64,000 nt of DNA from contig NC_067206.1 in assembly GCF_026262505.1 (NCBI RefSeq), positions 13,388,205 through 13,452,204 of the forward strand, given 5' to 3'. The notes beneath the pieces were generated by a model. That model made no database searches and was not told where the DNA came from. It saw nothing but the letters and a program-made list of their open reading frames with translations. The translations under genes and the position numbers were made by a program. Shown here piece after piece: positions 1 through 64,000 of this stretch. This DNA is from Trichomonas vaginalis G3. Lineage: Eukaryota > Parabasalia > Trichomonadida > Trichomonadidae. How positions within the stretch are numbered: the first letter of the stretch is position 1; each line of letters starts with the position of its first letter.

Positions 1-3000
1 TGCTGCTCAGCTATGATTATCAATCTTGGTTCTCTTGTTCAACACATTTTATAAGAAGAATCAAGCAAATAACCCTGAATTAGCAGAGACCTATGAGAGT
101 TTACAATGTCTTTTTAGCCCGACCAGATGTTGCACGTTAGTGACTGTTTAATTACCCCATATCCTACAACATAAGAACTTACAAATATCATTGAGTAAAA
201 GCATCTCAGAAGTATAGAGCAGATTTGCTTCACAACGTCCTCTGTTCTGTTAAAAGGAGCATTATATCATAAAATATCCTCTGTCAATTGCAGAAGCAAC
301 CACATAACCCTGTATTATATACATATGCATAAATTTAGAATGTCAATTAAAGATCTACTAACTTCTCCATTTATAGAAATGATCTTATTTAGTATAACGA
401 TCTAGATATTCAAGTAGCAAAACATCTTTTTTGACACAGCGAGAAAGACCATCGATATCTACCAGAAAATACACCTATACAATATAGTAAATTAAAAAAC
501 CCGGTAAACGAAGTATTGATGAATTGAGATTTTTTGCTATACGAGTTTTCTAGTTTCTGTAATATAAGACATAAATCACATATAAATACTCTTAAAGCAG
601 AAGTGAAGTCTACTGAATATAGTATATGTCGAGTATGACGAGACTTGAGCTGACATTGAGAATGAAACCCTATATGAAGATAATAGATGTATCCAAAAAA
701 ACAATCCAAACATAAAAGATCTTATAAGCACCGAAAACAAGAAAACACATGTCGCTGCTACTTGAAGATAAAAATAAGTATAACATGAATAGATGAGCCT
801 AATATAAGAACAAAGAACTATTTATGCGAGCAAAAATAATATTGAGTCTTGCTAGACATAATTATCGTTGACTAAAACATCCACCACAGATAAAAGAAGA
901 GGAGTATAATAGAGAACGAACAGAAGTAGCCTAAAAAAGCAGAAAAAAGAAACCAGTTCCAGCGGGAGAAGGGAGCATTCAATGACAGTGACAGAATAAT
1001 ATCAAATTGTATATAAAGACTTATAATCCACATCTATTTCTAAGGAGTCACGTCATAGTTCTTTCTTACTCTTTATCGTAGAGACAAACACTGTCTTGAC
1101 TCGTGTTTTTATGACCACCTCTATAGCTTCTTACCCAATTTTACCGATGAACATTCTAAACGCTTTAGTAGCTTCTGAAGTGATATCGAGAGTATACGGT
1201 CTGATTATCTTTACTTCCTCTATAAAGTACTTACTCAGATATTACAACCCATGCCATGCAAATTCACTTCGTTTTATAGTGTATCTTGAAATAACAATTC
1301 TACTCATATACAGCTTACGTATGCTTGTTAGCCAACTTTTAGAATACAAGACTCGCATGATCTCAAGTGTACTTCAGAAAGTTAGCTACCTATCTTTTTT
1401 CTAATCACAAGCAAAGCTTAATCCCTGAGCTAGAATGTCCAAACTCTTTATATCAGATAAGTTAGTACGTCTTCAAAATAATAAATTAACCAATATAAGA
1501 CATGTAACATTCAAATGCGAATGCTAGCTAGACTTCTTTTGAACTTCTATCATTCATCTTACATTTAAACCTGGAGATGAATTTGCCATCTTTTCTATCG
1601 GATAAAATAAATATTTTTTTAAAATTACTCAGAAAAAAATTTTCTTTGTATATTACGCCGTTCTGATATTCTAAAAGATTTTGACATTTGCCAGAATGTC
1701 GTAATAGACAGCTGCCATATAACCTGATCTTGACAATATTGTTATATAGTTCTCGTACAAATGACCTTTCAGCTAAACACTCAAAGTCGCCTTGACTTCT
1801 ATGAACAGTTATATATCACTCTTGTTTTGCCTATTCTAACAATGTTTAGACTCTCTTCGTATATGGAATTTGTCTGGAATATGAACTTGAAATATCTAAT
1901 TGTCATGAAAATATAGAGAAACAAGTGGTTGAGTTAAATAGATGTTAAGTTTCATGCAGTCGTCAAAATATTCTGTATCTGCATATGAGAATCTGACGTT
2001 CTGACAACTACATATCTTCTGTTCAGAACTTATAACAATAACGGAACAGCATTGTTTGGAAACCATAATGAAGTTATCAACATTTCACCAAACTCTTTAG
2101 TCTTTATATTTTCTTCAACAACTCCAACTTTGTCTGTTTATAAGACTCTTCAAAAGCATCTGAGTGCAAAACTTTTGTTATATTCATATACTTTGAACGT
2201 TTCGCTTCACATTTACTATACGTTTAATGATTCTCATATTGAGGAAGAGTTAGAACTGCACAGTACTAGTTCATTCAAGTATAGTCATTATGCTGATTCA
2301 TGCATTAAGCAAACCAAGTCTTATAATATTGTTTTCAAAACTTAGGACTTTAATCGCAGATTCGAAGTAACGCTTCTAAGATAGTTTGTCCAATAAGTCA
2401 ATAGCTGTAAGCGAGTATTCTTACCTGTTACCTTGTATCTTTCCGATAGTACCATAATTGATGAGAGGCAGTTTCTATTTTAGCAATGTCTGTGATGTAT
2501 GTATAGATGTATGAAAACCAACATAAGAAACTATATCTCATTTGACATACCTCTTTGTCCATTGTCATAGAACTTTCATTTTACATGTTGCATCTTTAAC
2601 CAAAGCTTCCAATAAAGTTTATTTCCCTTTGACACATCCTCTATTTATCATAGTTGAAATATCCAGTGACAGAGAGAACTAGTAATTTGGGCAGAAAGAT
2701 GTGTAAAAACCTTGTTGAACTATACTACGATACTGAGAACACACATCGTGTCCAACTGAACATAAGATATCTCATAGCATCTATATCATCTTCATGACCA
2801 CACTATGTAACGTACTTAATTTTGCTTTCTAAGTTTCTGTTGCCTACAATTTTCTCTGAACACTATGTTGACTCTGCGTTTGTCATAAGAACATGAGATT
2901 CCCGGTTCTTCATAATACATAACCATTTCATGGGCAGATCAATAAATGAACTATAAACGTTTCAAATTTCTCGTGACTGTCTTTGTTATAGTCCTCTCAA

Positions 3001-3359
3001 AATGGACACATATTTTCTGACTGCTTGAAGTCATAAACCAATCCTGAAATACATCTAATTACTGTACAGTTTCTATAAAATATAAAAAAAAATTATTTTC
3101 TTTTCTCTTATACTGACTTTCTGTTGTTCATTTGTTGAAATTTGAATTTTCTTGAAGAGCCACTTCATATAAGTCCTAGAGTATGAATTTTCTTATGTTT
3201 TCTAATACAAAATACAAATACTTTAATCAGCCAGTTTGCCATAGTCTTCCAATTCGAAAACCTTTTCATGCCCTCATTGACAAATTACACTAGGACATTA
3301 ACAAAAGTCTTTCAACTCAAAAGGAAATCAAAGTTACTCGCGATCAACTCATAATGTCA
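1..3359. other. gene-free degraded sequence
   Basis: No convincing coding region was found on either strand. The longest frames (about 100 codons at 1096-1404 and 2052-2345) have no recognisable motif and behave like chance frames. The stretch is probably rotted Maverick sequence, where a polymerase or other core gene would be expected, but I cannot show that. Confidence 0.4.
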
Positions 3360-4523
3360 ACACGTACTAAATATCACTTGCCAAACCCCGTGCTTGAGTT
3401 CACTAAGTATGAAAATTCTGCATTCGAATGAAACAATAGGCAAACCAACAGAGAAAGTATTGTTTTATACGCATAAGTATCTTTTGGTCATAATAGTTTC
3501 TGTCGACATTCGAATAACACTTTGAACCGTTTTGAAACAATATATAAATTGGTGTGCTTAATGTCAATGGAATAGACATTCCTTGTATGACACCTTTTCC
3601 GTTATAGGAAACTGTTGGTAGTAAAAACCAGAAATAAGTTTTGTATTATAGCTCATATCGGTTATAGTAAACTCAGTCGGACATCCAAACATAATGAAAC
3701 CTGCTCTAGTTGCAGCACATGTTACACTCGTACGTAAAGTATTAAATAAGTCAACAAAACCTGTTGGTGGTATATCTGAGTAAGTATCTCAAAGGAGTAT
3801 TTTTTTACCATTCACAACAATAAAGTCTTCGGTGTCAAAAGAGCAAAACAGGCTTTAGTCGTCATTGTGTTTAAGGTTAGTTTACAATATCGTCCTTGAG
3901 GACTTTGTAAGTTTGTTGTTTAATAGATTAATTGACTCAGGGTTTTTAGTCGTAATGTAGTATAAACCATTATGTCTTCTGCCATTTTACTTAGCAAATA
4001 AATTTTAATGAAATGTTGTGGTCGTCAAATATTTTTATGACGTCTGGGAAACTATACTTTAAGTTCAACGTCTCACCTCCTTTCATAACGTATATTGTCA
4101 ATGACATTAATGAAACACCACAGCAAGCAATGTCGGGTTCTATTTCTTTATGTTTTATAATCGTCTGCCTCTGTCAAAAGTTTCAATAGTTCTTTCAAAA
4201 TTTCATGAGGTGCGATGACAATGAGTTCACTTTTACAGGGTTGTGCTCAAACAAGTTTAACATTATATACCCAAAGCTTGACAAATTCTTCTCCTGAGTT
4301 TTAAGTTTGTCTTTAAGTTGTTGGTAGTCATTCGAAATCTGCAACAGAACTTAAGTCTCTGCTAACTTCAGGTATGTTGGTTGTTCTTTACAGGAACAAT
4401 TGTTATACCATCTCGTCTTCGTATGGTTTCCCCACTTCAACATCTCTGTCTTTGACATTGACAACAACACTTTGACTGTTTGTTTGAGTTGGTGAATTTA
4501 ACTTCACATCTGCCACCGCCATT
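3360..4523 (-). pseudogene. decayed Maverick gene, function unknown
   Basis: Reading the minus strand from an ATG at 4523, protein-like stretches continue for about 1.1 kb but switch frame many times. The best-preserved pieces are the first 45 codons and a block around 3560-3800 that ends in a Tyr/Phe-rich segment. I do not recognise the family. By position it follows the gene at 4900-8284 on the same strand, so it may be another structural gene of the Maverick, but this is only positional inference. Boundaries are approximate. Confidence 0.35.
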
Positions 4524-6238
4524 AAACCTTTTGAAACACTTACGCTCTATTTTTCGGAAATGACATTTTACTTAGAATAAAAAGATGGACGTATTTGAGT
4601 ATCTCTTCGAATTGAAGCAAAACAAAGTTTAACACACACAAACAATACAAAATACATTGACAGAATAGTTCTTTATACAAACAATGGAAATGTTATAGAA
4701 TAGCAATAATTGCTGAACCAAAATATTTCCATAAAGCAGAAGAAGTTGGTATGACGAGAATGGTGAAAGTTCTTGAAGGCAGACAAAAATATAACTTCAA
4801 AACTAAGATATTTCTAAAGGTAAGTTTATAATACAATACTATGTTTAAGACTGGACGTACTGTCAATATTTGACGGAGAGAAGTCAGTTCAAGAACAACT
4901 TACTGACCTGCTGCCAAAATCTGCTCGATGGAAGCTGTCGTTATGCCATCTGAGAAGAGGCCCCAGCAGGTTTCATCGAAACGAATCTTCAAAAAGCATT
5001 CCGTGAAAAGTGCTATTGGTTTGTAAACTTCTTTGCTTTTCAATTCATCTGGACCGTTCTCTGTCACCAGTATATTGTATTTGAACTTGACCAACAGTTG
5101 AAATACCACCCATAAAGTCTTCTGAGTCAGCAAATGAATGCCAAGCCAAAAGTTTTAACGGTCTCCATTTGTATATTGAGTTTTTTGACCTCCTGTATGG
5201 GTCCATACTTTCACATATGGCATAATAGAACTTTGCATTTCAGGGTTAATGGTTGTTGTGAAGTTGTTGTTTAAAGTTCATAGCATCTAATGTCAAGTTG
5301 TATGACCTCATATCCTCAACTGTAGATATTCTTCTCTTGGATAATATTTGCCATCTATTTTATATAATATTTAATACCGGGGTTGTAAAACAAAGAATAG
5401 TCATTTATAGTTCGTCTGAACAGTACAAACATATACTGCATGTTTCATTGCAGTTGTTAAAGCAATATCTGTTCTTGCACCTGGGTCAGCACTTTGGTTT
5501 CAACTTCACCTGCAAAGTCTTTGACGAGATATTTGGTGTATAGGGAACATAAGGAACTGCAATATATTTGGCAGCTAAAGCATTTGGAAATAATCTGGGT
5601 CAACATATAGACTGCAAGTCTGCTTTCTATTCTCTTGCAGTTCAACTTTTCGCATGTAAACTTAACTGGGTCCCAAGCAGTTCCAGCAGCATTGAAATAA
5701 TAGTTTACTCTTCAGTGTTGAGGTTTGAGAACAAAGTTCTAAGTCAAACTTTGTTTTTGCAAAAGTCGGCGAATGACATTTTATTTTGTTCCCACTACTT
5801 CTGTAAGAGTGAATGGGTCTTGTGGTTGGTGCAATGACTAATATTTTGCTTGGAGTAAGTTCGATAGGAAAATTTTTCCTGCCCAGTTTGGCAAGTATCT
5901 TAAAAACCTGAAGATGAGAAAGATGACAAAGGAACTCTAGTTTCAATTTTACTTTGGTTACTGCTGCTGCATTTTGTCCAGAAGGTTAACATAAACTCCT
6001 GGAACGTTAGAGGTCAAGTCTTCTTATTTTCTCAATAGTTGCATACTGGTCTTTTGTTCTCTAGCTTGTGGTTTGTACGAGTTTCCAAAGCGAACCATTC
6101 ATAGTTTGCCCATGTTACTGTTTGAACTAAGTCAGATTAGAATATATCTTATATCCCATATGAAAACTTCTGGAGCATATTTGTATCCGACATAGAAAAT
6201 TCCATTGCAACCTTTCTTGTCAGCACAACTTGGCAGAA

Positions 6239-6317
6239 GTTTTATTTCAATGTCTTGTTCCACGTATAAGAAAGAGTTGTCAATAGAAATTATATGAAAC
6301 CTGTCGCAAGCAATATC
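6239..6317. repeat. 79-bp direct duplication, left copy
   Basis: This is identical to 7978-8056. It belongs to the coding sequence of the interrupted Maverick gene; sequence to its left continues the 3' part of that gene. With its twin it brackets the insert 6318-7977. Confidence 0.95.
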
Positions 6318-6633
6318 GGAAAAACCAGAATTTTCGAAAAAGTGACACCAACTATTAAAGTTATTTTATACTAGATTATTTAACAAATTATAAGATAATA
6401 TCATTAACCGAATATATTTTTAATATAAATAAAAAACTTTTTTATACAAAAAATTACAATCAATCGATAAAATATAAAACATTTATTCCAAAAAGATTAA
6501 GTAATAGGTGGGATCTGCATATAATATAATTTTATGTCATAAAGTTTACAAATTTTAGATGGACCACAGTGAGAATGGTAGTGGTTAATTTAAAGGTGGT
6601 CTGATAAAAATATCGAAGCTTACTCACACAGCA

Positions 6634-7562
6634 TGAAGCAGTTTCTAATACACAATTCTACTATGTGTGTTTCGGTCGCCAGCGGCTCTCATAGGGGTGC
6701 TGATTTTCAAAAACCACTACTTCAAATTATTCAACAATACTCAATGCAGCATGAAGCAGCACTACTGCTGTATCTTACTGGTAGTGTTTTTGGTCGTTGG
6801 CTCTTGCACAGTCTCTCAGATTTTCAAAATTTTTTTTTCAACACTATCTTGTTTCGCTCTCAGAAAGCTATCCTACAAAGACATCGAAGCTTACTCAACA
6901 CAGCATGAAGCAGTTTCTAATACACAATCTTACTAGTGGTGTTTCGGTCGCCAGCGCTCTCATAGGGGTGCTGATTTCAAAACCACTACTTCAAATTATT
7001 CAACAATACTCAATGCAGCATGAAGCAGCTACTACTGCTGTATCTTACTGTAGTGTTTTGGTCGTTGGCTCTTGCACAGTCTCTCAATTTCAAATTTTTT
7101 TTTCAACACTATCTTGTTTCGCTCTCAGAAAGCTATCCTACAAAGACATCGAAGCTTACTCAACACACATGAAGCAGTTTCTAATACACAATCTTACTAG
7201 TGTGTTCTCGGTCGCCAGCGCTCTCATAGAGGGTGCTGATTTCAAACCACTACTTTCAAATTATCAACAATACTCAATGCAGCATGAAGCAGCTACTACT
7301 GCTGTATCTTACTGGTATGTGTTTTGGTCGTTGCTCTTGCACATCTCTCAGATTTTCAAAATTTTTTCAACACTATCTTGTTTCGCTCTCAGAAAGCTAT
7401 CCTACAAAGACATCGAAGCTTACTCACACAGCAGCATGAACGAGTTTCTAATACACATCTTACTAGTGGTGTTCGGTCGCCACGCGCTCTCATAGGGGTG
7501 CTGATTTCAAAAACCACTACTTCAAATTATTCAACAATACTCAATGCAGCATGAGCAGTTTC
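6634..7562. repeat. 268-bp tandem repeat, about 3.4 copies
   Basis: Units begin with ATGAAGCAGTTTCTAATAC at 6634, 6905 (same core), 7169 and, with an inserted base, 7437, giving periods of 271, 264 and 268 bp. Copies differ mainly by 1-2 base indels, often in homopolymers. Open frames of up to 232 codons cross the array, but they change frame between copies and end in repeats, so I do not call a gene. Confidence 0.9.
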
Positions 7563-7890
7563 TAATAAATATATACATATATAAATATAAATATATAAAT
7601 ATATACATATATAATATATACATATATAAATATATACATATATAATATATACATATAAAATATATACATATATAAATATACATATATAATATATACATAT
7701 ATAATATATACATATATAAATATATACATATATAAATATATACATATATAATATGCATATATAAAAAAATATATACATATATAAATATATACATATATAA
7801 ATATATACATATAAAATATATACATATATAAATATATGCATATATAAATATATACATATATACATATATATATAAATATATAAATAACAA
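7563..7890. repeat. AT microsatellite (ATATACATATATAA-type units)
   Basis: About 330 bp of imperfect 12-16 bp units of ATATACATATATAA. It follows directly on the 268-bp array. Long Tyr/Ile frames on the minus strand are an artefact of the repeat. Confidence 0.95.
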
Positions 7891-7977
7891 AATACAATCA
7901 AAAAATAGTGTTTGGTAATTTAAGGTTAAGTGTCACTTTTTCTAGTGTCACTTTTTCGTAAATTCTACCACACTCAG

Positions 7978-8056
7978 GTTTTATTTCAATGTCTTGTTCC
8001 ACGTATAAGAAAGAGTTGTCAATAGAAATTATATGAAACCTGTCGCAAGCAATATC
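7978..8056. repeat. 79-bp direct duplication, right copy
   Basis: Identical to 6239-6317. Sequence to its right is the 5' part of the interrupted Maverick gene, so the pair has the arrangement of a very long target-site duplication around the insert. Confidence 0.95.
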
Positions 8057-8280
8057 TACTGTTGTTGAAGAACCTTCTCCAAACTCACCTACGTTTCCAT
8101 AAGAAACAGCAGTTGTATATTCGTAAGTTCCAGGAACTATTTCTGACCTTCTAATGGCATTGTCGCATTCGTTATACCATTCGGAAACATTTCCATTCAT
8201 AGCATCCAAAACTGTTGGCGTTATATTCTGAGCGGCGTACATTTCATATGAGTAAAAATATAGATAGTTGGATTTATATG

Positions 8281-11200
8281 TCATAATAGAACCCACGTGG
8301 ACCAAGCTTTACTTCTTCCTGACTGAGTTTTAACTCTTCTTTTTCCTTCATTGCCCTCTGCTTCAAGTTGTTGCATCTTTGCATTATGTTCATCTAGTAT
8401 GTTGCAAATTTTCCATGCCCTTTTTGCCTTTTGGTCTGGTCGCCCACTCAGGTAACCTATATCCTAGAAAGAGTTTGTCATAGTCTGTATTTGAGTCTTC
8501 GCGTATTGTTTGCATGACTCTTTCCTGAGTTTCCGGTTCAAGCGCTTCAAAAGTGCCTGTCCATATGGAATAAGCTCGTTTCCAAATATATGTTTTTGTA
8601 GCCATTCTGGTTTTCTTCCATGTACCAACTATATCTTTGTGAATGGGAAAGCTTTTACCCATCTTTCAGTCTTGCGTCTTTTATTCTGTAGTTGGTTTTA
8701 TTTTGTCAAGGAACATGTTTTCAATACTAACATTTCATTTGGTACTGTCCATTTGAGTTTTCTTAAATATTCATCCCTTCTCGGTTCATTGTCTGCAAAG
8801 TAAGTTTTTATGACATTTTGTAAACTTTGTTTGCAAGGTCATGTACAATAGGTTCTCTTCCTTCTCCCTCCCTAACTTTCTTTCTAAACTCTTCACCAAA
8901 ATAACCATCTCTAGGTTCTGTGTAGTTCTTTGAGATAAATGTTCTAGACGTCAGGTGTTATATTTCCATCAGCCATGTTCATTTCATACTGGTCCAAAAT
9001 ATCTGCATGTTTCATATCTTTCAATGGCATTAAAGCCGCGCTTAAAATACCAGCTATATCTCGTTCACCATTAAATTCCATTGCGTCTACAACTTCTTGG
9101 AATTGTGGTTGTAAGTTATGAACAACCCCTATCCGGGTTAGCTTTATGACCCCATCTCATTGTAGTTCCATCGTCTGCAGAAACAAAAGTAGGTTTGTTT
9201 CCACTTGGCTAGGTTCTGAATGAACTTTAAACAATTTCATTTCTATATGTTTTCTTGAAATTTAACCTTTTATTTTCACCGAGTTCATCCAAGATTGAAC
9301 GTTAAATGCTCGTAAGTAAAAAGGGTTGTTGTATTTGTGTACATTTTTTTTCAGTTCTTCCATTCTATGCTGAATATTTTCATTCGGTGTGGAGTCTTTT
9401 GTATGTCGGCGAACATTTTTCGATATTCTTCTACTATGTCAGCCGAATTTTTTTTAGACTCTTGGAAATATTCCATATTCTCCGCATACTCTTGTTGAGG
9501 GTCAAGATTTTTCGGCTGTTCCAAATCTTCATCTAGTTCTGTGAAGTTAGTTTCCAAAGGAAGGACTTGTCGTTTCCTTCAGGCTCTTCTAGCTGTTGTT
9601 GCTGAACTATTTCTTCCATGTCTGGTTGTATCTGAACTTCTTCCTGTGGAGTTTTGTACCTCATCTGCTGGCATTTCATATATTCCGAGACCGTTTTCAA
9701 CAAGTCCCTATTTAAGTCATTCGCATTCATAAGCCTCTGTTCTTTCGTTCCGTCTCTATTTTTTACGCGTTTTCATGAAGATAGTTGAATCATCATTAGC
9801 TCTGACACCAAATATCTCGGAGTAAATTCGTTCATGTCATTTGGATGATATGCTATTAAATCATATCCCTTTGCGAGCTTGTATTTTCCAGGTTTGAAAT
9901 TATATCCGATTTGGTGTTGAGCCATAAAGCTAAATAGGTTCGGGTCAGTATTTCCTTCATTGAACTTTCTAATAGCTTCTTTATATCTGTCACTAAAAGT
10001 CAATAGTATCTGGGTAACCATAGTCTCTTTTAAGCATTTTTAAGAATTCTTGGTTTCCTTGTTCTCTACTTTCTTTATGTCCTTGCTCTGTGTTTGGAGG
10101 TGGTTGTTGTGCAGGGTTTTGAACTGTTGGTTGTTGTGCAGGTTTTTAACTGTTGGTTGTTGTGCTGGTTGTTGGAGGTGGTTGTGTTGCAGGGTTTGAA
10201 CTGTTTGTTGTTGTGCAGGGTTTTGAACTGTTGGTGTTGTGTTGGTTTTGGTGCATGCCTGTGTCTATGTCCATGTGACGATGTAAATGTTTTAGGTAGT
10301 CCTGGTCAGGTGCTTCTCTTGGAGGGTTTGGTGGTATATAAGTTCCACCAGCTGGCACATATGTCCATTCTGCAGCGTAATGTCCTACCTGACTTTTCGT
10401 CTTTAAGAAAGCATTTACTAGGTCTGTTTTGGTCTGTTTTAACTCTTTTCTTTGACTTTTCACAACAGTTGCTCTAACGCGTCATAGGCACTTTGAACTG
10501 CCTGTCTCGTTGCTGCATCTGTTATTTTCGTCATATTTTTTGCTACTTCTTTAACTCTTTGTCGAAACCTTCAAGCTTCAGTTTCTTTCCAGATGAGAAG
10601 TCGTTCACTTGTTCACCTTACTATGAAGAGCTTCGAAAGCGTTCTTAAAGTCAGCATTTGTTAAAGCTTCATTTGAACTATCTTCATGCGTTGTATTTTT
10701 GTCCTTATTGACCCTATGAGTTGGGCTGCTTTAGCGTTGGCTTGGGCATCTAACCAGTCATTGTTAGCTTTATAATTCTGCGCTCTTCATTGCTTTTGCA
10801 TAGCCGCGTCGTTATTTTTACTTTCTTGTGCTAAGTTTTCATACTGTACGGTTTGGTTTTGCAACTGTTAAAGTTTTTCTGTTTACATTTGCTTCAACTT
10901 CTTTTTATACTCTCGTATCCATATATGTCTTCAGGCTTTTTGTTTTATCTCTTCATCTTCAGTATTTTATATTGAGAGTATGGTTTTTCAAATTATGACA
11001 TCTTGTTCCATTTTGCTACTTCTGCTGCTTTTCTGACACTTTTTTCGCATATTCCTCTGTACTTAGTTCTTTCAGTGTTCTTCTTCTTCTTTTTCTCTAC
11101 GTTTAACTCATTGAGTTTCTTTGTGTGTCTGTCATATTCTAGTTTCTTTCGTTTTCACTTATTGTTTCTGTATGTCTATGTTTGACTTTTTGACATCTGA

Positions 11201-11482
11201 TATTTGATTTTTGAGTGAACTCAAATTCATTTGACTTTGAGGGTTATAACTGTCCGTCTGCAGCTCCACCATAGCCGTCCATTTTCGCTAAAAGTGCCGC
11301 TCTTAAACCTCCACTTTGTGCACCAATAACTCGGTTTAAAAGCATAGGGTTGCTTGACATTTGTTGCAAATAGTGGGTCATTCATAATTTGTGTTTGCAA
11401 CTGTTGTTGTGGTGTTAGTTTTACTATTGGATGTTTCAATGCTCTCTTCCTCTTACTATATTCTTACGTACTTACGTGGCAT
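8281..11482 (-). pseudogene. long Maverick coiled-coil protein gene, broken
   Basis: The start is the ATG at 11482, chosen by homology with the intact start at 34319 (MPRKLRKNIRKRKG). The region parallels that gene to the point where it is truncated (about 10720 here) and then continues as further fragments: Lys/Glu-rich, then a Pro/Thr/Asn-rich block near 10150-10460, then fragments at 9773-10021, 9533-9730, 9351-9557 and 8390-8662. It would end at a TGA overlapping the next ATG at 8284. At least six frameshifts are needed. The full gene would be about 1060 codons. Its basic N-terminus, coiled coil and flexible repeats suggest a structural or DNA-binding role; this is inference. Confidence 0.6.
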
Positions 11483-11694
11483 TTTAAGTGAAGTTAAAAA
11501 GCGGCTTTTGACAGATGTTTATATGACACTTCTTGTTCAGCACAAAAAACTACTCGGTCAAAGTGTTGTCAGGTTTGTAAATAACCGTCCATCTCCGTGC
11601 CTGTATGAGCGAAATCATGAAAATTCAAGAGGTGAGAAAAGAGGTTAGAAAAGGATATACTAACCTTCTACCCTAAACATTATTTTTGTCTGAT

Positions 11695-11890
11695 TTTACG
11701 AAGAAGTCTTGACAAAACATTTACGAAGAAGTCTTGACAAAACATTTACGAAGAAGTCTTGACAAAACACTTCGAAGAAGTCTTGACAAACATTTACGAA
11801 GAAGTCTTGACAAAACATTTACAAGAAGTCTTGACAAAACATTTACGAAGAGTCTTGACAAAACATTTACGAAGAAGTCTTGACAAAACA
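11695..11890. repeat. 25-bp tandem repeat, 8 copies, in the Maverick subterminal region
   Basis: Units of TTTACGAAGAAGTCTTGACA followed by AAACA, with 1-2 base deletions in some copies. They are contiguous, with no spacers. The corresponding place in Maverick copy 2 (about 42670) has only a single GTGACAAAACATGAAA-like sequence, so the array was amplified in this copy. Confidence 0.95.
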
Positions 11891-11930
11891 TGAAACATAT
11901 ATATTTATAAATGTGAAATTATAATTTTTC

Positions 11931-12168
11931 GACCAAGAAGACTAACAATTTTCCGAATAAAAACTTCATTTATACTAAACATCTTCAGGCGTAACGCGCC
12001 TGGAAGCCCTCCGAATAAAAACTCTTATATCTAAACATCTTCGGGCGTGAAAGGCACGAATCTCTGGAAGCCACCCCCAAAAAAAAAAAAACTTCATTAT
12101 ACTCATTCATCCTCAGGGCTAGAAGGCACGAGTGCCTGAACCCTATTTTTTTTTTTTTTTTTTTTTTT
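11931..12168. repeat. Maverick right terminal repeat, iterated three times
   Basis: The first unit, 11931-12013, matches 42741-42826 of Maverick copy 2. Two further degraded units of the same end (with CTTCATTTATAC-like and GGAAGCC cores) follow at about 12014-12075 and 12090-12145. A T-run of 23 (12146-12168) closes the element. Copy 2 has just one unit. Confidence 0.85.
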
Positions 12169-13161
12169 AAATATTAATTCATTTTGGTATAATTATTTTA
12201 TATGGATTTTAATAAACAGTTTTAATGTTTTGTAAACTATTCAATTTATGGGACCCTATCCTTTCGTTTCTAAAACAATGAATAGGAAGCATTTTTGGTG
12301 AGATTATCTATTGAATTAATATTATCATACTATATACGAATAGAATTAAAATATGTTATGCTATAATTATGCAAGAAAAATTCGAAATCGATTCTAATTT
12401 GTAAAATAAATTATACGTTGATGCAATGAAATAATATATTTAGTAAATATCTATTGATACAACAGCAAATCAAGTCTATGTATTTTTTTTTCTGGCGTTA
12501 AGGGTCCACTGTAAAAATTGAAAGTCTCTCAAAATTGAGAGGCGATTTGCAAATAATCGTTATCGTCTTTTTTCGAAAATCCACTTTTCCTAGTGTTCTG
12601 ATTAATATTTTGTGAATGTAACAATAAAGTATATGTTTTAGTAAGATGATAATACATTCTATCACTTCAAATCACATAAAAATTGCAAAATCAGCGAGTT
12701 TTATAAGAACATGATTTTTTCGAATTTTTTTGCTTCTGGATGCGTGTTTTGAAAAATAGATATTTTCGAATTTTGATTTTAATTTAAGTATAAATTTTAT
12801 ATTAGGAATTTTTTGACCTATTTCCAATCATTAATTCCTAAGTTTTTCTAGGAATTTAATTGAGAAGAAATTAGGAAATTCGCTTTAATGCCATTACATC
12901 CTAATATTGTGATGCATGTAGTTTATATTTATTGAGGCTAATGCCGGAATATCGTGCATTTTATAAAAAATTCAAAGAATTGACAATTGGATAGCACAAA
13001 TTTAATTCTCTAGACAAAGTATTATTGTTTATATATTCAAAGCATTATCCTTCGTTTTGAAATGTTGGCCAAAAATTTTCGTGTTATTTTTGGGAACAGG
13101 ACAAATTTGCCACACGGCACTTTTTTAAAAAAAATTAATGGAGCGGAGCGATACTCTGCTG

Positions 13162-13575
13162 CAGGAGCCCCAAGGCTCCCAATCATTACGAAAGGGAGCC
13201 TCAGGGCTCCTGAGAATCCATCAGCAGAGGCCTTTTCATTTGGCCTCTGCTGATCAAAGATTCGGCGAAGCCAATTCTCGTCTCAGGAGCCCCAAGGCTC
13301 CCAATCATTACGAAAGGGAGCCTCAGGGCTCTGAGAACCATCAGCAGAGGCCTTTTCATTTGGCCTCTGCTGATCAAAGATTCGGCGAAGCCATTCTTCG
13401 TCTCAGGAGCCCCAAGGCTCCCAATCATTACGAAAGGGAGCCTCAGGGCTCCTGAGAATCCATCAGCAGAGGCCTTTTCATTTGGCCTCTGCTGATCAAA
13501 GATTCGGCGAAGCCATTCTTCGTCTCAGGAGCCCCAAGGCTCCCAATCATTACGAAAGGGAGCCTCAGGGCTCCT
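13162..13575. repeat. hairpin satellite: two alternating palindromes, period about 121 bp
   Basis: Palindrome E starts with CAGGAGCCCCAAGGCTCCC and ends with GGGAGCCTCAGGGCTCCTG; it occurs four times, starting at 13162, 13284, 13404 and 13526. Each is a 19-bp stem with two central C/A mismatches. Palindrome F, ATCAGCAGAGGCC with GGCCTCTGCTGAT, is a perfect 13-bp stem with a 9-nt loop and occurs three times (13220-13254, 13340-13374, 13462-13496). A small CGAAG/CTTCG stem lies between units. Frames of about 100 codons across it are repeat artefacts. Confidence 0.95.
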
Positions 13576-13584
13576 GAGAAACCT

Positions 13585-13793
13585 CTTTGAGAAGGTTTTC
13601 TTAAAGAAAACCTTCTCAAAGATGATTGTCAGCATTCACTCAAAATCTACCAAGAGTTTCAAAGTTTCAAATCTATCTGAAATGAAGCTTTGAATCTCTT
13701 GTATATCTAATTGTAGAGGTACCTTTTCAAAATGTCTTCTATTGATTAAATTTAATCAGTAAAAGTCATTTTGAAAAGGTACATCTCTATAAT
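13585..13793. repeat. three further distinct hairpins after the satellite
   Basis: (i) 13585-13600 with 13606-13621: perfect 16-bp stem, 5-nt loop. (ii) 13651-13664 with 13688-13701: 14-bp stem, one mismatch. (iii) 13719-13734 with 13767-13782: perfect 16-bp stem, with an inner perfect palindrome TGATTAAATTTAATCA at 13743-13758. Their sequences are unrelated to each other, and the motif AGCATTCACT recurs at 13631 and 13802. Confidence 0.9.
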
Positions 13794-14527
13794 TGCTATT
13801 GAGCATTCACTCTTGGAACCTTGGAGCTCTTGTGTAGTGCATGAAAACTCCAAGATTCTAGCATAAAACATATATCATAGACATAATTTCTTCAAATATA
13901 ATTTAAGGTTATTTTTAAAAAAAATAGAAAAGCGTAATTTAAGGTTATTGAAAAAGTGACACCTGGCAAATTTGTCCCGCACTCGTTATTTTTTGTGTTT
14001 CAGCATAAATTATGTATTGACTTATGAAAGATAAGCATTTTATTCATTATCATAAAGATATACCAAAACAAATTGATAAAATTTTAAAAAATGTGTATTT
14101 TAGTGGGTATTATTCTGGCCAATGCCCATTTTTAAACGATTTAATATTGACCATATCAATAGCCGACTCAATGTAAAAATTTAGATATTATTTTTTTCAT
14201 TATTCAAACTTTGATAAATTTTAGTATAATGAATGATTTTGTTTCGTGTATGATACAGAAATGAAAAGCTTGATTAATATCATTTTGCATTTTTTCAAGA
14301 ATGTTAGAGTACATCTACATTAAAAAATCGGATTCGAATTGCGATACTGCATCAAATTGTTGCACATCTGATAAGGATCTCAAAAGAGTAAAGTTAATTT
14401 TTTTGTGTTTTTTAAGTTTTGGGCCTTAGTAAAAACACCATCTTGGGCAATATTTTTGGGACGACGATAGGCCTTATTTGGCCTTACAATGGACCCTTAA
14501 AATTTTAACCGTTTCTCAACTAAAAAT

Positions 14528-17101
14528 ATGAGTCATCTCGATACAGGTGATTCAGGAACAACAATTGATACTCCAACTAATACTCAAGAGACATACTCAA
14601 CACAGAAATCAACACATACCAAAACAAGAATTCGTATTCCGAAAAAATTAAAACAGCAAATCGAAACTTATAGCACAGAAGGTGGTCAATCTTACACGCA
14701 GTACTCTGAATACTCAGTAACACCTAGTTATTCTAATACTTATGGATATTCTGCTACACAAAATTCAAATCAAACCGGATATTCTGGTTATACACCAACC
14801 TATGGTCCAACAGGAACATATAGCTATACAGGTACCACAGGCTATTCTGAAAACCCTTCACAGACTCAATCTTATTCTTATTCTCAAAACCCAACGTATT
14901 CATACACAAATACAACAGGATATTCATATTCTCAGACCAATCCAACATATTCCTATACAAACCAATCCGGATCTCAAACAAATCCTTCTTATTCTTATAC
15001 AGCTTCAGAAGGAGCCACAGGAACAGGAAGCTACACATACTCAAAGACAGGAACGCAAAATGCATCTAACACATACTCAAAAACAGGCACAGATCCAAAC
15101 GGAACAAATTCATCATTTTCATACACAGTTTTCACTTCCAATCCGATCTCTACATCCGAAGTCGAGACTAGCGTTGATGCTCCTTCAGTTACATATACTA
15201 CAGATGACTCAGTTACTAAGCGTGTCCGCGTAAAAGTTCGAGTTCCCAAAAAAGGTGACCAAAAAACGATGAAAAGAGAAGCAGCAAGGGTTTTAATGCA
15301 CCGAAACGGAGCAGTTCTTAACACAGATGTACATGATGAGTCCGTAGATGCTGTTTCACTTGATCCTGCCGGTACATCTGATTTATCTACATTAGATTTG
15401 CCATCAGCCATGGAAGTCCCATACATAGAGACAGTCAAACCAGTCAATGCAGTCAAGAAACCTAAGTGGGATGACGAGGATGACTCAACATTGACCCAAA
15501 TGGCCCCAGAACCTCAAAAATTTGGCCGACCACTTATCGGATCACGATTTCTTGGTCGTAATCAGCTTTCTTCCAGTGACGATGAGAGTCAGACTAACAT
15601 AGATACGATCACTACACAAGATGAAACATCTGAATCCACAATTCCGACTGTCATGAACAGAGAAGAGTTCCAAGAGCGATTTTCAGCCAAATCGCGATCC
15701 GTTGCTGCTGTTCCTGCTGCAGAGGACGGCGGCTTTGCGCAAGCGGAGATGGCCAGGCAGCGTATGGAAGAGAAGATGGCCAAGAAGCAAGAGTACAAAG
15801 CTAAAGTTGCTGAAGCCATCAGGAATGGCGAATCTCCACCTCCAACCTTGACAACAACAGCAACAGACGAATTGAGCACATTGGAGAAAGACATCAGACT
15901 TGAATTGGAGATGCAACAGTACGAGGAAGACATGAAGAAGAACCAGATGACAAACGAGCAAAGACAAGCATTGTTCCCTGCTTCTCGTCGTGGAAAGTTT
16001 GTTAAAGAGAATCCTAAGAAACTCATGTTTGCTTCTGACTCTGATTCCGTTGAAGAAGACGATCTCAATCCAAATCCAGTTGTTTTCGAAGTAGGAAACA
16101 GCTACAACCGCACGAATATTGCACAGATCTCCAAGGGAATGGGATTGTTCGACAGCATGAAACCGATGAAACTGGAAGACATCAAGACATACGAACCAGA
16201 CACAGGCGAATACAATGCATTGAAAGAAGCCGAAGAAGCAAGAAGACAAGCAGAAATGGAGAGGAAAATTGCAGAGATGAGGAAGATGAAGGAAAGAGAA
16301 ATTTCTACAACAGATACATATGAAACTAATTTCTCTACAACTACATCTACAGAACTTGCAGAGATTTCACCTCAATATCTGCCAAAGAAACAAGGTGGAA
16401 TTCCTGAAAAGGCATACGAAAGAAATCCTGCAGTTAAATTCCCTCCGCCTCCTCAATTCGATCCTCCTAAGAAGAATCGTCCATCGAGAGGTTCAAGGAC
16501 AGCAACAACAACAACAAGTACAAATGAGTCCGCAATCATTGAAGAAGTTCATGAATATTTCACTAACACTGATTCGAATAATTCATCAACACCAAATCCA
16601 ACAGTTTTAGTGACTGCAAACTCTTCTTCCGCTGATTACGTTGAAGCTCCTTCCAATGCACAGAACGCAATGAACTACGTGGAAGTAACTCAAACAAATA
16701 CAAATACAAACACCCATGAGGAAGATAATAAGAAGAAACAGAGACCAAAGAGAGGAAATAAAAATTCTGGACCTCCTTCTTATACTTCCAATAATTTGAC
16801 AACAGTTACAGAACTAAGAACAGCTAATCCGACATCGGCCGATTTCGTTGAAGCTTCTGCAAACCAGAATGGAGAATTGTACGTGGAAGTACCAGCTTCA
16901 ACAGCTACAAATGCTGATGATTTGACCACTGGACACTCTGAATATGTAACTGCAACTTCAAATGCAACTGGATCTCTTTACGTAGTCGATACTGACGGAG
17001 CAAGGACGGAATCAACTTATACTTATATAACTGAGGAAGAAGAAGATATCGAGGAAGAAGAAATTATTGAAGAAGAAGAAGTTGCAGAAGATGATGCTTA
17101 A
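14528..17101 (+). CDS. 857-aa low-complexity acidic-tailed protein, unknown
   Basis: I do not recognise the family. Residues about 50-200 are Tyr/Ser/Thr/Gly-rich with many GYSY-type motifs. Two basic motifs resemble each other: TRIRIPKKLKQQ near residue 33 and RVRVKVRVPKKG near 230. Residues about 390-620 are charged and helical (Glu/Lys/Met-rich), likely coiled coil. The C-terminus has three degenerate repeats built around TAN-SADYVEA-YVEV, then an almost pure Glu/Asp tail. No signal peptide or membrane segment. The frame is open throughout. It starts 27 bp after the end of the 12498-14500 element; the only upstream signal I see is AACCGTTT (14507-14514), a Myb-type site by sequence. A cytoskeletal or nuclear scaffold is possible but unproven. 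Confidence 0.85.
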   Translation: MSHLDTGDSGTTIDTPTNTQETYSTQKSTHTKTRIRIPKKLKQQIETYSTEGGQSYTQYSEYSVTPSYSNTYGYSATQNSNQTGYSGYTPTYGPTGTYSYTGTTGYSENPSQTQSYSYSQNPTYSYTNTTGYSYSQTNPTYSYTNQSGSQTNPSYSYTASEGATGTGSYTYSKTGTQNASNTYSKTGTDPNGTNSSFSYTVFTSNPISTSEVETSVDAPSVTYTTDDSVTKRVRVKVRVPKKGDQKTMKREAARVLMHRNGAVLNTDVHDESVDAVSLDPAGTSDLSTLDLPSAMEVPYIETVKPVNAVKKPKWDDEDDSTLTQMAPEPQKFGRPLIGSRFLGRNQLSSSDDESQTNIDTITTQDETSESTIPTVMNREEFQERFSAKSRSVAAVPAAEDGGFAQAEMARQRMEEKMAKKQEYKAKVAEAIRNGESPPPTLTTTATDELSTLEKDIRLELEMQQYEEDMKKNQMTNEQRQALFPASRRGKFVKENPKKLMFASDSDSVEEDDLNPNPVVFEVGNSYNRTNIAQISKGMGLFDSMKPMKLEDIKTYEPDTGEYNALKEAEEARRQAEMERKIAEMRKMKEREISTTDTYETNFSTTTSTELAEISPQYLPKKQGGIPEKAYERNPAVKFPPPPQFDPPKKNRPSRGSRTATTTTSTNESAIIEEVHEYFTNTDSNNSSTPNPTVLVTANSSSADYVEAPSNAQNAMNYVEVTQTNTNTNTHEEDNKKKQRPKRGNKNSGPPSYTSNNLTTVTELRTANPTSADFVEASANQNGELYVEVPASTATNADDLTTGHSEYVTATSNATGSLYVVDTDGARTESTYTYITEEEEDIEEEEIIEEEEVAEDDA

Positions 17102-17103
17102 AA

Positions 17104-18513
17104 AAACTTTTTTTTAATTAAAAATTTTATTGTTTGTTTGAAATTTAATTTTTTTTAAGGATGTACTGACCACTATCTAACATGCTCTCATAAAACCAAT
17201 ATATCTTTTCTGTAATAGAAAAGATAGTCTCTATATTATGTACTATGTAGTGATTTATAAAAACTTTTTCATAACCAGCTTTCTTATATAATGCTTGCTA
17301 ATATCAACTTTGAAATTTGGACAATTTTACTCCTAAGTCTCAAGTTAAATTTCTGATGATCTATTCTATCAATATGAAGCCTTTTTTCAGGCAGGAAATT
17401 GTGAAGTGAATATCCACGAACTTCTTCTATTGCATGATATAGATATCAATAAAACAAGCGAATATGGAATAACAGCTCTTCATGATGCAGTATATTATAA
17501 TGAAAAGGTTGAATCCGTATTTGTCGATGAAATATCTAGGAGACAATTATTTAACTGAAATATTATGCACTGAACTGAAAATAAAGATGTAACTACTTTT
17601 AATGATGATATTAAAATGTAGGAACAGTTCTTAGACATGAAATCTCATATTCTATACATGAAAAAGTTGCAAAAGTCAAAAATTGAGGGTATTTTCAACA
17701 ATTAATATAATTTCTATATTCTATACATAAAATTAATAATATTCTCCGATTTATTTTTTCATTGGTTTCTTCAAATTATTCCAAATATCAATTTTTCTAA
17801 AAAATAAAAAATTAAAAAAAATTAAAAATGATAAAAAAAAACTCAAAAATTTCTTTATTTTCTAATGTGGAATTTGTTTCTTATTTTCCTAAGGTGATTT
17901 TGACAAGTAAGTATCACCAACATTCTACCTTTTGTGCCTCATACTTACACCCAGAGTTTCAAGCCAATACGCATGTTAGAATTTTGTTGGACTACCTTTA
18001 AATCATGTTACTTTTTGTTCGAATAAGCTAGAAAAGGCCTTGCAATTTACAGCGTGAAGATATAAACCCTTCATGAGTGTTAAGTTCAAAAAATTATTAT
18101 AATAATTAAATTTATGGACTCATGTGGCCACGTTTTCACCAAAGCAAAACAAACATATAATGATTTTATGATATAAGTTCATTCAAATATATTTGAGCGA
18201 AATAAATTAAAATTCTATTTCAAAGATCATTACGTAAAATATAAGACAAACTTTTATTCATAGAGGACTTTTAGATATATAAAAAACAAATTTTGAAAGT
18301 AAAGCACAAATTTTAAGAAAATATTGGAACATGAATGGATTTCAATAAGACAATAGATCAGTGTGGTACTTGGCATGATTGGAACTGAAGTCTGGTTCAT
18401 AAATGAAGAGAATTTAAAATTAAAATTTAAATTTCTTTGAATTTTTTGAGAACATTTATGGTTATTTGTTTTGCAAAGCTCGTACAATGAATTCCTCTTC
18501 CAAAAAGTAATAA
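17104..18513. other. intergenic, with an ankyrin remnant and an element end
   Basis: It holds the ankyrin-like fragment (17376-17558). TTAAGGATGTACTGAC at 17157, followed by ACATGCTCTCA, resembles the element end at 25371. One copy of the dispersed GTTGCAAAAGT-AAAAATTGAGG motif lies at 17667-17689. The rest is AT-rich with no credible gene; a 77-codon minus-strand frame at 18254-18487 lacks any support. Confidence 0.6.
17376..17558 (+). pseudogene. ankyrin-repeat gene fragment
   Basis: The frame starting at 17376 reads about 60 codons and contains the ankyrin signature EYGITALHDAVYYN followed by Asn-Glu-Lys, with the preceding helix ending in LLLLHDIDIN. It has no start codon and stops at TGA 17556-17558. 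It resembles the DUF3447/ankyrin proteins such as the one at 49030, so it is probably the remains of such a gene. Confidence 0.6.
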
Positions 18514-19611
18514 TTAAATACCAGATGTAATTAATCTCTTCAGTTTCTCTCTTTGTGCATTCAAATCGATAGAAGTATCAGTAATAACGCTATCAAACTG
18601 CTCCTTTGTCATGAATTGTCTCTGTTCCTCTTCGATCCGAGCATATTGAAGTAATTCTGGTTCGAAAGACTTGAATTCCTCATTGGAAGAGAGTTCATCA
18701 TAGTGTGTTCGTACGTATCTCAAAAGAGTTTGAATTCCTCGTTTAAATTTCAAACCCAATTTAATTGCAGGAATTATAATGGTAGTAGTAAGAGTATTGT
18801 AGAAGTAACTCTCTGTAGCATCGATGAGTGACTGAATTCCTAAGCAAACGCCCATTTGGAAGAAGAAAACTGGATTTTCATTAATTTGAACTGATTTTCC
18901 TGATAAAATGTCTACAACGCTTGCAAATGGACCTTCAATGTTTTCAACATCAATCTTAGATACGTTTACATCCAATTTAATTTCATCTTGAATTAATTCA
19001 GAACATGATGCAGCAATGTAATAAGGAACAGTATATTCTTGATGATTGTGAACTAATGTGATTGTCTTGTTGATGATATTATCAACTCTAATCGATTCTT
19101 CAAAATTATCTACGTGATTTTGAGGTAAAATTGGGAATTTATGAGAATAATAGAGTCGTGAGTTAATTTCACAACATGGCTTTTCAAGAAGGAATGCATC
19201 AATCATGTCCTTCTTCTTCAAATTAATAAAGAACAATTTTCCGTATGTTGTCTGTATATGTTCTACTGTGTCGATTTCGCAATCAATAAGCGTATGTAAA
19301 ACATCTTCGCATGTAGTATATTTAGTCTCGCCGAAGAGAACAATTCCACAATTATTTTGGATGAATTGCTCTGTTTGAGTGAATTGCAAAATTTTGCCTC
19401 TAATCTTGTAAATTGACTCACCACTTAATGCCTGCATAACACCTTCTTGTGTTGTCTGTATGATAAATAATGGAAAGAAATATTCTGTGTTCATAAATGT
19501 ATCAACAATAGGATAAATACTAAGAATTGGTACAGGACCGCCTATTTCTCTTCTGATCTCGTTCTCAGTCGTAAAGGGGTCTAGATTTGATATAATCAAC
19601 GATTTTTCCAT
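18514..19611 (-). CDS. RRM-like and BTB-like domain protein, 365 aa
   Basis: The N-terminus (MEKSLIISNLDPFTTENEIR) has the beta-1/helix-1 layout of an RNA-recognition motif with an RNP2-like LIISNL. A second RRM-like block follows at about residues 90-170. Residues about 190-290 (from VDNIINKTITLVHNHQEY) resemble a BTB/POZ fold, as found at the front of many trichomonad proteins. The C-terminus is helical. The longer frame to 19635 would start with TTG; ATG 19611 is chosen because it is the first ATG and lies 27 nt after the TGTCACTTTTTGA motif. It is divergent from the Sec8-like gene. Domain calls are by eye. An adaptor that binds RNA and protein is one possibility. Confidence 0.7.
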   Translation of the reverse strand: MEKSLIISNLDPFTTENEIRREIGGPVPILSIYPIVDTFMNTEYFFPLFIIQTTQEGVMQALSGESIYKIRGKILQFTQTEQFIQNNCGIVLFGETKYTTCEDVLHTLIDCEIDTVEHIQTTYGKLFFINLKKKDMIDAFLLEKPCCEINSRLYYSHKFPILPQNHVDNFEESIRVDNIINKTITLVHNHQEYTVPYYIAASCSELIQDEIKLDVNVSKIDVENIEGPFASVVDILSGKSVQINENPVFFFQMGVCLGIQSLIDATESYFYNTLTTTIIIPAIKLGLKFKRGIQTLLRYVRTHYDELSSNEEFKSFEPELLQYARIEEEQRQFMTKEQFDSVITDTSIDLNAQREKLKRLITSGI

Positions 19612-19630
19612 TTTTTGTTTTATATCACAA

Positions 19631-19646
19631 GTCAAAAAGTGACAAA
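19631..19646 (-). promoter_or_regulatory. TGTCACTTTTTGA promoter-like motif
   Basis: On the minus strand it reads TTTGTCACTTTTTGAC, with TGTCAC at 19644-19639. There are 27 nt between TGTCAC and ATG 19611. The same 13 bases with almost the same spacing precede the gene at 20029. Confidence 0.6.
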
Positions 19647-19991
19647 TCCCGATGCAATAAAATTTTATATCATTAATCTTTCATTAGTTTATGTGGCATC
19701 TTTTAGTGCATGGTTTATAAATATTGATATAAAATTCACATATTCATGTAAATGTGATCAAAATGATGAAGCTTTATGGAAAGTTACTGTACTGCATCCA
19801 TATCTTGGCTTATCACAAGTTAGTTATTATACTAAGCATTGATATATCCCATAATACTTTATGAATATCATCTGGTCATCTAGAATAATCAGGATAAATC
19901 GTTGATTTTTGTGCACTTATAAATAGTGATCTTATTGCAACATATTTTGAATATAAAATAGAAGTAGTGTAGATGGCATCGTTCGCATCGA

Positions 19992-20007
19992 TTTTGTCAC
20001 TTTTTGA
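19992..20007 (+). promoter_or_regulatory. TGTCACTTTTTGA promoter-like motif
   Basis: TTTTGTCACTTTTTGA with TGTCAC at 19995-20000; 28 nt separate it from ATG 20029. With the copy at 19631-19646 it frames the 417-bp divergent intergenic region, so the two genes probably have separate core promoters of one type. Confidence 0.6.
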
Positions 20008-20028
20008 GATTTTATTCTTTATAAATTC

Positions 20029-22485
20029 ATGAAAAAAGTCAATTGGGATGAAATTAATAGATTTATAAAAAATGACTGCTTACAAGTCATCTCATATGGT
20101 TTCAATCCATATGATTTTGCTGTGGAAAATTGGAATAATGGCACAAATGCAGGTTTTAATGTCGATGATTTACTTAGACAGTCTCAAACATTTGCGTTAC
20201 AGATCGCAGATGAATATGCAGTTCCTCTCGAAGTTAATGCAAAAACATATACAAAGAAAGCAGAGTTAAGGAAAGAAATTGACGATTTTCTGACAACCAA
20301 AAACAGAGTCATCGAAAAAACCAGAGCAAGATTTACAATTGATCCAGAAGATCTTAAACAAAAATGGCTGAAAACAGTTAAACTCGAGAAAGAAATAGAA
20401 TTATTTGAACAAGTTGAGAACCTTGTTACTGTTTCTCGAATTGTTTACTCGAAAATAGAGCAAGGTAAGCATGATGAGGCTGTCAGACACATATGCGAAG
20501 CATTACAAATCTATTCAGATCGTAATTTTCATCAAATTGAATCTCTGGACTCAGTGAAAGAAGGAATCGACAAAGCAAGAAGCGATATGGTTGGACATGT
20601 TATGAATTCATTATTCTCATTACTCTTCATTAAGCAAAGACTTCCAGGAATTTCATTTTTCAGACCATATCCTCATTCTGAAATCAGAATTCCTCGTGTT
20701 GATACATCACAAATCGAAGAATATACAATCCTCCTCATCCGTCTTGAAATACAAAATGATTTCTTCACTCAATTAAGAGAAACAGTGAGAGATCGTCTTG
20801 CTCTTCTCATGTCTGAAACAGCAGAGTCCATAAAAGTACAAAAGATCAGACAATTCGCACAAAGTAAAGATGGATTTGAAGAACTCGTTGACATTGCAAA
20901 CAATTATAACATGTCTCATCCACTTGTCATGTTTATCGACCAATTATTATCTAAAATGTGGGTTCTCATGTCAAGATGTAAGGCTTTCGATCAGGTTTTC
21001 TCCGTGGAAAATACAAATGGTGTCGCATTTGCAAATGCTTACGCCGATGTTGATGAATTAATCAGAGACATTGTCACTGCATTTACAAGTGTCCAAGGAA
21101 GCAAAACAATGTACACAGCAAACAAATTATCATACAAATTTTTGTCATCTGAAACTGCCCCTCAAAATTCAACGGCATCTCAACTCAGATCCGAATTAGG
21201 AATTAAGCCATGTTCAGCAAATTCATTACACATCTTCATGATGCTTGACGATTTCAATTCTTGCTTGAAAGAGAAATATAATATTTCTTATTCTCAACTT
21301 TCCAACAAGATGACAATTGATTTAGATGTTAAGAAGATATTTGCTGACCAAACAAAGCTTATTTCAGATTCAATTGATGTTTCAAGACCTGTCAAAATTG
21401 AAGCTCACCCAGTTCCTGTATTAATCTCCACTCCTTTGTTACTGGATAACATAGAGAAATACGGAAAGATCGCAGGAAGGTTCACTTACCTTCAAGACAT
21501 GATTATTAGTTTTATGATCCAATTCTTGAAGGCATTTATATCACGTTGTCTGAATGAAATAGGTCATGTCAAGTCTGCTGAATCTCAGGAACAGATTCTT
21601 TCCTCAAGAATGCTTACAAACGACAAAGATATTGTTTTGAAATATCTTGGAAAGACAATTACAACCGAACTTGTTCTGAAAGACAACATGGGAGACTATG
21701 AAGATAATATTAAAGATCTCTCGCAAATGGAAGAACAAAATGAACTTGATCTTGTTGATAAAAGTCAACCTCTCACAATAGAAAACACAATTCGCGAAAA
21801 GTTCTGTCTTCCAACAATTGCAGCAACAGCAGAATCCATTGTTGTCATCAAGAATTCATTAGAAAGTTTGTTAATTTCTCAAAAGTATACTGATTCTAAC
21901 AATAGTGTCATCAGATCTCTTATTACAAAGTTAGAACAAACACTTGTTCGCGCAATGATCTTTATCAGATTAGAAATGAGATGCAGAACTTATGTTGATA
22001 TAATTCAACCACTTTTGAATGGAAATTACACACCATTGTCATCACCAACAAAACCAGATCAATACGTTACTGATTTCATCTCAACTTACAACAGTTCTAC
22101 AGATAACATCGGAAATTGTTTGACACCAGCAAGGAATTCATTTGTTTTCATCGGAATTGCACGATTGGTATATAATATCCACATTAGATACGTTCCACGA
22201 ATTAGAGAAATATCAGATAAAGGTGCAGCACAACTTACAATGAATCTTTCAGCTCTTAATCAACATCTTTCATCAATTCAGTATCCAGAGCAATCCATAT
22301 ACAAGAAAGCTCTTGTCTTTGTTTCAAACATCTCATATTCAACAGATCGTATTCTTATGCAGATTGCCCAGCAGAAGGACTTGTTCACATACGAAGAAAT
22401 GGAACCAGTATTTAACATGCAACAGAAGATGAACGAACGTCACGCAGAAAATCTTGATAAGCTTAGACAGCTCTTGAAGAAATGA
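20029..22485 (+). CDS. exocyst Sec8-like (CATCHR tether) subunit, 818 aa
   Basis: The protein is all helical without signal peptide or membrane segment. The first 220 residues have the layout of the Sec8 N-terminus: a conserved Trp/Phe-rich start, a coiled coil (residues about 75-130), then a helix pair containing KWLKTVKLEKEIELFEQ, VYSKIEQGKHDEAVRHI and ESLDSVKEGID, like the Sec8 region in which interaction with the other exocyst chains begins. In the family this complex tethers secretory vesicles to the plasma membrane. Length is somewhat below the usual 950-1000 residues. Other CATCHR proteins (COG, Vps51-type) are possible alternatives. The start ATG is 28 nt after a TGTCAC motif. Confidence 0.5.
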   Translation: MKKVNWDEINRFIKNDCLQVISYGFNPYDFAVENWNNGTNAGFNVDDLLRQSQTFALQIADEYAVPLEVNAKTYTKKAELRKEIDDFLTTKNRVIEKTRARFTIDPEDLKQKWLKTVKLEKEIELFEQVENLVTVSRIVYSKIEQGKHDEAVRHICEALQIYSDRNFHQIESLDSVKEGIDKARSDMVGHVMNSLFSLLFIKQRLPGISFFRPYPHSEIRIPRVDTSQIEEYTILLIRLEIQNDFFTQLRETVRDRLALLMSETAESIKVQKIRQFAQSKDGFEELVDIANNYNMSHPLVMFIDQLLSKMWVLMSRCKAFDQVFSVENTNGVAFANAYADVDELIRDIVTAFTSVQGSKTMYTANKLSYKFLSSETAPQNSTASQLRSELGIKPCSANSLHIFMMLDDFNSCLKEKYNISYSQLSNKMTIDLDVKKIFADQTKLISDSIDVSRPVKIEAHPVPVLISTPLLLDNIEKYGKIAGRFTYLQDMIISFMIQFLKAFISRCLNEIGHVKSAESQEQILSSRMLTNDKDIVLKYLGKTITTELVLKDNMGDYEDNIKDLSQMEEQNELDLVDKSQPLTIENTIREKFCLPTIAATAESIVVIKNSLESLLISQKYTDSNNSVIRSLITKLEQTLVRAMIFIRLEMRCRTYVDIIQPLLNGNYTPLSSPTKPDQYVTDFISTYNSSTDNIGNCLTPARNSFVFIGIARLVYNIHIRYVPRIREISDKGAAQLTMNLSALNQHLSSIQYPEQSIYKKALVFVSNISYSTDRILMQIAQQKDLFTYEEMEPVFNMQQKMNERHAENLDKLRQLLKK

Positions 22486-23022
22486 TGATACTAACATTTA
22501 TACTTATATTTGTTTGTCAGAATCCTATACATTTGTAAACTTTCTGACACTAAATTTATGTAATTTATTATTTATTGTTTGATATTATTATAAACAAAAT
22601 AGTCAATAATTAAAGGAAGCTTCCGAACAAACCGCTCAATCTCTTTCGTGCTTTATTTTTATTGTAGAGTGTCTGGAAATAAAAATAACCCCTTGGCGTT
22701 AGAAAAAAAAAAACCTTTGTAATAACATGTAATGACAATGTCTCCCAGAATGAAACATTGTGACCAACAAGAGTGCATAATACACTCTTGTCGGTCGAAG
22801 TTTTGCAATCGTCTTCTGATTGCGGAAGATTGACTCATTCTTGGAGATATACAGTGTAATATCCTCTAGAATGAATTAACCCTTCAGCCGCATTTCAACT
22901 TTTTATTCACAAATTTCATATTTATTTAATTCTTCAAATTCTTACATATAGACGCAAAATTGAGAATTCAAACAAACATTTAATATAACAAATACAAATA
23001 AAAAACAAACAATATATAAAAA
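22486..23022. other. intergenic with a hairpin, between convergent genes
   Basis: This is the 3' side of both neighbours. A hairpin lies at 22761-22796: GACCAACAAGAGTG against CACTCTTGTCGGTC, 14-bp stem with one mismatch and a 7-nt loop. It is flanked by a weaker outer inverted repeat (TGTCTCCCAGAATGA near 22739 and TCATTCTTGGAGATA near 22833). GGAAGCTTCC lies at 22617. A related sequence occurs at 32610-32720. It could be a 3' end signal or a small degenerate element. Confidence 0.5.
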
Positions 23023-25317
23023 CTAATAATTTTCTTCTTCATTTAAATATTCTTCTTCAAACTCTTCTTCGGCTTCATTTAGATTAAACGGAGGAAAAAC
23101 TGGAAGTTTGAAACAAACAATTATATTATTTCCACTTAATGAAGCCGTTAAAATTGCTTCTGGAAATGATGAAAGTGGAATTACTTGAGCTTGTACTCCA
23201 ACTTTAACAAGAATGTGTCCGTTGACATCTATACGATTTGTATCCATCTTTACAATGGATTTATATTCTGGATTTTTGGAAATTTCAAATTTAACTTGTT
23301 CAAATGGGAACAAACTCATATTTGAAAGTGTTAACTGGATCTGTGCAACATTGCTCATCTTATCAGTACCGTATTTAAGCTTTCCTGATACATGAATAAA
23401 ATTATCTAAATATAAAACGCCTTCATTGGTAAAAAAGAATCTTTTAATGAGCAATTCTTCCTGTATTGATCTGTCTTCCTCTTCATGATGCATTACCTGG
23501 TCAATTTCGAAGTTTGAAGGAACATTTACCTTTAATAAATTCAACATATCATTTAAATCTTTCTCTGAGAAGTCTTTTGGCATTGATTCAAATATAGACT
23601 TAGATGAAGGTGTTGTCTGTAATGTAATAAAGCATTCAGAGGCTCTTTGTGAAACTTCTGGATTCGGGTGTCGAAGATTCTTAGATAAAAACTTAATTGT
23701 AGCATCGTAAATGTCAACACATCTTGTTGTAATCCTAGTGATCATGGTAATGATCATTGATTGTACAAGAGAATCTTGGTATCCAAACCGACTAACAAAT
23801 AATTCAATAATTGGGATTGGTTTGGTATTAACATACCTTCCACATAAGAAAATGGTTAATTTCATTAATGAAACAGATGGCTCTGGTGTCTTTTTGATAA
23901 AATCAATCAAATCATCGATAATTTTTTCAATTAATGGCTCTATTTCTTCACATTTATCTGCAGTGGTCTGCCATATTGAATCATCAGTGAATTTACCGGC
24001 AATTTTCATCAAATTGATATTTGTCAGAACAAAAAACTCTGGATCTGCTGTTTCGATGCTTAATATCTTAGGAACTGTGCAGCAAAGGACTTTTCTGACG
24101 TCAAGAGGTGCTGCTTGGATGTAAGACATGAATTCTTCGGTCATTTCTTTGTAATTTTGTTCATTGGACATTTGTTCCATCAAATAAACGGCCAATTTAG
24201 AGACATTGATATCGGTGCATCTCATGGCTGCAAATAAATTTGACAGAGAGTTCTGAATACTCGATGCAAGTTGATGAGTCGTTTTAACAATATGTAGCAG
24301 TGTATCTATAGCGAAACTGAGAACGTTGACCCTTTTAGTCTTCAAATGACGTGCAATTGTTTGCGCGCAAAGGACCATTGAATCATATGTTAAAGGAACC
24401 ATGGCAATCAAGCTCATTAACTCGTTGAGAACCATAAGATATGAATAGGCCTCACGGATCTTCAATGTTTCGCCAGTTCTACTAAAGATTGCAAGAGATA
24501 CTTGTTCTAAACACGATTTTTCGTTTTCGCTCCACGAAGTTTTGAGTTTTAGCATTCTAAGAAGCTGTTTTGAGTACCATGGGGCTGGTGTCCCGTAATA
24601 CATGAGATCACTGATATCTGTGCCATAAACAAACATTTTTAACAATTCTTTTAATGAAAAATCAAAGAATTGTGTAAATGTACCTGGATACATAGTCATT
24701 ATTGACAAAACTAATGTAGATGCTGCTAACCGCATATTTGATTTCATTATCATATAATTTTCGAGAGCAGGAGTAATCATATCGATTATATCATTGTATG
24801 CGACACCTCGCATGACATATGATAGATAAAGCATAGCTTTTTTTCTTGTAAATTCTGAAGCTGTTTGGCAAATAACAATATTAGCGACTAAATTGATTAC
24901 CTCGTTAACTAATTCAGGGTCTGCTAGTGAAGAAATAAATGAAAGTGCGTAACTTTGTAAAGTATCATTAGTAAAATTCATCAAATGTTGTTTTGCGACA
25001 GGAATAATCAATTTAAATGATGATGTAGTCTGTGAAAATATTAATGAAGCTGCTAAATATCCGATTCTCACATTAGAGAGTCGATGAGAATTTAATAAAC
25101 GCATAATTTCTTTTGCTTCAAAGTCAATGTTAACACCAACAATGGTGAGAAAGGCCAATTTTGCGATAGGAAGGAGAACAGTCGATGAAGTGTTATCTTC
25201 TTTTAAAAATAGTTTCTTAATTTCTGTTAATTCCTTTTGAATTCTGGCTTTAACATTGGGGTGATGGCTAGGCTTTGATACACTACGAAGAAAATCCTTC
25301 ATTTCTTTCGAATCCAT
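23023..25317 (-). CDS. AP-2 alpha-type large adaptin, 764 aa
   Basis: An alpha-solenoid trunk is followed by a linker and an ear. Residues 244-256 (PAPWYSKQLLRML) correspond to the signature that distinguishes alpha-adaptin from gamma-adaptin, and the N-terminal block (KARIQKELTEIKK, then IRLLNSHRLS-like) is typical of the gamma/alpha branch. The C-terminal 150 residues (from FFFTNEGVLYLDNF) are the beta-sandwich part of the alpha appendage; the usual second platform subdomain is missing and is replaced by a Glu-rich tail. In the family it forms the AP-2 complex for clathrin-mediated endocytosis at the plasma membrane. Alternative: a lineage-specific AP-1/AP-2 hybrid. The frame is intact. The region upstream contains an element end at 25371. 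Confidence 0.8.
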   Translation of the reverse strand: MDSKEMKDFLRSVSKPSHHPNVKARIQKELTEIKKLFLKEDNTSSTVLLPIAKLAFLTIVGVNIDFEAKEIMRLLNSHRLSNVRIGYLAASLIFSQTTSSFKLIIPVAKQHLMNFTNDTLQSYALSFISSLADPELVNEVINLVANIVICQTASEFTRKKAMLYLSYVMRGVAYNDIIDMITPALENYMIMKSNMRLAASTLVLSIMTMYPGTFTQFFDFSLKELLKMFVYGTDISDLMYYGTPAPWYSKQLLRMLKLKTSWSENEKSCLEQVSLAIFSRTGETLKIREAYSYLMVLNELMSLIAMVPLTYDSMVLCAQTIARHLKTKRVNVLSFAIDTLLHIVKTTHQLASSIQNSLSNLFAAMRCTDINVSKLAVYLMEQMSNEQNYKEMTEEFMSYIQAAPLDVRKVLCCTVPKILSIETADPEFFVLTNINLMKIAGKFTDDSIWQTTADKCEEIEPLIEKIIDDLIDFIKKTPEPSVSLMKLTIFLCGRYVNTKPIPIIELFVSRFGYQDSLVQSMIITMITRITTRCVDIYDATIKFLSKNLRHPNPEVSQRASECFITLQTTPSSKSIFESMPKDFSEKDLNDMLNLLKVNVPSNFEIDQVMHHEEEDRSIQEELLIKRFFFTNEGVLYLDNFIHVSGKLKYGTDKMSNVAQIQLTLSNMSLFPFEQVKFEISKNPEYKSIVKMDTNRIDVNGHILVKVGVQAQVIPLSSFPEAILTASLSGNNIIVCFKLPVFPPFNLNEAEEEFEEEYLNEEENY

Positions 25318-25370
25318 CTAGTTTGTTCAAAAATGCGCCAAAAAAAAATTTGAAAAATTTTATAAAAATG

Positions 25371-25384
25371 AAGGGTGCACTTAC
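25371..25384. repeat. solo end of the AAGGGTGCACTTAC element family
   Basis: AAGGGTGCACTTAC is the same as the TIR core of the element 54005-54139, but no inverted partner was found nearby. It starts 53 nt upstream of the ATG of the adaptin gene. The sequence after it (CTGACATGCTCTCA) recurs at 17175-17189. Confidence 0.6.
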
Positions 25385-25508
25385 AACTTTCTGACATGCT
25401 CTCAATTTTTTTGACATTCAAAATTTATCTACACCATAATGAATTTCGGCTCATGACTCATACTGTGCATAGCGTTTAAAAACCAAGTAACAGCAGCCTA
25501 ACAATACA

Positions 25509-25792
25509 CTCAATTTTTAACTTTTGCAACTCCAAAAATCAGATGTTTTTCCAGAACTACCATCTAGAATGAGTCTAAGGAGTTATAATTCTAGGGTTAG
25601 ATGACACCCACTTAGTACTTTTATTTGTATATATTTTAATAGAATTTTGTGAGGGATCATGAAATTGGTATCTAATTTGCTATTATCTAAGCAGGTAAAA
25701 GTTAGAGAAAGCTATTTACTGGTTGTATATTACAAATATACCTTGTAATAGAAAATATAATAAAATATGTAAATTCGCTCAATTAGCTCGAA
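25509..25792. repeat. dispersed repeat, copy 1 (matches 32213-32478)
   Basis: About 250 bp are nearly identical to 32213-32478 in the same orientation; this copy has a short extra segment near 25538-25560. The two bracket the 4-kb transposon and the gene at 30606. The first 24 bases (CTCAATTTTTAACTTTTGCA and on) also occur, inverted, at 17667-17689 and 45599-45622. No coding frame. Confidence 0.9.
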
Positions 25793-27787
25793 AGTGTGAA
25801 TGCGTTTTATAATTGATGTTGATGCAAAATATTTCTTTATGTTCCTGAAAAACTTCGATGTTTCTTGATTGCAAAATTTAATTTTAAAAAACTAACAATT
25901 TCTTAACTAAAGAAGAACTATTTATGGTCAAATCCAAAATGTTCCATATTAAGTTCTGTCAAAATGTAAGCTATTCAATTCTATCGTCGGGGAAGTATCA
26001 CAAATCTATCAATTTTTTTGTAAAAGTATACAAAAACATATGGTGTTCAATTAGTTTATAATAATATAAATATTAAGATTATCCAAAATAAGAAAAACTA
26101 GGTTTTGAGAACACTTTTGAGATGATAATCAAAATATTTTGATTGAAAAATAATATATTATTTATCAGATATCGAATGGATTTTTTCAAATTTAAAAATT
26201 CTGAAAAATAAACAGTTTTGTAAAGTAAAAAAAATGAACGAAAACTCGAGACCTCGTATTCCAAATGAATGGGTAAGATATATGTATGAAAAACTTGAAA
26301 GTGGTGAGTAATGATGTCAATTTGGAAGAAAAGTGAGAAAATTCCTAAAATGCTAAAAATGAATTTTCCAAACGTACTTTTTTATCGCATTTTTTTGATT
26401 TTGAAAAAAAATTTGGAGAGAAGAACTCTTCGTTTTTGAATTTTGTCACGATGGTTTTAAAGTATATTAGACACATGTATTGATATTACTATTTTTGTAT
26501 ATTTTGAGAGAAAATCCCTAAAAAGTGAGAAAATCTAAGACGGTTTGAGAAAATATATAAACTATTGAAATTTTGAATTAAACTTCTAATTTGGAAAAAA
26601 GAAATTTGGAAAGAAGAAAATTCAAAAATCGAGATTTAGACTCAGTATCAAATGGAGAACAAAATGTTTCTTCATATGAAGGAAAAAAATTTTCTTGTGA
26701 AGAAATAGAGTTTTTAAAATTTTATTGTATGTAATGAAATAAACAAATATTAAAATTATTTTTTGATAACAAGAAAATTCCCAATAGAAAATATTTGAGA
26801 GAAAGAAAAAAAGAAAATTGAAAAATATTACTCTTCTTTATATTTCATGAGATTTTAAATTTATTCTCATAAAATTGACAATTTTATACGTTTAGATGAA
26901 AATAAGTGATTTTGGTTGAAATAGAAATTATTATTTGCTTACAGCTATCAAATAGATTTTTGCTATTTTGATTAAAATTTGTTAATCAAATTAATAATTT
27001 TTTCTAAATATCTTAAATATCTGGATCACTCACATATACAATGAATTGAACGATAAAAATAATACAAACTCAACTAAGTTTCCTGTCTTTCAACTAAAAA
27101 AATTATGCAAATTAAATTAAATTGTTTATTCAAATATAAAACAAAGATGAAGTAATTACAGTTATCATAAACTTTATGAATAACTCTGTAATTGGTTCAG
27201 ATTTTCGTAAAAATATTTTTATTAATATCGATAAGAATACGTTTACCTACTATCACAACATATCGATAAACAAGAGTAGAGTGATTTTTATCATCGAAAC
27301 TTTTTAAAAGCTGTAAGCTGGAAGGAAAAATCTTGTTTTTTCTGAGTTAGTTGTAGAACTATTGATGCACGAGTTATCATTGTGATGTAGAAGGATGTCA
27401 ATGTACTGACTGAAGGATATGAAGTGAATTGAATTTCATTGCATTTCAATTTGATCAAAATTTGTTGAAATGATATGAATGTGTCAACATCTGTATCACT
27501 CTCTTTCACTCCTTCCCTATTCTTTCGAGAACGAAGCTAGCTCAGCTTTCGCTGAGCGAATTGACACTTTTGATGTCCTAAACGTACATGCTCTCAAATT
27601 TATCGAAAAAAATTATACCACCTAAACTAGTATATTCTTATTTTAAATATGATATTATCCTTAGAATCCACACTAGAATATATTTAAATCAACTTTTAAA
27701 AAAGTTCGAATCCTGCGCGTCTCACTTTTTAAATTTTCGAAAAGGAAAATTATATTCTCCTAAAATGAAAACAATTTTCCGAATTGA

Positions 27788-28708
27788 CATCCTTATGGTG
27801 AGTTAACATACGCAACAGTTTTGAAAAAAGTTCCATATTCTTATCAAAATGTTACAATTTTCAAACAAATTTCAAGAAATACTCTCAAAAAAGCATTCAA
27901 AGAAATCGGTGGTACACCAAAAATTAAAAGTGGTCCTCCACAAGAGGAATTAACTCCAGAATTAATTTTGAAGGTTCAGAATTCTTATGAAAATTACAAA
28001 TGTGGGGTTCAAAAATTGTATTGGACTCTCAATATGAATCCAAAACAATTTCAAATCAGTTACAATGCAGTTATTAAGGCAGCAAAATTTCTGGGAATTT
28101 ACAAAGAAAAAGATAAAAGTAATCCAAAAGCATATTATGTGGATTATGAAGCAATTCTTCCAAATACAATCTGGCATGTGGATATTCATTTTTTGAAAGA
28201 ACCAGAAACTTTACCGGTTTATGGAATAATTGATGACAAAAGTCGTTATTTGTTAGCATTGAAATTGCTTCGTAACAAAAGTTCAACAGAAACTTCAAAA
28301 GTGGCAATTGCAACAGTTCAAAAATATGGAGCACCTTTCTGTTTCTGGTCAGATAACGGTAAAGAAAATGAGGGAGAGTTCACAAAATTTTTGAGTACTT
28401 ATGACATTCAAATCAGAAAATCAGCTCCATACATGCCACGTCAAAATGGCAAAATTGAACGCCTCTGGCCATCACTGGACAAAAATGCTCCAAAGTCTTC
28501 AGAATTTGAGAGCATCAATCAGGAATTGGAAGAATTCAGGCAAAAATACAATGACATGCCACATGGCGCTCATCCAAAAATTGGAGTTCGACCATACACT
28601 CCAAGAGAGGTTTACAACAAATTTAAGAAATGGACCAAGGATGATAAACCGCTCTGGAAAAAATGTGTTAATAAGCAGTGGGAAGTTGAAGAGATTCCAA
28701 ACTATTGA
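27788..28708 (+). CDS. DDE (rve/IS3-like) transposase, 5' end unclear
   Basis: The frame is open from 27788 to 28708 but has no ATG before the domain; the first possible codon often used in frame lists, 27821, is TTG. Counted from 27821, catalytic Asp 121 lies in NTIWHVDIHF, Asp 178 in FWSDNGKEN and Glu 213 in RQNGKIERLW, with 34 residues between the last two. The order and the NGKIER motif are those of retroviral-integrase-type (rve) transposases such as IS3/IS481 and their eukaryotic relatives. A helical N-terminal HTH-like part (SRNTLKKAFKEIGG) precedes it. Either translation starts elsewhere or the copy is 5'-damaged. A related fragment lies at 61851-62108. Confidence 0.75.
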   Translation, partial: HPYGELTYATVLKKVPYSYQNVTIFKQISRNTLKKAFKEIGGTPKIKSGPPQEELTPELILKVQNSYENYKCGVQKLYWTLNMNPKQFQISYNAVIKAAKFLGIYKEKDKSNPKAYYVDYEAILPNTIWHVDIHFLKEPETLPVYGIIDDKSRYLLALKLLRNKSSTETSKVAIATVQKYGAPFCFWSDNGKENEGEFTKFLSTYDIQIRKSAPYMPRQNGKIERLWPSLDKNAPKSSEFESINQELEEFRQKYNDMPHGAHPKIGVRPYTPREVYNKFKKWTKDDKPLWKKCVNKQWEVEEIPNY

Positions 28709-29071
28709 AATATTCTATATTTTTTTTCAAAAATTCTCATTCAAATTTGAATTTGGTTTTCAAAATTATGAATAAACATTATTTTTATTAAACTTGATTT
28801 TTAGCTCTGAAGAATCAAAAGAATTTAGCGAGAAAGAATATGCAGCTCACATAGGGGTAGATAAAGATATATCTCGAAAAAAATTGAATTTATTGTAAAG
28901 AATGAAGAAGTTCATTTTAAGATTGAGTTGATTTTCAACCAAAACGAGAGAGCATGCAGGCAAATGAAATTCGAAAAGTGAAAGGAATGACATATGCAAA
29001 AGAAAAGATTCAAATAACGCAAGCGAAATATAGATCAGTTAAAATCAGAATAAAATTTCGATCTTTTCTAC

Positions 29072-29523
29072 AGGGAACTAAAGGCTATGAGGCACTGATA
29101 TAAGGTCAGTGCCTCATAGCCTTTAGTTCCCTACTAAAAGTGAGAACACTTGTTCGCAATGCGAAATGATTGCGAACAAGTTTTCTCACTTCAGCGAGGG
29201 AATTGTTCCTTATGATGCATACATAATAATATATACATCATAAGGAACAATTCCCTCTAGATAGCTGGGAAACTTTCTCTAAGTAACTTATCATTTGGAG
29301 AAAGTTTCCCAGCTATCTACTGGGAACTAAAGGCTATGAGGCACTAATATATAATCAGTGCCTCATAGCCTTTAGTTTGTTATTAAAAACGAGAAAACTT
29401 GTTCGAAATGATAAACAATTTCGAACAAGTTTTCTCGTTTTAAGGAGGGAATTGTTCCTTATGATGCATACATTATAAATATATACATCATAAGGAACAA
29501 TTCCCTCTAGATAGCTAGGAAAC
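29072..29523. repeat. array of seven complete hairpins plus one half, A-B-C-D A-B-C-d
   Basis: A1 29072-29098 with 29106-29132 (27 bp, perfect). B1 29138-29160 with 29169-29191 (23 bp, one mismatch). C1 29196-29217 with 29236-29257 (22 bp, perfect). D1 29258-29279 with 29298-29319 (22 bp, perfect). A2 29325-29345 with 29357-29377 (21 bp, perfect). B2 29386-29409 with 29418-29441 (24 bp, perfect). C2 29445-29466 with 29486-29507 (22 bp, perfect). D2 is only the left arm, from 29508. The four-hairpin unit is about 250 bp. Arms B1 and B2 differ at three paired positions, and each change is compensated. Confidence 0.95.
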
Positions 29524-29924
29524 CCTAAATTAACTATTAATCTTTGAGATATTTTTTTTATTGAGGTTAATACGTTTTTCTAAATAATTAAAATGTAAAA
29601 TTTTGATTGTGAACTCATCTCTAATATTTTGGCTCCTTAATATATTTGAATCATGATCTTTGAGAAGAGTTCTCAAAAGTATTCACAAAAGCTATTTTTC
29701 CTTGAAATTTAAAAATCCTGTTTATCATATATTACCGAATTCAATTCCCTACATATTTCAAAATATTCTATGAACATTTCAATTTTTGAAAAAAAATATA
29801 TTTTTTCCAAATATATTTATTATCATATTTCTAATAATATTTCCTAAAGTGTCACTTTTTACTTCCTCGATGATTATTTCCCTCTCAAAAAATTCAATAG
29901 CCTACATTTTGACAGAACTTAATA

Positions 29925-30605
29925 TGTAACAAAAAACAGATAGATTACCGAAAAAAATAAACATAAAATTTTTATATTTATTAAATACAATTATTTCGAA
30001 GATACTACTTGAATTTCATGTAACTCAAAAGTAATCTTCTTATTGTAGGGGTAAAACAAGTTACAAGTAATAAAAATCCAGAAATTTTATTACTGGTTGT
30101 GCGTGTGCACTAATATTTATTTGATAACTGTATGCCGTTCATTATTATAGCAGCTAATTTACCAGTTAACTATTGGGTAATGTCGATTTTTGATGAATTG
30201 CAATTCCTTTCCAAAAATTGGCAAGACGGATTTTTTTCATTTTCTACGAACTTATTATATATTTGTATGTGATTTATTTCCATGATTTTCAAAGAGAAAG
30301 CGCGGTCTCAAAAATATTTCATAAATTTAATTTTTTATGATAGAGATTTTCCGATAGGGTTATAAGTGTTTTCGAATTTTAGTAATCTTGGCTGATCAAA
30401 TGATGAGAAAATTGATAGGTTGCAAAAAATCAAAATATGTTCTTTTTTGTAAAGTTTAGTTCATGCAACAAACATTGAATTCTCTTAAGAGTGTGCTAAT
30501 GCTTTGCTTGCTCTAAAATCTTGATTATATTCAAAGGGTATTACGAGTTGTGAAGCTAATAAATGCCCCTTGATTTTTTGAAAATTTATAAACGTCATCA
30601 AATTA
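29925..30605. other. intergenic, AT-rich
   Basis: Between the transposon and the gene at 30606. I see no gene and no strong repeat here. Confidence 0.5.
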
Positions 30606-31991
30606 ATGCTTGACTATAAAGTATCATCTGATGATTTATCCTTCTCATTATCAGCATTTTCCTCACCACAAAAAGATGATATTCCATTTGATGATGATAT
30701 CGCGAAAGCTTTACAATATCTTATACACATAAAACAACTTTATCCTGATGTCCTTAATAATTATCATAATTTTCCCATTTGCCCAATAGATGTGATTCAA
30801 AATAACCAATCCCGCGTTGATTTGTCAACTTATATTAATTCCCATATGCTTTCGGATTTGATTGCAATTTTGAAATCAGAAGAATGTATTGATCGTTCCG
30901 AGGTTCTCGAAATCATTTATAGTCTAACACAGTTTGAAATAGTCCTTGAATTTCTTAATGAACAAGATATTATCAACCACCTATATTCAATTGCATTAAG
31001 TCAAGATTATTCCCAAAAAGACAACTATATCGCAATTAGGATCCTCACAAGATTACTTCCTCATGTTGAATACAATGAAATATATTTAACAGATCACCCA
31101 ATCGATGAATTCCGTTTTCTTAGTGAACCAGATGAAGTCGTTCCACTATTCGCCAAATTAATAGAACTTAATCCAAATCAAGATAATTTTAGATCAATAG
31201 CTCAATTTATTTACGAAAAAACAGAATTTGATTGCTATAAAGACATAGTCATGATGTTGAAAAGCATTCTACCGGTTTATCCAGAAGAGATTAACTTTCT
31301 TATCGAGCTGCAGGCAATCGATAAACCATGTTTCTTCAGAAGGCTCGCATCACGTCTCTTTCGCTTTGATGATGATCAAAAAGACGACATTGTGAGCATG
31401 ATGGGCTTAATGGAAGCTTTAATTGTTCCTTTAACGAGCAATATCAAGATCAACGAAGAAGTAATTTTAATTATTCACGAAAGCCAAATGGCTTGGAATG
31501 CCGCTAGATATTTCATCTCCACAATGTGTGATGATGACTCTCAGTGCAGTGCCATTCATTTCTTAGAGGTTTGCACTTCTCACGATATTTTACATAAAGA
31601 CGTACTGAATGCAATCACAAAGTGGAATTTTCCAGTTGTTGTTGAGGTGTCTGACGATTGCGAATTTGAGCAAAAGATACATTTAATTGTAATTATTTCT
31701 AAAGTAATACAATATCGTGGGTATAATGCAGCAGAGATAGCTATTAAGAGTGGCATACTAAGATTGATAAGTTCTTTCATTCCAAATTACATCCAATATG
31801 CTTTGAATGCTCTTGACATTCTTATTGAAAACTACGTTGAACAAGATCAAGGAAAAACCATCTATGATATTATTTGTAAAACTAGTATCATCCAAGATTT
31901 GGAAGATGCTTCAGAAAATAATGACAATGAAGACGACTTCGAAATGATTATTAATTTTATCAATAATTTCAACAACTTGGCAAATAACTGA
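30606..31991 (+). CDS. helical-repeat (armadillo/HEAT-like) protein, 461 aa
   Basis: I do not recognise a named family. The protein is acidic and almost entirely helical, made of hydrophobic helix pairs such as SHMLSDLIAILKSEE, SEVLEIIYSLTQFEIVLEFL, RILTRLLPHVEY and YALNALDILIENY, which is the pattern of armadillo/HEAT solenoids common among trichomonad proteins. It has no signal peptide or membrane segment and ends in an Asn/Asp-rich tail. The ATG at 30606 is the first in frame; no TGTCAC motif is seen upstream. Confidence 0.75.
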   Translation: MLDYKVSSDDLSFSLSAFSSPQKDDIPFDDDIAKALQYLIHIKQLYPDVLNNYHNFPICPIDVIQNNQSRVDLSTYINSHMLSDLIAILKSEECIDRSEVLEIIYSLTQFEIVLEFLNEQDIINHLYSIALSQDYSQKDNYIAIRILTRLLPHVEYNEIYLTDHPIDEFRFLSEPDEVVPLFAKLIELNPNQDNFRSIAQFIYEKTEFDCYKDIVMMLKSILPVYPEEINFLIELQAIDKPCFFRRLASRLFRFDDDQKDDIVSMMGLMEALIVPLTSNIKINEEVILIIHESQMAWNAARYFISTMCDDDSQCSAIHFLEVCTSHDILHKDVLNAITKWNFPVVVEVSDDCEFEQKIHLIVIISKVIQYRGYNAAEIAIKSGILRLISSFIPNYIQYALNALDILIENYVEQDQGKTIYDIICKTSIIQDLEDASENNDNEDDFEMIINFINNFNNLANN

Positions 31992-32798
31992 GTAAAGTTG
32001 TTGAAATTTCAGATTGTTGATAGATAGTTTTATGTATATTCTATCCAATTTGAAGTGTATCATTAAGCAATGACATTTTATTATCTTTGATTTATGTCTT
32101 TCAAAGTGAAGTCTCATAATTGACTATTATTTCTAATAATTTTTTTTGGTTATGGCTAAGATAAATACAAATCCTGACGCCAATTCACTATCAAGATTTT
32201 TTTTTCAAATACCCTCAATTTTTAACTTTTGCAACTCCAAAAACCATCTAGGATGAGTTTCAGGAGTTATAATTCTAGGGTTAGATGATACCCACTTAGT
32301 ACTTTTATTTGTATATGTTTTAATAGAATTTTGTGAGGGGTCATGAAATTGGTATCTAATTTGCTATCATCTAAGCAGGTAAAAGTTAGAGAAAGCTATT
32401 TACTGGTTGTATATTACAAATATACCTTGTAATAGAAAATATAAGTATTTGTGATTTAAATTGGCTCAATTAGCTCGTAAATTTGTTTTATATCCATGAC
32501 AAACTAACACAATCCTATTTATGTGATTGCCAATCTGTTCCCAAAATATATCAGCATGAATTGGGAACAACCTCTATTTGTCATAATTAATTCGCAACTA
32601 GATTATAATTGCGCAACAATGTCTCATTCAGTGAAATATACAGTGACAATATCTCCAAGGATGATATATGCAGACATACAAGATTGCATACAACACTCTT
32701 GTCGACCAAAGTCCCCCAATTAGATTCCGTTTTCAAAATAATAATTACTCAAATCAATTTTAACAAGGTAAAATAAAGATGTTTGTATATCAGTGTGT
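31992..32798. other. intergenic with dispersed repeat copy 2
   Basis: It holds the repeat 32213-32478 and, at 32610-32720, a sequence related to the hairpin region near 22740-22860. A 66-codon frame at 32523-32723 falls in that repeat and is not supported as a gene. Confidence 0.55.
32213..32478. repeat. dispersed repeat, copy 2 (matches 25509-25792)
   Basis: Same orientation as copy 1, about 6.7 kb apart, with only scattered substitutions and one short deletion. Recombination between the two would delete the transposon and the gene at 30606. Confidence 0.9.
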
Positions 32799-32913
32799 AA
32801 AAAAAAAAAAAAAAAAAAAGGTAGTGGGGCTTCCAGGGGCTGCGCCCCTTCTAGCCCTGAAGATGTTTAGTATAAATGAAGTTTTTATTCGGAAAAATTG
32901 TTAGTCTTCTGGT
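32799..32913. repeat. Maverick copy 2, left TIR
   Basis: A-run of 21 (32799-32819), then GGTAGTGGGGCTTCCAGG. The stop codon of the gene 32901-33866 lies inside the repeat. Confidence 0.9.
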
Positions 32914-33866
32914 GTGAATTCGGAGGACTCTTCTTCTTCAACATCAAAGTCATCTGGTGTATCGAACTGAATGTATGAAAGCCAAATGTTGTATGTGTTT
33001 TCCAATTGGCTTTCAAACTTGAGATACATTCCATGCATGAGTGTTATTTCAGTTTCAACGTAGAGTTGCTGATGTGGCTTGAAGACATGCATGAGAATTG
33101 GTCCTCCAAATTCGTCCTTGAAAAACTTGCAGTAGCAAACATAAACTGAGATAGAGTCTCCTTCTTCAATGTCTTCTGCTTGGTTAACGAAATGAATAGC
33201 AATTTTGCGTACTTGAATTGTGTTGTTGTCTGAGTAAAATAATGGTTTGAACTTGGGGTTGAGTGAGCTAAGACATTGCCATTTTGCTGTTTCTTGTCCG
33301 TACTCACGTTCTTCTTCGTCATCCTGATATCCGTAACTCTTTGATTTGAATTCGACCCAAAGCTGTTCGACTTTTTTTGCAGCTTTGGGTGGAAGACTTT
33401 CAATAAGCTGACATATAGTTCTGTCAACCATTATCTTTGTTATTGTTGGAAAATAGTTGACAATTGTGTCACCTAATTCGAATGGGTCAGGTGTTTCTTT
33501 TTGTAGTTTGGTAAAGTCTGCAAGAACTTTGTTGAGTTGTTCACAATATTCTTTGTTAAAAGTTGCAGGAACTCTTTCTTCTGGCTTTGAATTGAAGTAT
33601 TCTTCAGACAATCTGAGTAGTATTTTGCGTAGTTCAGCGTTGCTGTGGTTCTTTGTAATACGGAGCTCGTTTGGTATTGTTTTTGGTAGTGAAAGTGGCT
33701 TTGGATTGAGTGAATTGCAGGACAAATTTGAATTTGAATTGTCTGTTCTGCTTGGAGAATGTGTAGATGCTGCAGTTTGATATTGAGGTTCTAAACCTGT
33801 GGGTGCTGAAAGTCTGCAAGCAATTTCTTCAGGTGAATTTGGAGCGAACACGCTAGCGAATGCCAT
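32901..33866 (-). CDS. Maverick protein of unknown function, 321 aa
   Basis: The start is ATG 33866 (MAFASVFAPNSPEEIACRL); the longer frame to 33893 begins with TTG. The first 90 residues are Ser/Asn/Pro-rich and likely disordered. Residues about 100-180 are helical (LRKILLRLSEEYFNSKPEE, then PTITKIMVDRTICQLIESL). The second half looks like a beta-rich domain (KIAIHFVNQAEDIEEG, SVYVCYCKFFKDEFGG) and ends in an acidic tail. The stop lies within the left TIR. Upstream, ACAGTTTATTTTT stands about 20 nt before the ATG, as in several genes of this element. I do not recognise the family. Confidence 0.75.
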   Translation of the reverse strand: MAFASVFAPNSPEEIACRLSAPTGLEPQYQTAASTHSPSRTDNSNSNLSCNSLNPKPLSLPKTIPNELRITKNHSNAELRKILLRLSEEYFNSKPEERVPATFNKEYCEQLNKVLADFTKLQKETPDPFELGDTIVNYFPTITKIMVDRTICQLIESLPPKAAKKVEQLWVEFKSKSYGYQDDEEEREYGQETAKWQCLSSLNPKFKPLFYSDNNTIQVRKIAIHFVNQAEDIEEGDSISVYVCYCKFFKDEFGGPILMHVFKPHQQLYVETEITLMHGMYLKFESQLENTYNIWLSYIQFDTPDDFDVEEEESSEFTPED

Positions 33867-34318
33867 TAGACAAAAATAAACTGTTTTTTTCAAATAAGAG
33901 TTTGAGATGAACCGTTTTCGTCCCTCTATTTTTTTATTTTATTTAATAGTTACCGTTGGAAAACCGTTCCATCTCAAATATTGAATGAACTATAAACGTT
34001 TTTTGTTTTCTATATATACTTTTTTGTCCAACGGTAAAACTTTTTACACAACGGTTTTTGAGAGTCGTCGCTGTTGACTTTTTTGTAGAGCACTCAAAAT
34101 AGTATAACTTTGTCCGGACAAGTAAGGGTCTATCGTCGCTACAGGAAAAGTTACAGGCGTTCCAAGGAAGTATACTTTGAGAAGCCTTTTCCCCTTATAG
34201 AATGAGATAGGACGGTTATTTTACAAAACTGACAACACTTTGACCGAGTAGTTTTTTGTGCTGAACAAAAAGTGTCATATAAACATCTGTCAAAAACCGC
34301 TTTTTAACTTCACTTAAA

Positions 34319-35131
34319 ATGCCACGTAAGCTACGTAAGAATATACGTAAGAGGAAGGGAGCATTGAAACATCCAATAGTAAAAACACCACAACAACAGT
34401 TGCAACAACAAATGATGAATGACCCCACTATGTTGCAACAAATGTCAAGCAACCCTATGCTTTTAAACCGAGTTATTGGTGCACAGAGTGGAGGTTTAAG
34501 AGCGGCACTTTTAGCGAAAATGGCAGGCTATGGTGGAGCTGCAGACGGAACAGCTTATAACCCTCAAAGTCAAATGAATTTGAGTTCACTCAAAAATCAA
34601 ATAACAGATGTCAAAAAGTCAAACATAGACATACAGAAACAAATAAGTGAAAACGAAAAGAAACTAGAATATGACAGACACACAAAGAAACTCAATGAGT
34701 TAAACGTAGAGAAAAAGAAGAAAGAAGAACAACTGAAAGAACTAAGTACAGAGGAATATGCGAAAAAAGTGTCAGAAAAAGCAGCAGAAGTAGCAAAAAT
34801 GGAACAAGATGTTATAAATTTGAAAAACCATACTACTCAATATAAAGTACTGAAAGATGAAGAGATAAAACAAAAAGCCCTGAAGACATATATGGATAGC
34901 GATGAGTATAAAAAAGAAGTTGAAGCAAATGTAAAGGCAGAAAAACTTTTACAGTTGCAAAACCAAACCGTACAGTATGAAAACTTAGCACAAGAAAGTA
35001 AAAATAACGACGCAGCCATGCAAAAGGCAATGAAAAGCGCAGAATATATAAAAGCTAATAATGACTGGTTAGATGCCCAAGCCAACGCTATGAGCCGCTT
35101 ACATATTCACAAAAATAAATTGTTTTCATGA
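34319..35131 (+). CDS. truncated Maverick coiled-coil protein, 270 aa
   Basis: The basic start (MPRKLRKNIRKRKG) is followed by a Gln/Met-rich segment and a Gly/Ala-rich block (GGLRAALLAKMAGYGGAADG), then 170 residues of Lys/Glu coiled coil. It is homologous to the first quarter of the broken gene at 8281-11482; the match ends at DAQANA, after which a short unrelated tail (MSRLHIHKNKLFS) leads to a stop. The truncation marks the edge of the internal deletion of this Maverick. The start codon context TTTTTAACTTCACTTAAAATG is shared with copy 1. Possibly a structural or DNA-binding protein. Confidence 0.75.
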   Translation: MPRKLRKNIRKRKGALKHPIVKTPQQQLQQQMMNDPTMLQQMSSNPMLLNRVIGAQSGGLRAALLAKMAGYGGAADGTAYNPQSQMNLSSLKNQITDVKKSNIDIQKQISENEKKLEYDRHTKKLNELNVEKKKKEEQLKELSTEEYAKKVSEKAAEVAKMEQDVINLKNHTTQYKVLKDEEIKQKALKTYMDSDEYKKEVEANVKAEKLLQLQNQTVQYENLAQESKNNDAAMQKAMKSAEYIKANNDWLDAQANAMSRLHIHKNKLFS

Positions 35132-35189
35132 GTTTTCTACGATGTTAGAAAAAATGTTATTTTCTAATATCTTCACATTCAATACTTTT

Positions 35190-36050
35190 TCAATACTTTT
35201 TCAGCACTTTTCCGTAGTTATATATGAAAGACAATTCGAGATAAAAGTCATAGTACAATGGAATAATATGTTGCACACCATTTGTTGTGAACCAAACTTG
35301 AAAGTCAGAGAAACTGTTACTAGGTGGTTCGTAGAATTTAGAAGCAAAGTCATAAAAGTCCTTACCAATACATAGAAAACTATTGTTGCTTGAACTGAAA
35401 CTTGCATGACACATAACATTTTGAGGGTCAAACACGTTTTTATAAACTGTCAAATCTGCTGGTGGAAGTATAAATTTAAATGGACCATCTGGTGGTAATG
35501 GTTCGTTCTGGTTTAGTAACCGAAGAAATTGTGCCCAAGAACGTTTGTCTACTTCCCAAAATAAAAACTGTGTATCTCTTGGAGGGTTAATTTCAATCCT
35601 TTGAAATAAAACGGTGGAGTTCATCTTGTCATATTCTAGTTTCAGATAGTATGTTCCATTTAGTAAAGAGTCGTATTTTTCTTGAAATTCCCAATAATAT
35701 TTGTTCATTTGAGTTTGAAAGTCATTTAGAGTTTTCTCAAGACTTTCGTCTGAACGAACTGTAAAGATTCTCATTTCGTCAAATTTGTCTATTAGACCAT
35801 CAGAACCTTTATACTGCCCATGAAAATATACTGCGAACATAAATGCGTTAGTTCTTTTTGAAAACAAAACTCTTCTAAATCCTATTGCCTTTGCATCTGA
35901 AGGACTTTGAAGCCAACGAATTGGATAGTCAAACCTGTATATTCGGGATGAAATTTCTTCATCTGATATTGTCCTACCAGCATTTGTAAAGATATAGTCT
36001 AACGGTTTTGTATCTGCTACTTTTGTTCTTTGTTTTTCAACCTGAAGCAT
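35190..36050 (-). CDS. Maverick protein family X, 286 aa, intact copy
   Basis: A soluble protein of mixed beta character, rich in Phe and Tyr, beginning MLQVEKQRTKVADTKPLDYI. Recognisable blocks: RFDYPIRWLQSPSDAKAIGF near residue 45, and at the end PSNSFSDFQVWFTTNGVQHI with LELSFIYNYGKV. A second, broken copy of the same family lies inverted at 40229-41070 in the same Maverick. I do not recognise the family; beta-rich composition and element-wide conservation would suit a virion protein, but this is conjecture. It is convergent with 34319-35131, 58 bp apart. Confidence 0.7.
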   Translation of the reverse strand: MLQVEKQRTKVADTKPLDYIFTNAGRTISDEEISSRIYRFDYPIRWLQSPSDAKAIGFRRVLFSKRTNAFMFAVYFHGQYKGSDGLIDKFDEMRIFTVRSDESLEKTLNDFQTQMNKYYWEFQEKYDSLLNGTYYLKLEYDKMNSTVLFQRIEINPPRDTQFLFWEVDKRSWAQFLRLLNQNEPLPPDGPFKFILPPADLTVYKNVFDPQNVMCHASFSSSNNSFLCIGKDFYDFASKFYEPPSNSFSDFQVWFTTNGVQHIIPLYYDFYLELSFIYNYGKVLKKY

Positions 36051-36075
36051 TTAATATATGTAAAAAAATACTGTT

Positions 36076-36660
36076 TTAAAATGGTATGCCATATAGCTTC
36101 TTGAATTTGTTAAGAAGTATTCGAACGTGTTTTCCATCTGTATCTCTAGTGTTTACATAAGCATAGCCTTCCTTAGTAAAACATACTTGTAATTTCCTAT
36201 AGTTTACGCCGGTATAAAAGTAGAAAGAGTCTTGTTCTTCGCTATAGTAGTAAAACTCAAACGTATGCTTACCATAGTCTGTAATTTCAATTGTTTCATC
36301 TTCTAGTTCGTCGACAAATTCGAATACAATATCTCGAAATTTGCTTTTGTTCTTATTGTTTTCAGAACAAGTGACCCAACGTAAGTTTTCAAGTCTATTG
36401 TCGTTTCTTATACGGTTTATATGGTCTACAAAAGGTAAATTGTTAGGGTTCGGTATAAAATGAGTTGCAATGACAACATGTTTAAAATAGTTTTTTCCAC
36501 CCATCCTCATCATAGCATATCCGTCATTTTGCTCCCATTCGCTTAAAACTCTTTTTGTCTTTTTGTTTCTGACTTCAAATGACTCACAACAGTGAATTTC
36601 ATATTTCTCATCTAACAAACAAGTTTCCCAACGGTCTGCTCCAACAAACTCAGCGTACAT
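36076..36660 (-). CDS. NUMOD4-like/HNH homing-type endonuclease, 194 aa
   Basis: Residues 9-55 (DRWETCLLDEKYEI, RNKKTKRVLSEWEQ) look like a NUMOD4 DNA-binding motif. Residues 60-103 are an HNH_3 nuclease: KHVVIATHF, then PFVDHINRIRNDNRLENLRW and an ENNKN end. His 80 and the Asn residues that follow are the expected metal and catalytic positions. Residues 120-194 form a small extra domain (TDYGKHTFEF through DTDGKHVRILLNKFKKLY) that recurs alone in the protein at 62305-62631. In the family such enzymes cut DNA and can help an element or gene spread. All expected residues are present, so it could be active. A remnant of a tandem copy lies just upstream. Confidence 0.85.
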   Translation of the reverse strand: MYAEFVGADRWETCLLDEKYEIHCCESFEVRNKKTKRVLSEWEQNDGYAMMRMGGKNYFKHVVIATHFIPNPNNLPFVDHINRIRNDNRLENLRWVTCSENNKNKSKFRDIVFEFVDELEDETIEITDYGKHTFEFYYYSEEQDSFYFYTGVNYRKLQVCFTKEGYAYVNTRDTDGKHVRILLNKFKKLYGIPF

Positions 36661-36703
36661 TTCAAATAAAATAAAAAAATGTTTTTTTAAAAATATTTTG
36701 TTT

Positions 36704-36783
36704 TAAATGGTATGCCATTTCATATTTCTCATCTGTAACAAACAAGTTTCCCAACGGTCTTCTCCAACAAACTCAGCGTACAG
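36704..36783 (-). pseudogene. remnant of a second HNH gene
   Basis: This 80-bp stretch combines the first 17 codons of the HNH gene (initiator changed to CTG, plus an indel) directly with its last codons (ATGGTATGCCAT on the plus strand). It looks like a tandem copy that lost nearly all of its interior. Confidence 0.7.
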
Positions 36784-36814
36784 TTCAAATAAAAATAAAA
36801 ATATACTGTTTTCT

Positions 36815-37399
36815 TTACTTTACATAACCGCCTGATACCAGAAGTCTTTGACGCCAACCCATACCAGCTAATGAAGGTTGACTTGGTTTAGTTTGGAAAC
36901 TAAACTTTGGTTTTGGTTTATCTTCAGTTTTTGGTTTTTCTTCTTCTATTGGTTTTTCGTCACTTTTCGGTTTCTCTGACTTTACTTCACTTGCAGGAAC
37001 AGTTGTGTCGTCAACATCTTCATAAATATCATATGCCATTTGTTTTTGTTTTCCTTTCAACTTTTTGTGTTTGTTGTAAAGTTTAGAATATTTCGACTCT
37101 AAGTCAATGAGATGTTCTATAATGAACTGTTGGTCAGTGAAGTAAACTTTTCCATCTGCTGTCTCTTTAGTTCCTTCAGACTTCAATATTTTATTTGTGA
37201 GAGTCTGTTTCTTTTTTGAGATACTAGCCGTTCCATTTCTATGAAAAGTGACTTTATAGTTAGGGTTTGTATTTCCAGACCTGGCACTTTCTATTATTGA
37301 ATTTTTCTCTTCATCTGTAAGTTCTTTGACAGGTTTTGACAATGGTTCTGAACTTTTTGTTTGTGGTGTCAAATCTACCGTTTCAACTTCTTCGGTCAT
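36815..37399 (-). CDS. charged Maverick protein, unknown, 194 aa
   Basis: Begins MTEEVETVDLTPQTKS. A basic, helical middle (residues about 45-125, with a coiled coil around ESKYSKLYNKHKKLKGKQ) is followed by a Lys/Pro/Glu-rich repeat (SEKPKSDEKPIEEEKPKTED). The C-terminus is Pro/Gly-rich. No membrane segment and no recognised family. Its leader TTTTTTACTGAGATGAA immediately before the ATG is shared with the small gene at 37419-37570. Confidence 0.65.
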   Translation of the reverse strand: MTEEVETVDLTPQTKSSEPLSKPVKELTDEEKNSIIESARSGNTNPNYKVTFHRNGTASISKKKQTLTNKILKSEGTKETADGKVYFTDQQFIIEHLIDLESKYSKLYNKHKKLKGKQKQMAYDIYEDVDDTTVPASEVKSEKPKSDEKPIEEEKPKTEDKPKPKFSFQTKPSQPSLAGMGWRQRLLVSGGYVK

Positions 37400-37418
37400 T
37401 TCATCTCAGTAAAAAATT

Positions 37419-37570
37419 TTAGTTTGGTTTGTTTTCAACTGGTTGTTGTTGTTTTTTAAGTCGGTCTAAAACTTCCTGAGGTATAGGAAGAACTTGACAA
37501 ACACGTGGTGTAACTGCTGGAAGCCGACAAATCCATCTTGAACCATTTGTCTCAATGCTGTATTGTTCAT
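37419..37570 (-). pseudogene. small Maverick gene (about 48 codons) with a frameshift
   Basis: ATG 37570 starts MNNTALRQ; a shift near codon 8 leads to a second frame with conserved-looking CRLPAVTPRVCQVLPIP and a Lys/Gln tail ending at TAA 37419-37421. The leader (TTTTTTACTGAGATGAA) is the same as that of the gene before it, which argues that this was a real gene. Either a decayed copy or a single-base error. Confidence 0.5.
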
Positions 37571-37589
37571 TTCATCTCAGTAAAAAACT

Positions 37590-37991
37590 TTACATTCCCC
37601 ACGTTTGAGGCGGTTGCGGTTGGTTATTGTTTACCCATTGTTGTGCATGGTTATATCCTCTGTTAAAGAATCTTTCACCTTGGTCCATATAGTGTCCTGC
37701 TTGGTTATAGTAGTCATTTGCTTTGTTATAATAGTTTCCTGCTTGTCTTCCTACATTGTCCATCCATCCTTGAACTTTTCCTCTTGTTTCAGGATTTGGA
37801 ATAAGATTTGCTGCATCTCGTGCTACCTCCCAACCTTTCTGTACGGTTTGTATAATAGGTTGCGCTTTCTCTTTCAGTATACCTAATGTACTCAAAATCT
37901 TCCTTCCAATTCCAAATGCACCTCTGGCTATTGTTCCCACTGCGGGCAAAAATCTGGATGCAACTCCTGCTAATGCGCCAAATAAACCCAT
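37590..37991 (-). CDS. small Maverick protein with amphipathic N-terminus, 133 aa
   Basis: Starts MGLFGALAGVASRFLPAVGT, a Gly/Ala/Phe-rich amphipathic segment with a possible N-myristoylation glycine. A helical Asn/Tyr-rich second half follows (GNYYNKANDYYNQAGHYMDQ) and then a Pro/Gln tail. The 79-aa protein at 41074 has a related plan (MGFF start, helix, Pro/Gln tail). Small amphipathic proteins of this kind occur among minor capsid, membrane-active proteins of adenovirus-like viruses; the comparison is by general character only. Start codons of this gene and of the integrase are only 17 bp apart, in divergent orientation. Confidence 0.65.
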   Translation of the reverse strand: MGLFGALAGVASRFLPAVGTIARGAFGIGRKILSTLGILKEKAQPIIQTVQKGWEVARDAANLIPNPETRGKVQGWMDNVGRQAGNYYNKANDYYNQAGHYMDQGERFFNRGYNHAQQWVNNNQPQPPQTWGM

Positions 37992-38008
37992 TTCTTATGG
38001 GTTAAAAA
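37992..38008. promoter_or_regulatory. 17-bp divergent start region
   Basis: All that separates the ATGs of the genes at 37991 (minus) and 38009 (plus) is TTCTTATGGGTTAAAAA. CCCAT-TTCTT-ATGGG forms a small palindrome over the minus-strand start. Any promoter must overlap the opposite gene. Confidence 0.6.
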
Positions 38009-38968
38009 ATGACGAATCCAAACAAGGACCCCTATGTTTCTAAGGCAACAAAAAAAGCACTCATGATAAAAATCTTTAGTTCAACACCAAATGCTTGGTT
38101 TATGGATATCTTGGAAAACATTCCGAGGTATAGAGAAGATGGACCACCATACTGGCTAATATTTGTCGGTCAAAACACAAGATACTGTGAAGCCATACCA
38201 TTATGGTCCAAAAATATTTTAGATGTGAAAACTGCTTTGACAATATTCGTTGACAAATACCATCCAACAAAACTGACATCTGACTGTGAAAGTTCTTTCA
38301 AATCAGATGATGTAAAAAACTATCTGCGTTCAAAAAATGTAAACCAATATTTCATTGTCGACCAAAACCATTCTGCTCTTGGTGTCATTGACAGTTGTAT
38401 AAAAATCTTAAGAGACTTAAATCAACCACAAGGTGGTGAAGTAAATGAAATGTCATATGACGACAAGTATAGACATTTCTCCATGGCAAAGATGAGACAA
38501 GTTTTAAATATTTACAATAGCCGTAAACAAAAAGGTTTGGGAAACCACTCCCCCGAAGAAATGAAAAACAACCCTGACTTAGAGAAAGACTATATATTTA
38601 ACAATTTAGTCAAAAGAGACAAACAAGAAAGAATGCCGGGCTTCAAACTTCAGAAAGGTGACAAAGTAAAAATAGAAATACCTAAACGCGACCCATATGA
38701 AAATACTATTGACTATGACAACAATGGGAACTCGACAGGTACTCGCATTCGTGTTCGTAAAAATAGAAGAAAGTATACAAGAGAATATTATGAAGTTTTA
38801 GGCAAACATGGCAAAATGTACAGACTGCAAGCAGAAGATAAAACGACTATTGTCAGACCTCGTTTCAAACTTGTCAAAGTTCAAGGTGGTATACTTTCAA
38901 AGACAGTTCCTAACAAATATAAGACAACTCCTGACGAATATGCTAAAGAAGTTGAAAATGACGACTAA
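38009..38968 (+). CDS. Maverick retroviral-type integrase, 319 aa
   Basis: The rve core has Asp 33 (WFMDILEN), Asp 92 (LTSDCESSF) and Asp 128 (HSALGVIDSCIK), with exactly 35 residues between the last two, so the usual Glu is replaced by Asp. The C-terminal third has a KLQKGDKVKIEI strand and RKYTREYYEVLGKHG-MYRL, the SH3/chromo-like end of such integrases. There is no N-terminal zinc finger: the frame begins only 32 residues before the first catalytic residue. In the family it inserts the element into the genome. The frame is intact, but activity is uncertain because of the D-D-35-D site. Start ATG 38009 lies 17 bp from the divergent gene. Confidence 0.9.
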   Translation: MTNPNKDPYVSKATKKALMIKIFSSTPNAWFMDILENIPRYREDGPPYWLIFVGQNTRYCEAIPLWSKNILDVKTALTIFVDKYHPTKLTSDCESSFKSDDVKNYLRSKNVNQYFIVDQNHSALGVIDSCIKILRDLNQPQGGEVNEMSYDDKYRHFSMAKMRQVLNIYNSRKQKGLGNHSPEEMKNNPDLEKDYIFNNLVKRDKQERMPGFKLQKGDKVKIEIPKRDPYENTIDYDNNGNSTGTRIRVRKNRRKYTREYYEVLGKHGKMYRLQAEDKTTIVRPRFKLVKVQGGILSKTVPNKYKTTPDEYAKEVENDD

Positions 38969-40211
38969 GCATTTCTATACCATGCGTAAACTGTCATGTA
39001 AGGTGGCATGTAGTCTTTACTTTGTCCCGTTGTTTGCGTATATCCCGAAACGCGATGTGTATGGTTTCCATCTCCCTGAGTGTCACCCCAGAAACAATTT
39101 ATAGCAAACTGAACGTCGTCTTTAACATCATATCCTTTACCTTTTTTCATTGCTGACCAATCCCAAAATTTATGCTTATGCCAACCTGCTTGAGATGTAC
39201 TTAAATCTATGTAGTGACTGTGCGCAGGTAAATTTTCACCTGAAATCGTTTTACTTCCTCCTGTTTCCTTTGAAGAGTTTGCACAATACAAAAACCTGTC
39301 AACTATTTGAGTCCAAGTTCCAAACCCAGAACTGTTTCTGGTCTGGTAGAGTTCATTGACGTATAAATAGAGCCTATAGATATAATGTTTGAAGCATTTC
39401 TGTCTTTAACGTTTGAAGCTCTGTTTTGTCAGCTTTTTATCTAACTCATCGTTAACATATGTTTTGTCAGCTTTTTTATCTAACTCATCGTTAACATATT
39501 TTTGTCAGCTTTGTTGTCATATAAATCTTGAGCAGTGAATTTAACTTTGTTTTCATCCTCATGACATAGACATTTCTACATCTAGTGTATTTCATCGTCG
39601 TTATGTCATCCTCCGATGTTAAACCTTGTGGAAAGTTAGGAGGTTTCCAATACAATGCATCCCCACCAGTTCCATCAGGTTCTTCAACCGTTCCTGCAAT
39701 ATTTTCTATACCAACAGTTGCGAAGAAATCGTGTGTATGAGTCTTTTTAGAATATTCTTTGTCAGCTCTTGTCACTTCACTTGACATTTTATTGTCAACA
39801 TATTTTATCCGCTTTGTCATCTAACATTGCTGGTAGTTCATCTACGTCATAGATGTTATGTGTATGGTGTTTTTGTGGGTATGTTCTATCTGTCCATGCG
39901 AGAATATAGTCTCTTGTTGCATCTACATACTCTTTTGTCAGCTTTTTGCAATATCTGCCTTCAAAAGAAGTTCATCTATAGGTTTCTCGTTTAAAGTTCC
40001 TTTTGTTGGATTTATACAGACAGTATGGTTCTTATTGTCTTGAAACAGAAACTCATCTGTCATTGGGTTTAATGTCAGTTTTAAGTTTCCTTCTTTCAAT
40101 GACTCAGATATCTTAGAATAGTTTGAAAAGTTTGTTGTTTCTTATTTAGAGCTTGCACAATGAGTTGTCGGTTGTGTTGTATTTCTCTCATGGAAGCAAT
40201 ATCTTCGACAT
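38965..40211 (-). pseudogene. phage tail-fibre-like gene, broken
   Basis: The last 108 codons (38965-39291) have the C-terminus of phage tail-fibre or collar proteins: ENLPAHSHYIDL, GDGNHTHRVSG and the ending PPYMTVYAWYRNA. Upstream fragments (39491-39820 and others up to ATG 40211) contain repeated ADK-YVDN-type units and HTHDF/HTHNI motifs, like fibre shafts. Two tandem copies of a 50-bp segment (39435-39500) code for one such unit. At least five frameshifts break the gene. In phages these proteins form trimeric fibres that touch the host surface. The gene overlaps the end of the integrase gene by 4 bp. Confidence 0.7.
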
Positions 40212-40228
40212 TTTATTGTAGATAAAAT

Positions 40229-41070
40229 ATGCTTCCAATAGAAAAAGAAAATTCAAGAGTTGCTACAACTAAACCATTAGATGAACTTTTTACTAATGTC
40301 GGTCAAAAGTTTGAGACAGAGACCGTAAAGCATGAAGGCTATCGTTTTGACTACCCATTAAGATGGTTAAGAGACCCATCTGTCACAAAAGCTATTGGCT
40401 TTCGTAGAATGAAGTTTGTGTCTGTAGAAGATAAAAGTTTTCCATTTATTGTAAGGTTTCATATAGATTATATATCTGAAGGGAAACGAAAAATGTGGGA
40501 AGAAATTGAGCTAATACAAGTTGACCTTTCATCTTCTCTACAGACTGCTTAAAAAATATAGAAGATAAAATAAATTCATGTTATGCAAAATATGCTGATG
40601 AATATGCAAATACCGAGAGCACACTTTATGTGAGAATTGTATATGACAAACAAACACACAGTGTCATTTCAAATCTACGAAGACAATCCAAAGAAAGACG
40701 AACAAATATATACAGAATTCACTGCAATGTCATGGTATTATTTGCAAAGAATGTTAAATCAGAAAGTCGAACTTCCTTTAGCAAATATTTACAGTATATG
40801 CAAGAGATGAACATATTTATTTAAAGATGTTTTCGACCCAGCTGCTATTATTGTTCATGCTTCATTTTCTGGCGCCCAAAACTCTTTCTTATGCTTGGCA
40901 AATGACTTTTACGAAAAACCTACAAAGTTATACGAACCACCAAGTGGAAGTATTTCAGACTTTCAAGTATGGTTTACTACAGATGGAAGAAAAAAATAAT
41001 TCCATTATACCATGCGTTTTACTTAGAACTTAGTTTCATATACAACTACTATCGAACGGTAAAAATATAA
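40229..41070 (+). pseudogene. Maverick protein family X, broken copy
   Basis: It starts at ATG 40229 and matches the 286-aa protein of 35190-36050 over its whole length: RFDYPLRW with AIGFRR in the first fragment, then fragments at 40630, 40827 and on to a LELSFIYNYY end before TAA 41068-41070. At least three frameshifts are needed. It lies in inverted orientation to the intact copy 4.2 kb away. Confidence 0.75.
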
Positions 41071-41073
41071 TTT

Positions 41074-41313
41074 TTAATACGGTTGAGGTGTTGGATTTGG
41101 TTGCCAACTAGACTGTGGTGCAGGTTCAGGCTGTTGTATAACAGGAGCTTGTTCTTCTGGTTCAGGGTCTTTAGGTATAATACCAACGAACTGACCTACC
41201 CTTTTACCAATATTTTTGACTCCGTTCCAAATTCCTCTTCCTACGGTTTTATTCCATTCCATATACCTCTTCCAACATTCGAAAGAAGTTTCTATCTTAC
41301 TGAAGAAACCCAT
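41074..41313 (-). CDS. small Maverick protein, 79 aa
   Basis: Starts MGFFSKIETSFECWKRYMEW, then an amphipathic basic helix (GRGIWNGVKNIGKRVGQFVG) and a Pro/Gln/Glu tail. General plan as the 133-aa protein at 37590. The frame is intact. It is tail-to-tail with the broken family X gene, 3 bp apart. No recognised family; membrane binding is a guess from the helix. Confidence 0.55.
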   Translation of the reverse strand: MGFFSKIETSFECWKRYMEWNKTVGRGIWNGVKNIGKRVGQFVGIIPKDPEPEEQAPVIQQPEPAPQSSWQPNPTPQPY

Positions 41314-41331
41314 TTTACTATATGTAAAAAT

Positions 41332-41692
41332 CTAATGTCCGCCTAGTCTCTTACGTTTCCTGTTGAGTTCCATAGCATTCTTTAACTGGAGCTCATACAT
41401 TCTGTTTCTCCTCTGGTAGAAAACATATTCTGGGTCAACTCCTGTGTTCGCGTCATCTGCATAAAGTTGTTTATATCCCACTTCAGGGTTTGTATAAAAC
41501 TCTTTCCATCTCATATTTGCATACCATGGTGGCAAACCTAACGCAGCGTCATTTGACATGCAGTTTGCATTTGTACATCTGTTGGCACTTGACCATAGTT
41601 TGCCATTGCAGTTTGTATTCTAACTTCATTTGGAATATTCTCTGGTTTGGTTGTCCAGGTTGCTGTGCATTCGCTAAGTTCTGTGCGTCCAT
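41332..41692 (-). pseudogene. Maverick gene of about 120 codons with two frameshifts
   Basis: ATG 41692 starts MDAQNLANAQQPGQPNQ. Protein-like sequence then moves to a second frame (IPNEVRIQTAMANYGQVPTD) and to a third (from NDAALGLPPWYANMRW to the end NRKRKRLGGH at 41332). No recognised family. Gln/Asn-rich start and basic end. Confidence 0.55.
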
Positions 41693-41843
41693 TTAATATT
41701 AGAAAAATATCTCTTACGAGTACATATACTGAACATTTGCAGCATTGGTTCATCTTCATATTCTCTGTACTTTTCTGCCACGTCAAAAAATAAATGACAC
41801 AATGGAAAAAACCTAAAACAAGTAGTCCTATTTCAAACCACAT
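41693..41843 (-). CDS. small single-span membrane protein of the Maverick
   Basis: ATG 41843 starts MWFEIGLLVLGFFHCVIYFL, one clear transmembrane helix at the extreme N-terminus, followed by a short polar tail. The frame stays open to 41538, but from about 41690 it overlaps another gene, and a one-base shift near 41760 would give an alternative acidic/basic tail; the true end is unclear. Its start overlaps the end of the methylase remnant. Confidence 0.45.
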
Positions 41844-42638
41844 TTACTTACTAATAAAATTTCTGTTATGACACTTCTCCAGTTTATAGGACCTCTCTCA
41901 TATTCTATCTTGTCATATATAAACTCATAGTCATGTATGTCCTCTAACCATCTCATAACGGTTTCCAAACCACTTTTATCGGATGTAAAGTAAAAGCATG
42001 GATGGTTATGTAAAACGTCTAAAGTTTCTAAAGAGTCTCTCAAAGTCCAGTCTACTGGTATTGAAAATCCCATGTGTTATAGAACGGCGGGTCCACTATA
42101 AAGAAAACATTTTCCTTGTCTTTATATTTTCATACAAATCTGTCCAATGACATCTCACAAACTCTATACCCTCAATATATTTTTCTATTCCTCTTTGAAA
42201 ACATTTGTATAGTTAAGATATAAAACTTTTGACATAAGTGTTTCAATGTCATGAACTCTTATAGCACCACTATATAATAGTCTAGCAGATATACTATCCC
42301 AGTCTATATATTCTGCTTTTTTCAAAACCTCTCTCACAATATTTTTCTTATCTAATGGTATACGTTCCATCTTACCTATAGGTATCTTTTCTTTTAAACG
42401 CTTTCAATATATTGTTTGTGTCTGTATATGTTTGAGACGGTCCATATAGTTGTCGAAGCATTGCATATAATCTTTGAGTCTGGAATATTGTATGGCACAA
42501 ATGGGATATATAGAAACTTCCACCGAACAAATCTACAAATGTTAGACCATTCGGTAGTTTCTTAAGTTCTCTCAATAGAATATCTTTACATCTACTCTTA
42601 TTTCCAAAGAAGGGTAACGGTGGTTTTGTAAAATTCAT
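41828..42638 (-). pseudogene. Dam-like (D12 class) DNA adenine N6-methyltransferase, broken
   Basis: The first fragment (ATG 42638) has PLPFFGNKSR and FVDLFGGSF, the cofactor-binding motifs of D12-class adenine methylases. The catalytic motif DPPF, within IVDPPFYN, is encoded near 42085-42110 in another frame. The last fragment (41828-42073) supplies a typical C-terminal part. Total length, about 270 codons, is that of Dam. At least three frameshifts separate the parts, so this copy cannot make the enzyme. In the family the reaction is methyl transfer from S-adenosylmethionine to adenine N6. N6-methyladenine and Dam-type genes have been reported in Trichomonas. Confidence 0.75.
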
Positions 42639-42744
42639 TTATATATATATAAAAATGTTTTTTCCCTGAAAAGTGACAGAAAAGTGACAAAACATGAAAA
42701 CATATATAATTTGTGAAAAGCGACACATTATATAATGTTTTCGA

Positions 42745-42835
42745 CCCAGAAGACTAACAATTTTCCGAATAAAAACTTCATTTATACTAAACATCTTCAG
42801 GGCTAGAGGGCGCAACGCGCCTGGAAGCCCCACTA

Positions 42836-42892
<57 letters not shown>
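42745..42892. repeat. Maverick copy 2, right TIR with T-run of 55
   Basis: Inverted copy of 32799-32913. The terminal run is 55 T (42838-42892), against 21 A at the other end. Poly-Lys frames across it are artefacts. It ends 76 bp before the RPS28 start codon. Confidence 0.9.
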
Positions 42893-42893
<1 letters not shown>

Positions 42894-42968
42894 TGTCGTT
42901 CTTCGATGTAATTTTTAGGAAAAATTGTGGTCGAAAATTTGCGGTTTTGACAAGCATGGCCTTTTCTA

Positions 42969-43175
42969 ATGGAATCAACCCAGGAGCAGGTTAAGTTAGC
43001 TGTTGTCAAGCAGGTCATCGGCCGCACAGGCTCACGTGGTGGTGTTACACAAGTTCGCGTCGAATTCCTTGATGACTCCAACCGCTCCCTTGTTCGCAAC
43101 GTTAAGGGTGCTGTTCGCGAGGGCGACATCCTTTCACTTCTCGAAACAGAGCGTGAAGCCCGCCGTCTTAGATAA
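42969..43175 (+). CDS. RPS28: small ribosomal subunit protein S28 (eS28)
   Basis: 68 residues, the normal size. It has the family core [20 protein letters not shown], a near-invariant [13 protein letters not shown], and the C-terminal [12 protein letters not shown]. Part of the head of the small ribosomal subunit, near the mRNA exit. Codons are GC-richer than in neighbouring genes, as expected of a highly expressed gene. The start is the first ATG, preceded by GGCCTTTTCTA; CCTTTT at the start is like the M5 element described for Trichomonas vaginalis genes. The Maverick ends only 76 bp upstream, so the promoter has either been cut back or is contained within that interval. Confidence 0.97.
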
Positions 43176-43359
43176 ATTATTCTAAAAATACACTTAGAAA
43201 AACCTATTAAATATTATTACTAATCTTCAATTTTTTTAAAATACCCAATTTCGAAATCGTATACAAATTTCCACACACAACCCCTATAAGTATAATTACT
43301 GTCACCAATATAATATTTTTCATATTCTTTTCCATTCATGGTTTATATATATACTGTCT

Positions 43360-43402
43360 AGGTGAAGACATTGTGTATCTTCAATCCGCAATGTCTTCAC
43401 CT
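43360..43402. repeat. hairpin downstream of RPS28
   Basis: AGGTGAAGACATTG (43360-43373) pairs perfectly with CAATGTCTTCACCT (43389-43402), 14 bp, loop 15. It lies 185 bp beyond the stop codon. It may be a remnant element or RNA structure; no oligo-T follows. Confidence 0.7.
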
Positions 43403-44001
43403 CCCAAATTTAAATTGTTAATTTACTAAAATCTCAACTTAATAAGCTTGAAACACTATCAAAACCTGAAATATAGCTTCTTTATGATAGTTTCCAGTAA
43501 TCTTTTTAGGTAGATAATCCACATGAAGACTTTCCACTTAAAAATCATGTGAATTAGTTAAATATCCAACATTTTTTGATGATTGTAATATAACCATGTT
43601 ATATTGTCATTGTACGCTGTGTAAATATGATACTTTTAATAATCATTTTGAAAATTACTAAACAAAGCCTGTTGTACAATAGAAAATTATTTTGTGTGAT
43701 GGCAAACTATGTTGATTCGGGAAAGTAATGCCATTTTCGCCTATACAAACATGAATCCATAATTCATATCCAAATTGAGGGCTCTTTAAGTAATGACTGA
43801 AGCATCTATTATCTGTGGATGAATTCAGACGCAAATAAAAGTATTGATAAGTGTGATCGCGATTTCAAAAAGAATGAGAGAACATGAACGAACATCATCT
43901 ACAGTTCGTTTTTGCTAACATTAGCTCAGTGTCTCTTGTATGAATGCTGAAATCAAGAAAACTCATGCATATAATTCTATGTCACATTTTTGATCTAAAA
44001 A
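43403..44001. other. intergenic upstream of the glucosidase gene
   Basis: AT-rich; no gene seen. It ends with TGTCACATTTTTGA (43980-43993) just before the next start codon. Confidence 0.5.
43980..43993 (+). promoter_or_regulatory. TGTCACATTTTTGA motif
   Basis: One base longer than the motif at 19631 and 19992. Only 16 nt separate TGTCAC from ATG 44002, less than the 27-28 nt elsewhere, so either the start is further down (next Met at residue 17, 44050) or the motif is coincidental. Confidence 0.4.
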
Positions 44002-45414
44002 ATGTGGTCGATTGTATTTTATGCCTTTCTCTTTTATATTATTCGTAAGATGATATTGGCATTAGTAAAGAGACACATTCCACCTACAGCTCCTCTAGAA
44101 GATCTTCCAGAAGAAGAAATTAAACAACTTAAATTTTCTAAAGATTTCTATTTTGGTACCGCATCATCAGCATATCAAGTCGAAGATACCAAAGAAGAAT
44201 CTAATTGGACACGATTTTCACATCAATTCAATCGTGAAGGCGAAAGAAAAGCCCCCGATCATGAAAATGCATGCAAAGCATTCGAGAATTTCGACAATGA
44301 TTTACAAATAATGAAAGATTCTAAGTTTAACTGCTATAGATTCGGATTATCATGGTCTGATATTGAACCAAAACACGGAGAATTTAATGATTCTTATATG
44401 CAGAATTATATTGAACAATGTGATAAGCTCACTGCTCAAGGAATCGAACCAATGATCACCCTCTTTCATTTTGAGTATCCAGGATGGATAGAAGACGAAA
44501 AAGGATTATTATCACAGAATTTCCATCAATATTTCATCGAATTTGTTGAATACACTGTTACAAAACTTAAAGGCCATTGCAAGTACTTCTTTACAATCAA
44601 TGAACCAATGTCCGTCAGTCTTATGGGATATTTAGGCGGCGCTTTTCCACCAGGCTATAAAATGAAGTTCAGAAAATCATTTTTGGCTGTTTCCAAGATG
44701 TTATTCTGTCATTTATCCGCATACAAACTTATTCATCAGATAATTCCTGAATCAAAGGTTTCCATTGTTAACCAGCTTGTTCTTTGTTATCCAAAACACA
44801 AGTGGTCCATCATTGAGAACGCGCTTGCCTCTGCTGTCAATTCTTTCCTTAATCGTCCTTATATGGAAGCATTAACCACAGGAGTTTTACAGTTCAGGCC
44901 ATTAGGCATCCGTCTCTTCAAGCAACAAATCGTCGGCTTACCGGAATCTCAAGATTTCATTTCTGTCAACCATTACACTTCGATTTACATTACAATGGAT
45001 CCACGGGACTGGAACGAGTTCCCGATGGCCAACAGGCGTCCGAACAAGGATGTCCCACTTTCTGACTTTTCTTGGAGTTTAATTCCATCATCTCTGGAAA
45101 GTGCTGTCAGATGGGTCGACAAAGAGTGGAACCCCCACCATTTACCAATATTCGTCACAGAGCATGGCCTTTCTGATAGAGACGACCTCCACAGAGGTTG
45201 GTTTACGACTCAATCTCTCGGTTACTTGAAACACGCCATTGATTACGGAATCCCTGTAATGGGATACATACATTGGTCGTTACTCGACAACTACGAATGG
45301 AACGAAGGCTACAAACAGCATTTCGGACTCGTAAAGGTCGATTTTCAGTCCCAGGAGAGAACTCCGCAGAAGAGCCTCCAAATGTATAAAGAAATAATAG
45401 AAAGATCTGTCTAA
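44002..45414 (+). CDS. GH1 family beta-glucosidase, membrane-anchored, 470 aa
   Basis: Glycoside hydrolase family 1: FYFGTASSAYQVE at the start of the barrel, acid/base Glu 201 in FTINEP, SVNHYTS near 321-327, nucleophile Glu 387 in IFVTEHG, and the end motif SLLDNYEWNEGY. Length matches the family. Both catalytic glutamates are present, so hydrolysis of beta-glucosides (or related sugars) is expected. Residues 1-23 (MWSIVFYAFLFYIIRKMILA) form a hydrophobic signal anchor not usual in cytosolic members, suggesting a type II membrane enzyme in the secretory or lysosomal route. If translation began at Met 17 much of the anchor would be lost. His replaces Asn in the usual TENG. Confidence 0.95.
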   Translation: MWSIVFYAFLFYIIRKMILALVKRHIPPTAPLEDLPEEEIKQLKFSKDFYFGTASSAYQVEDTKEESNWTRFSHQFNREGERKAPDHENACKAFENFDNDLQIMKDSKFNCYRFGLSWSDIEPKHGEFNDSYMQNYIEQCDKLTAQGIEPMITLFHFEYPGWIEDEKGLLSQNFHQYFIEFVEYTVTKLKGHCKYFFTINEPMSVSLMGYLGGAFPPGYKMKFRKSFLAVSKMLFCHLSAYKLIHQIIPESKVSIVNQLVLCYPKHKWSIIENALASAVNSFLNRPYMEALTTGVLQFRPLGIRLFKQQIVGLPESQDFISVNHYTSIYITMDPRDWNEFPMANRRPNKDVPLSDFSWSLIPSSLESAVRWVDKEWNPHHLPIFVTEHGLSDRDDLHRGWFTTQSLGYLKHAIDYGIPVMGYIHWSLLDNYEWNEGYKQHFGLVKVDFQSQERTPQKSLQMYKEIIERSV

Positions 45415-46040
45415 ATATATATATTTATCTAATCTTTTTAATCGATTTTTACTTTTTCAATTTCCCTGAGAATTTTAGCATTTGTTCATCATAGTATTAC
45501 CATTATAAAGGTTCTTTTATATCCTATACTTCCATATCAGTGTTGGTCTCTATTGTATTTCAAAGAGTTCTATAATTTGAAAAAAATTCTCCATATTGAG
45601 TTGCAAAAGTAAAAAATTGAGGTATTATATTATATTTTTAGGTATTATGGAAATAGATATGTAACATTTATTAAATGTAAGTCGCTCATATTTATATCGC
45701 ATAGATCTATGGAAATAAACTTATATTTGTGAATAAATATTAGGACACCTTGACTTTGGGTATTCGAGGAGTTATGGACCATAATAATTCAAAACAAATT
45801 TGTATATTTTCAGTACTCATGATGAAATGCTTTAAGATTTTCCAAAAATATATGCGAAATGATAAGGGATAATCTATATATTCCAAACGAACTGGAGTTT
45901 TTAAGTATGAGTTATATTTGAAACGATTACAAAAGATAAATTTGAGAATTCAATCTCCAAACAAAATAAATAACTAGATAACTTGCTAATAAGTAAAATA
46001 TTTCTATATATAAAACTTCTGTTATTTATTAAATTTATTC
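45415..46040. other. intergenic between convergent genes
   Basis: AT-rich. One copy of the dispersed AGTTGCAAAAGT-AAAAATTGAGG motif at 45599-45622. No gene seen. Confidence 0.5.
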
Positions 46041-47624
46041 TTAGTACTTTAAGTCAGATCCACCGACAAACTCGCGAATGCACGAGATGTGCGGAACTTC
46101 TTCAAGAGGGATTGGGTAGAACAAGTTGAGCATACCGAGGAGTCTCTTTGCCTCCTGTGTGACTTCGGCAGTGAGTGGATCTCTAATATCTTCATGCTCT
46201 TCTGGAATTGTGGCCTCAGAGAGTAAAGCGCGGCCGTAGATAGAAAGAACAGGAAGTTCGTAAACCAATGAAGAGTTGAAGAACATTTCTGCATTGCCTT
46301 GGTATGGGAAGATGTTCTTCTCTTCGCCAACTCTGACTGATGTCCATCTGTGGATTGTTGTACGAGCAGAATAGCCACGGTACTTGTGGTCTCTGATAAT
46401 GCGGCGGATGAGACGAAGATCAGATGTTGGGAAGCGGTGACCGCTGTCGATAACAAGTGGAGTAAGTGGAGCAACGTAGATTGGAGTGACCATGTTGCGA
46501 CCGATTGGGCCAAGTAATTCTGGATTCAAGCCGTGAATGCCTTCAAGGATGAGGAATGCGTTAGCTGGAAGGGTCTGCTTCTCTGTTTCGATGTTGATGC
46601 CCTTGCCTTGCTTGAAATCGTACTTGCGGCGAAGAATTGTTTCACCTTTAATTAATTTGTGGACATTCTCAGCAAGAACATCGACGTTCATAGCGCCAAT
46701 GCACTCAAAGTCGTACTTGCCATCTGGACCCTTTGGTGTCTTCTCGCGGTCAACAAAGTAATCGTCCATTTCAATAACAATAGAGTCGTAGCCGACAACG
46801 CGAAGAGCGATGGCAAGACGCTTAGCGAATGTTGTCTTGTTTGATGATGATGGACCTGCAATTGTGATGACACGCTTGCCTGGGAATCCTTCAACAAGTT
46901 TCTGTGCAATACGAGCAAGTTTGCGCTGGTGAAGACCTTCGCAAACCCACTTCAAGTCGTAAACCTTGCGCTCGAAGATGGCTTCGTTAAGCTTTGGAAC
47001 TGTATCAACTCCGATAAGCTTGGCCCACTGTGTGTACTCCTGGAACATCTCAAGCTGAGCTGCTGGATCACGCCAGTCTGTAAGGGCTTCGGATGATGTA
47101 AGTGTTGGCATACGAAGAACGATACCATTTGCATAAAGGCGGAAGCCGTAGACAGAGAGCTGAGATAAGTCGGTGAGCATTGGCTCGATGGTGTAATCGA
47201 CGAACTCGCCAAGGCGAACACATGGAACTGGATCAACAGCCCAGGCCTTAAGAACTCCAACCTTATCATCGAGCTTGTTAGCTGTAAAGAGTTTGATTAA
47301 TTCGTTACGTGGGATTGTGACGTTCTCGAGGAACTTGTTTTCAGAAATAAGCTTCTTCATCTCTTCCTCAATCTTCTTTAACATCTCTTCTGTGATTTCT
47401 AATCCATCAACATCAATGCAATAGATACCATCAGCAAGGGAGTGGGCAGCTTTGAGACGGCGATCGAATAATTTTCCGTAAATGCATTTAACCAAGAAAA
47501 CAAATGTAGCACGGTGAGCATTTAACTTAACACGAAGGCTGGCATTCTGGAGCTGGTCATCGTGGGATAAAATTGTGCGATTGATATTGTCTGTGGAAAT
47601 AAAGCGCGAATCTAATTCAGACAT
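46041..47624 (-). CDS. uridine kinase-like protein with TGS/ThrRS-like N-terminus, 527 aa
   Basis: Residues about 30-240 resemble the TGS and second additional domain region of threonyl-tRNA synthetase, as in the long bacterial and protist nucleoside-kinase family. Residues 250-450 are the uridine kinase/phosphoribulokinase fold: P-loop GPSSSNKTT (257-265), EMDDYFVDREKTPKGPDG (286 on) and LILEGIHGLNPEL. The glycine before the P-loop lysine is Asn, which is unusual for this loop. The family phosphorylates uridine or cytidine, but substrates of the long form are poorly known. The gene is GC-richer than its surroundings, suggesting high expression. AGTCACTTC lies 11 nt upstream of the ATG. Confidence 0.85.
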   Translation of the reverse strand: MSELDSRFISTDNINRTILSHDDQLQNASLRVKLNAHRATFVFLVKCIYGKLFDRRLKAAHSLADGIYCIDVDGLEITEEMLKKIEEEMKKLISENKFLENVTIPRNELIKLFTANKLDDKVGVLKAWAVDPVPCVRLGEFVDYTIEPMLTDLSQLSVYGFRLYANGIVLRMPTLTSSEALTDWRDPAAQLEMFQEYTQWAKLIGVDTVPKLNEAIFERKVYDLKWVCEGLHQRKLARIAQKLVEGFPGKRVITIAGPSSSNKTTFAKRLAIALRVVGYDSIVIEMDDYFVDREKTPKGPDGKYDFECIGAMNVDVLAENVHKLIKGETILRRKYDFKQGKGINIETEKQTLPANAFLILEGIHGLNPELLGPIGRNMVTPIYVAPLTPLVIDSGHRFPTSDLRLIRRIIRDHKYRGYSARTTIHRWTSVRVGEEKNIFPYQGNAEMFFNSSLVYELPVLSIYGRALLSEATIPEEHEDIRDPLTAEVTQEAKRLLGMLNLFYPIPLEEVPHISCIREFVGGSDLKY

Positions 47625-49029
47625 AGTTCTGTGAAGTGACTATCTCAAAAACGATGAAGCCGTTTTTACATTGGCTGGATAAGATTTTGAAGTTTTGAAA
47701 TATATCGATTAAGTTCCTTTAATAAGATAAAATATTGGTAAATTTCTTCATGGTTGAGAGAAATTATATGAAATCAACTCGTTTTTTGACATTTTGTCTA
47801 TAGCATAATAGTTATTTATATGTTTGTGTCGTTTTTATGATTTAAAACTTATGAATATTCATTGCTTGCAAACTTTTCATTGATTTTTGATCACATTGTT
47901 TTAAAAAAGTGCTAATATTTTGAATTAAATTTGTTTGAATAGTCTCTCAAAATTGATATGATGTTAGATTAGATATACTATATTAATTTTTGGCATTTGA
48001 ATTTTAAAATATAAAATTTTGACGATAGCGCGTGAAAAAACGATGAACATTATTCGTTCTTTAGTTAAATCTAGCTGAATCATTCATTTTTATGAACGCT
48101 TATATGATTAAATGATTCTTAATTATTCCTCAATTCCCGAAACTCTGTTTTGAGATTTTTCAATCAATTCGAAATGCCCCAAATCACATCTTCTAACGCA
48201 GTATTGGAATACATCAAGAATCTATTATGGGTTTCAATATCTTTTTACCAAATAAGATCTTAGATTCTCATATTTGCACGTGGTATACATGGTAATCTTC
48301 AAGTCAAATTTAAAGTTGTACATATATATTAAAGTAATTGATTCTTGAATATTTGAATCATTAAGAGTAAATATGAAGAATCGATATGCAAATATCTTTG
48401 AAAGATTCCATCTTCTAAATCTCTGTAGTATTTAGATGCGAAGTATGACTAGGGTTTTGCAAAAAGGTTTTGCAAAAATACTCTAAAAATTGTGCCTAAT
48501 ACAGTGGAAATGGTGGTACCCGAAGGGCGACATCCTTTCCACCACACTCGGCAAATGAACAGAAAAATAACTTTTTTTTCTCTCATTTTCTTCTTATTTT
48601 TTCCCTCTTCTTTTCTTTTTCTCTCTTTTCCTTCTTTTCCTTCCTGCTTCCTTTCTTAATATTCTGTTTGAGTTTCAAATAAGATAAAAAAAAAATCAAA
48701 ATCTATATAAAAATAAGAAATAGATAGAAGATCATAAAGACGTATAGCTAGATTATATATGCACATTGTGTTTATTGAAAAGACTTAATAAGTTTTTGAT
48801 TTCACAAGATTCCGACCAAACCATATGGGCAAGCACAGAATCATCTTCCTGACTCAAATGCTTATAGTGATGTCTGGAATCAATCTCACTCTAGAGCCAA
48901 AACATTTGTTTTGACATTCGAGTGTCAAAAAAACTGTGTATTTTAGAATGGGGTGAAACCCGAATCTACCATAATATCCACTTTTTGATAGGAAATAACC
49001 GTTTTTAGGGGAAAATTGGGACATTATTA
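47625..49029. other. intergenic, with a polypyrimidine tract
   Basis: AT-rich; no credible gene. At 48570-48656 there is an almost pure C/T tract on the plus strand. A GC-rich patch at 48510-48550 is the only other outlier. Close to the next gene are CCACTTTTTGATA (48978-48990) and AACCGTTT (48997-49004). Confidence 0.5.
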
Positions 49030-50343
49030 ATGTTCGACCAAGATGTTTATCTAAACAAATACAACAAATTACGATGTATCTACAAATACTATATCGATTC
49101 ATTTCTTGCGTTGTATAAGTTGAAAACGGAATCAGAAGAAGAATTAAAGTCAATTTACAAAATGATCAAAACAGAATTGATTGATTCCAATAAATATCCA
49201 CCCAAAAATATTATAAAAGACATTTTGAATATCATTCCGTATAATAATCGCTATGCAATGTCATATTTATCTTTAACTAAACTCTTTTATGATGAATATC
49301 ATGTGGAACAAGTCAACAATCTCATATCTCCTTCAAACACCCTGTTTTATAAAGAATATGAAATTAAATTAGACAAATCTTCTGATTCCGGAAATAATTA
49401 TATAAAAAATCTGGATATTCATACAGAAAATACAATATACAGAGCAATTATGAATAATGACAAAGAAAGATTCATTTGCTTCACAGAAAGAGATGGATTT
49501 GATAAAAATGAAATACTTGAAAGCAGTTTATATCCTTATTCTAAAGAAGGATATTCATTACTTGAATTATGTTGTTACCATGGGGCAGTTGATTGTTTCA
49601 AGTTATTAAGAACAAAATTTAACTCAGAAATAACTAAAAAATGTCTACAATTTTCATTTTTAGGCGGAAATCCAGAGATCATGAGTGAATGTTTAAAATA
49701 TCAAAAATCAGATGATGATTGCATGGAATATGCAATTATTTCACACAACATTGATTTTGTAACATTCCTGATGAATGAATACAAAATAAAGATTGATTTA
49801 GATATTTGTGGATTTTACAATAATCTTGAAGCCTTTTTAGTTTATTTCAATCAAACTAATGATACAAACAAATGTTTTGTTTATTCACCGATTTTTAATA
49901 TTCCATCCCTTTGTGAATATTTTCTATCACATGGTATGAAAATCAATGGAAAAGATAAAGATGGAAAAACAGCACTTCATACTGCAGCATTTCGCAATTG
50001 TAAAGAAACTGCAGAACTTCTTATTTCACGCGGCGCAAAAATCAATGAACAAGATGATTATGGAGAAATAGCACTTCATAAAGCAGCATGGAATAGTAGT
50101 ATTGAAACTGCAGAGGTTCTTATTGCACATGGTGCGAATATCAATAAAAAGGATAAATATGGACAAACCCCTCTTCATTTTGCAGTATATTGTTTTTGTA
50201 AAGAATTCGCAGAACTTCTTATTTCGCATGGTGCGAATGTCAATGAAAGAATGAATATTGGAGATACAGCACTTTATACAGCAACATATCTTAATGATTT
50301 AGAAATGGCTGAACTTCTTATTTCACATGGTGCGAAAAAATAA
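49030..50343 (+). CDS. DUF3447/ankyrin-repeat protein, 437 aa
   Basis: The N-terminal 170 residues are the helical region that precedes ankyrin repeats in a very large trichomonad family. Residues about 175-300 match DUF3447 (SLLELCCYHGAVDCFKLL, then SFLGGNPEIMSECLKY). Four canonical ankyrin repeats follow from about residue 308 (DKDGKTALHTAAFRNCKE and on), with a partial fifth ending at LISHGAKK. Repeats are about 99 bp long and similar at DNA level, suggesting recent expansion. No signal or membrane segment. A protein-binding role is expected. Start context has a Myb-type AACCGTTT 25 nt upstream. Confidence 0.9.
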   Translation: MFDQDVYLNKYNKLRCIYKYYIDSFLALYKLKTESEEELKSIYKMIKTELIDSNKYPPKNIIKDILNIIPYNNRYAMSYLSLTKLFYDEYHVEQVNNLISPSNTLFYKEYEIKLDKSSDSGNNYIKNLDIHTENTIYRAIMNNDKERFICFTERDGFDKNEILESSLYPYSKEGYSLLELCCYHGAVDCFKLLRTKFNSEITKKCLQFSFLGGNPEIMSECLKYQKSDDDCMEYAIISHNIDFVTFLMNEYKIKIDLDICGFYNNLEAFLVYFNQTNDTNKCFVYSPIFNIPSLCEYFLSHGMKINGKDKDGKTALHTAAFRNCKETAELLISRGAKINEQDDYGEIALHKAAWNSSIETAEVLIAHGANINKKDKYGQTPLHFAVYCFCKEFAELLISHGANVNERMNIGDTALYTATYLNDLEMAELLISHGAKK

Positions 50344-50944
50344 TGTTCTCTTCTAAGATACTATTCTTTATTTTTCTGGTATTAATAAATATAACAATTA
50401 AATAAGTTTTTTTTAAACCGATTCTATACATAAAGATAAACTTCTTAATCTTTTATCGCTATTCCATGCTTTTTATTTAATCTAAAATAAAACGTTATAA
50501 AATATCGACTTCTTAATGCAATTAATCAATGAAATTCTTGCAAAATGACGATTTTTCTAGCGGAATATGGCCATTCTAAAAAAAATAGTAATCATTGAAT
50601 AACATGAGTTATGAGTTATTTAAAAAAGCCCATAACGATTATTATGGGTTGAAGTTCAACCCGAACTACTTAGTAATTGAATTATATAATTTTTCCAAAT
50701 CTAAACACGTTACTGTTCCTTAGTCTATAAATATCCGAAGAGGTTGTAATTGATCGGGTGGAACAGAGTTTTTTTGAAATCTCTATGAAAAACAGATCCA
50801 ATGGCAATCGATAGTGATGAGAAATTTGTCACTTTTATCGATAATTGACTCAATTTTTGACAGCCAAAATATGGTTTACCGAAATATTTACATGATTACC
50901 AGCATTACACATATAATTAACGAAATAATACAATTTAATTTGAA
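50344..50944. other. intergenic
   Basis: AT-rich without a gene. TTTGTCACTTTTATCGA at 50827-50843 resembles the promoter-like motif but no gene follows closely. Confidence 0.45.
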
Positions 50945-51471
50945 TTAAGGGAGGCTTCCGACCAGAAAACCCTCTCAATTTTTTGTGATGTTTACACCAA
51001 AAGTGAGATTCGTTAAGCGTTTTTCTCGTTGAATATTGAGTTTCCCGGATTTTAAGTTATTCATAAAGCTTCTCTATATTATACCCTATCTACTGATATG
51101 ATTATTTTTGAAAAATCTCTTAAATCGACCTGCACTGAATTTTTTAGGGAAAATTCGAAATTTTATAAGCGTTTTCTGTAACGTTTTTTCACGGAATAAA
51201 ATCCGAAAAATAATTTTTTGAAGAATCATTTGGGTAGAATACTTATCGAAAATTATATTTATTATAATTTTGGTCGATAAAAATAAGCGGATTCAAAACT
51301 GGCAAAAACCCTTTCGGCAATTTGTGGACGATTCCGAACCCCCTCATTTTTGAAATTTAATAAGAAAAATAGAACCTTTATTAAATATAGATTTTAAAAA
51401 ACTTGGTTATAAATTACGAAATTTTCTCACTTGGGCTAAAAAGTGACAATTTGGTCGGAAGCCACCCTTAA
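50945..51471. mobile_element. 527-bp MITE-like element, TTAAGGG termini
   Basis: TTAAGGGAGGCTTCCGACCA (50945-50964) has its inverted copy at 51452-51471 (19 of 20). There is no coding capacity. Both ends carry TTAA, which could be the target. The right end is 35 bp upstream of the start codon at 51507. A related single end (GGAAGCTTCCGAACAAAC) is at 22617. Confidence 0.75.
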
Positions 51472-51506
51472 AACCGCATTTCTGATATTTTTTTTTCTTT
51501 GACATA

Positions 51507-53792
51507 ATGGAGCAGAACCAGTTTAATAACTTCACTCCTAAATCCAATAAGAAGAAATTTGCCGCATACAAGGCTAAAAAAACCAATAGTATTACCATTA
51601 ATGTAGTTGATGATGAAGAATTACTTGATGACGATGATTTAAACGAGGCCGTTGTTGTAAATGGAGCACAACCTTCATCTAAGGTTGGAGATGATGAAGA
51701 GTTACTTGACGATCCAGAACTTACTGCCCAAGTTGTAATTAACAATAATTCAAAAACGAAATCTAAAAATGAAAGAACGCCAAGCTCAGACGAAGAACTC
51801 TTAGATGATCCTGATATCTCGGCCACTGTTACAGTTAAGAATAATGGCATTGTTCCCATTCCAAAGCAAAAGAAAAAGAAAGGCGGCCAAAAAGGACAAG
51901 CAAAGTCCAATACACCCGATGACGAAGAACTCCTTGACGATCCAGATCTCACATCGACTGTCGTTATAGGAAATCAATTCGTACAAGACAAATTTGCTCC
52001 ATATAAACCAGAAGAGTATCTTCTTTCGGACGATCAGATCAATGCAGTCATGGATGCATCCAACCCACAACAAGCAAAGCATCCAAAGTCGAAGAAAGCC
52101 GACAACAAGCCACAAAATCAAGCCAATGACAAATTTGCTCCATTCAATGCCAACCAATCTCATCAAAACCAACCACAGCCACAAGAAAACAAATACACTC
52201 CATTCAAGAACCAGAAATCCGAGCAAAATCAGCAAACAACTGACAAATTTGCTCCTTTCTCAGCCCAACAAGGCCAAAAGAAGGACAACAAGTACTCTAC
52301 ATACCAGCCTCAGTCATACCAGCCGCAAAATACCAAATATAATCCAAATCAGCCACAATACAACAAGAAACCATCCCAGAAGTACCAGCAGCCACAATCT
52401 GCAAGGATACCATCCCCAGAACCACAGACGAAAACCAGATATAACCCAATCAAGAAACCCGACCAAAGAAACAGTCGCCAGTACGGAAATGAAGAGTATG
52501 TCCCACCATTCCTTCAAAACAACAACCGCCAGGACAATTACCAGAAGAAGCCATATCATCAAAAAGATAATTATCAAAACAACTCTGCCGGCATCATTCA
52601 CATGAAAGATCTCCTGCAGAATTACTACGACAACACTTCTAAATACGTAGAACCAACACCGGATTATCATGATTTTGATTTACCAAACTACACGAAGACG
52701 ACATTGATCACAGACATCAAAGTTCCTACAATTGATCCAAATGACCGCGAGTATTTCCCTCCACAGCCAATCCAACCCAGAATGAATCTTCCGAAACAGA
52801 ACAAGATCATTAAAAAGACACTTGACGAGGTCCTTGCAGAGAATGAGGCCAAACAACAAGTCTCTGGATCAGCCCTTTCTTCCGATCGCCAGATCAATGC
52901 AACAAATATTGATTCAATTGCAGCAACTCTTGGAATCAAAGTTCCTTCCTCCAAACAATCAGTATCTACTGTTCCTGCAGAGACATTTAAACCGAAAATC
53001 ATCATTTCCGGTTCTGGCATCGAGATCACTGTTCGAGAGAAACCAAATCCACAGCAGCAACAGTCGAATTCGATGTCTGTACGTGGTTCTTCACTCAACC
53101 AAGGCTTCGTCAAAGAGAAATCATCTAATGATGACATGTCATTCCTCACAGAACAGCCAAAGCCATCATCTGTTGTATCGAGAGACATAAAGTTCGATGA
53201 AGATGTAGTTGTAGAACGTCCTGTAATGAAAGGACACGCTGTTGTTGAGAAACAGACTGCAAACAAAGAAATCTTCAAACAATCACTTGTCATCAAACAA
53301 CCAGATGAATCTCCATCAATATTCGAATCAGATGATGAAGAAAATCACTTGGAAGATCAGAAATTCCTCAATGATGCTCTCGGAATTGAAGATGAAATCG
53401 GATTCAATGTCAAAGATGAAGAAATTAAAGAAGAAGAGGAAGAACACGAAGAAGAAGAAGCTGTTGATGATGGAATTTATGTACAAACAGAAGAAACAAA
53501 TCCAGAAGACATCAAACCAATCAAACCAACAGACATCGTTTCTTCCAAAAATGTCGAAGAACAAACTAAACAACAAGAAGTCAAAGAAGAAATCAAACAA
53601 GAAATTAAAGAAGAAGTCAAAGAAGAAGTCAAAGTTGGAGATGAAGAAGAAGAAATTAAGGAGGAAGTCATTATTCCTTCAAGAGTTCAGAGCCAGAAGA
53701 GTAAGATGTCGAAGGGTGGATCAACAAATATCATCATTATTGGTGCTGTATTCGTTGTTATTTTGGCGATTGTCGCAAAAATGTTCAAATAA
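51507..53792 (+). CDS. tail-anchored acidic repeat protein, 761 aa
   Basis: Residues 30-150 contain four copies of DDEELLDDPDL followed by a V-V-hydrophobic stretch. Residues about 165-265 contain five DKFAPF/NKYTPF-type units. Then a Gln/Asn/Pro/Tyr-rich stretch with EEYVPPFLQNN near 330. From about 600 it is Glu/Lys-rich coiled coil (EEIKQEIKEEVKEEVK). The last 20 residues, NIIIIGAVFVVILAIVAKMF, are a single hydrophobic segment ending with Lys, the plan of a tail-anchored protein of the ER or hydrogenosome surface. No known family. Short linear motifs suggest a scaffold with several copies of one binding partner. The frame is intact. Confidence 0.85.
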   Translation: MEQNQFNNFTPKSNKKKFAAYKAKKTNSITINVVDDEELLDDDDLNEAVVVNGAQPSSKVGDDEELLDDPELTAQVVINNNSKTKSKNERTPSSDEELLDDPDISATVTVKNNGIVPIPKQKKKKGGQKGQAKSNTPDDEELLDDPDLTSTVVIGNQFVQDKFAPYKPEEYLLSDDQINAVMDASNPQQAKHPKSKKADNKPQNQANDKFAPFNANQSHQNQPQPQENKYTPFKNQKSEQNQQTTDKFAPFSAQQGQKKDNKYSTYQPQSYQPQNTKYNPNQPQYNKKPSQKYQQPQSARIPSPEPQTKTRYNPIKKPDQRNSRQYGNEEYVPPFLQNNNRQDNYQKKPYHQKDNYQNNSAGIIHMKDLLQNYYDNTSKYVEPTPDYHDFDLPNYTKTTLITDIKVPTIDPNDREYFPPQPIQPRMNLPKQNKIIKKTLDEVLAENEAKQQVSGSALSSDRQINATNIDSIAATLGIKVPSSKQSVSTVPAETFKPKIIISGSGIEITVREKPNPQQQQSNSMSVRGSSLNQGFVKEKSSNDDMSFLTEQPKPSSVVSRDIKFDEDVVVERPVMKGHAVVEKQTANKEIFKQSLVIKQPDESPSIFESDDEENHLEDQKFLNDALGIEDEIGFNVKDEEIKEEEEEHEEEEAVDDGIYVQTEETNPEDIKPIKPTDIVSSKNVEEQTKQQEVKEEIKQEIKEEVKEEVKVGDEEEEIKEEVIIPSRVQSQKSKMSKGGSTNIIIIGAVFVVILAIVAKMFK

Positions 53793-54252
53793 AATAAATA
53801 ATTATATATATATATATTATGAATCTATTATATATTTTACTTATATTATGTTGGTGTTTGTTGAAGATGAGTTGAGTATATGTTCATATGACTTATTAAA
53901 TAATTTGTTTTTGTCATGAAGTAATCATGTTAATTGTTATATATAGGGCTATATTTTCACAGAATAGTCCGAGACAATGACATAAATCATAAATTCTTGA
54001 CATATTAAGGGTGCACTTACGCCCATCTGACTTTAATTCAAATTTTTAACAACTAGCGTGAAGCGTCATTGAAAATTAACCTTAAACACCTGAATTGAAG
54101 GACCCATATGTTTTCATAGGGGCGTAAGTGCACCCTTAAATAAATTGTTTTTGTCATGAAATTACTGAACTCATGAATTACCTTTTTTTATGATTTATGA
54201 GTATATCTATTTTAAACAATGCAAATAATTCATATTATAATCAGTATCATTC
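53793..54252. other. intergenic with a short duplication and MITE
   Basis: TTTGTTTTTGTCATGAAGTAATC (53899-53921 region) recurs in altered form just after the element at 54143-54165, so the element sits inside or beside a small duplicated sequence. Confidence 0.5.
54005..54139. mobile_element. 135-bp MITE, 20-bp perfect TIRs
   Basis: TTAAGGGTGCACTTACGCCC (54005-54024) has a perfect inverted copy at 54120-54139. Its core also occurs alone at 25371. No coding capacity. Either TTAA or TA could be the target duplication; the latter would fit a Tc1/mariner-type source. Confidence 0.85.
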
Positions 54253-54798
54253 CTAGTCCGACTTTGTCTCCATAACTTGGATGATATCATGAATGATCTC
54301 AAAACGATCGCGTTGAACTTTCGCGTTAACAAGCTGTTCGGATAATTCATCACTCGTTGAAGAAAATTCATGTTCGTCGAAATGGTCTGGTTCGGTTGAG
54401 AAACCTTGGTCGTGGCATATGACGTCGAAGTCAAGATCTGATTATTCAATATCAGGAACTAAAAAATGGGAATTTCAGATTTCAAGTGATTCGTTTTCGA
54501 ATTCAATACCTCATTTGAAAACATATGAAAGATTACGTGCAACAACGGGTGACATCTCCGCAAATTTACGACGACATGCAAATGCATCTTTTATATATGA
54601 CTTTTCTTCATCACGAAGTTTTTGATTTTCTTCCGCAAGCTGTTTCTCATGATCAAGGAGACCATAGATTGAGCCTAACTCTTTGAGAATCAAATCGGTT
54701 GATTCTTGGCTCTGTTCGACAATAAGTCAGCGTTTTTTATAGGCATATGTCATTTCTTCAAGTCTTGCGAGTTTAGCTTTAGCGAGAGATTCGAACAT
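54253..54798 (-). pseudogene. coiled-coil gene with four in-frame stops, frame kept
   Basis: From ATG 54798 to TAG 54253-54255 one frame of 182 codons gives continuous protein-like sequence (MFESLAKAKLARLEEMTYAY at the start, DEEKSYIKDAFACRRKFAEM in the middle, RFEIIHDIIQVMETKSD at the end), interrupted by TGA at 54729-54727, 54513-54511 and 54477-54475 and TAA at 54444-54442. There are no frameshifts. The N-terminal half is coiled coil, the second half acidic. Each stop could come from CGA or CAA by one C-to-T change. No family recognised. Confidence 0.7.
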
Positions 54799-55245
54799 TT
54801 GATTCAAATAAGTTTGCTGGGTTAATTCTCACACAGATAGACTACAAATGGGCTGGTGACTAGATATTTTTAACATCAGCAAATTATAATTGAACAACTA
54901 CATACCATATTTCTTTTTTCTGTTTGTAAGTCATAGTGTGTTTAAACTAATAAACTTGAACTTAATGTTTCAATTAGTCAATTCTCAAACATTATGATCT
55001 CTAAATAAGATAAATGATTATCTTGGGATTTGCCTTTCTATGGAAAATTAAGCCATATTGCAATATCAAACAGGATTAAAATCGAAAAACATTAAACTCC
55101 TTAAACGAATTCATATTTTTTCATAATTTTTGTATGGCCAATAAACAAAAATATAGATACATTAGCAAATATTGATATTTTTATACTCTTTATGAAATCA
55201 GGAATGAAATTTGTCACAAAAAAATTTTTTTAGAAAGAAAATTTG
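54799..55245. other. intergenic
   Basis: AT-rich; no gene. It contains the TGTCAC motif at 55212. Confidence 0.5.
55212..55217 (+). promoter_or_regulatory. TGTCAC motif, 28 nt before the start codon
   Basis: TTTGTCACAAAAAAATTTTT; 28 nt lie between TGTCAC and ATG 55246, the same spacing as at 20029 and (27 nt) 19611. Confidence 0.55.
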
Positions 55246-55983
55246 ATGATTCATCCATTTCTTTTTGGCTTAGCATTTTATGATAAAGAGAGTCCAACTA
55301 ATATAGGTCATTTAGGCAGAGATGCAAAGCGTTTTCAAAATGAATTCTTCACAATTCCAAATAAAGGATGTAAAGCTCCCCATACAAAGAAGGTCGGCGG
55401 CAAATGTGTGTGCGAGCCAGGCTTTCCATATGGAAACCCAGAAGTCCTTGCAGGATGCTTTAGATGCAATGAAGATTGTCCAGATTATTCGAATTGTTCA
55501 TACCCAGGAAAATGCCGATGTATTCCTGGATATTCAGATGAAGAAACATCATCATGCGTACCAAAAGCACCAGAATTACTTTCAATTCAACCAGAATTCG
55601 CACAATTTTTTTCATCAATCGCACTCAACGTTACATTTAAAACAGATCCCGGCGCTTCATTTCCAATAGGCTACTTGAAATTCAAAAATCAAATAGTTAA
55701 ATGCAAAGGAAACGGAGTTAATCAATATAATTGTTCGATTAATCAAGTTGGCCTCCCAGGAGCTTTTGAAGTTTCCATTTCCTTTGATCAGAAGTCATGG
55801 TCTAAGGAAATCGTAGAATTGACTGTTATTGGCTTTGATTTAGCCAATTTAATCTTAGGATCGTTTTTGCTGTTGGTTGGAATCACAATTATAGTTGGCA
55901 TTATTAGAATAAGAAAAGCTACTAAAAGAGCCGGAATTACTGAAGTTCCTTTCATTCAGAAGCAAATCCAGGCGTTTAAATGA
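55246..55983 (+). CDS. Cys-rich single-pass surface protein, 245 aa
   Basis: A frame codon TTG precedes ATG 55246, which is the likely start. Residues about 40-105 hold a Cys-rich, EGF/laminin-like block (KCVCEPGFPYG, GCFRCNEDC, NCSYPGKCRCIPGYS). Residues about 110-195 are a beta-sandwich-like domain, reminiscent of TIG/Ig folds (PELLSIQPEFAQFFSSIALN). One transmembrane helix at about 203-223 (ILGSFLLLVGITIIVGII) and a basic tail follow. The N-terminus (MIHPFLFGLAF) is only a weak signal peptide. Likely a plasma membrane protein with the Cys-rich part outside. Neighbour of two other single-pass membrane proteins. Confidence 0.75.
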   Translation: MIHPFLFGLAFYDKESPTNIGHLGRDAKRFQNEFFTIPNKGCKAPHTKKVGGKCVCEPGFPYGNPEVLAGCFRCNEDCPDYSNCSYPGKCRCIPGYSDEETSSCVPKAPELLSIQPEFAQFFSSIALNVTFKTDPGASFPIGYLKFKNQIVKCKGNGVNQYNCSINQVGLPGAFEVSISFDQKSWSKEIVELTVIGFDLANLILGSFLLLVGITIIVGIIRIRKATKRAGITEVPFIQKQIQAFK

Positions 55984-56239
55984 TATATTTGTTTGTTATG
56001 TAAATATTACAATAAAGAAATTACTATCGAAGATATCTATTCTTTACATAAAATTATTTTTTCTTCAAAATGACGAATTATACATTAATGAGATAATGTC
56101 TTTAAAGATACTTAAAAAGGGGTGCGCTCAGGTCTATACTTAATGACCAAAGAGTTTGATTTACCATGATTCAACTTTGTATGTTACAAATTCGGACGAT
56201 AGACACATAAAAACTCATTTCAAATATATTTTTGCATAA

Positions 56240-58032
56240 ATGATCAACAATAAGAACAGGGGCAATTATAAATTGTTATTGAATTTATTAAAGTTACTTA
56301 TTGAATTATTTCAATACTTTCGATTAGTTTTCAGAAAAATATTGTATTTTTTTGGAATGATTGCATTTTTCTTATTAAGATCTTCAGTTGCCATTACTTG
56401 GTGCAATGATGAAGATGTTATTGAAATTAGACCAGGAATGATAGAAACACGAACAATTCTAAGTAATCATCGTTTATGTATTTCAGGTTCCGTTGTGATC
56501 AAATCCGATAAACCATTCGAAGCTGAATACCAAGAATACAATCGATATAGTGACGCATATAAGGACCTGTCATTGGAAAAAGAAGGAAAAAGGCAAAATA
56601 TTTTTGTATTAGGTTCTTATTATTTCGATGTCAAGATGAGTATAAAAGCAGTAAATGAATTAGAAGATATACAAATATCAGTCATGGGTGTTACACCTTC
56701 ATTTGAAAACGATCCAAAAGCAAGTGATGGATATTCCGAATCATTCGGCGTCTTTACTTCATTTAAATCGTTCGACTGTACAGTGACATTACCTAGTATA
56801 AGTCGGCTTATCGTAACTGCAATTAATCAAGTTCCACTAAAATTCACTGTCAAACATCCCGATGATGTAGAACTAAGAATAAATGCAAATGGTCAGGAAG
56901 ATGCAACAACTGGAAATAATGTAAGACTTATCCTGTACAACAAAGGTGAAACGATACAGCACCCGTAGATCCCCAGTTTTCAAATCCTTTTGGAGAAGAC
57001 ATTTTCTTTATTTTGCCAGGAGATAACGCTTATACTCTAGAAGAAGCAATAGAATATACAAATGAAAAAAGTGTATTATTCAAAACTAATTTCGAAACAA
57101 ACGCAGAATCATGCACAGAAGTAATAAGTTTCCAAGGTCATCCATTTAGAACCACATTAGATATCGGACATTCCCAAACAAAGTGTATTCAAGGAAGTTA
57201 TGTTTTCGCATAAAGGAAAAATTTCAGTGTTACTGTTTATGACACAGAAAAGAACGAAAAATATGGAGAATATTCAAATATATTTAGTGTAAGTGGATCA
57301 AAATATAAAAGTGTTGTTTCATGTTATTCTCCAATACAACAATGCAAAGTTCAACTTTATACAATTGGAGAAGCTGTAAATAATGACACTTTAACTATTC
57401 ATTCGATTTTCACAACAAAAGATTTTCTCGAGTTCAATCAAAAAGTTGTTGACTTCAAAGATGAAAAGGAGACATTTGTTTTGACTGCATTCAACCCACA
57501 AGAAATAACAGTTGAAGGAAAATCGCAAAATGGTATGAAATTTTCTCTTCTGAATGAAAATGACGAAACAACATCAGGAAACATTAATGGCCACATCATT
57601 ATGGGTTCTCCTGTTGTTGAAGAAGGACAACTTTATAATGAAACAGGATTTGATCTATCTATAAATCTTGTCAATAATGAACAACAAACAGTATCCGATT
57701 CGCTTTTATTCTATGACATTTTATATGAAATACCTTCCGGTGTCAATACTGAACAAGAAGTGATTTCTTATTGTCAAAACAGTACCATAACAGTAATTCG
57801 TGAAAATAATTTAGGTGGTGATGATTTGGAGTATTATAGACTACCTGGAACAATGATTTCACATATTTCCGGATCACCTTTTTATTTAATCATGGGAATA
57901 GTCTACCTTATTGTATTGGTATCTCTAGCCCTTTGGGTATGTTTTTATTGGAAAAAATCAGACAAACAGAAAGGTAAACAAACTAAAGGAAAACCTGTTC
58001 CGGTAGAAAATTCCAATGATAATAAAAAGTAA
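56240..58032 (+). pseudogene. large type I surface protein, broken by a frameshift and a stop
   Basis: The first frame (56240-56968) has at residue 40 a Met (56357) followed by MIAFFLLRSSVAITW, a good signal peptide, so the real start may be 56357. The ectodomain continues from about 56955 in another frame, has a TAA at 57211-57213, and then stays open to 58032. The end contains a transmembrane helix (FYLIMGIVYLIVLVSLALWV) and a Lys-rich tail. Shortly before it, the motif YEIPSGVNTEQEVISY resembles LYLRLPS-KTKQEVIDF in the convergent gene 58258-60292, so the two are probably distant paralogues. Only two lesions: recent decay or assembly errors. Confidence 0.7.
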
Positions 58033-58257
58033 AAATAAAATTTTAATTAATTTTTCTTGTGATTTCAATAATGTGAATCAATTTCAATTCAATTATCCAA
58101 TAGGGAAGAAACAATGCTTGACATTCAAGACTTACTAATCAATTTTTCTACTGAAAAAAGATAGTTTTGATGGGGAAAAAGTTACTATAAATCACTTTTT
58201 GCAATTAAAAAAAGGATATAATATTGTATACAATTATATTTTATTTTGTTTCTATTA

Positions 58258-60292
58258 TTAGAAAATGCTCGTGTAAGATATAGAATCACTCTTTGATTTG
58301 GAACGCGATCTGGAGTATGAATAACTTTTCTCATCTGAACCGGAATCTAAACTTTCGTTTTGTTTTGGTTCTTCATTTTTTACTCTTCTACGCTTACTTG
58401 AAGATTCGTCATCAGACATATCATCTTTTTTCTTTGAATATGAATAACTCAAAGATTCTGAACTATGATCTTTATTTTGTTCGTTGTCTTTATTTATTTC
58501 TTCATTCGATGTTTTATTTGATTTTTCTTGTTCTTCCTCTTCTTTTTGTGGTTTTGAATTCATATTATTATCATCATCAGAAATTATAATTTCTTCATTG
58601 GCTTGACTCTTTTTCTTATTTAGAATTGTCATAATTACAACGTAAACAACAACTGCAATAGAAAGAATTATTGTAAGAATAATTACAATAATGAGAATCA
58701 ATTTTCCGTGGCCCTGATCAATTGTTTCTTCAACTTTATTAAAATCTATAACTTCTTGCTTTGTTTTTCCTCCTCCATTTGAAGGTAATCTTAAATACAA
58801 ATCATTTTCTATTAATTCTCCATCAGTTGCATTCCCTTCTAATGATTCGACTTCAGGAGTAACTGTAACTTTGATCTTTTGCATTGATATTTAAAGAGGA
58901 AATGTTCACCTCATCACGAAAGATTTTGACAAAATCATAATAAGGATAAATTGTGACAGTATTTGCTGTAATTTCATTTGTTGAAAAACTATCAGATGCC
59001 GACATATAGGTTTTAAGCTGATCGCTATTACTTGTTATATTGACCTTAAATTTGTTTTTGTTATGGACAGTGATTGAAAACATATCAATTTCTTCTTCAT
59101 TTATTATGATTTCTTTTTCAACTGTAAAACTTGAATTTGTTGTAAATGTTGATTCTATTTTCATTGGTGTCATCATAAACCTCTTTTTTACTGGTGGCAA
59201 AACACTTATAGCTTGAATTGTACATGATTCTGATTTTGATTTGCACTCTAATTTTATTAATTGGCTGATTCTTTCATCAGGTCTTTCAGTTGTTATACTA
59301 AAAGGATTTTCATATTTCTTTACAATTATTTTAGGGGATAAATTGTTATTTGATGACTTATAATGTGATGTATCATTATATTCAACTGTTGCAATGAAAT
59401 CATCTTTGCTTTCCAACACAAAATTTCCATAAAGACACTGACATTCTCCTGGTTGAATTGTGAATAATTTTGAATCTGTGTATTTCAAACCAATATCATG
59501 GCCTTTTTCTATAAATTCTGGGCTCCATATTTCATGATTCAAACATTCTTCTGTTTCATTAGTTACAAAAGAAGGAGAAAATCTAAATTCTTCTTCAAAT
59601 GGATGTTGGGTTTTAGTGAAAGCGTCAACTTGGGATTTTGAATAAATTCCCATTTTAGTTGGCATAAGAAAGAATTGATTCATTGGAAAATATGATTTAG
59701 TTCTGACATGACCTGAACTACAATATGAAAAGAAATATTCTCTTTTCGATTTAGAATAAGGGGTCAAATCCCACAACCCAACTATCTTGTCATCTGGATC
59801 TAAGTTGGCTCGATCCAAACTTTCGATCGCATGACCATTAAAAGCGGTTAGACGCATTCTTTTTTTAATAATTGAATTGAAAGCAATAAACTTCTGAGAG
59901 AAAATAACTTTCGTAGAAAATGCTGAATATTTGATATTTTTATCTTCAATTACAGATGCATCAAGATTAACAAACTGTATTAAAAATGGTGAATTTTCAT
60001 CTATTGGTGAAATTCTCCAATAAAAGTTATTCCCTGACTGTAAATTATTTATAATTGCAAAAGGATTTGAATAAGTGTGAATTGTTTGAGATGACTGACT
60101 TGTATAATAATATTCAGTTTTTATTGTCATATTTGATGCTACAAATCCATTGTCTTTGCAGCAAAAATAATATCCTCTTGGAATTTCAAGTGTTGTCAAA
60201 CCTGATGAAGCGTTGTAGATGTATTTCATGCATTTCGTTTGAAAATCATTTGAATATGCCGTCCAAACCAAAAGATTGAATACAAAGTACAT
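58258..60292 (-). pseudogene. large type I surface protein with one frameshift
   Basis: The N-terminal frame 58853-60292 begins MYFVFNLLVWTAYS, a signal peptide, followed by about 460 residues of a beta-rich ectodomain with scattered Cys. The second frame, 58258-58884, continues the ectodomain (KIKVTVTPEVESLEG), then the motif LPS-KTKQEVIDF, a strong transmembrane helix (LILIIVIILTIILSIAVVVY) and a cytoplasmic tail rich in Ser, Lys and acidic residues with SYSYS motifs. The two frames overlap by 32 bp at an AAAAGATC run; one base there would join them to about 680 codons. Start ATG 60292. Likely plasma membrane. Confidence 0.75.
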
Positions 60293-61850
60293 TTCTAACG
60301 ACGATTATTATTGATTCAAAATTTTATATATTAAATATTAGCCGTTAGTTGATTTATGATAAAATTAGTATGACATATTTGAATTGTTAGCGTCTTTTTG
60401 ATAAAGAGAAATCCATTGTAATTTAATTATAAATAGAATGGTGGTTTCCCTTGTTTGTATTTAATTTTAAATTCAATTCAAAAAGGCCATTCTGAAATAT
60501 GCTGTCAATTTTTGGTAATTTTGAATGGTCTTTCAAACATATGTAAAGAAATACCAGATTCTATTACCTTATAATTTTTTTTAAATGAAAAATCGAGGGG
60601 TAAATATTTTTGAATGTTATAGACCGAAAATAGATTTTTTCGGTTTTCTCTTCAAATAATTGAAAGAATGATACTATTATAGGTTTATTATATTATATAG
60701 CATATAATCATGCTATAGCCGAAAATTATAAGTTTTGAGAAGATTGAATATAACACAAATAAATTTGAATGTAAGTTAAATTGCTTGTTGTTTTTAATAG
60801 CTATTTAATGAGAAATCCAATATTGCAAAATTCAAATTGAATGATTGAAAGAACAGAAAAAGTCATTCTTTTCAATTTCGAATATGTTTCATTGTATTTA
60901 TAATTATATGGCAAATAAGATATTTAAACTTGTTTTTTGAAGGAAAATTCACAAAATTGAATAAATTCAAATAATTTTTATTCAAAAAGAAACTAGTTAT
61001 TTGAGTTTATTACTAATTATCTATTCAAACTACAAAGTTTGTAATTTAAAATATTTTGTGAGATCAGATTGAATTAATTCAAGGTTCTTTTCAATTAATA
61101 TTAATGACCATATTACGCATTTTCGAACATTCTAAACCAAATATATAAAAATGGGAGACGAATGTTAAATTTGCTAGACATGGGGGAGTTGTCTGCAAAG
61201 TTTTAGCTCTTATCTCTAACAAAAAATTAATTTTTAAAAAAATGACCGAATACGTTTCACAGCGAGAAAAAAATAAAAGGCAAGATAGAATTTTCTAGAC
61301 ATAAAGAAGTTGTTTACCGAGTTTTAGCTCTTATCTCTAACAAAAAATTAATTTTTAAAAAAATGACCGAATACGTTTCACAGCGAGAAAAAAATAAAAG
61401 GCAAGATAGAATTTTCTAGACATAAAGAAGTTGTCTACCAAGTGTCAGCTGTTACTTCTTCTCAATACTGATATAAAATAAAAATCTTTATTATTTATTT
61501 AACCTTTATTGTTTCATTAAACTTCATTTATTTTATATTATAGTTTTATTCTTTTAGCTACTTGTAAAATAATCTAATTTTATATCATCATTTTACCGGA
61601 TTATTCTTCAGTACATCGATTGTGTATCTAAAATAATATCATTATCCTTATTCTGTTTTTTCCAAAATTCTTTTAAATATCTTTTTTGGTTAGATTACTT
61701 TAAACTTTTTACTTTTATTTTTTAATTTCAAAAAAAATTTGGTGATTGTTCTATTCTGTTACAATGTGCATTATCATATTCTAATGAATTATTCATTACA
61801 TACATTTAAAAAAACTTGTTAAAAATGAAATTAAAAAATTATGTTTATTA
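60293..61850. other. intergenic, AT-rich, with a tandem duplication
   Basis: Nothing coding was found. It contains the 121-bp tandem repeat at 61200-61450. Confidence 0.5.
61200..61450. repeat. 121-bp tandem repeat, about 2.1 copies
   Basis: GTTTTAGCTCTTATCTCTAA begins at 61200 and 61321; the two units are identical over nearly their full length, and a third unit starts in degraded form at 61441. Confidence 0.9.
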
Positions 61851-62108
61851 TTACGCTGTGAATGTGTCAACAGCGGTCATGCCTGTATCTGTATCCCATA
61901 TTTGCCACAACCTTTCTGTATCTGCATTTGTGTATTTCGGTTTCAGCTGATACATTTGATTTGGCGTGTAATTTGTTCCAGTTAATGGATTAATTGGGAG
62001 ATCTTCATGCGGTGTGTTATTATTGTACTCCCAAATAAAGGCAGGAATAGCCTGAATGCTTTGGCAGCGCTCCAATGTCGGCCAGAATCTCTCAATCTTA
62101 GTTAGTAT
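61851..62108 (-). pseudogene. C-terminal fragment of an rve-type transposase
   Basis: The frame reads KIERFWPTLERC near its start, then EYNNNTPHEDLPINPLTGTN and an ending with TERLWQIW. This aligns with the end of the transposase at 27788-28708 (KIERLWPSLDK, then MPHGAHPKIGVRPYTPREVY). The two catalytic Asp and everything before are missing; the coding sequence stops at a hairpin. The frame to 62168 starts with GTG and its first 20 codons lie in the hairpin. Confidence 0.7.
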
Positions 62109-62157
62109 ACATAACATGGGTACGGAGGCACTGCGTTCCACCGTACCCCTGTTATGT
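62109..62157. repeat. 17-bp hairpin abutting the transposase fragment
   Basis: ACATAACATGGGTACGG (62109-62125) pairs with CCGTACCCCTGTTATGT (62141-62157), one mismatch, loop 15. Confidence 0.9.
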
Positions 62158-62304
62158 GAATTTGACACTTTACAAAACTGTTAACGTATATTTTACAACA
62201 CAAACGACAACACTAACTTAACCTTAAATATTTACAAAGCCGCCAACCACTTCACTTCACTAATGAAAAAATAAACGTTCTCACTAACGTTCCCACTAAT
62301 GTTC

Positions 62305-62631
62305 TCATTTACAAAAGTATTGCAGCGCTTCCCATTGCTGTGCTTCACACAATAGTTCATATTCTTCAGTATCGCTGCTGTCACTCCAATCGTCAGAGTC
62401 AAAATCACTGTCAAAATAAATGTATGTAAGTTTTGACAAAGCTAATGAAACACGCTTACCGTTTGTATCTATTGCTTTTATATATCTCCCATTATGTTTG
62501 TTGTCGTAAACGCTCAAACTAACTTTACCCTTTCTCCCTCGTATCTGATAGAATGTATTTTCACGAGGAACGAAGAACAAATTCTTGAACTCATGACCGT
62601 TGTAGTTTGTTATCTCAATAGTTTTCGTCAT
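62305..62631 (-). CDS. stand-alone copy of the HNH-protein C-terminal domain, 108 aa
   Basis: ITNYNGHEFKNLFF through DTNGKRVSLALSKLTYIYFD aligns with the C-terminal 75 residues of the HNH endonuclease at 36076-36660 (ITDYGKHTFEF through DTDGKHVRILLNKFKKLY). The NUMOD4 and HNH parts are absent. The tail is acidic (SDFDSDDWSDSSDTEEYE). Start ATG 62631. It may bind the same partner or DNA without cutting; that is inference. Confidence 0.65.
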   Translation of the reverse strand: MTKTIEITNYNGHEFKNLFFVPRENTFYQIRGRKGKVSLSVYDNKHNGRYIKAIDTNGKRVSLALSKLTYIYFDSDFDSDDWSDSSDTEEYELLCEAQQWEALQYFCK

Positions 62632-62790
62632 TTACATCCAAATAAAAATTTTCAGTAAAAATAAACTTAAAAATAAATGATATCACCACTCCCACACGTA
62701 TGAAAACATAGCACAAAAATAAATTTAGGGTAGAAGGTTAGATCTAACCTCATTTCTAACCTCATTTCTAACCCTGTTGAATTCATTGCT

Positions 62791-63027
62791 TTATAACTCT
62801 CTTCCTTTATCCAACTCTTCTAACTTCTTCCTAAGTTCAGCAATGTTGTCCTCATGAAGTTTAATCTTTCTCAAAATTCCTTCTTTATCTAATGGTTGCT
62901 TTATCTTTCTAAACTGAACTCTACCATCCTTCATAGTATGAATGTAAAAACCTTCTGGAATAGTTCCTGATTTAATGTATTCTACCAAAAACTTTTGTTT
63001 CATTGCTTCAGTGACTTTAGTCGTCAT
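62791..63027 (-). CDS. small Maverick protein, 78 aa
   Basis: Start ATG 63027 (MTTKVTEAMKQKFLVEYIKS); three further codons upstream would need TTG. A compact alpha/beta N-terminal half (GFYIHTMKDGRVQFRKIKQP) is followed by a coiled coil (LRKIKLHEDNIAELRKKLEE). A related block, NYKVTFHRNGTASISKKKQTL, occurs in the 194-aa protein at 36815-37399, so they may share a domain. Function unknown. Confidence 0.6.
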   Translation of the reverse strand: MTTKVTEAMKQKFLVEYIKSGTIPEGFYIHTMKDGRVQFRKIKQPLDKEGILRKIKLHEDNIAELRKKLEELDKGREL

Positions 63028-63075
63028 TTCAATCAAATAAAAATTTTAATATTAAATAAAAATAACGTTATTTTT

Positions 63076-63531
63076 TCAGTAAGGAAACGCAGGAGTTTTA
63101 CGATTTATTTGAGGAGTAGGTTCTGGTTTAAATGTTGGAGTCGGTTTAGGAGTTGACTTTTGAACAGGAGTTTGTACTTCCATAGGTTCAGGAGTCATTG
63201 AAGGTTTTGCTTGTGAAGGCGTTGGTTTTGGCGAAGGTGTTGGAGTTTGTTTAACTTCAGCTACTTCAGTATTATTTACAACATTTGCTTTATTTCTTTT
63301 CAACATCATTACTGCTCCTGCTGTAGCTAGCAAACCTAGTGGGAGACCATATTTTATATAAGGACTTGACCAAATGTTTTTGACAGGAGCTGGTGGAACA
63401 CCTAACCTTGGTGAGACTGCTCTTTGCCATTGTGCAGCTCGTAAGAAATATTCAATAGGTGCTCCATAATCGTTTGGTAAAGTTTGTTTCACAGATGGTG
63501 AAGGTTCACGAGAGCTTGATGAAGAACTCAT
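63076..63531 (-). CDS. Pro-rich single-span membrane protein of the Maverick, 151 aa
   Basis: Start ATG 63531, Ser-rich head. One hydrophobic helix at about residues 58-73 (GLPLGLLATAGAVMML) followed by KRNK. The C-terminal half is Pro/Thr/Lys-rich with repeated TPSPKPTP-like units. AACGTTTATTTTT lies about 15 nt upstream of the ATG, as for other Maverick genes. A virion or host-membrane role is possible; no family recognised. Confidence 0.65.
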   Translation of the reverse strand: MSSSSSSREPSPSVKQTLPNDYGAPIEYFLRAAQWQRAVSPRLGVPPAPVKNIWSSPYIKYGLPLGLLATAGAVMMLKRNKANVVNNTEVAEVKQTPTPSPKPTPSQAKPSMTPEPMEVQTPVQKSTPKPTPTFKPEPTPQINRKTPAFPY

Positions 63532-63561
63532 TTATAAGCTTTAAAAATAAACGTTCATCCT

Positions 63562-64000
63562 TTATTCCTCACTGTCGTCCGTAGCTAAGTTATAGTCATC
63601 TAATCTTATTATGGGGATGCCATTAGCACGCACCTGAATGGCAAAGCAACAATCCCTCATAAATCCAATAAGTGGCTTTGGTACGTTTTCAGTTGCTAGT
63701 TCAATAGGTCCTTTAACAGACAATTTGTATGTTATTGGAGCAGTAGATGTTTGACCTTGCTGGAAGCAAAAGTCCACTTCAGTTGGAAAACCACATAAGA
63801 AATGTGTGTTGTCATAGCTATCCATTTATGTTCCACACTACCATCATCCACCAATGACCTCATAACATCTTCATTAAATCCAATCATATCATTGTTTGTA
63901 TTGCAAGCGTTCGCAACCATTTCATAAAATACAGGTCCATATGATTTTTCAGGTTCTGCAGGCATATTTCCATAAGCTCCCATGGAAAGCTGAAGATATT
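63562..64000 (-). pseudogene. Maverick protein, C-terminal part, one frameshift, runs off the window
   Basis: Frame 1 (63732-63983 and open to the window edge) reads MGAYGNMPAEPEKSYGPVFY to about 63826. Frame 2 (63562-63825) then continues with ITYKLSVKGPIELATENVPK and an acidic end. A TAA stands directly before the ATG at 63825, and a missing base in the run CATAAATGG would explain the switch. The beta-rich sequence would suit a capsid-type protein, but I see no proof. The N-terminus lies outside the window. Confidence 0.6.

Follow-up and report, generated by a model that had tools for sequence, protein, structure and literature searches.

What is an array of near-perfect palindromes doing inside a DNA transposon of Trichomonas vaginalis G3, and what keeps the two arms of each palindrome alike? 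The array stands at 29072-29523 of the window, by which we mean the whole 64,000-nucleotide stretch that was analyzed, and consists of seven hairpins in the order A1, B1, C1, D1, A2, B2, C2, followed by the start of another D. Its presence, claimed in an initial annotation made from the letters alone, is above chance: six of the seven hairpins scored 20-27 in a scan of the window (C1 was masked there by overlap), and in 20 first-order Markov simulations of the 64-kb window the top score was 15, reached by a single hairpin. Five further window hairpins scored 16-24, two of them in an AT-rich repeat at about 7.6-7.9 kb and three at about 13.4-13.8 kb. A1 (29072..29132) has perfect 27-bp arms and a 7-nt loop, B1 (29138..29191) has one mismatch, D1 (29258..29319) has 22-bp arms and an 18-nt loop, and B2 (29386..29441) has perfect 24-bp arms; A2 (29325..29377) and C2 (29445..29507) were placed by the hairpin scan, and C1 (29196..29257) and the truncated start of D that ends the array (29508..29523) by reading the sequence, with no strand assigned to any of them. 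These had been described as four unrelated hairpins. They are really two alternating kinds, since A resembles C (type 1) and B resembles D (type 2).

The enclosing DNA transposon, also proposed earlier, was confirmed as a 3992-bp element on the forward strand at 25940..29931, the window member of a family that we call F1. It has TGT...ACA ends, and copies at other loci stop at or within a few bases of both. Its terminal inverted repeats (TIRs) are 41 bp long (25940..25980, forward strand; 29891..29931, reverse strand) with 3 mismatches between them, and AAAA flanks the element on both sides, a possible 4-bp duplication that nevertheless lies within an A-run. An integrase/transposase reading frame extends from its first ATG at 28034..28708 on the forward strand (Pfam rva_4, 2.6e-11; rve, 3.7e-9), where the genome search gave a 306-aa open frame, and the array lies between this gene and the 3' end of the 4-kb element. 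The main text of Kojima and Bao (2023, PMC10045372) describes IS481EU as DNA transposons of parabasalids, including T. vaginalis, with TNT...AYA termini, TIRs mostly shorter than 50 bp, target site duplications (TSDs) of about 4, 15 or 24 bp, a single DDE transposase related to that of prokaryotic IS481, and non-autonomous derivatives. The termini of F1 and of a second family, F2, follow that rule, as does the length of the F1 TIR, and 4-bp TSDs were seen by eye at both ends of all five F2b copies (L061, L063, L066, L067 and L070). Among the eight F1 copies with both ends, a TSD was seen by eye in three (L016, L026 and L028) and not in the remaining five, nor in L057; AAAA is found at L056 as well as at the window copy. 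With its ends, short TIRs, 4-bp TSDs, T. vaginalis host, non-autonomous derivatives and an integrase-type transposase (rve/rva_4 core by Pfam match), the carrier is an IS481-like transposon that fits IS481EU.

We also searched the genome with the array and obtained at least 212 matches (40 of 612 candidates scored). Sequence was retrieved for 20 long loci (9.5-9.9 kb), 18 short loci and additional samples, and the copy survey covered 67 sequences, namely 66 loci and the window copy. The A-D array was present in 59 of the 67 and missing in eight (L049, L050, L052, L054, L055, L056, L057 and L059), two of which, L052 and L059, carry other hairpins of the same two kinds. Family F1 accounts for 37 of the 59 array-bearing sequences; the order is exactly ABCDABC in 19 of these 37, and array size ranges from one hairpin (L058) to 35 (L014). 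An arm of the C hairpin, with at most one mismatch, occurs 718 times on the forward and 711 times on the reverse strand of the genome, against none for the reversed control. When 14 loci were picked from the listed C1 places of that search, an F2-type end sequence lay beside the array in 13, and the fourteenth (L074) gave a short flank match only. The array is thus a transposon-borne satellite, a set of tandem repeats inside a mobile element, variable in copy number and present at many loci. An assembly artefact, which had been a worry, is unlikely because copies occur at many loci with different flanks, some of them with TSDs.

One internal deletion (window 26309-27796) is common to seven of the 20 long F1 copies (L009, L010, L013, L015, L022, L023 and L026), so this deletion derivative has spread. 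Outside this genome, viral contigs gave no relatives by protein or by arm pattern, and phage records gave none either; a protein search returned five proteins, one labelled T. vaginalis G3 (TVAGG3_0696070) and none naming another species. With 150 of 857 candidates scored, long runs of a further integrase (about 379 aa, 39% alike to that of F1) were seen on C4 at 8.28-8.60 Mb and 20.78-20.99 Mb, the copies usually following one another at intervals of about 9 kb. The five stretches read from this integrase group (L075-L079) contained no array.

How, then, is the array shared among families? The integrases of F1 and F2b are about 51% alike, and their flanks are 63-65% identical in the best local alignments (143/219 on the 5' side and 197/311 on the 3' side); their arrays, compared as group consensus, agree at 179 of 186 stem positions and 44 of 47 loop positions. 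Between F2a and F2b the corresponding figures are 373/427 for the 3' flanks, 186/186 for the stems and 46/47 for the loops. Relative to the homologous ends, moreover, the array in F2 runs in the opposite direction to that in F1. Given that the loops are conserved like the stems, pairing alone is insufficient as an explanation, while passage of the array between families explains the pattern; the array travels as a module from one transposon family to another and may lie in either orientation. Another array, designated Y, has diverged but keeps the same geometry; it was found in an element with other ends that is inserted into the F1 integrase at L027. Y occurs at 40 places at 99-100% among the 40 scored of 801 candidates, and the reading frame beside it gave Pfam matches below the cut-off. 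We tentatively take the Y-array element to be Maverick-like, from its terminal AAAGTGACA motif.

The feature that had attracted most attention was the set of matched changes between B1 and B2, three stem positions that differ, each with the corresponding change on the opposite arm. These differences are as described. The single mismatch of B1 is also real and confined to B1, but it is private to the window copy, being found in one of 95 F1 B hairpins. Among these 95, 45 carry the AC/GT allele, as does B2, 21 the GT/AC allele, as does B1, 22 are AC/AC hybrids and seven have other combinations; the two alleles differ in loop and flank too. Recombinant B hairpins with a mismatched stem thus persist in F1. 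We then counted 85 rare stem variant copies in F1, of which four were compensated, 18 gave G-T, 17 A-C and 46 other mismatches, so that 81 of 85 are unpaired; some of these variants stem from array-edge hairpins cut short, as in L058. Together with the 22 arm hybrids, this indicates that B1 and B2 are two old alleles and do not record ongoing compensation. Over the short term there is no compensation in the arms: the observation stands, and the inference that compensation is under way does not. In F2, 92 rare stem variant copies comprised 38 compensated, 13 G-T, 19 A-C and 22 other cases, but these counts were set aside because a further, divergent C-like hairpin is included in the C class of that family (order CDABCC at L045, L046, L062, L064 and L065). 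Most of the matched F2 changes occur together in three copies, which we take to be L062, L064 and L065.

The statement that loops drift freely while stems stay perfect was partly borne out. Mean pairwise diversity within F1 is higher outside the stems than in them, but loops are conserved like stems between families, and rare stem variants in F1 (0.48-0.81%) are no less frequent than those in the flanks (0.11% and 0.49%). Rare loop variants in F1 amount to 3.4%, 1.1% and 0%, on few sites. On the recent scale, therefore, no constraint on F1 stems is visible.

These counts also bear on the suggestion that the array works at the RNA level, its transcripts folding into hairpins that might, for instance, be precursors of small RNAs. 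Stems that are nearly perfect over 20-30 bp and closed by short loops would suit such a role, and small RNAs of about 34 nt are described as covering transposons in T. vaginalis (PMC7845603). However, a structured RNA should favor G-T over A-C mismatches, and the numbers were 18 and 17 in F1 and 23 and 17 over representative hairpins, a comparison that holds only if one strand is transcribed. Rfam returned 82 matches at E-values up to 1, none of which reached its own gathering score (the best had 42.3 of 67 bits), which gives no support to a microRNA or other Rfam RNA. Furthermore, with respect to the element ends the array points in opposite directions in different families, although palindromes fold on either strand, and between families the loops match the stems in conservation. 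We therefore consider an RNA role improbable.

Over longer divergence the arms behave differently. Among 23 divergent pairs of type-2 hairpins, 98 of 100 positions changed on the left arm were also changed on the right, and among 102 divergent pairs of type 1 the figure was 540 of 598; where the left arm was unchanged, the right had changed at 22/334 and 196/1619 positions, respectively. This coupling is inflated because only hairpins were sampled, and we do not take it as proof of selection. The proposed covariation of the arms accordingly holds for long divergence but not for recent F1 variants. The alternatives offered for it were selection on a folded RNA or DNA and a process that copies one arm from the other, and it is the copying process that has left two traces: the A loop is inverted in two units of L019 and three units of L038, while no inverted B, C or D loop was seen in the surveyed arrays. 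Such inversion of the loop of a single hairpin is a trace of exchange within the hairpin. Monttinen and Loytynoja (2022, PMC8794818) describe how perfect hairpins can arise and be maintained by template switching, a DNA-copying mechanism that can yield perfect stems with compensatory changes even if no base pair is individually selected. Their account treats RNA genes, whereas the T. vaginalis array leaves most recent mutations uncorrected; an arm-copying process here would therefore be slow.

We next consider the geometry. Of 420 intervals between the centers of neighboring hairpins, 370 measure exactly 62.5 bp; all come from fetched loci and from hairpins that passed filters of score, length and composition (the arrays were mapped with these hairpins only). 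This distance is also the most frequent one in 22 of the 27 distinct neighbor pairings, with two ties counted against it, and the pairings are not independent in that the 62.5-bp arrays may share one ancestor. It is found among hairpins that range from 40 to 101 in length with loops of 0 to 19 nt. A type-1 and a type-2 hairpin are neighbors in 25 of the 27 pairings; the other two join type 1 to type 1, at about 90 bp. The array period is 125 bp with two dyad centers per period, 62.5 bp or about six turns of B-DNA apart, and nearly the whole array is consequently palindromic. A 125-bp repeat with one dyad must have a second at half its period, which accounts for the two alternating kinds of hairpin. 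However, this rule leaves unexplained why 62.5 bp persists through divergence. In the four pairings of A, B, C and D, 40 of 367 intervals deviate from it, so that indels do occur in recent copies and the constancy does not come from their absence. The motifs are fixed with respect to the dyad as well: type 1 has TACCTC at positions 8-13 (17 representatives) and type 2 has AAGTTT at positions 14-19 (8 representatives), with variable positions between.

Hairpins of other kinds were also noted, and two sets of them do not share this phase. A smaller element is nested at window 13095-13976; its ends are inverted (GGACAAATTTGCCA...), and it carries its own hairpin array, in which CAGGAGCCCCAAGGCTCC hairpins alternate with ATCAGCAGAGGCC hairpins; this array (13162-13579) is a 122-bp dimer (about 50 and 72), its arm pattern occurs 455 times forward and 534 times reverse in the genome, and both of its stem mismatches are of one polarity. 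At L055 884-1710, downstream of a third integrase family (43% alike), dissimilar hairpins with several mismatches follow one another irregularly, also out of phase. There is a lone imperfect hairpin at window 62109-62157 (3 mismatches in 23), with similar-looking ones in L021 and L055, an isolated hairpin with perfect 28-bp arms at L018 2724-2789, and one perfect hairpin with 20-bp arms that is the same at two loci (L028 640-681 and L075 673-714). In addition, AAAGTGTCACTTT or close variants occur near array or element ends in several families (window 29846-29858, L027 at about 3290-3305, L059 at about 560-576, and L055).

If the dyads are read by a protein, is it the transposase of the element itself? 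The palindromes could be its binding sites, needed in cis for transposition. In F1, F2a and F2b copies that have the transposase gene, the array does sit in the interval separating that gene from the 3' end, and it is retained in gene-less derivatives (such as L029, L033, L036, L039 and L040). However, in at least 25 of 40 scored F1 5' ends the partner TIR is only about 0.7 kb away, these short elements are 99% alike at the 5' end, and both that were read (L056 and L057) lack the array. Given that elements without the array have spread too, transposition does not need it. A similar array is also found in an element with other ends (L027). The likeness of the hairpins to the TIRs was inconsistent over eight tests, two giving low p values (0.003 and 0.017) and the other six being null (at least 0.13). 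This explanation is therefore very improbable.

Taken together, in the loci read, copy number varies, the module is shared between families and most recent arm mutations are uncompensated; the arms of divergent hairpins agree, spacing is mostly 62.5 bp, and motifs are fixed to the dyad. We favor, at a probability of roughly 45%, a transposon-borne palindromic satellite whose arms are slowly re-matched by copying or exchange and whose geometry is kept by a putative dimeric DNA-binding protein. Under this proposal the array would be cargo of IS481-like transposons and their short derivatives. Its arms may be re-matched occasionally by hairpin-templated copying, either by template switching or by conversion between arms, which could also flip loops. 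A putative sequence-specific dimeric protein would recognize the palindromes in their duplex form, from one side of the helix, and this binding would keep the dyad spacing and the motifs. The array is probably read as DNA by such a protein, to judge from the spacing and motifs. The lack of visible recent constraint, with F1 stems no more conserved than flanks, counts against this proposal. So do the short elements that have spread without an array, the sampling of hairpins alone, which accounts for part of the arm agreement, the inconsistent likeness to the TIRs, the other hairpin arrays of this genome that are out of the 62.5-bp phase, and the possible common ancestry of the arrays that keep it.

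A close rival, plausible though short of an even chance, is a neutral palindromic satellite with no protein reader, in which inverted duplication and template switching made the 125-bp repeat, unequal exchange amplified and homogenized it, and transposons dispersed it; the arms would agree since, in DNA prone to form hairpins, one arm serves as template for the other. The absence of visible stem constraint within F1, the dispensability of the array in short elements, the loop inversions, the variation in copy number and the reported capacity of template switching to maintain perfect hairpins (PMC8794818) all agree with neutrality. However, a neutral satellite has no force to restore the 62.5-bp spacing, which is the most common distance in most pairings even though recent intervals deviate, and positions of high information adjoin positions with almost none. 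We also considered a bolder form of the protein-bound satellite, namely a mobile helically phased palindromic scaffold with dyads every six turns, bound by a putative dimeric protein and moving between unrelated superfamilies (IS481-like and the element with Maverick-like ends), whose geometry outlasts sequence change. This extension is rather unlikely.

A change in one arm of a hairpin that is matched in the other is generally accepted as proof that an RNA folds there. In the many palindromes of this one genome the same signature can come from old alleles, from exchange of arrays and from slow re-matching, and in the T. vaginalis arrays these sources can be counted separately. The near-constant spacing and the fixed motifs make the idea of a satellite held in shape by a protein directly testable. 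In addition, transposons that take up the array from other families, in either orientation, evolve in a modular way that would be overlooked when families are annotated one at a time.

Finally, we compared the array with known systems. REP palindromes are paired with a REP-associated tyrosine transposase, whereas the carrier here is a transposon of another class that encodes an integrase-type transposase, and therefore the array was not assigned to the BIME/REP group. Bacterial BIME arrays of REP palindromes, as presented in PMC2817692, are similar in that their palindromes are regularly spaced, are associated with a transposase and are reported as sites of protein binding. T. vaginalis is, however, a eukaryote, and its palindromes are mostly 46-65 bp, against the 20-40 bp stated for REPs in PMC3733652. 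Within IS481EU itself, the words 'hairpin', 'palindrom' and 'tandem' have no occurrence in the main text of PMC10045372, and the palindrome array is an addition to the description published there. This agrees with the initial annotation, which knew of no described family of this kind: no description of such arrays came up in searches of an open-access collection that excludes most subscription journals. The satellite-like tandem arrays of oyster Helentrons, as described in PMC7492417, are likewise short tandem arrays dispersed as the cargo of mobile elements. In contrast to these, the period in T. vaginalis holds two dyads at half its length and is palindromic almost throughout, and different transposon families have exchanged the module, in both orientations.
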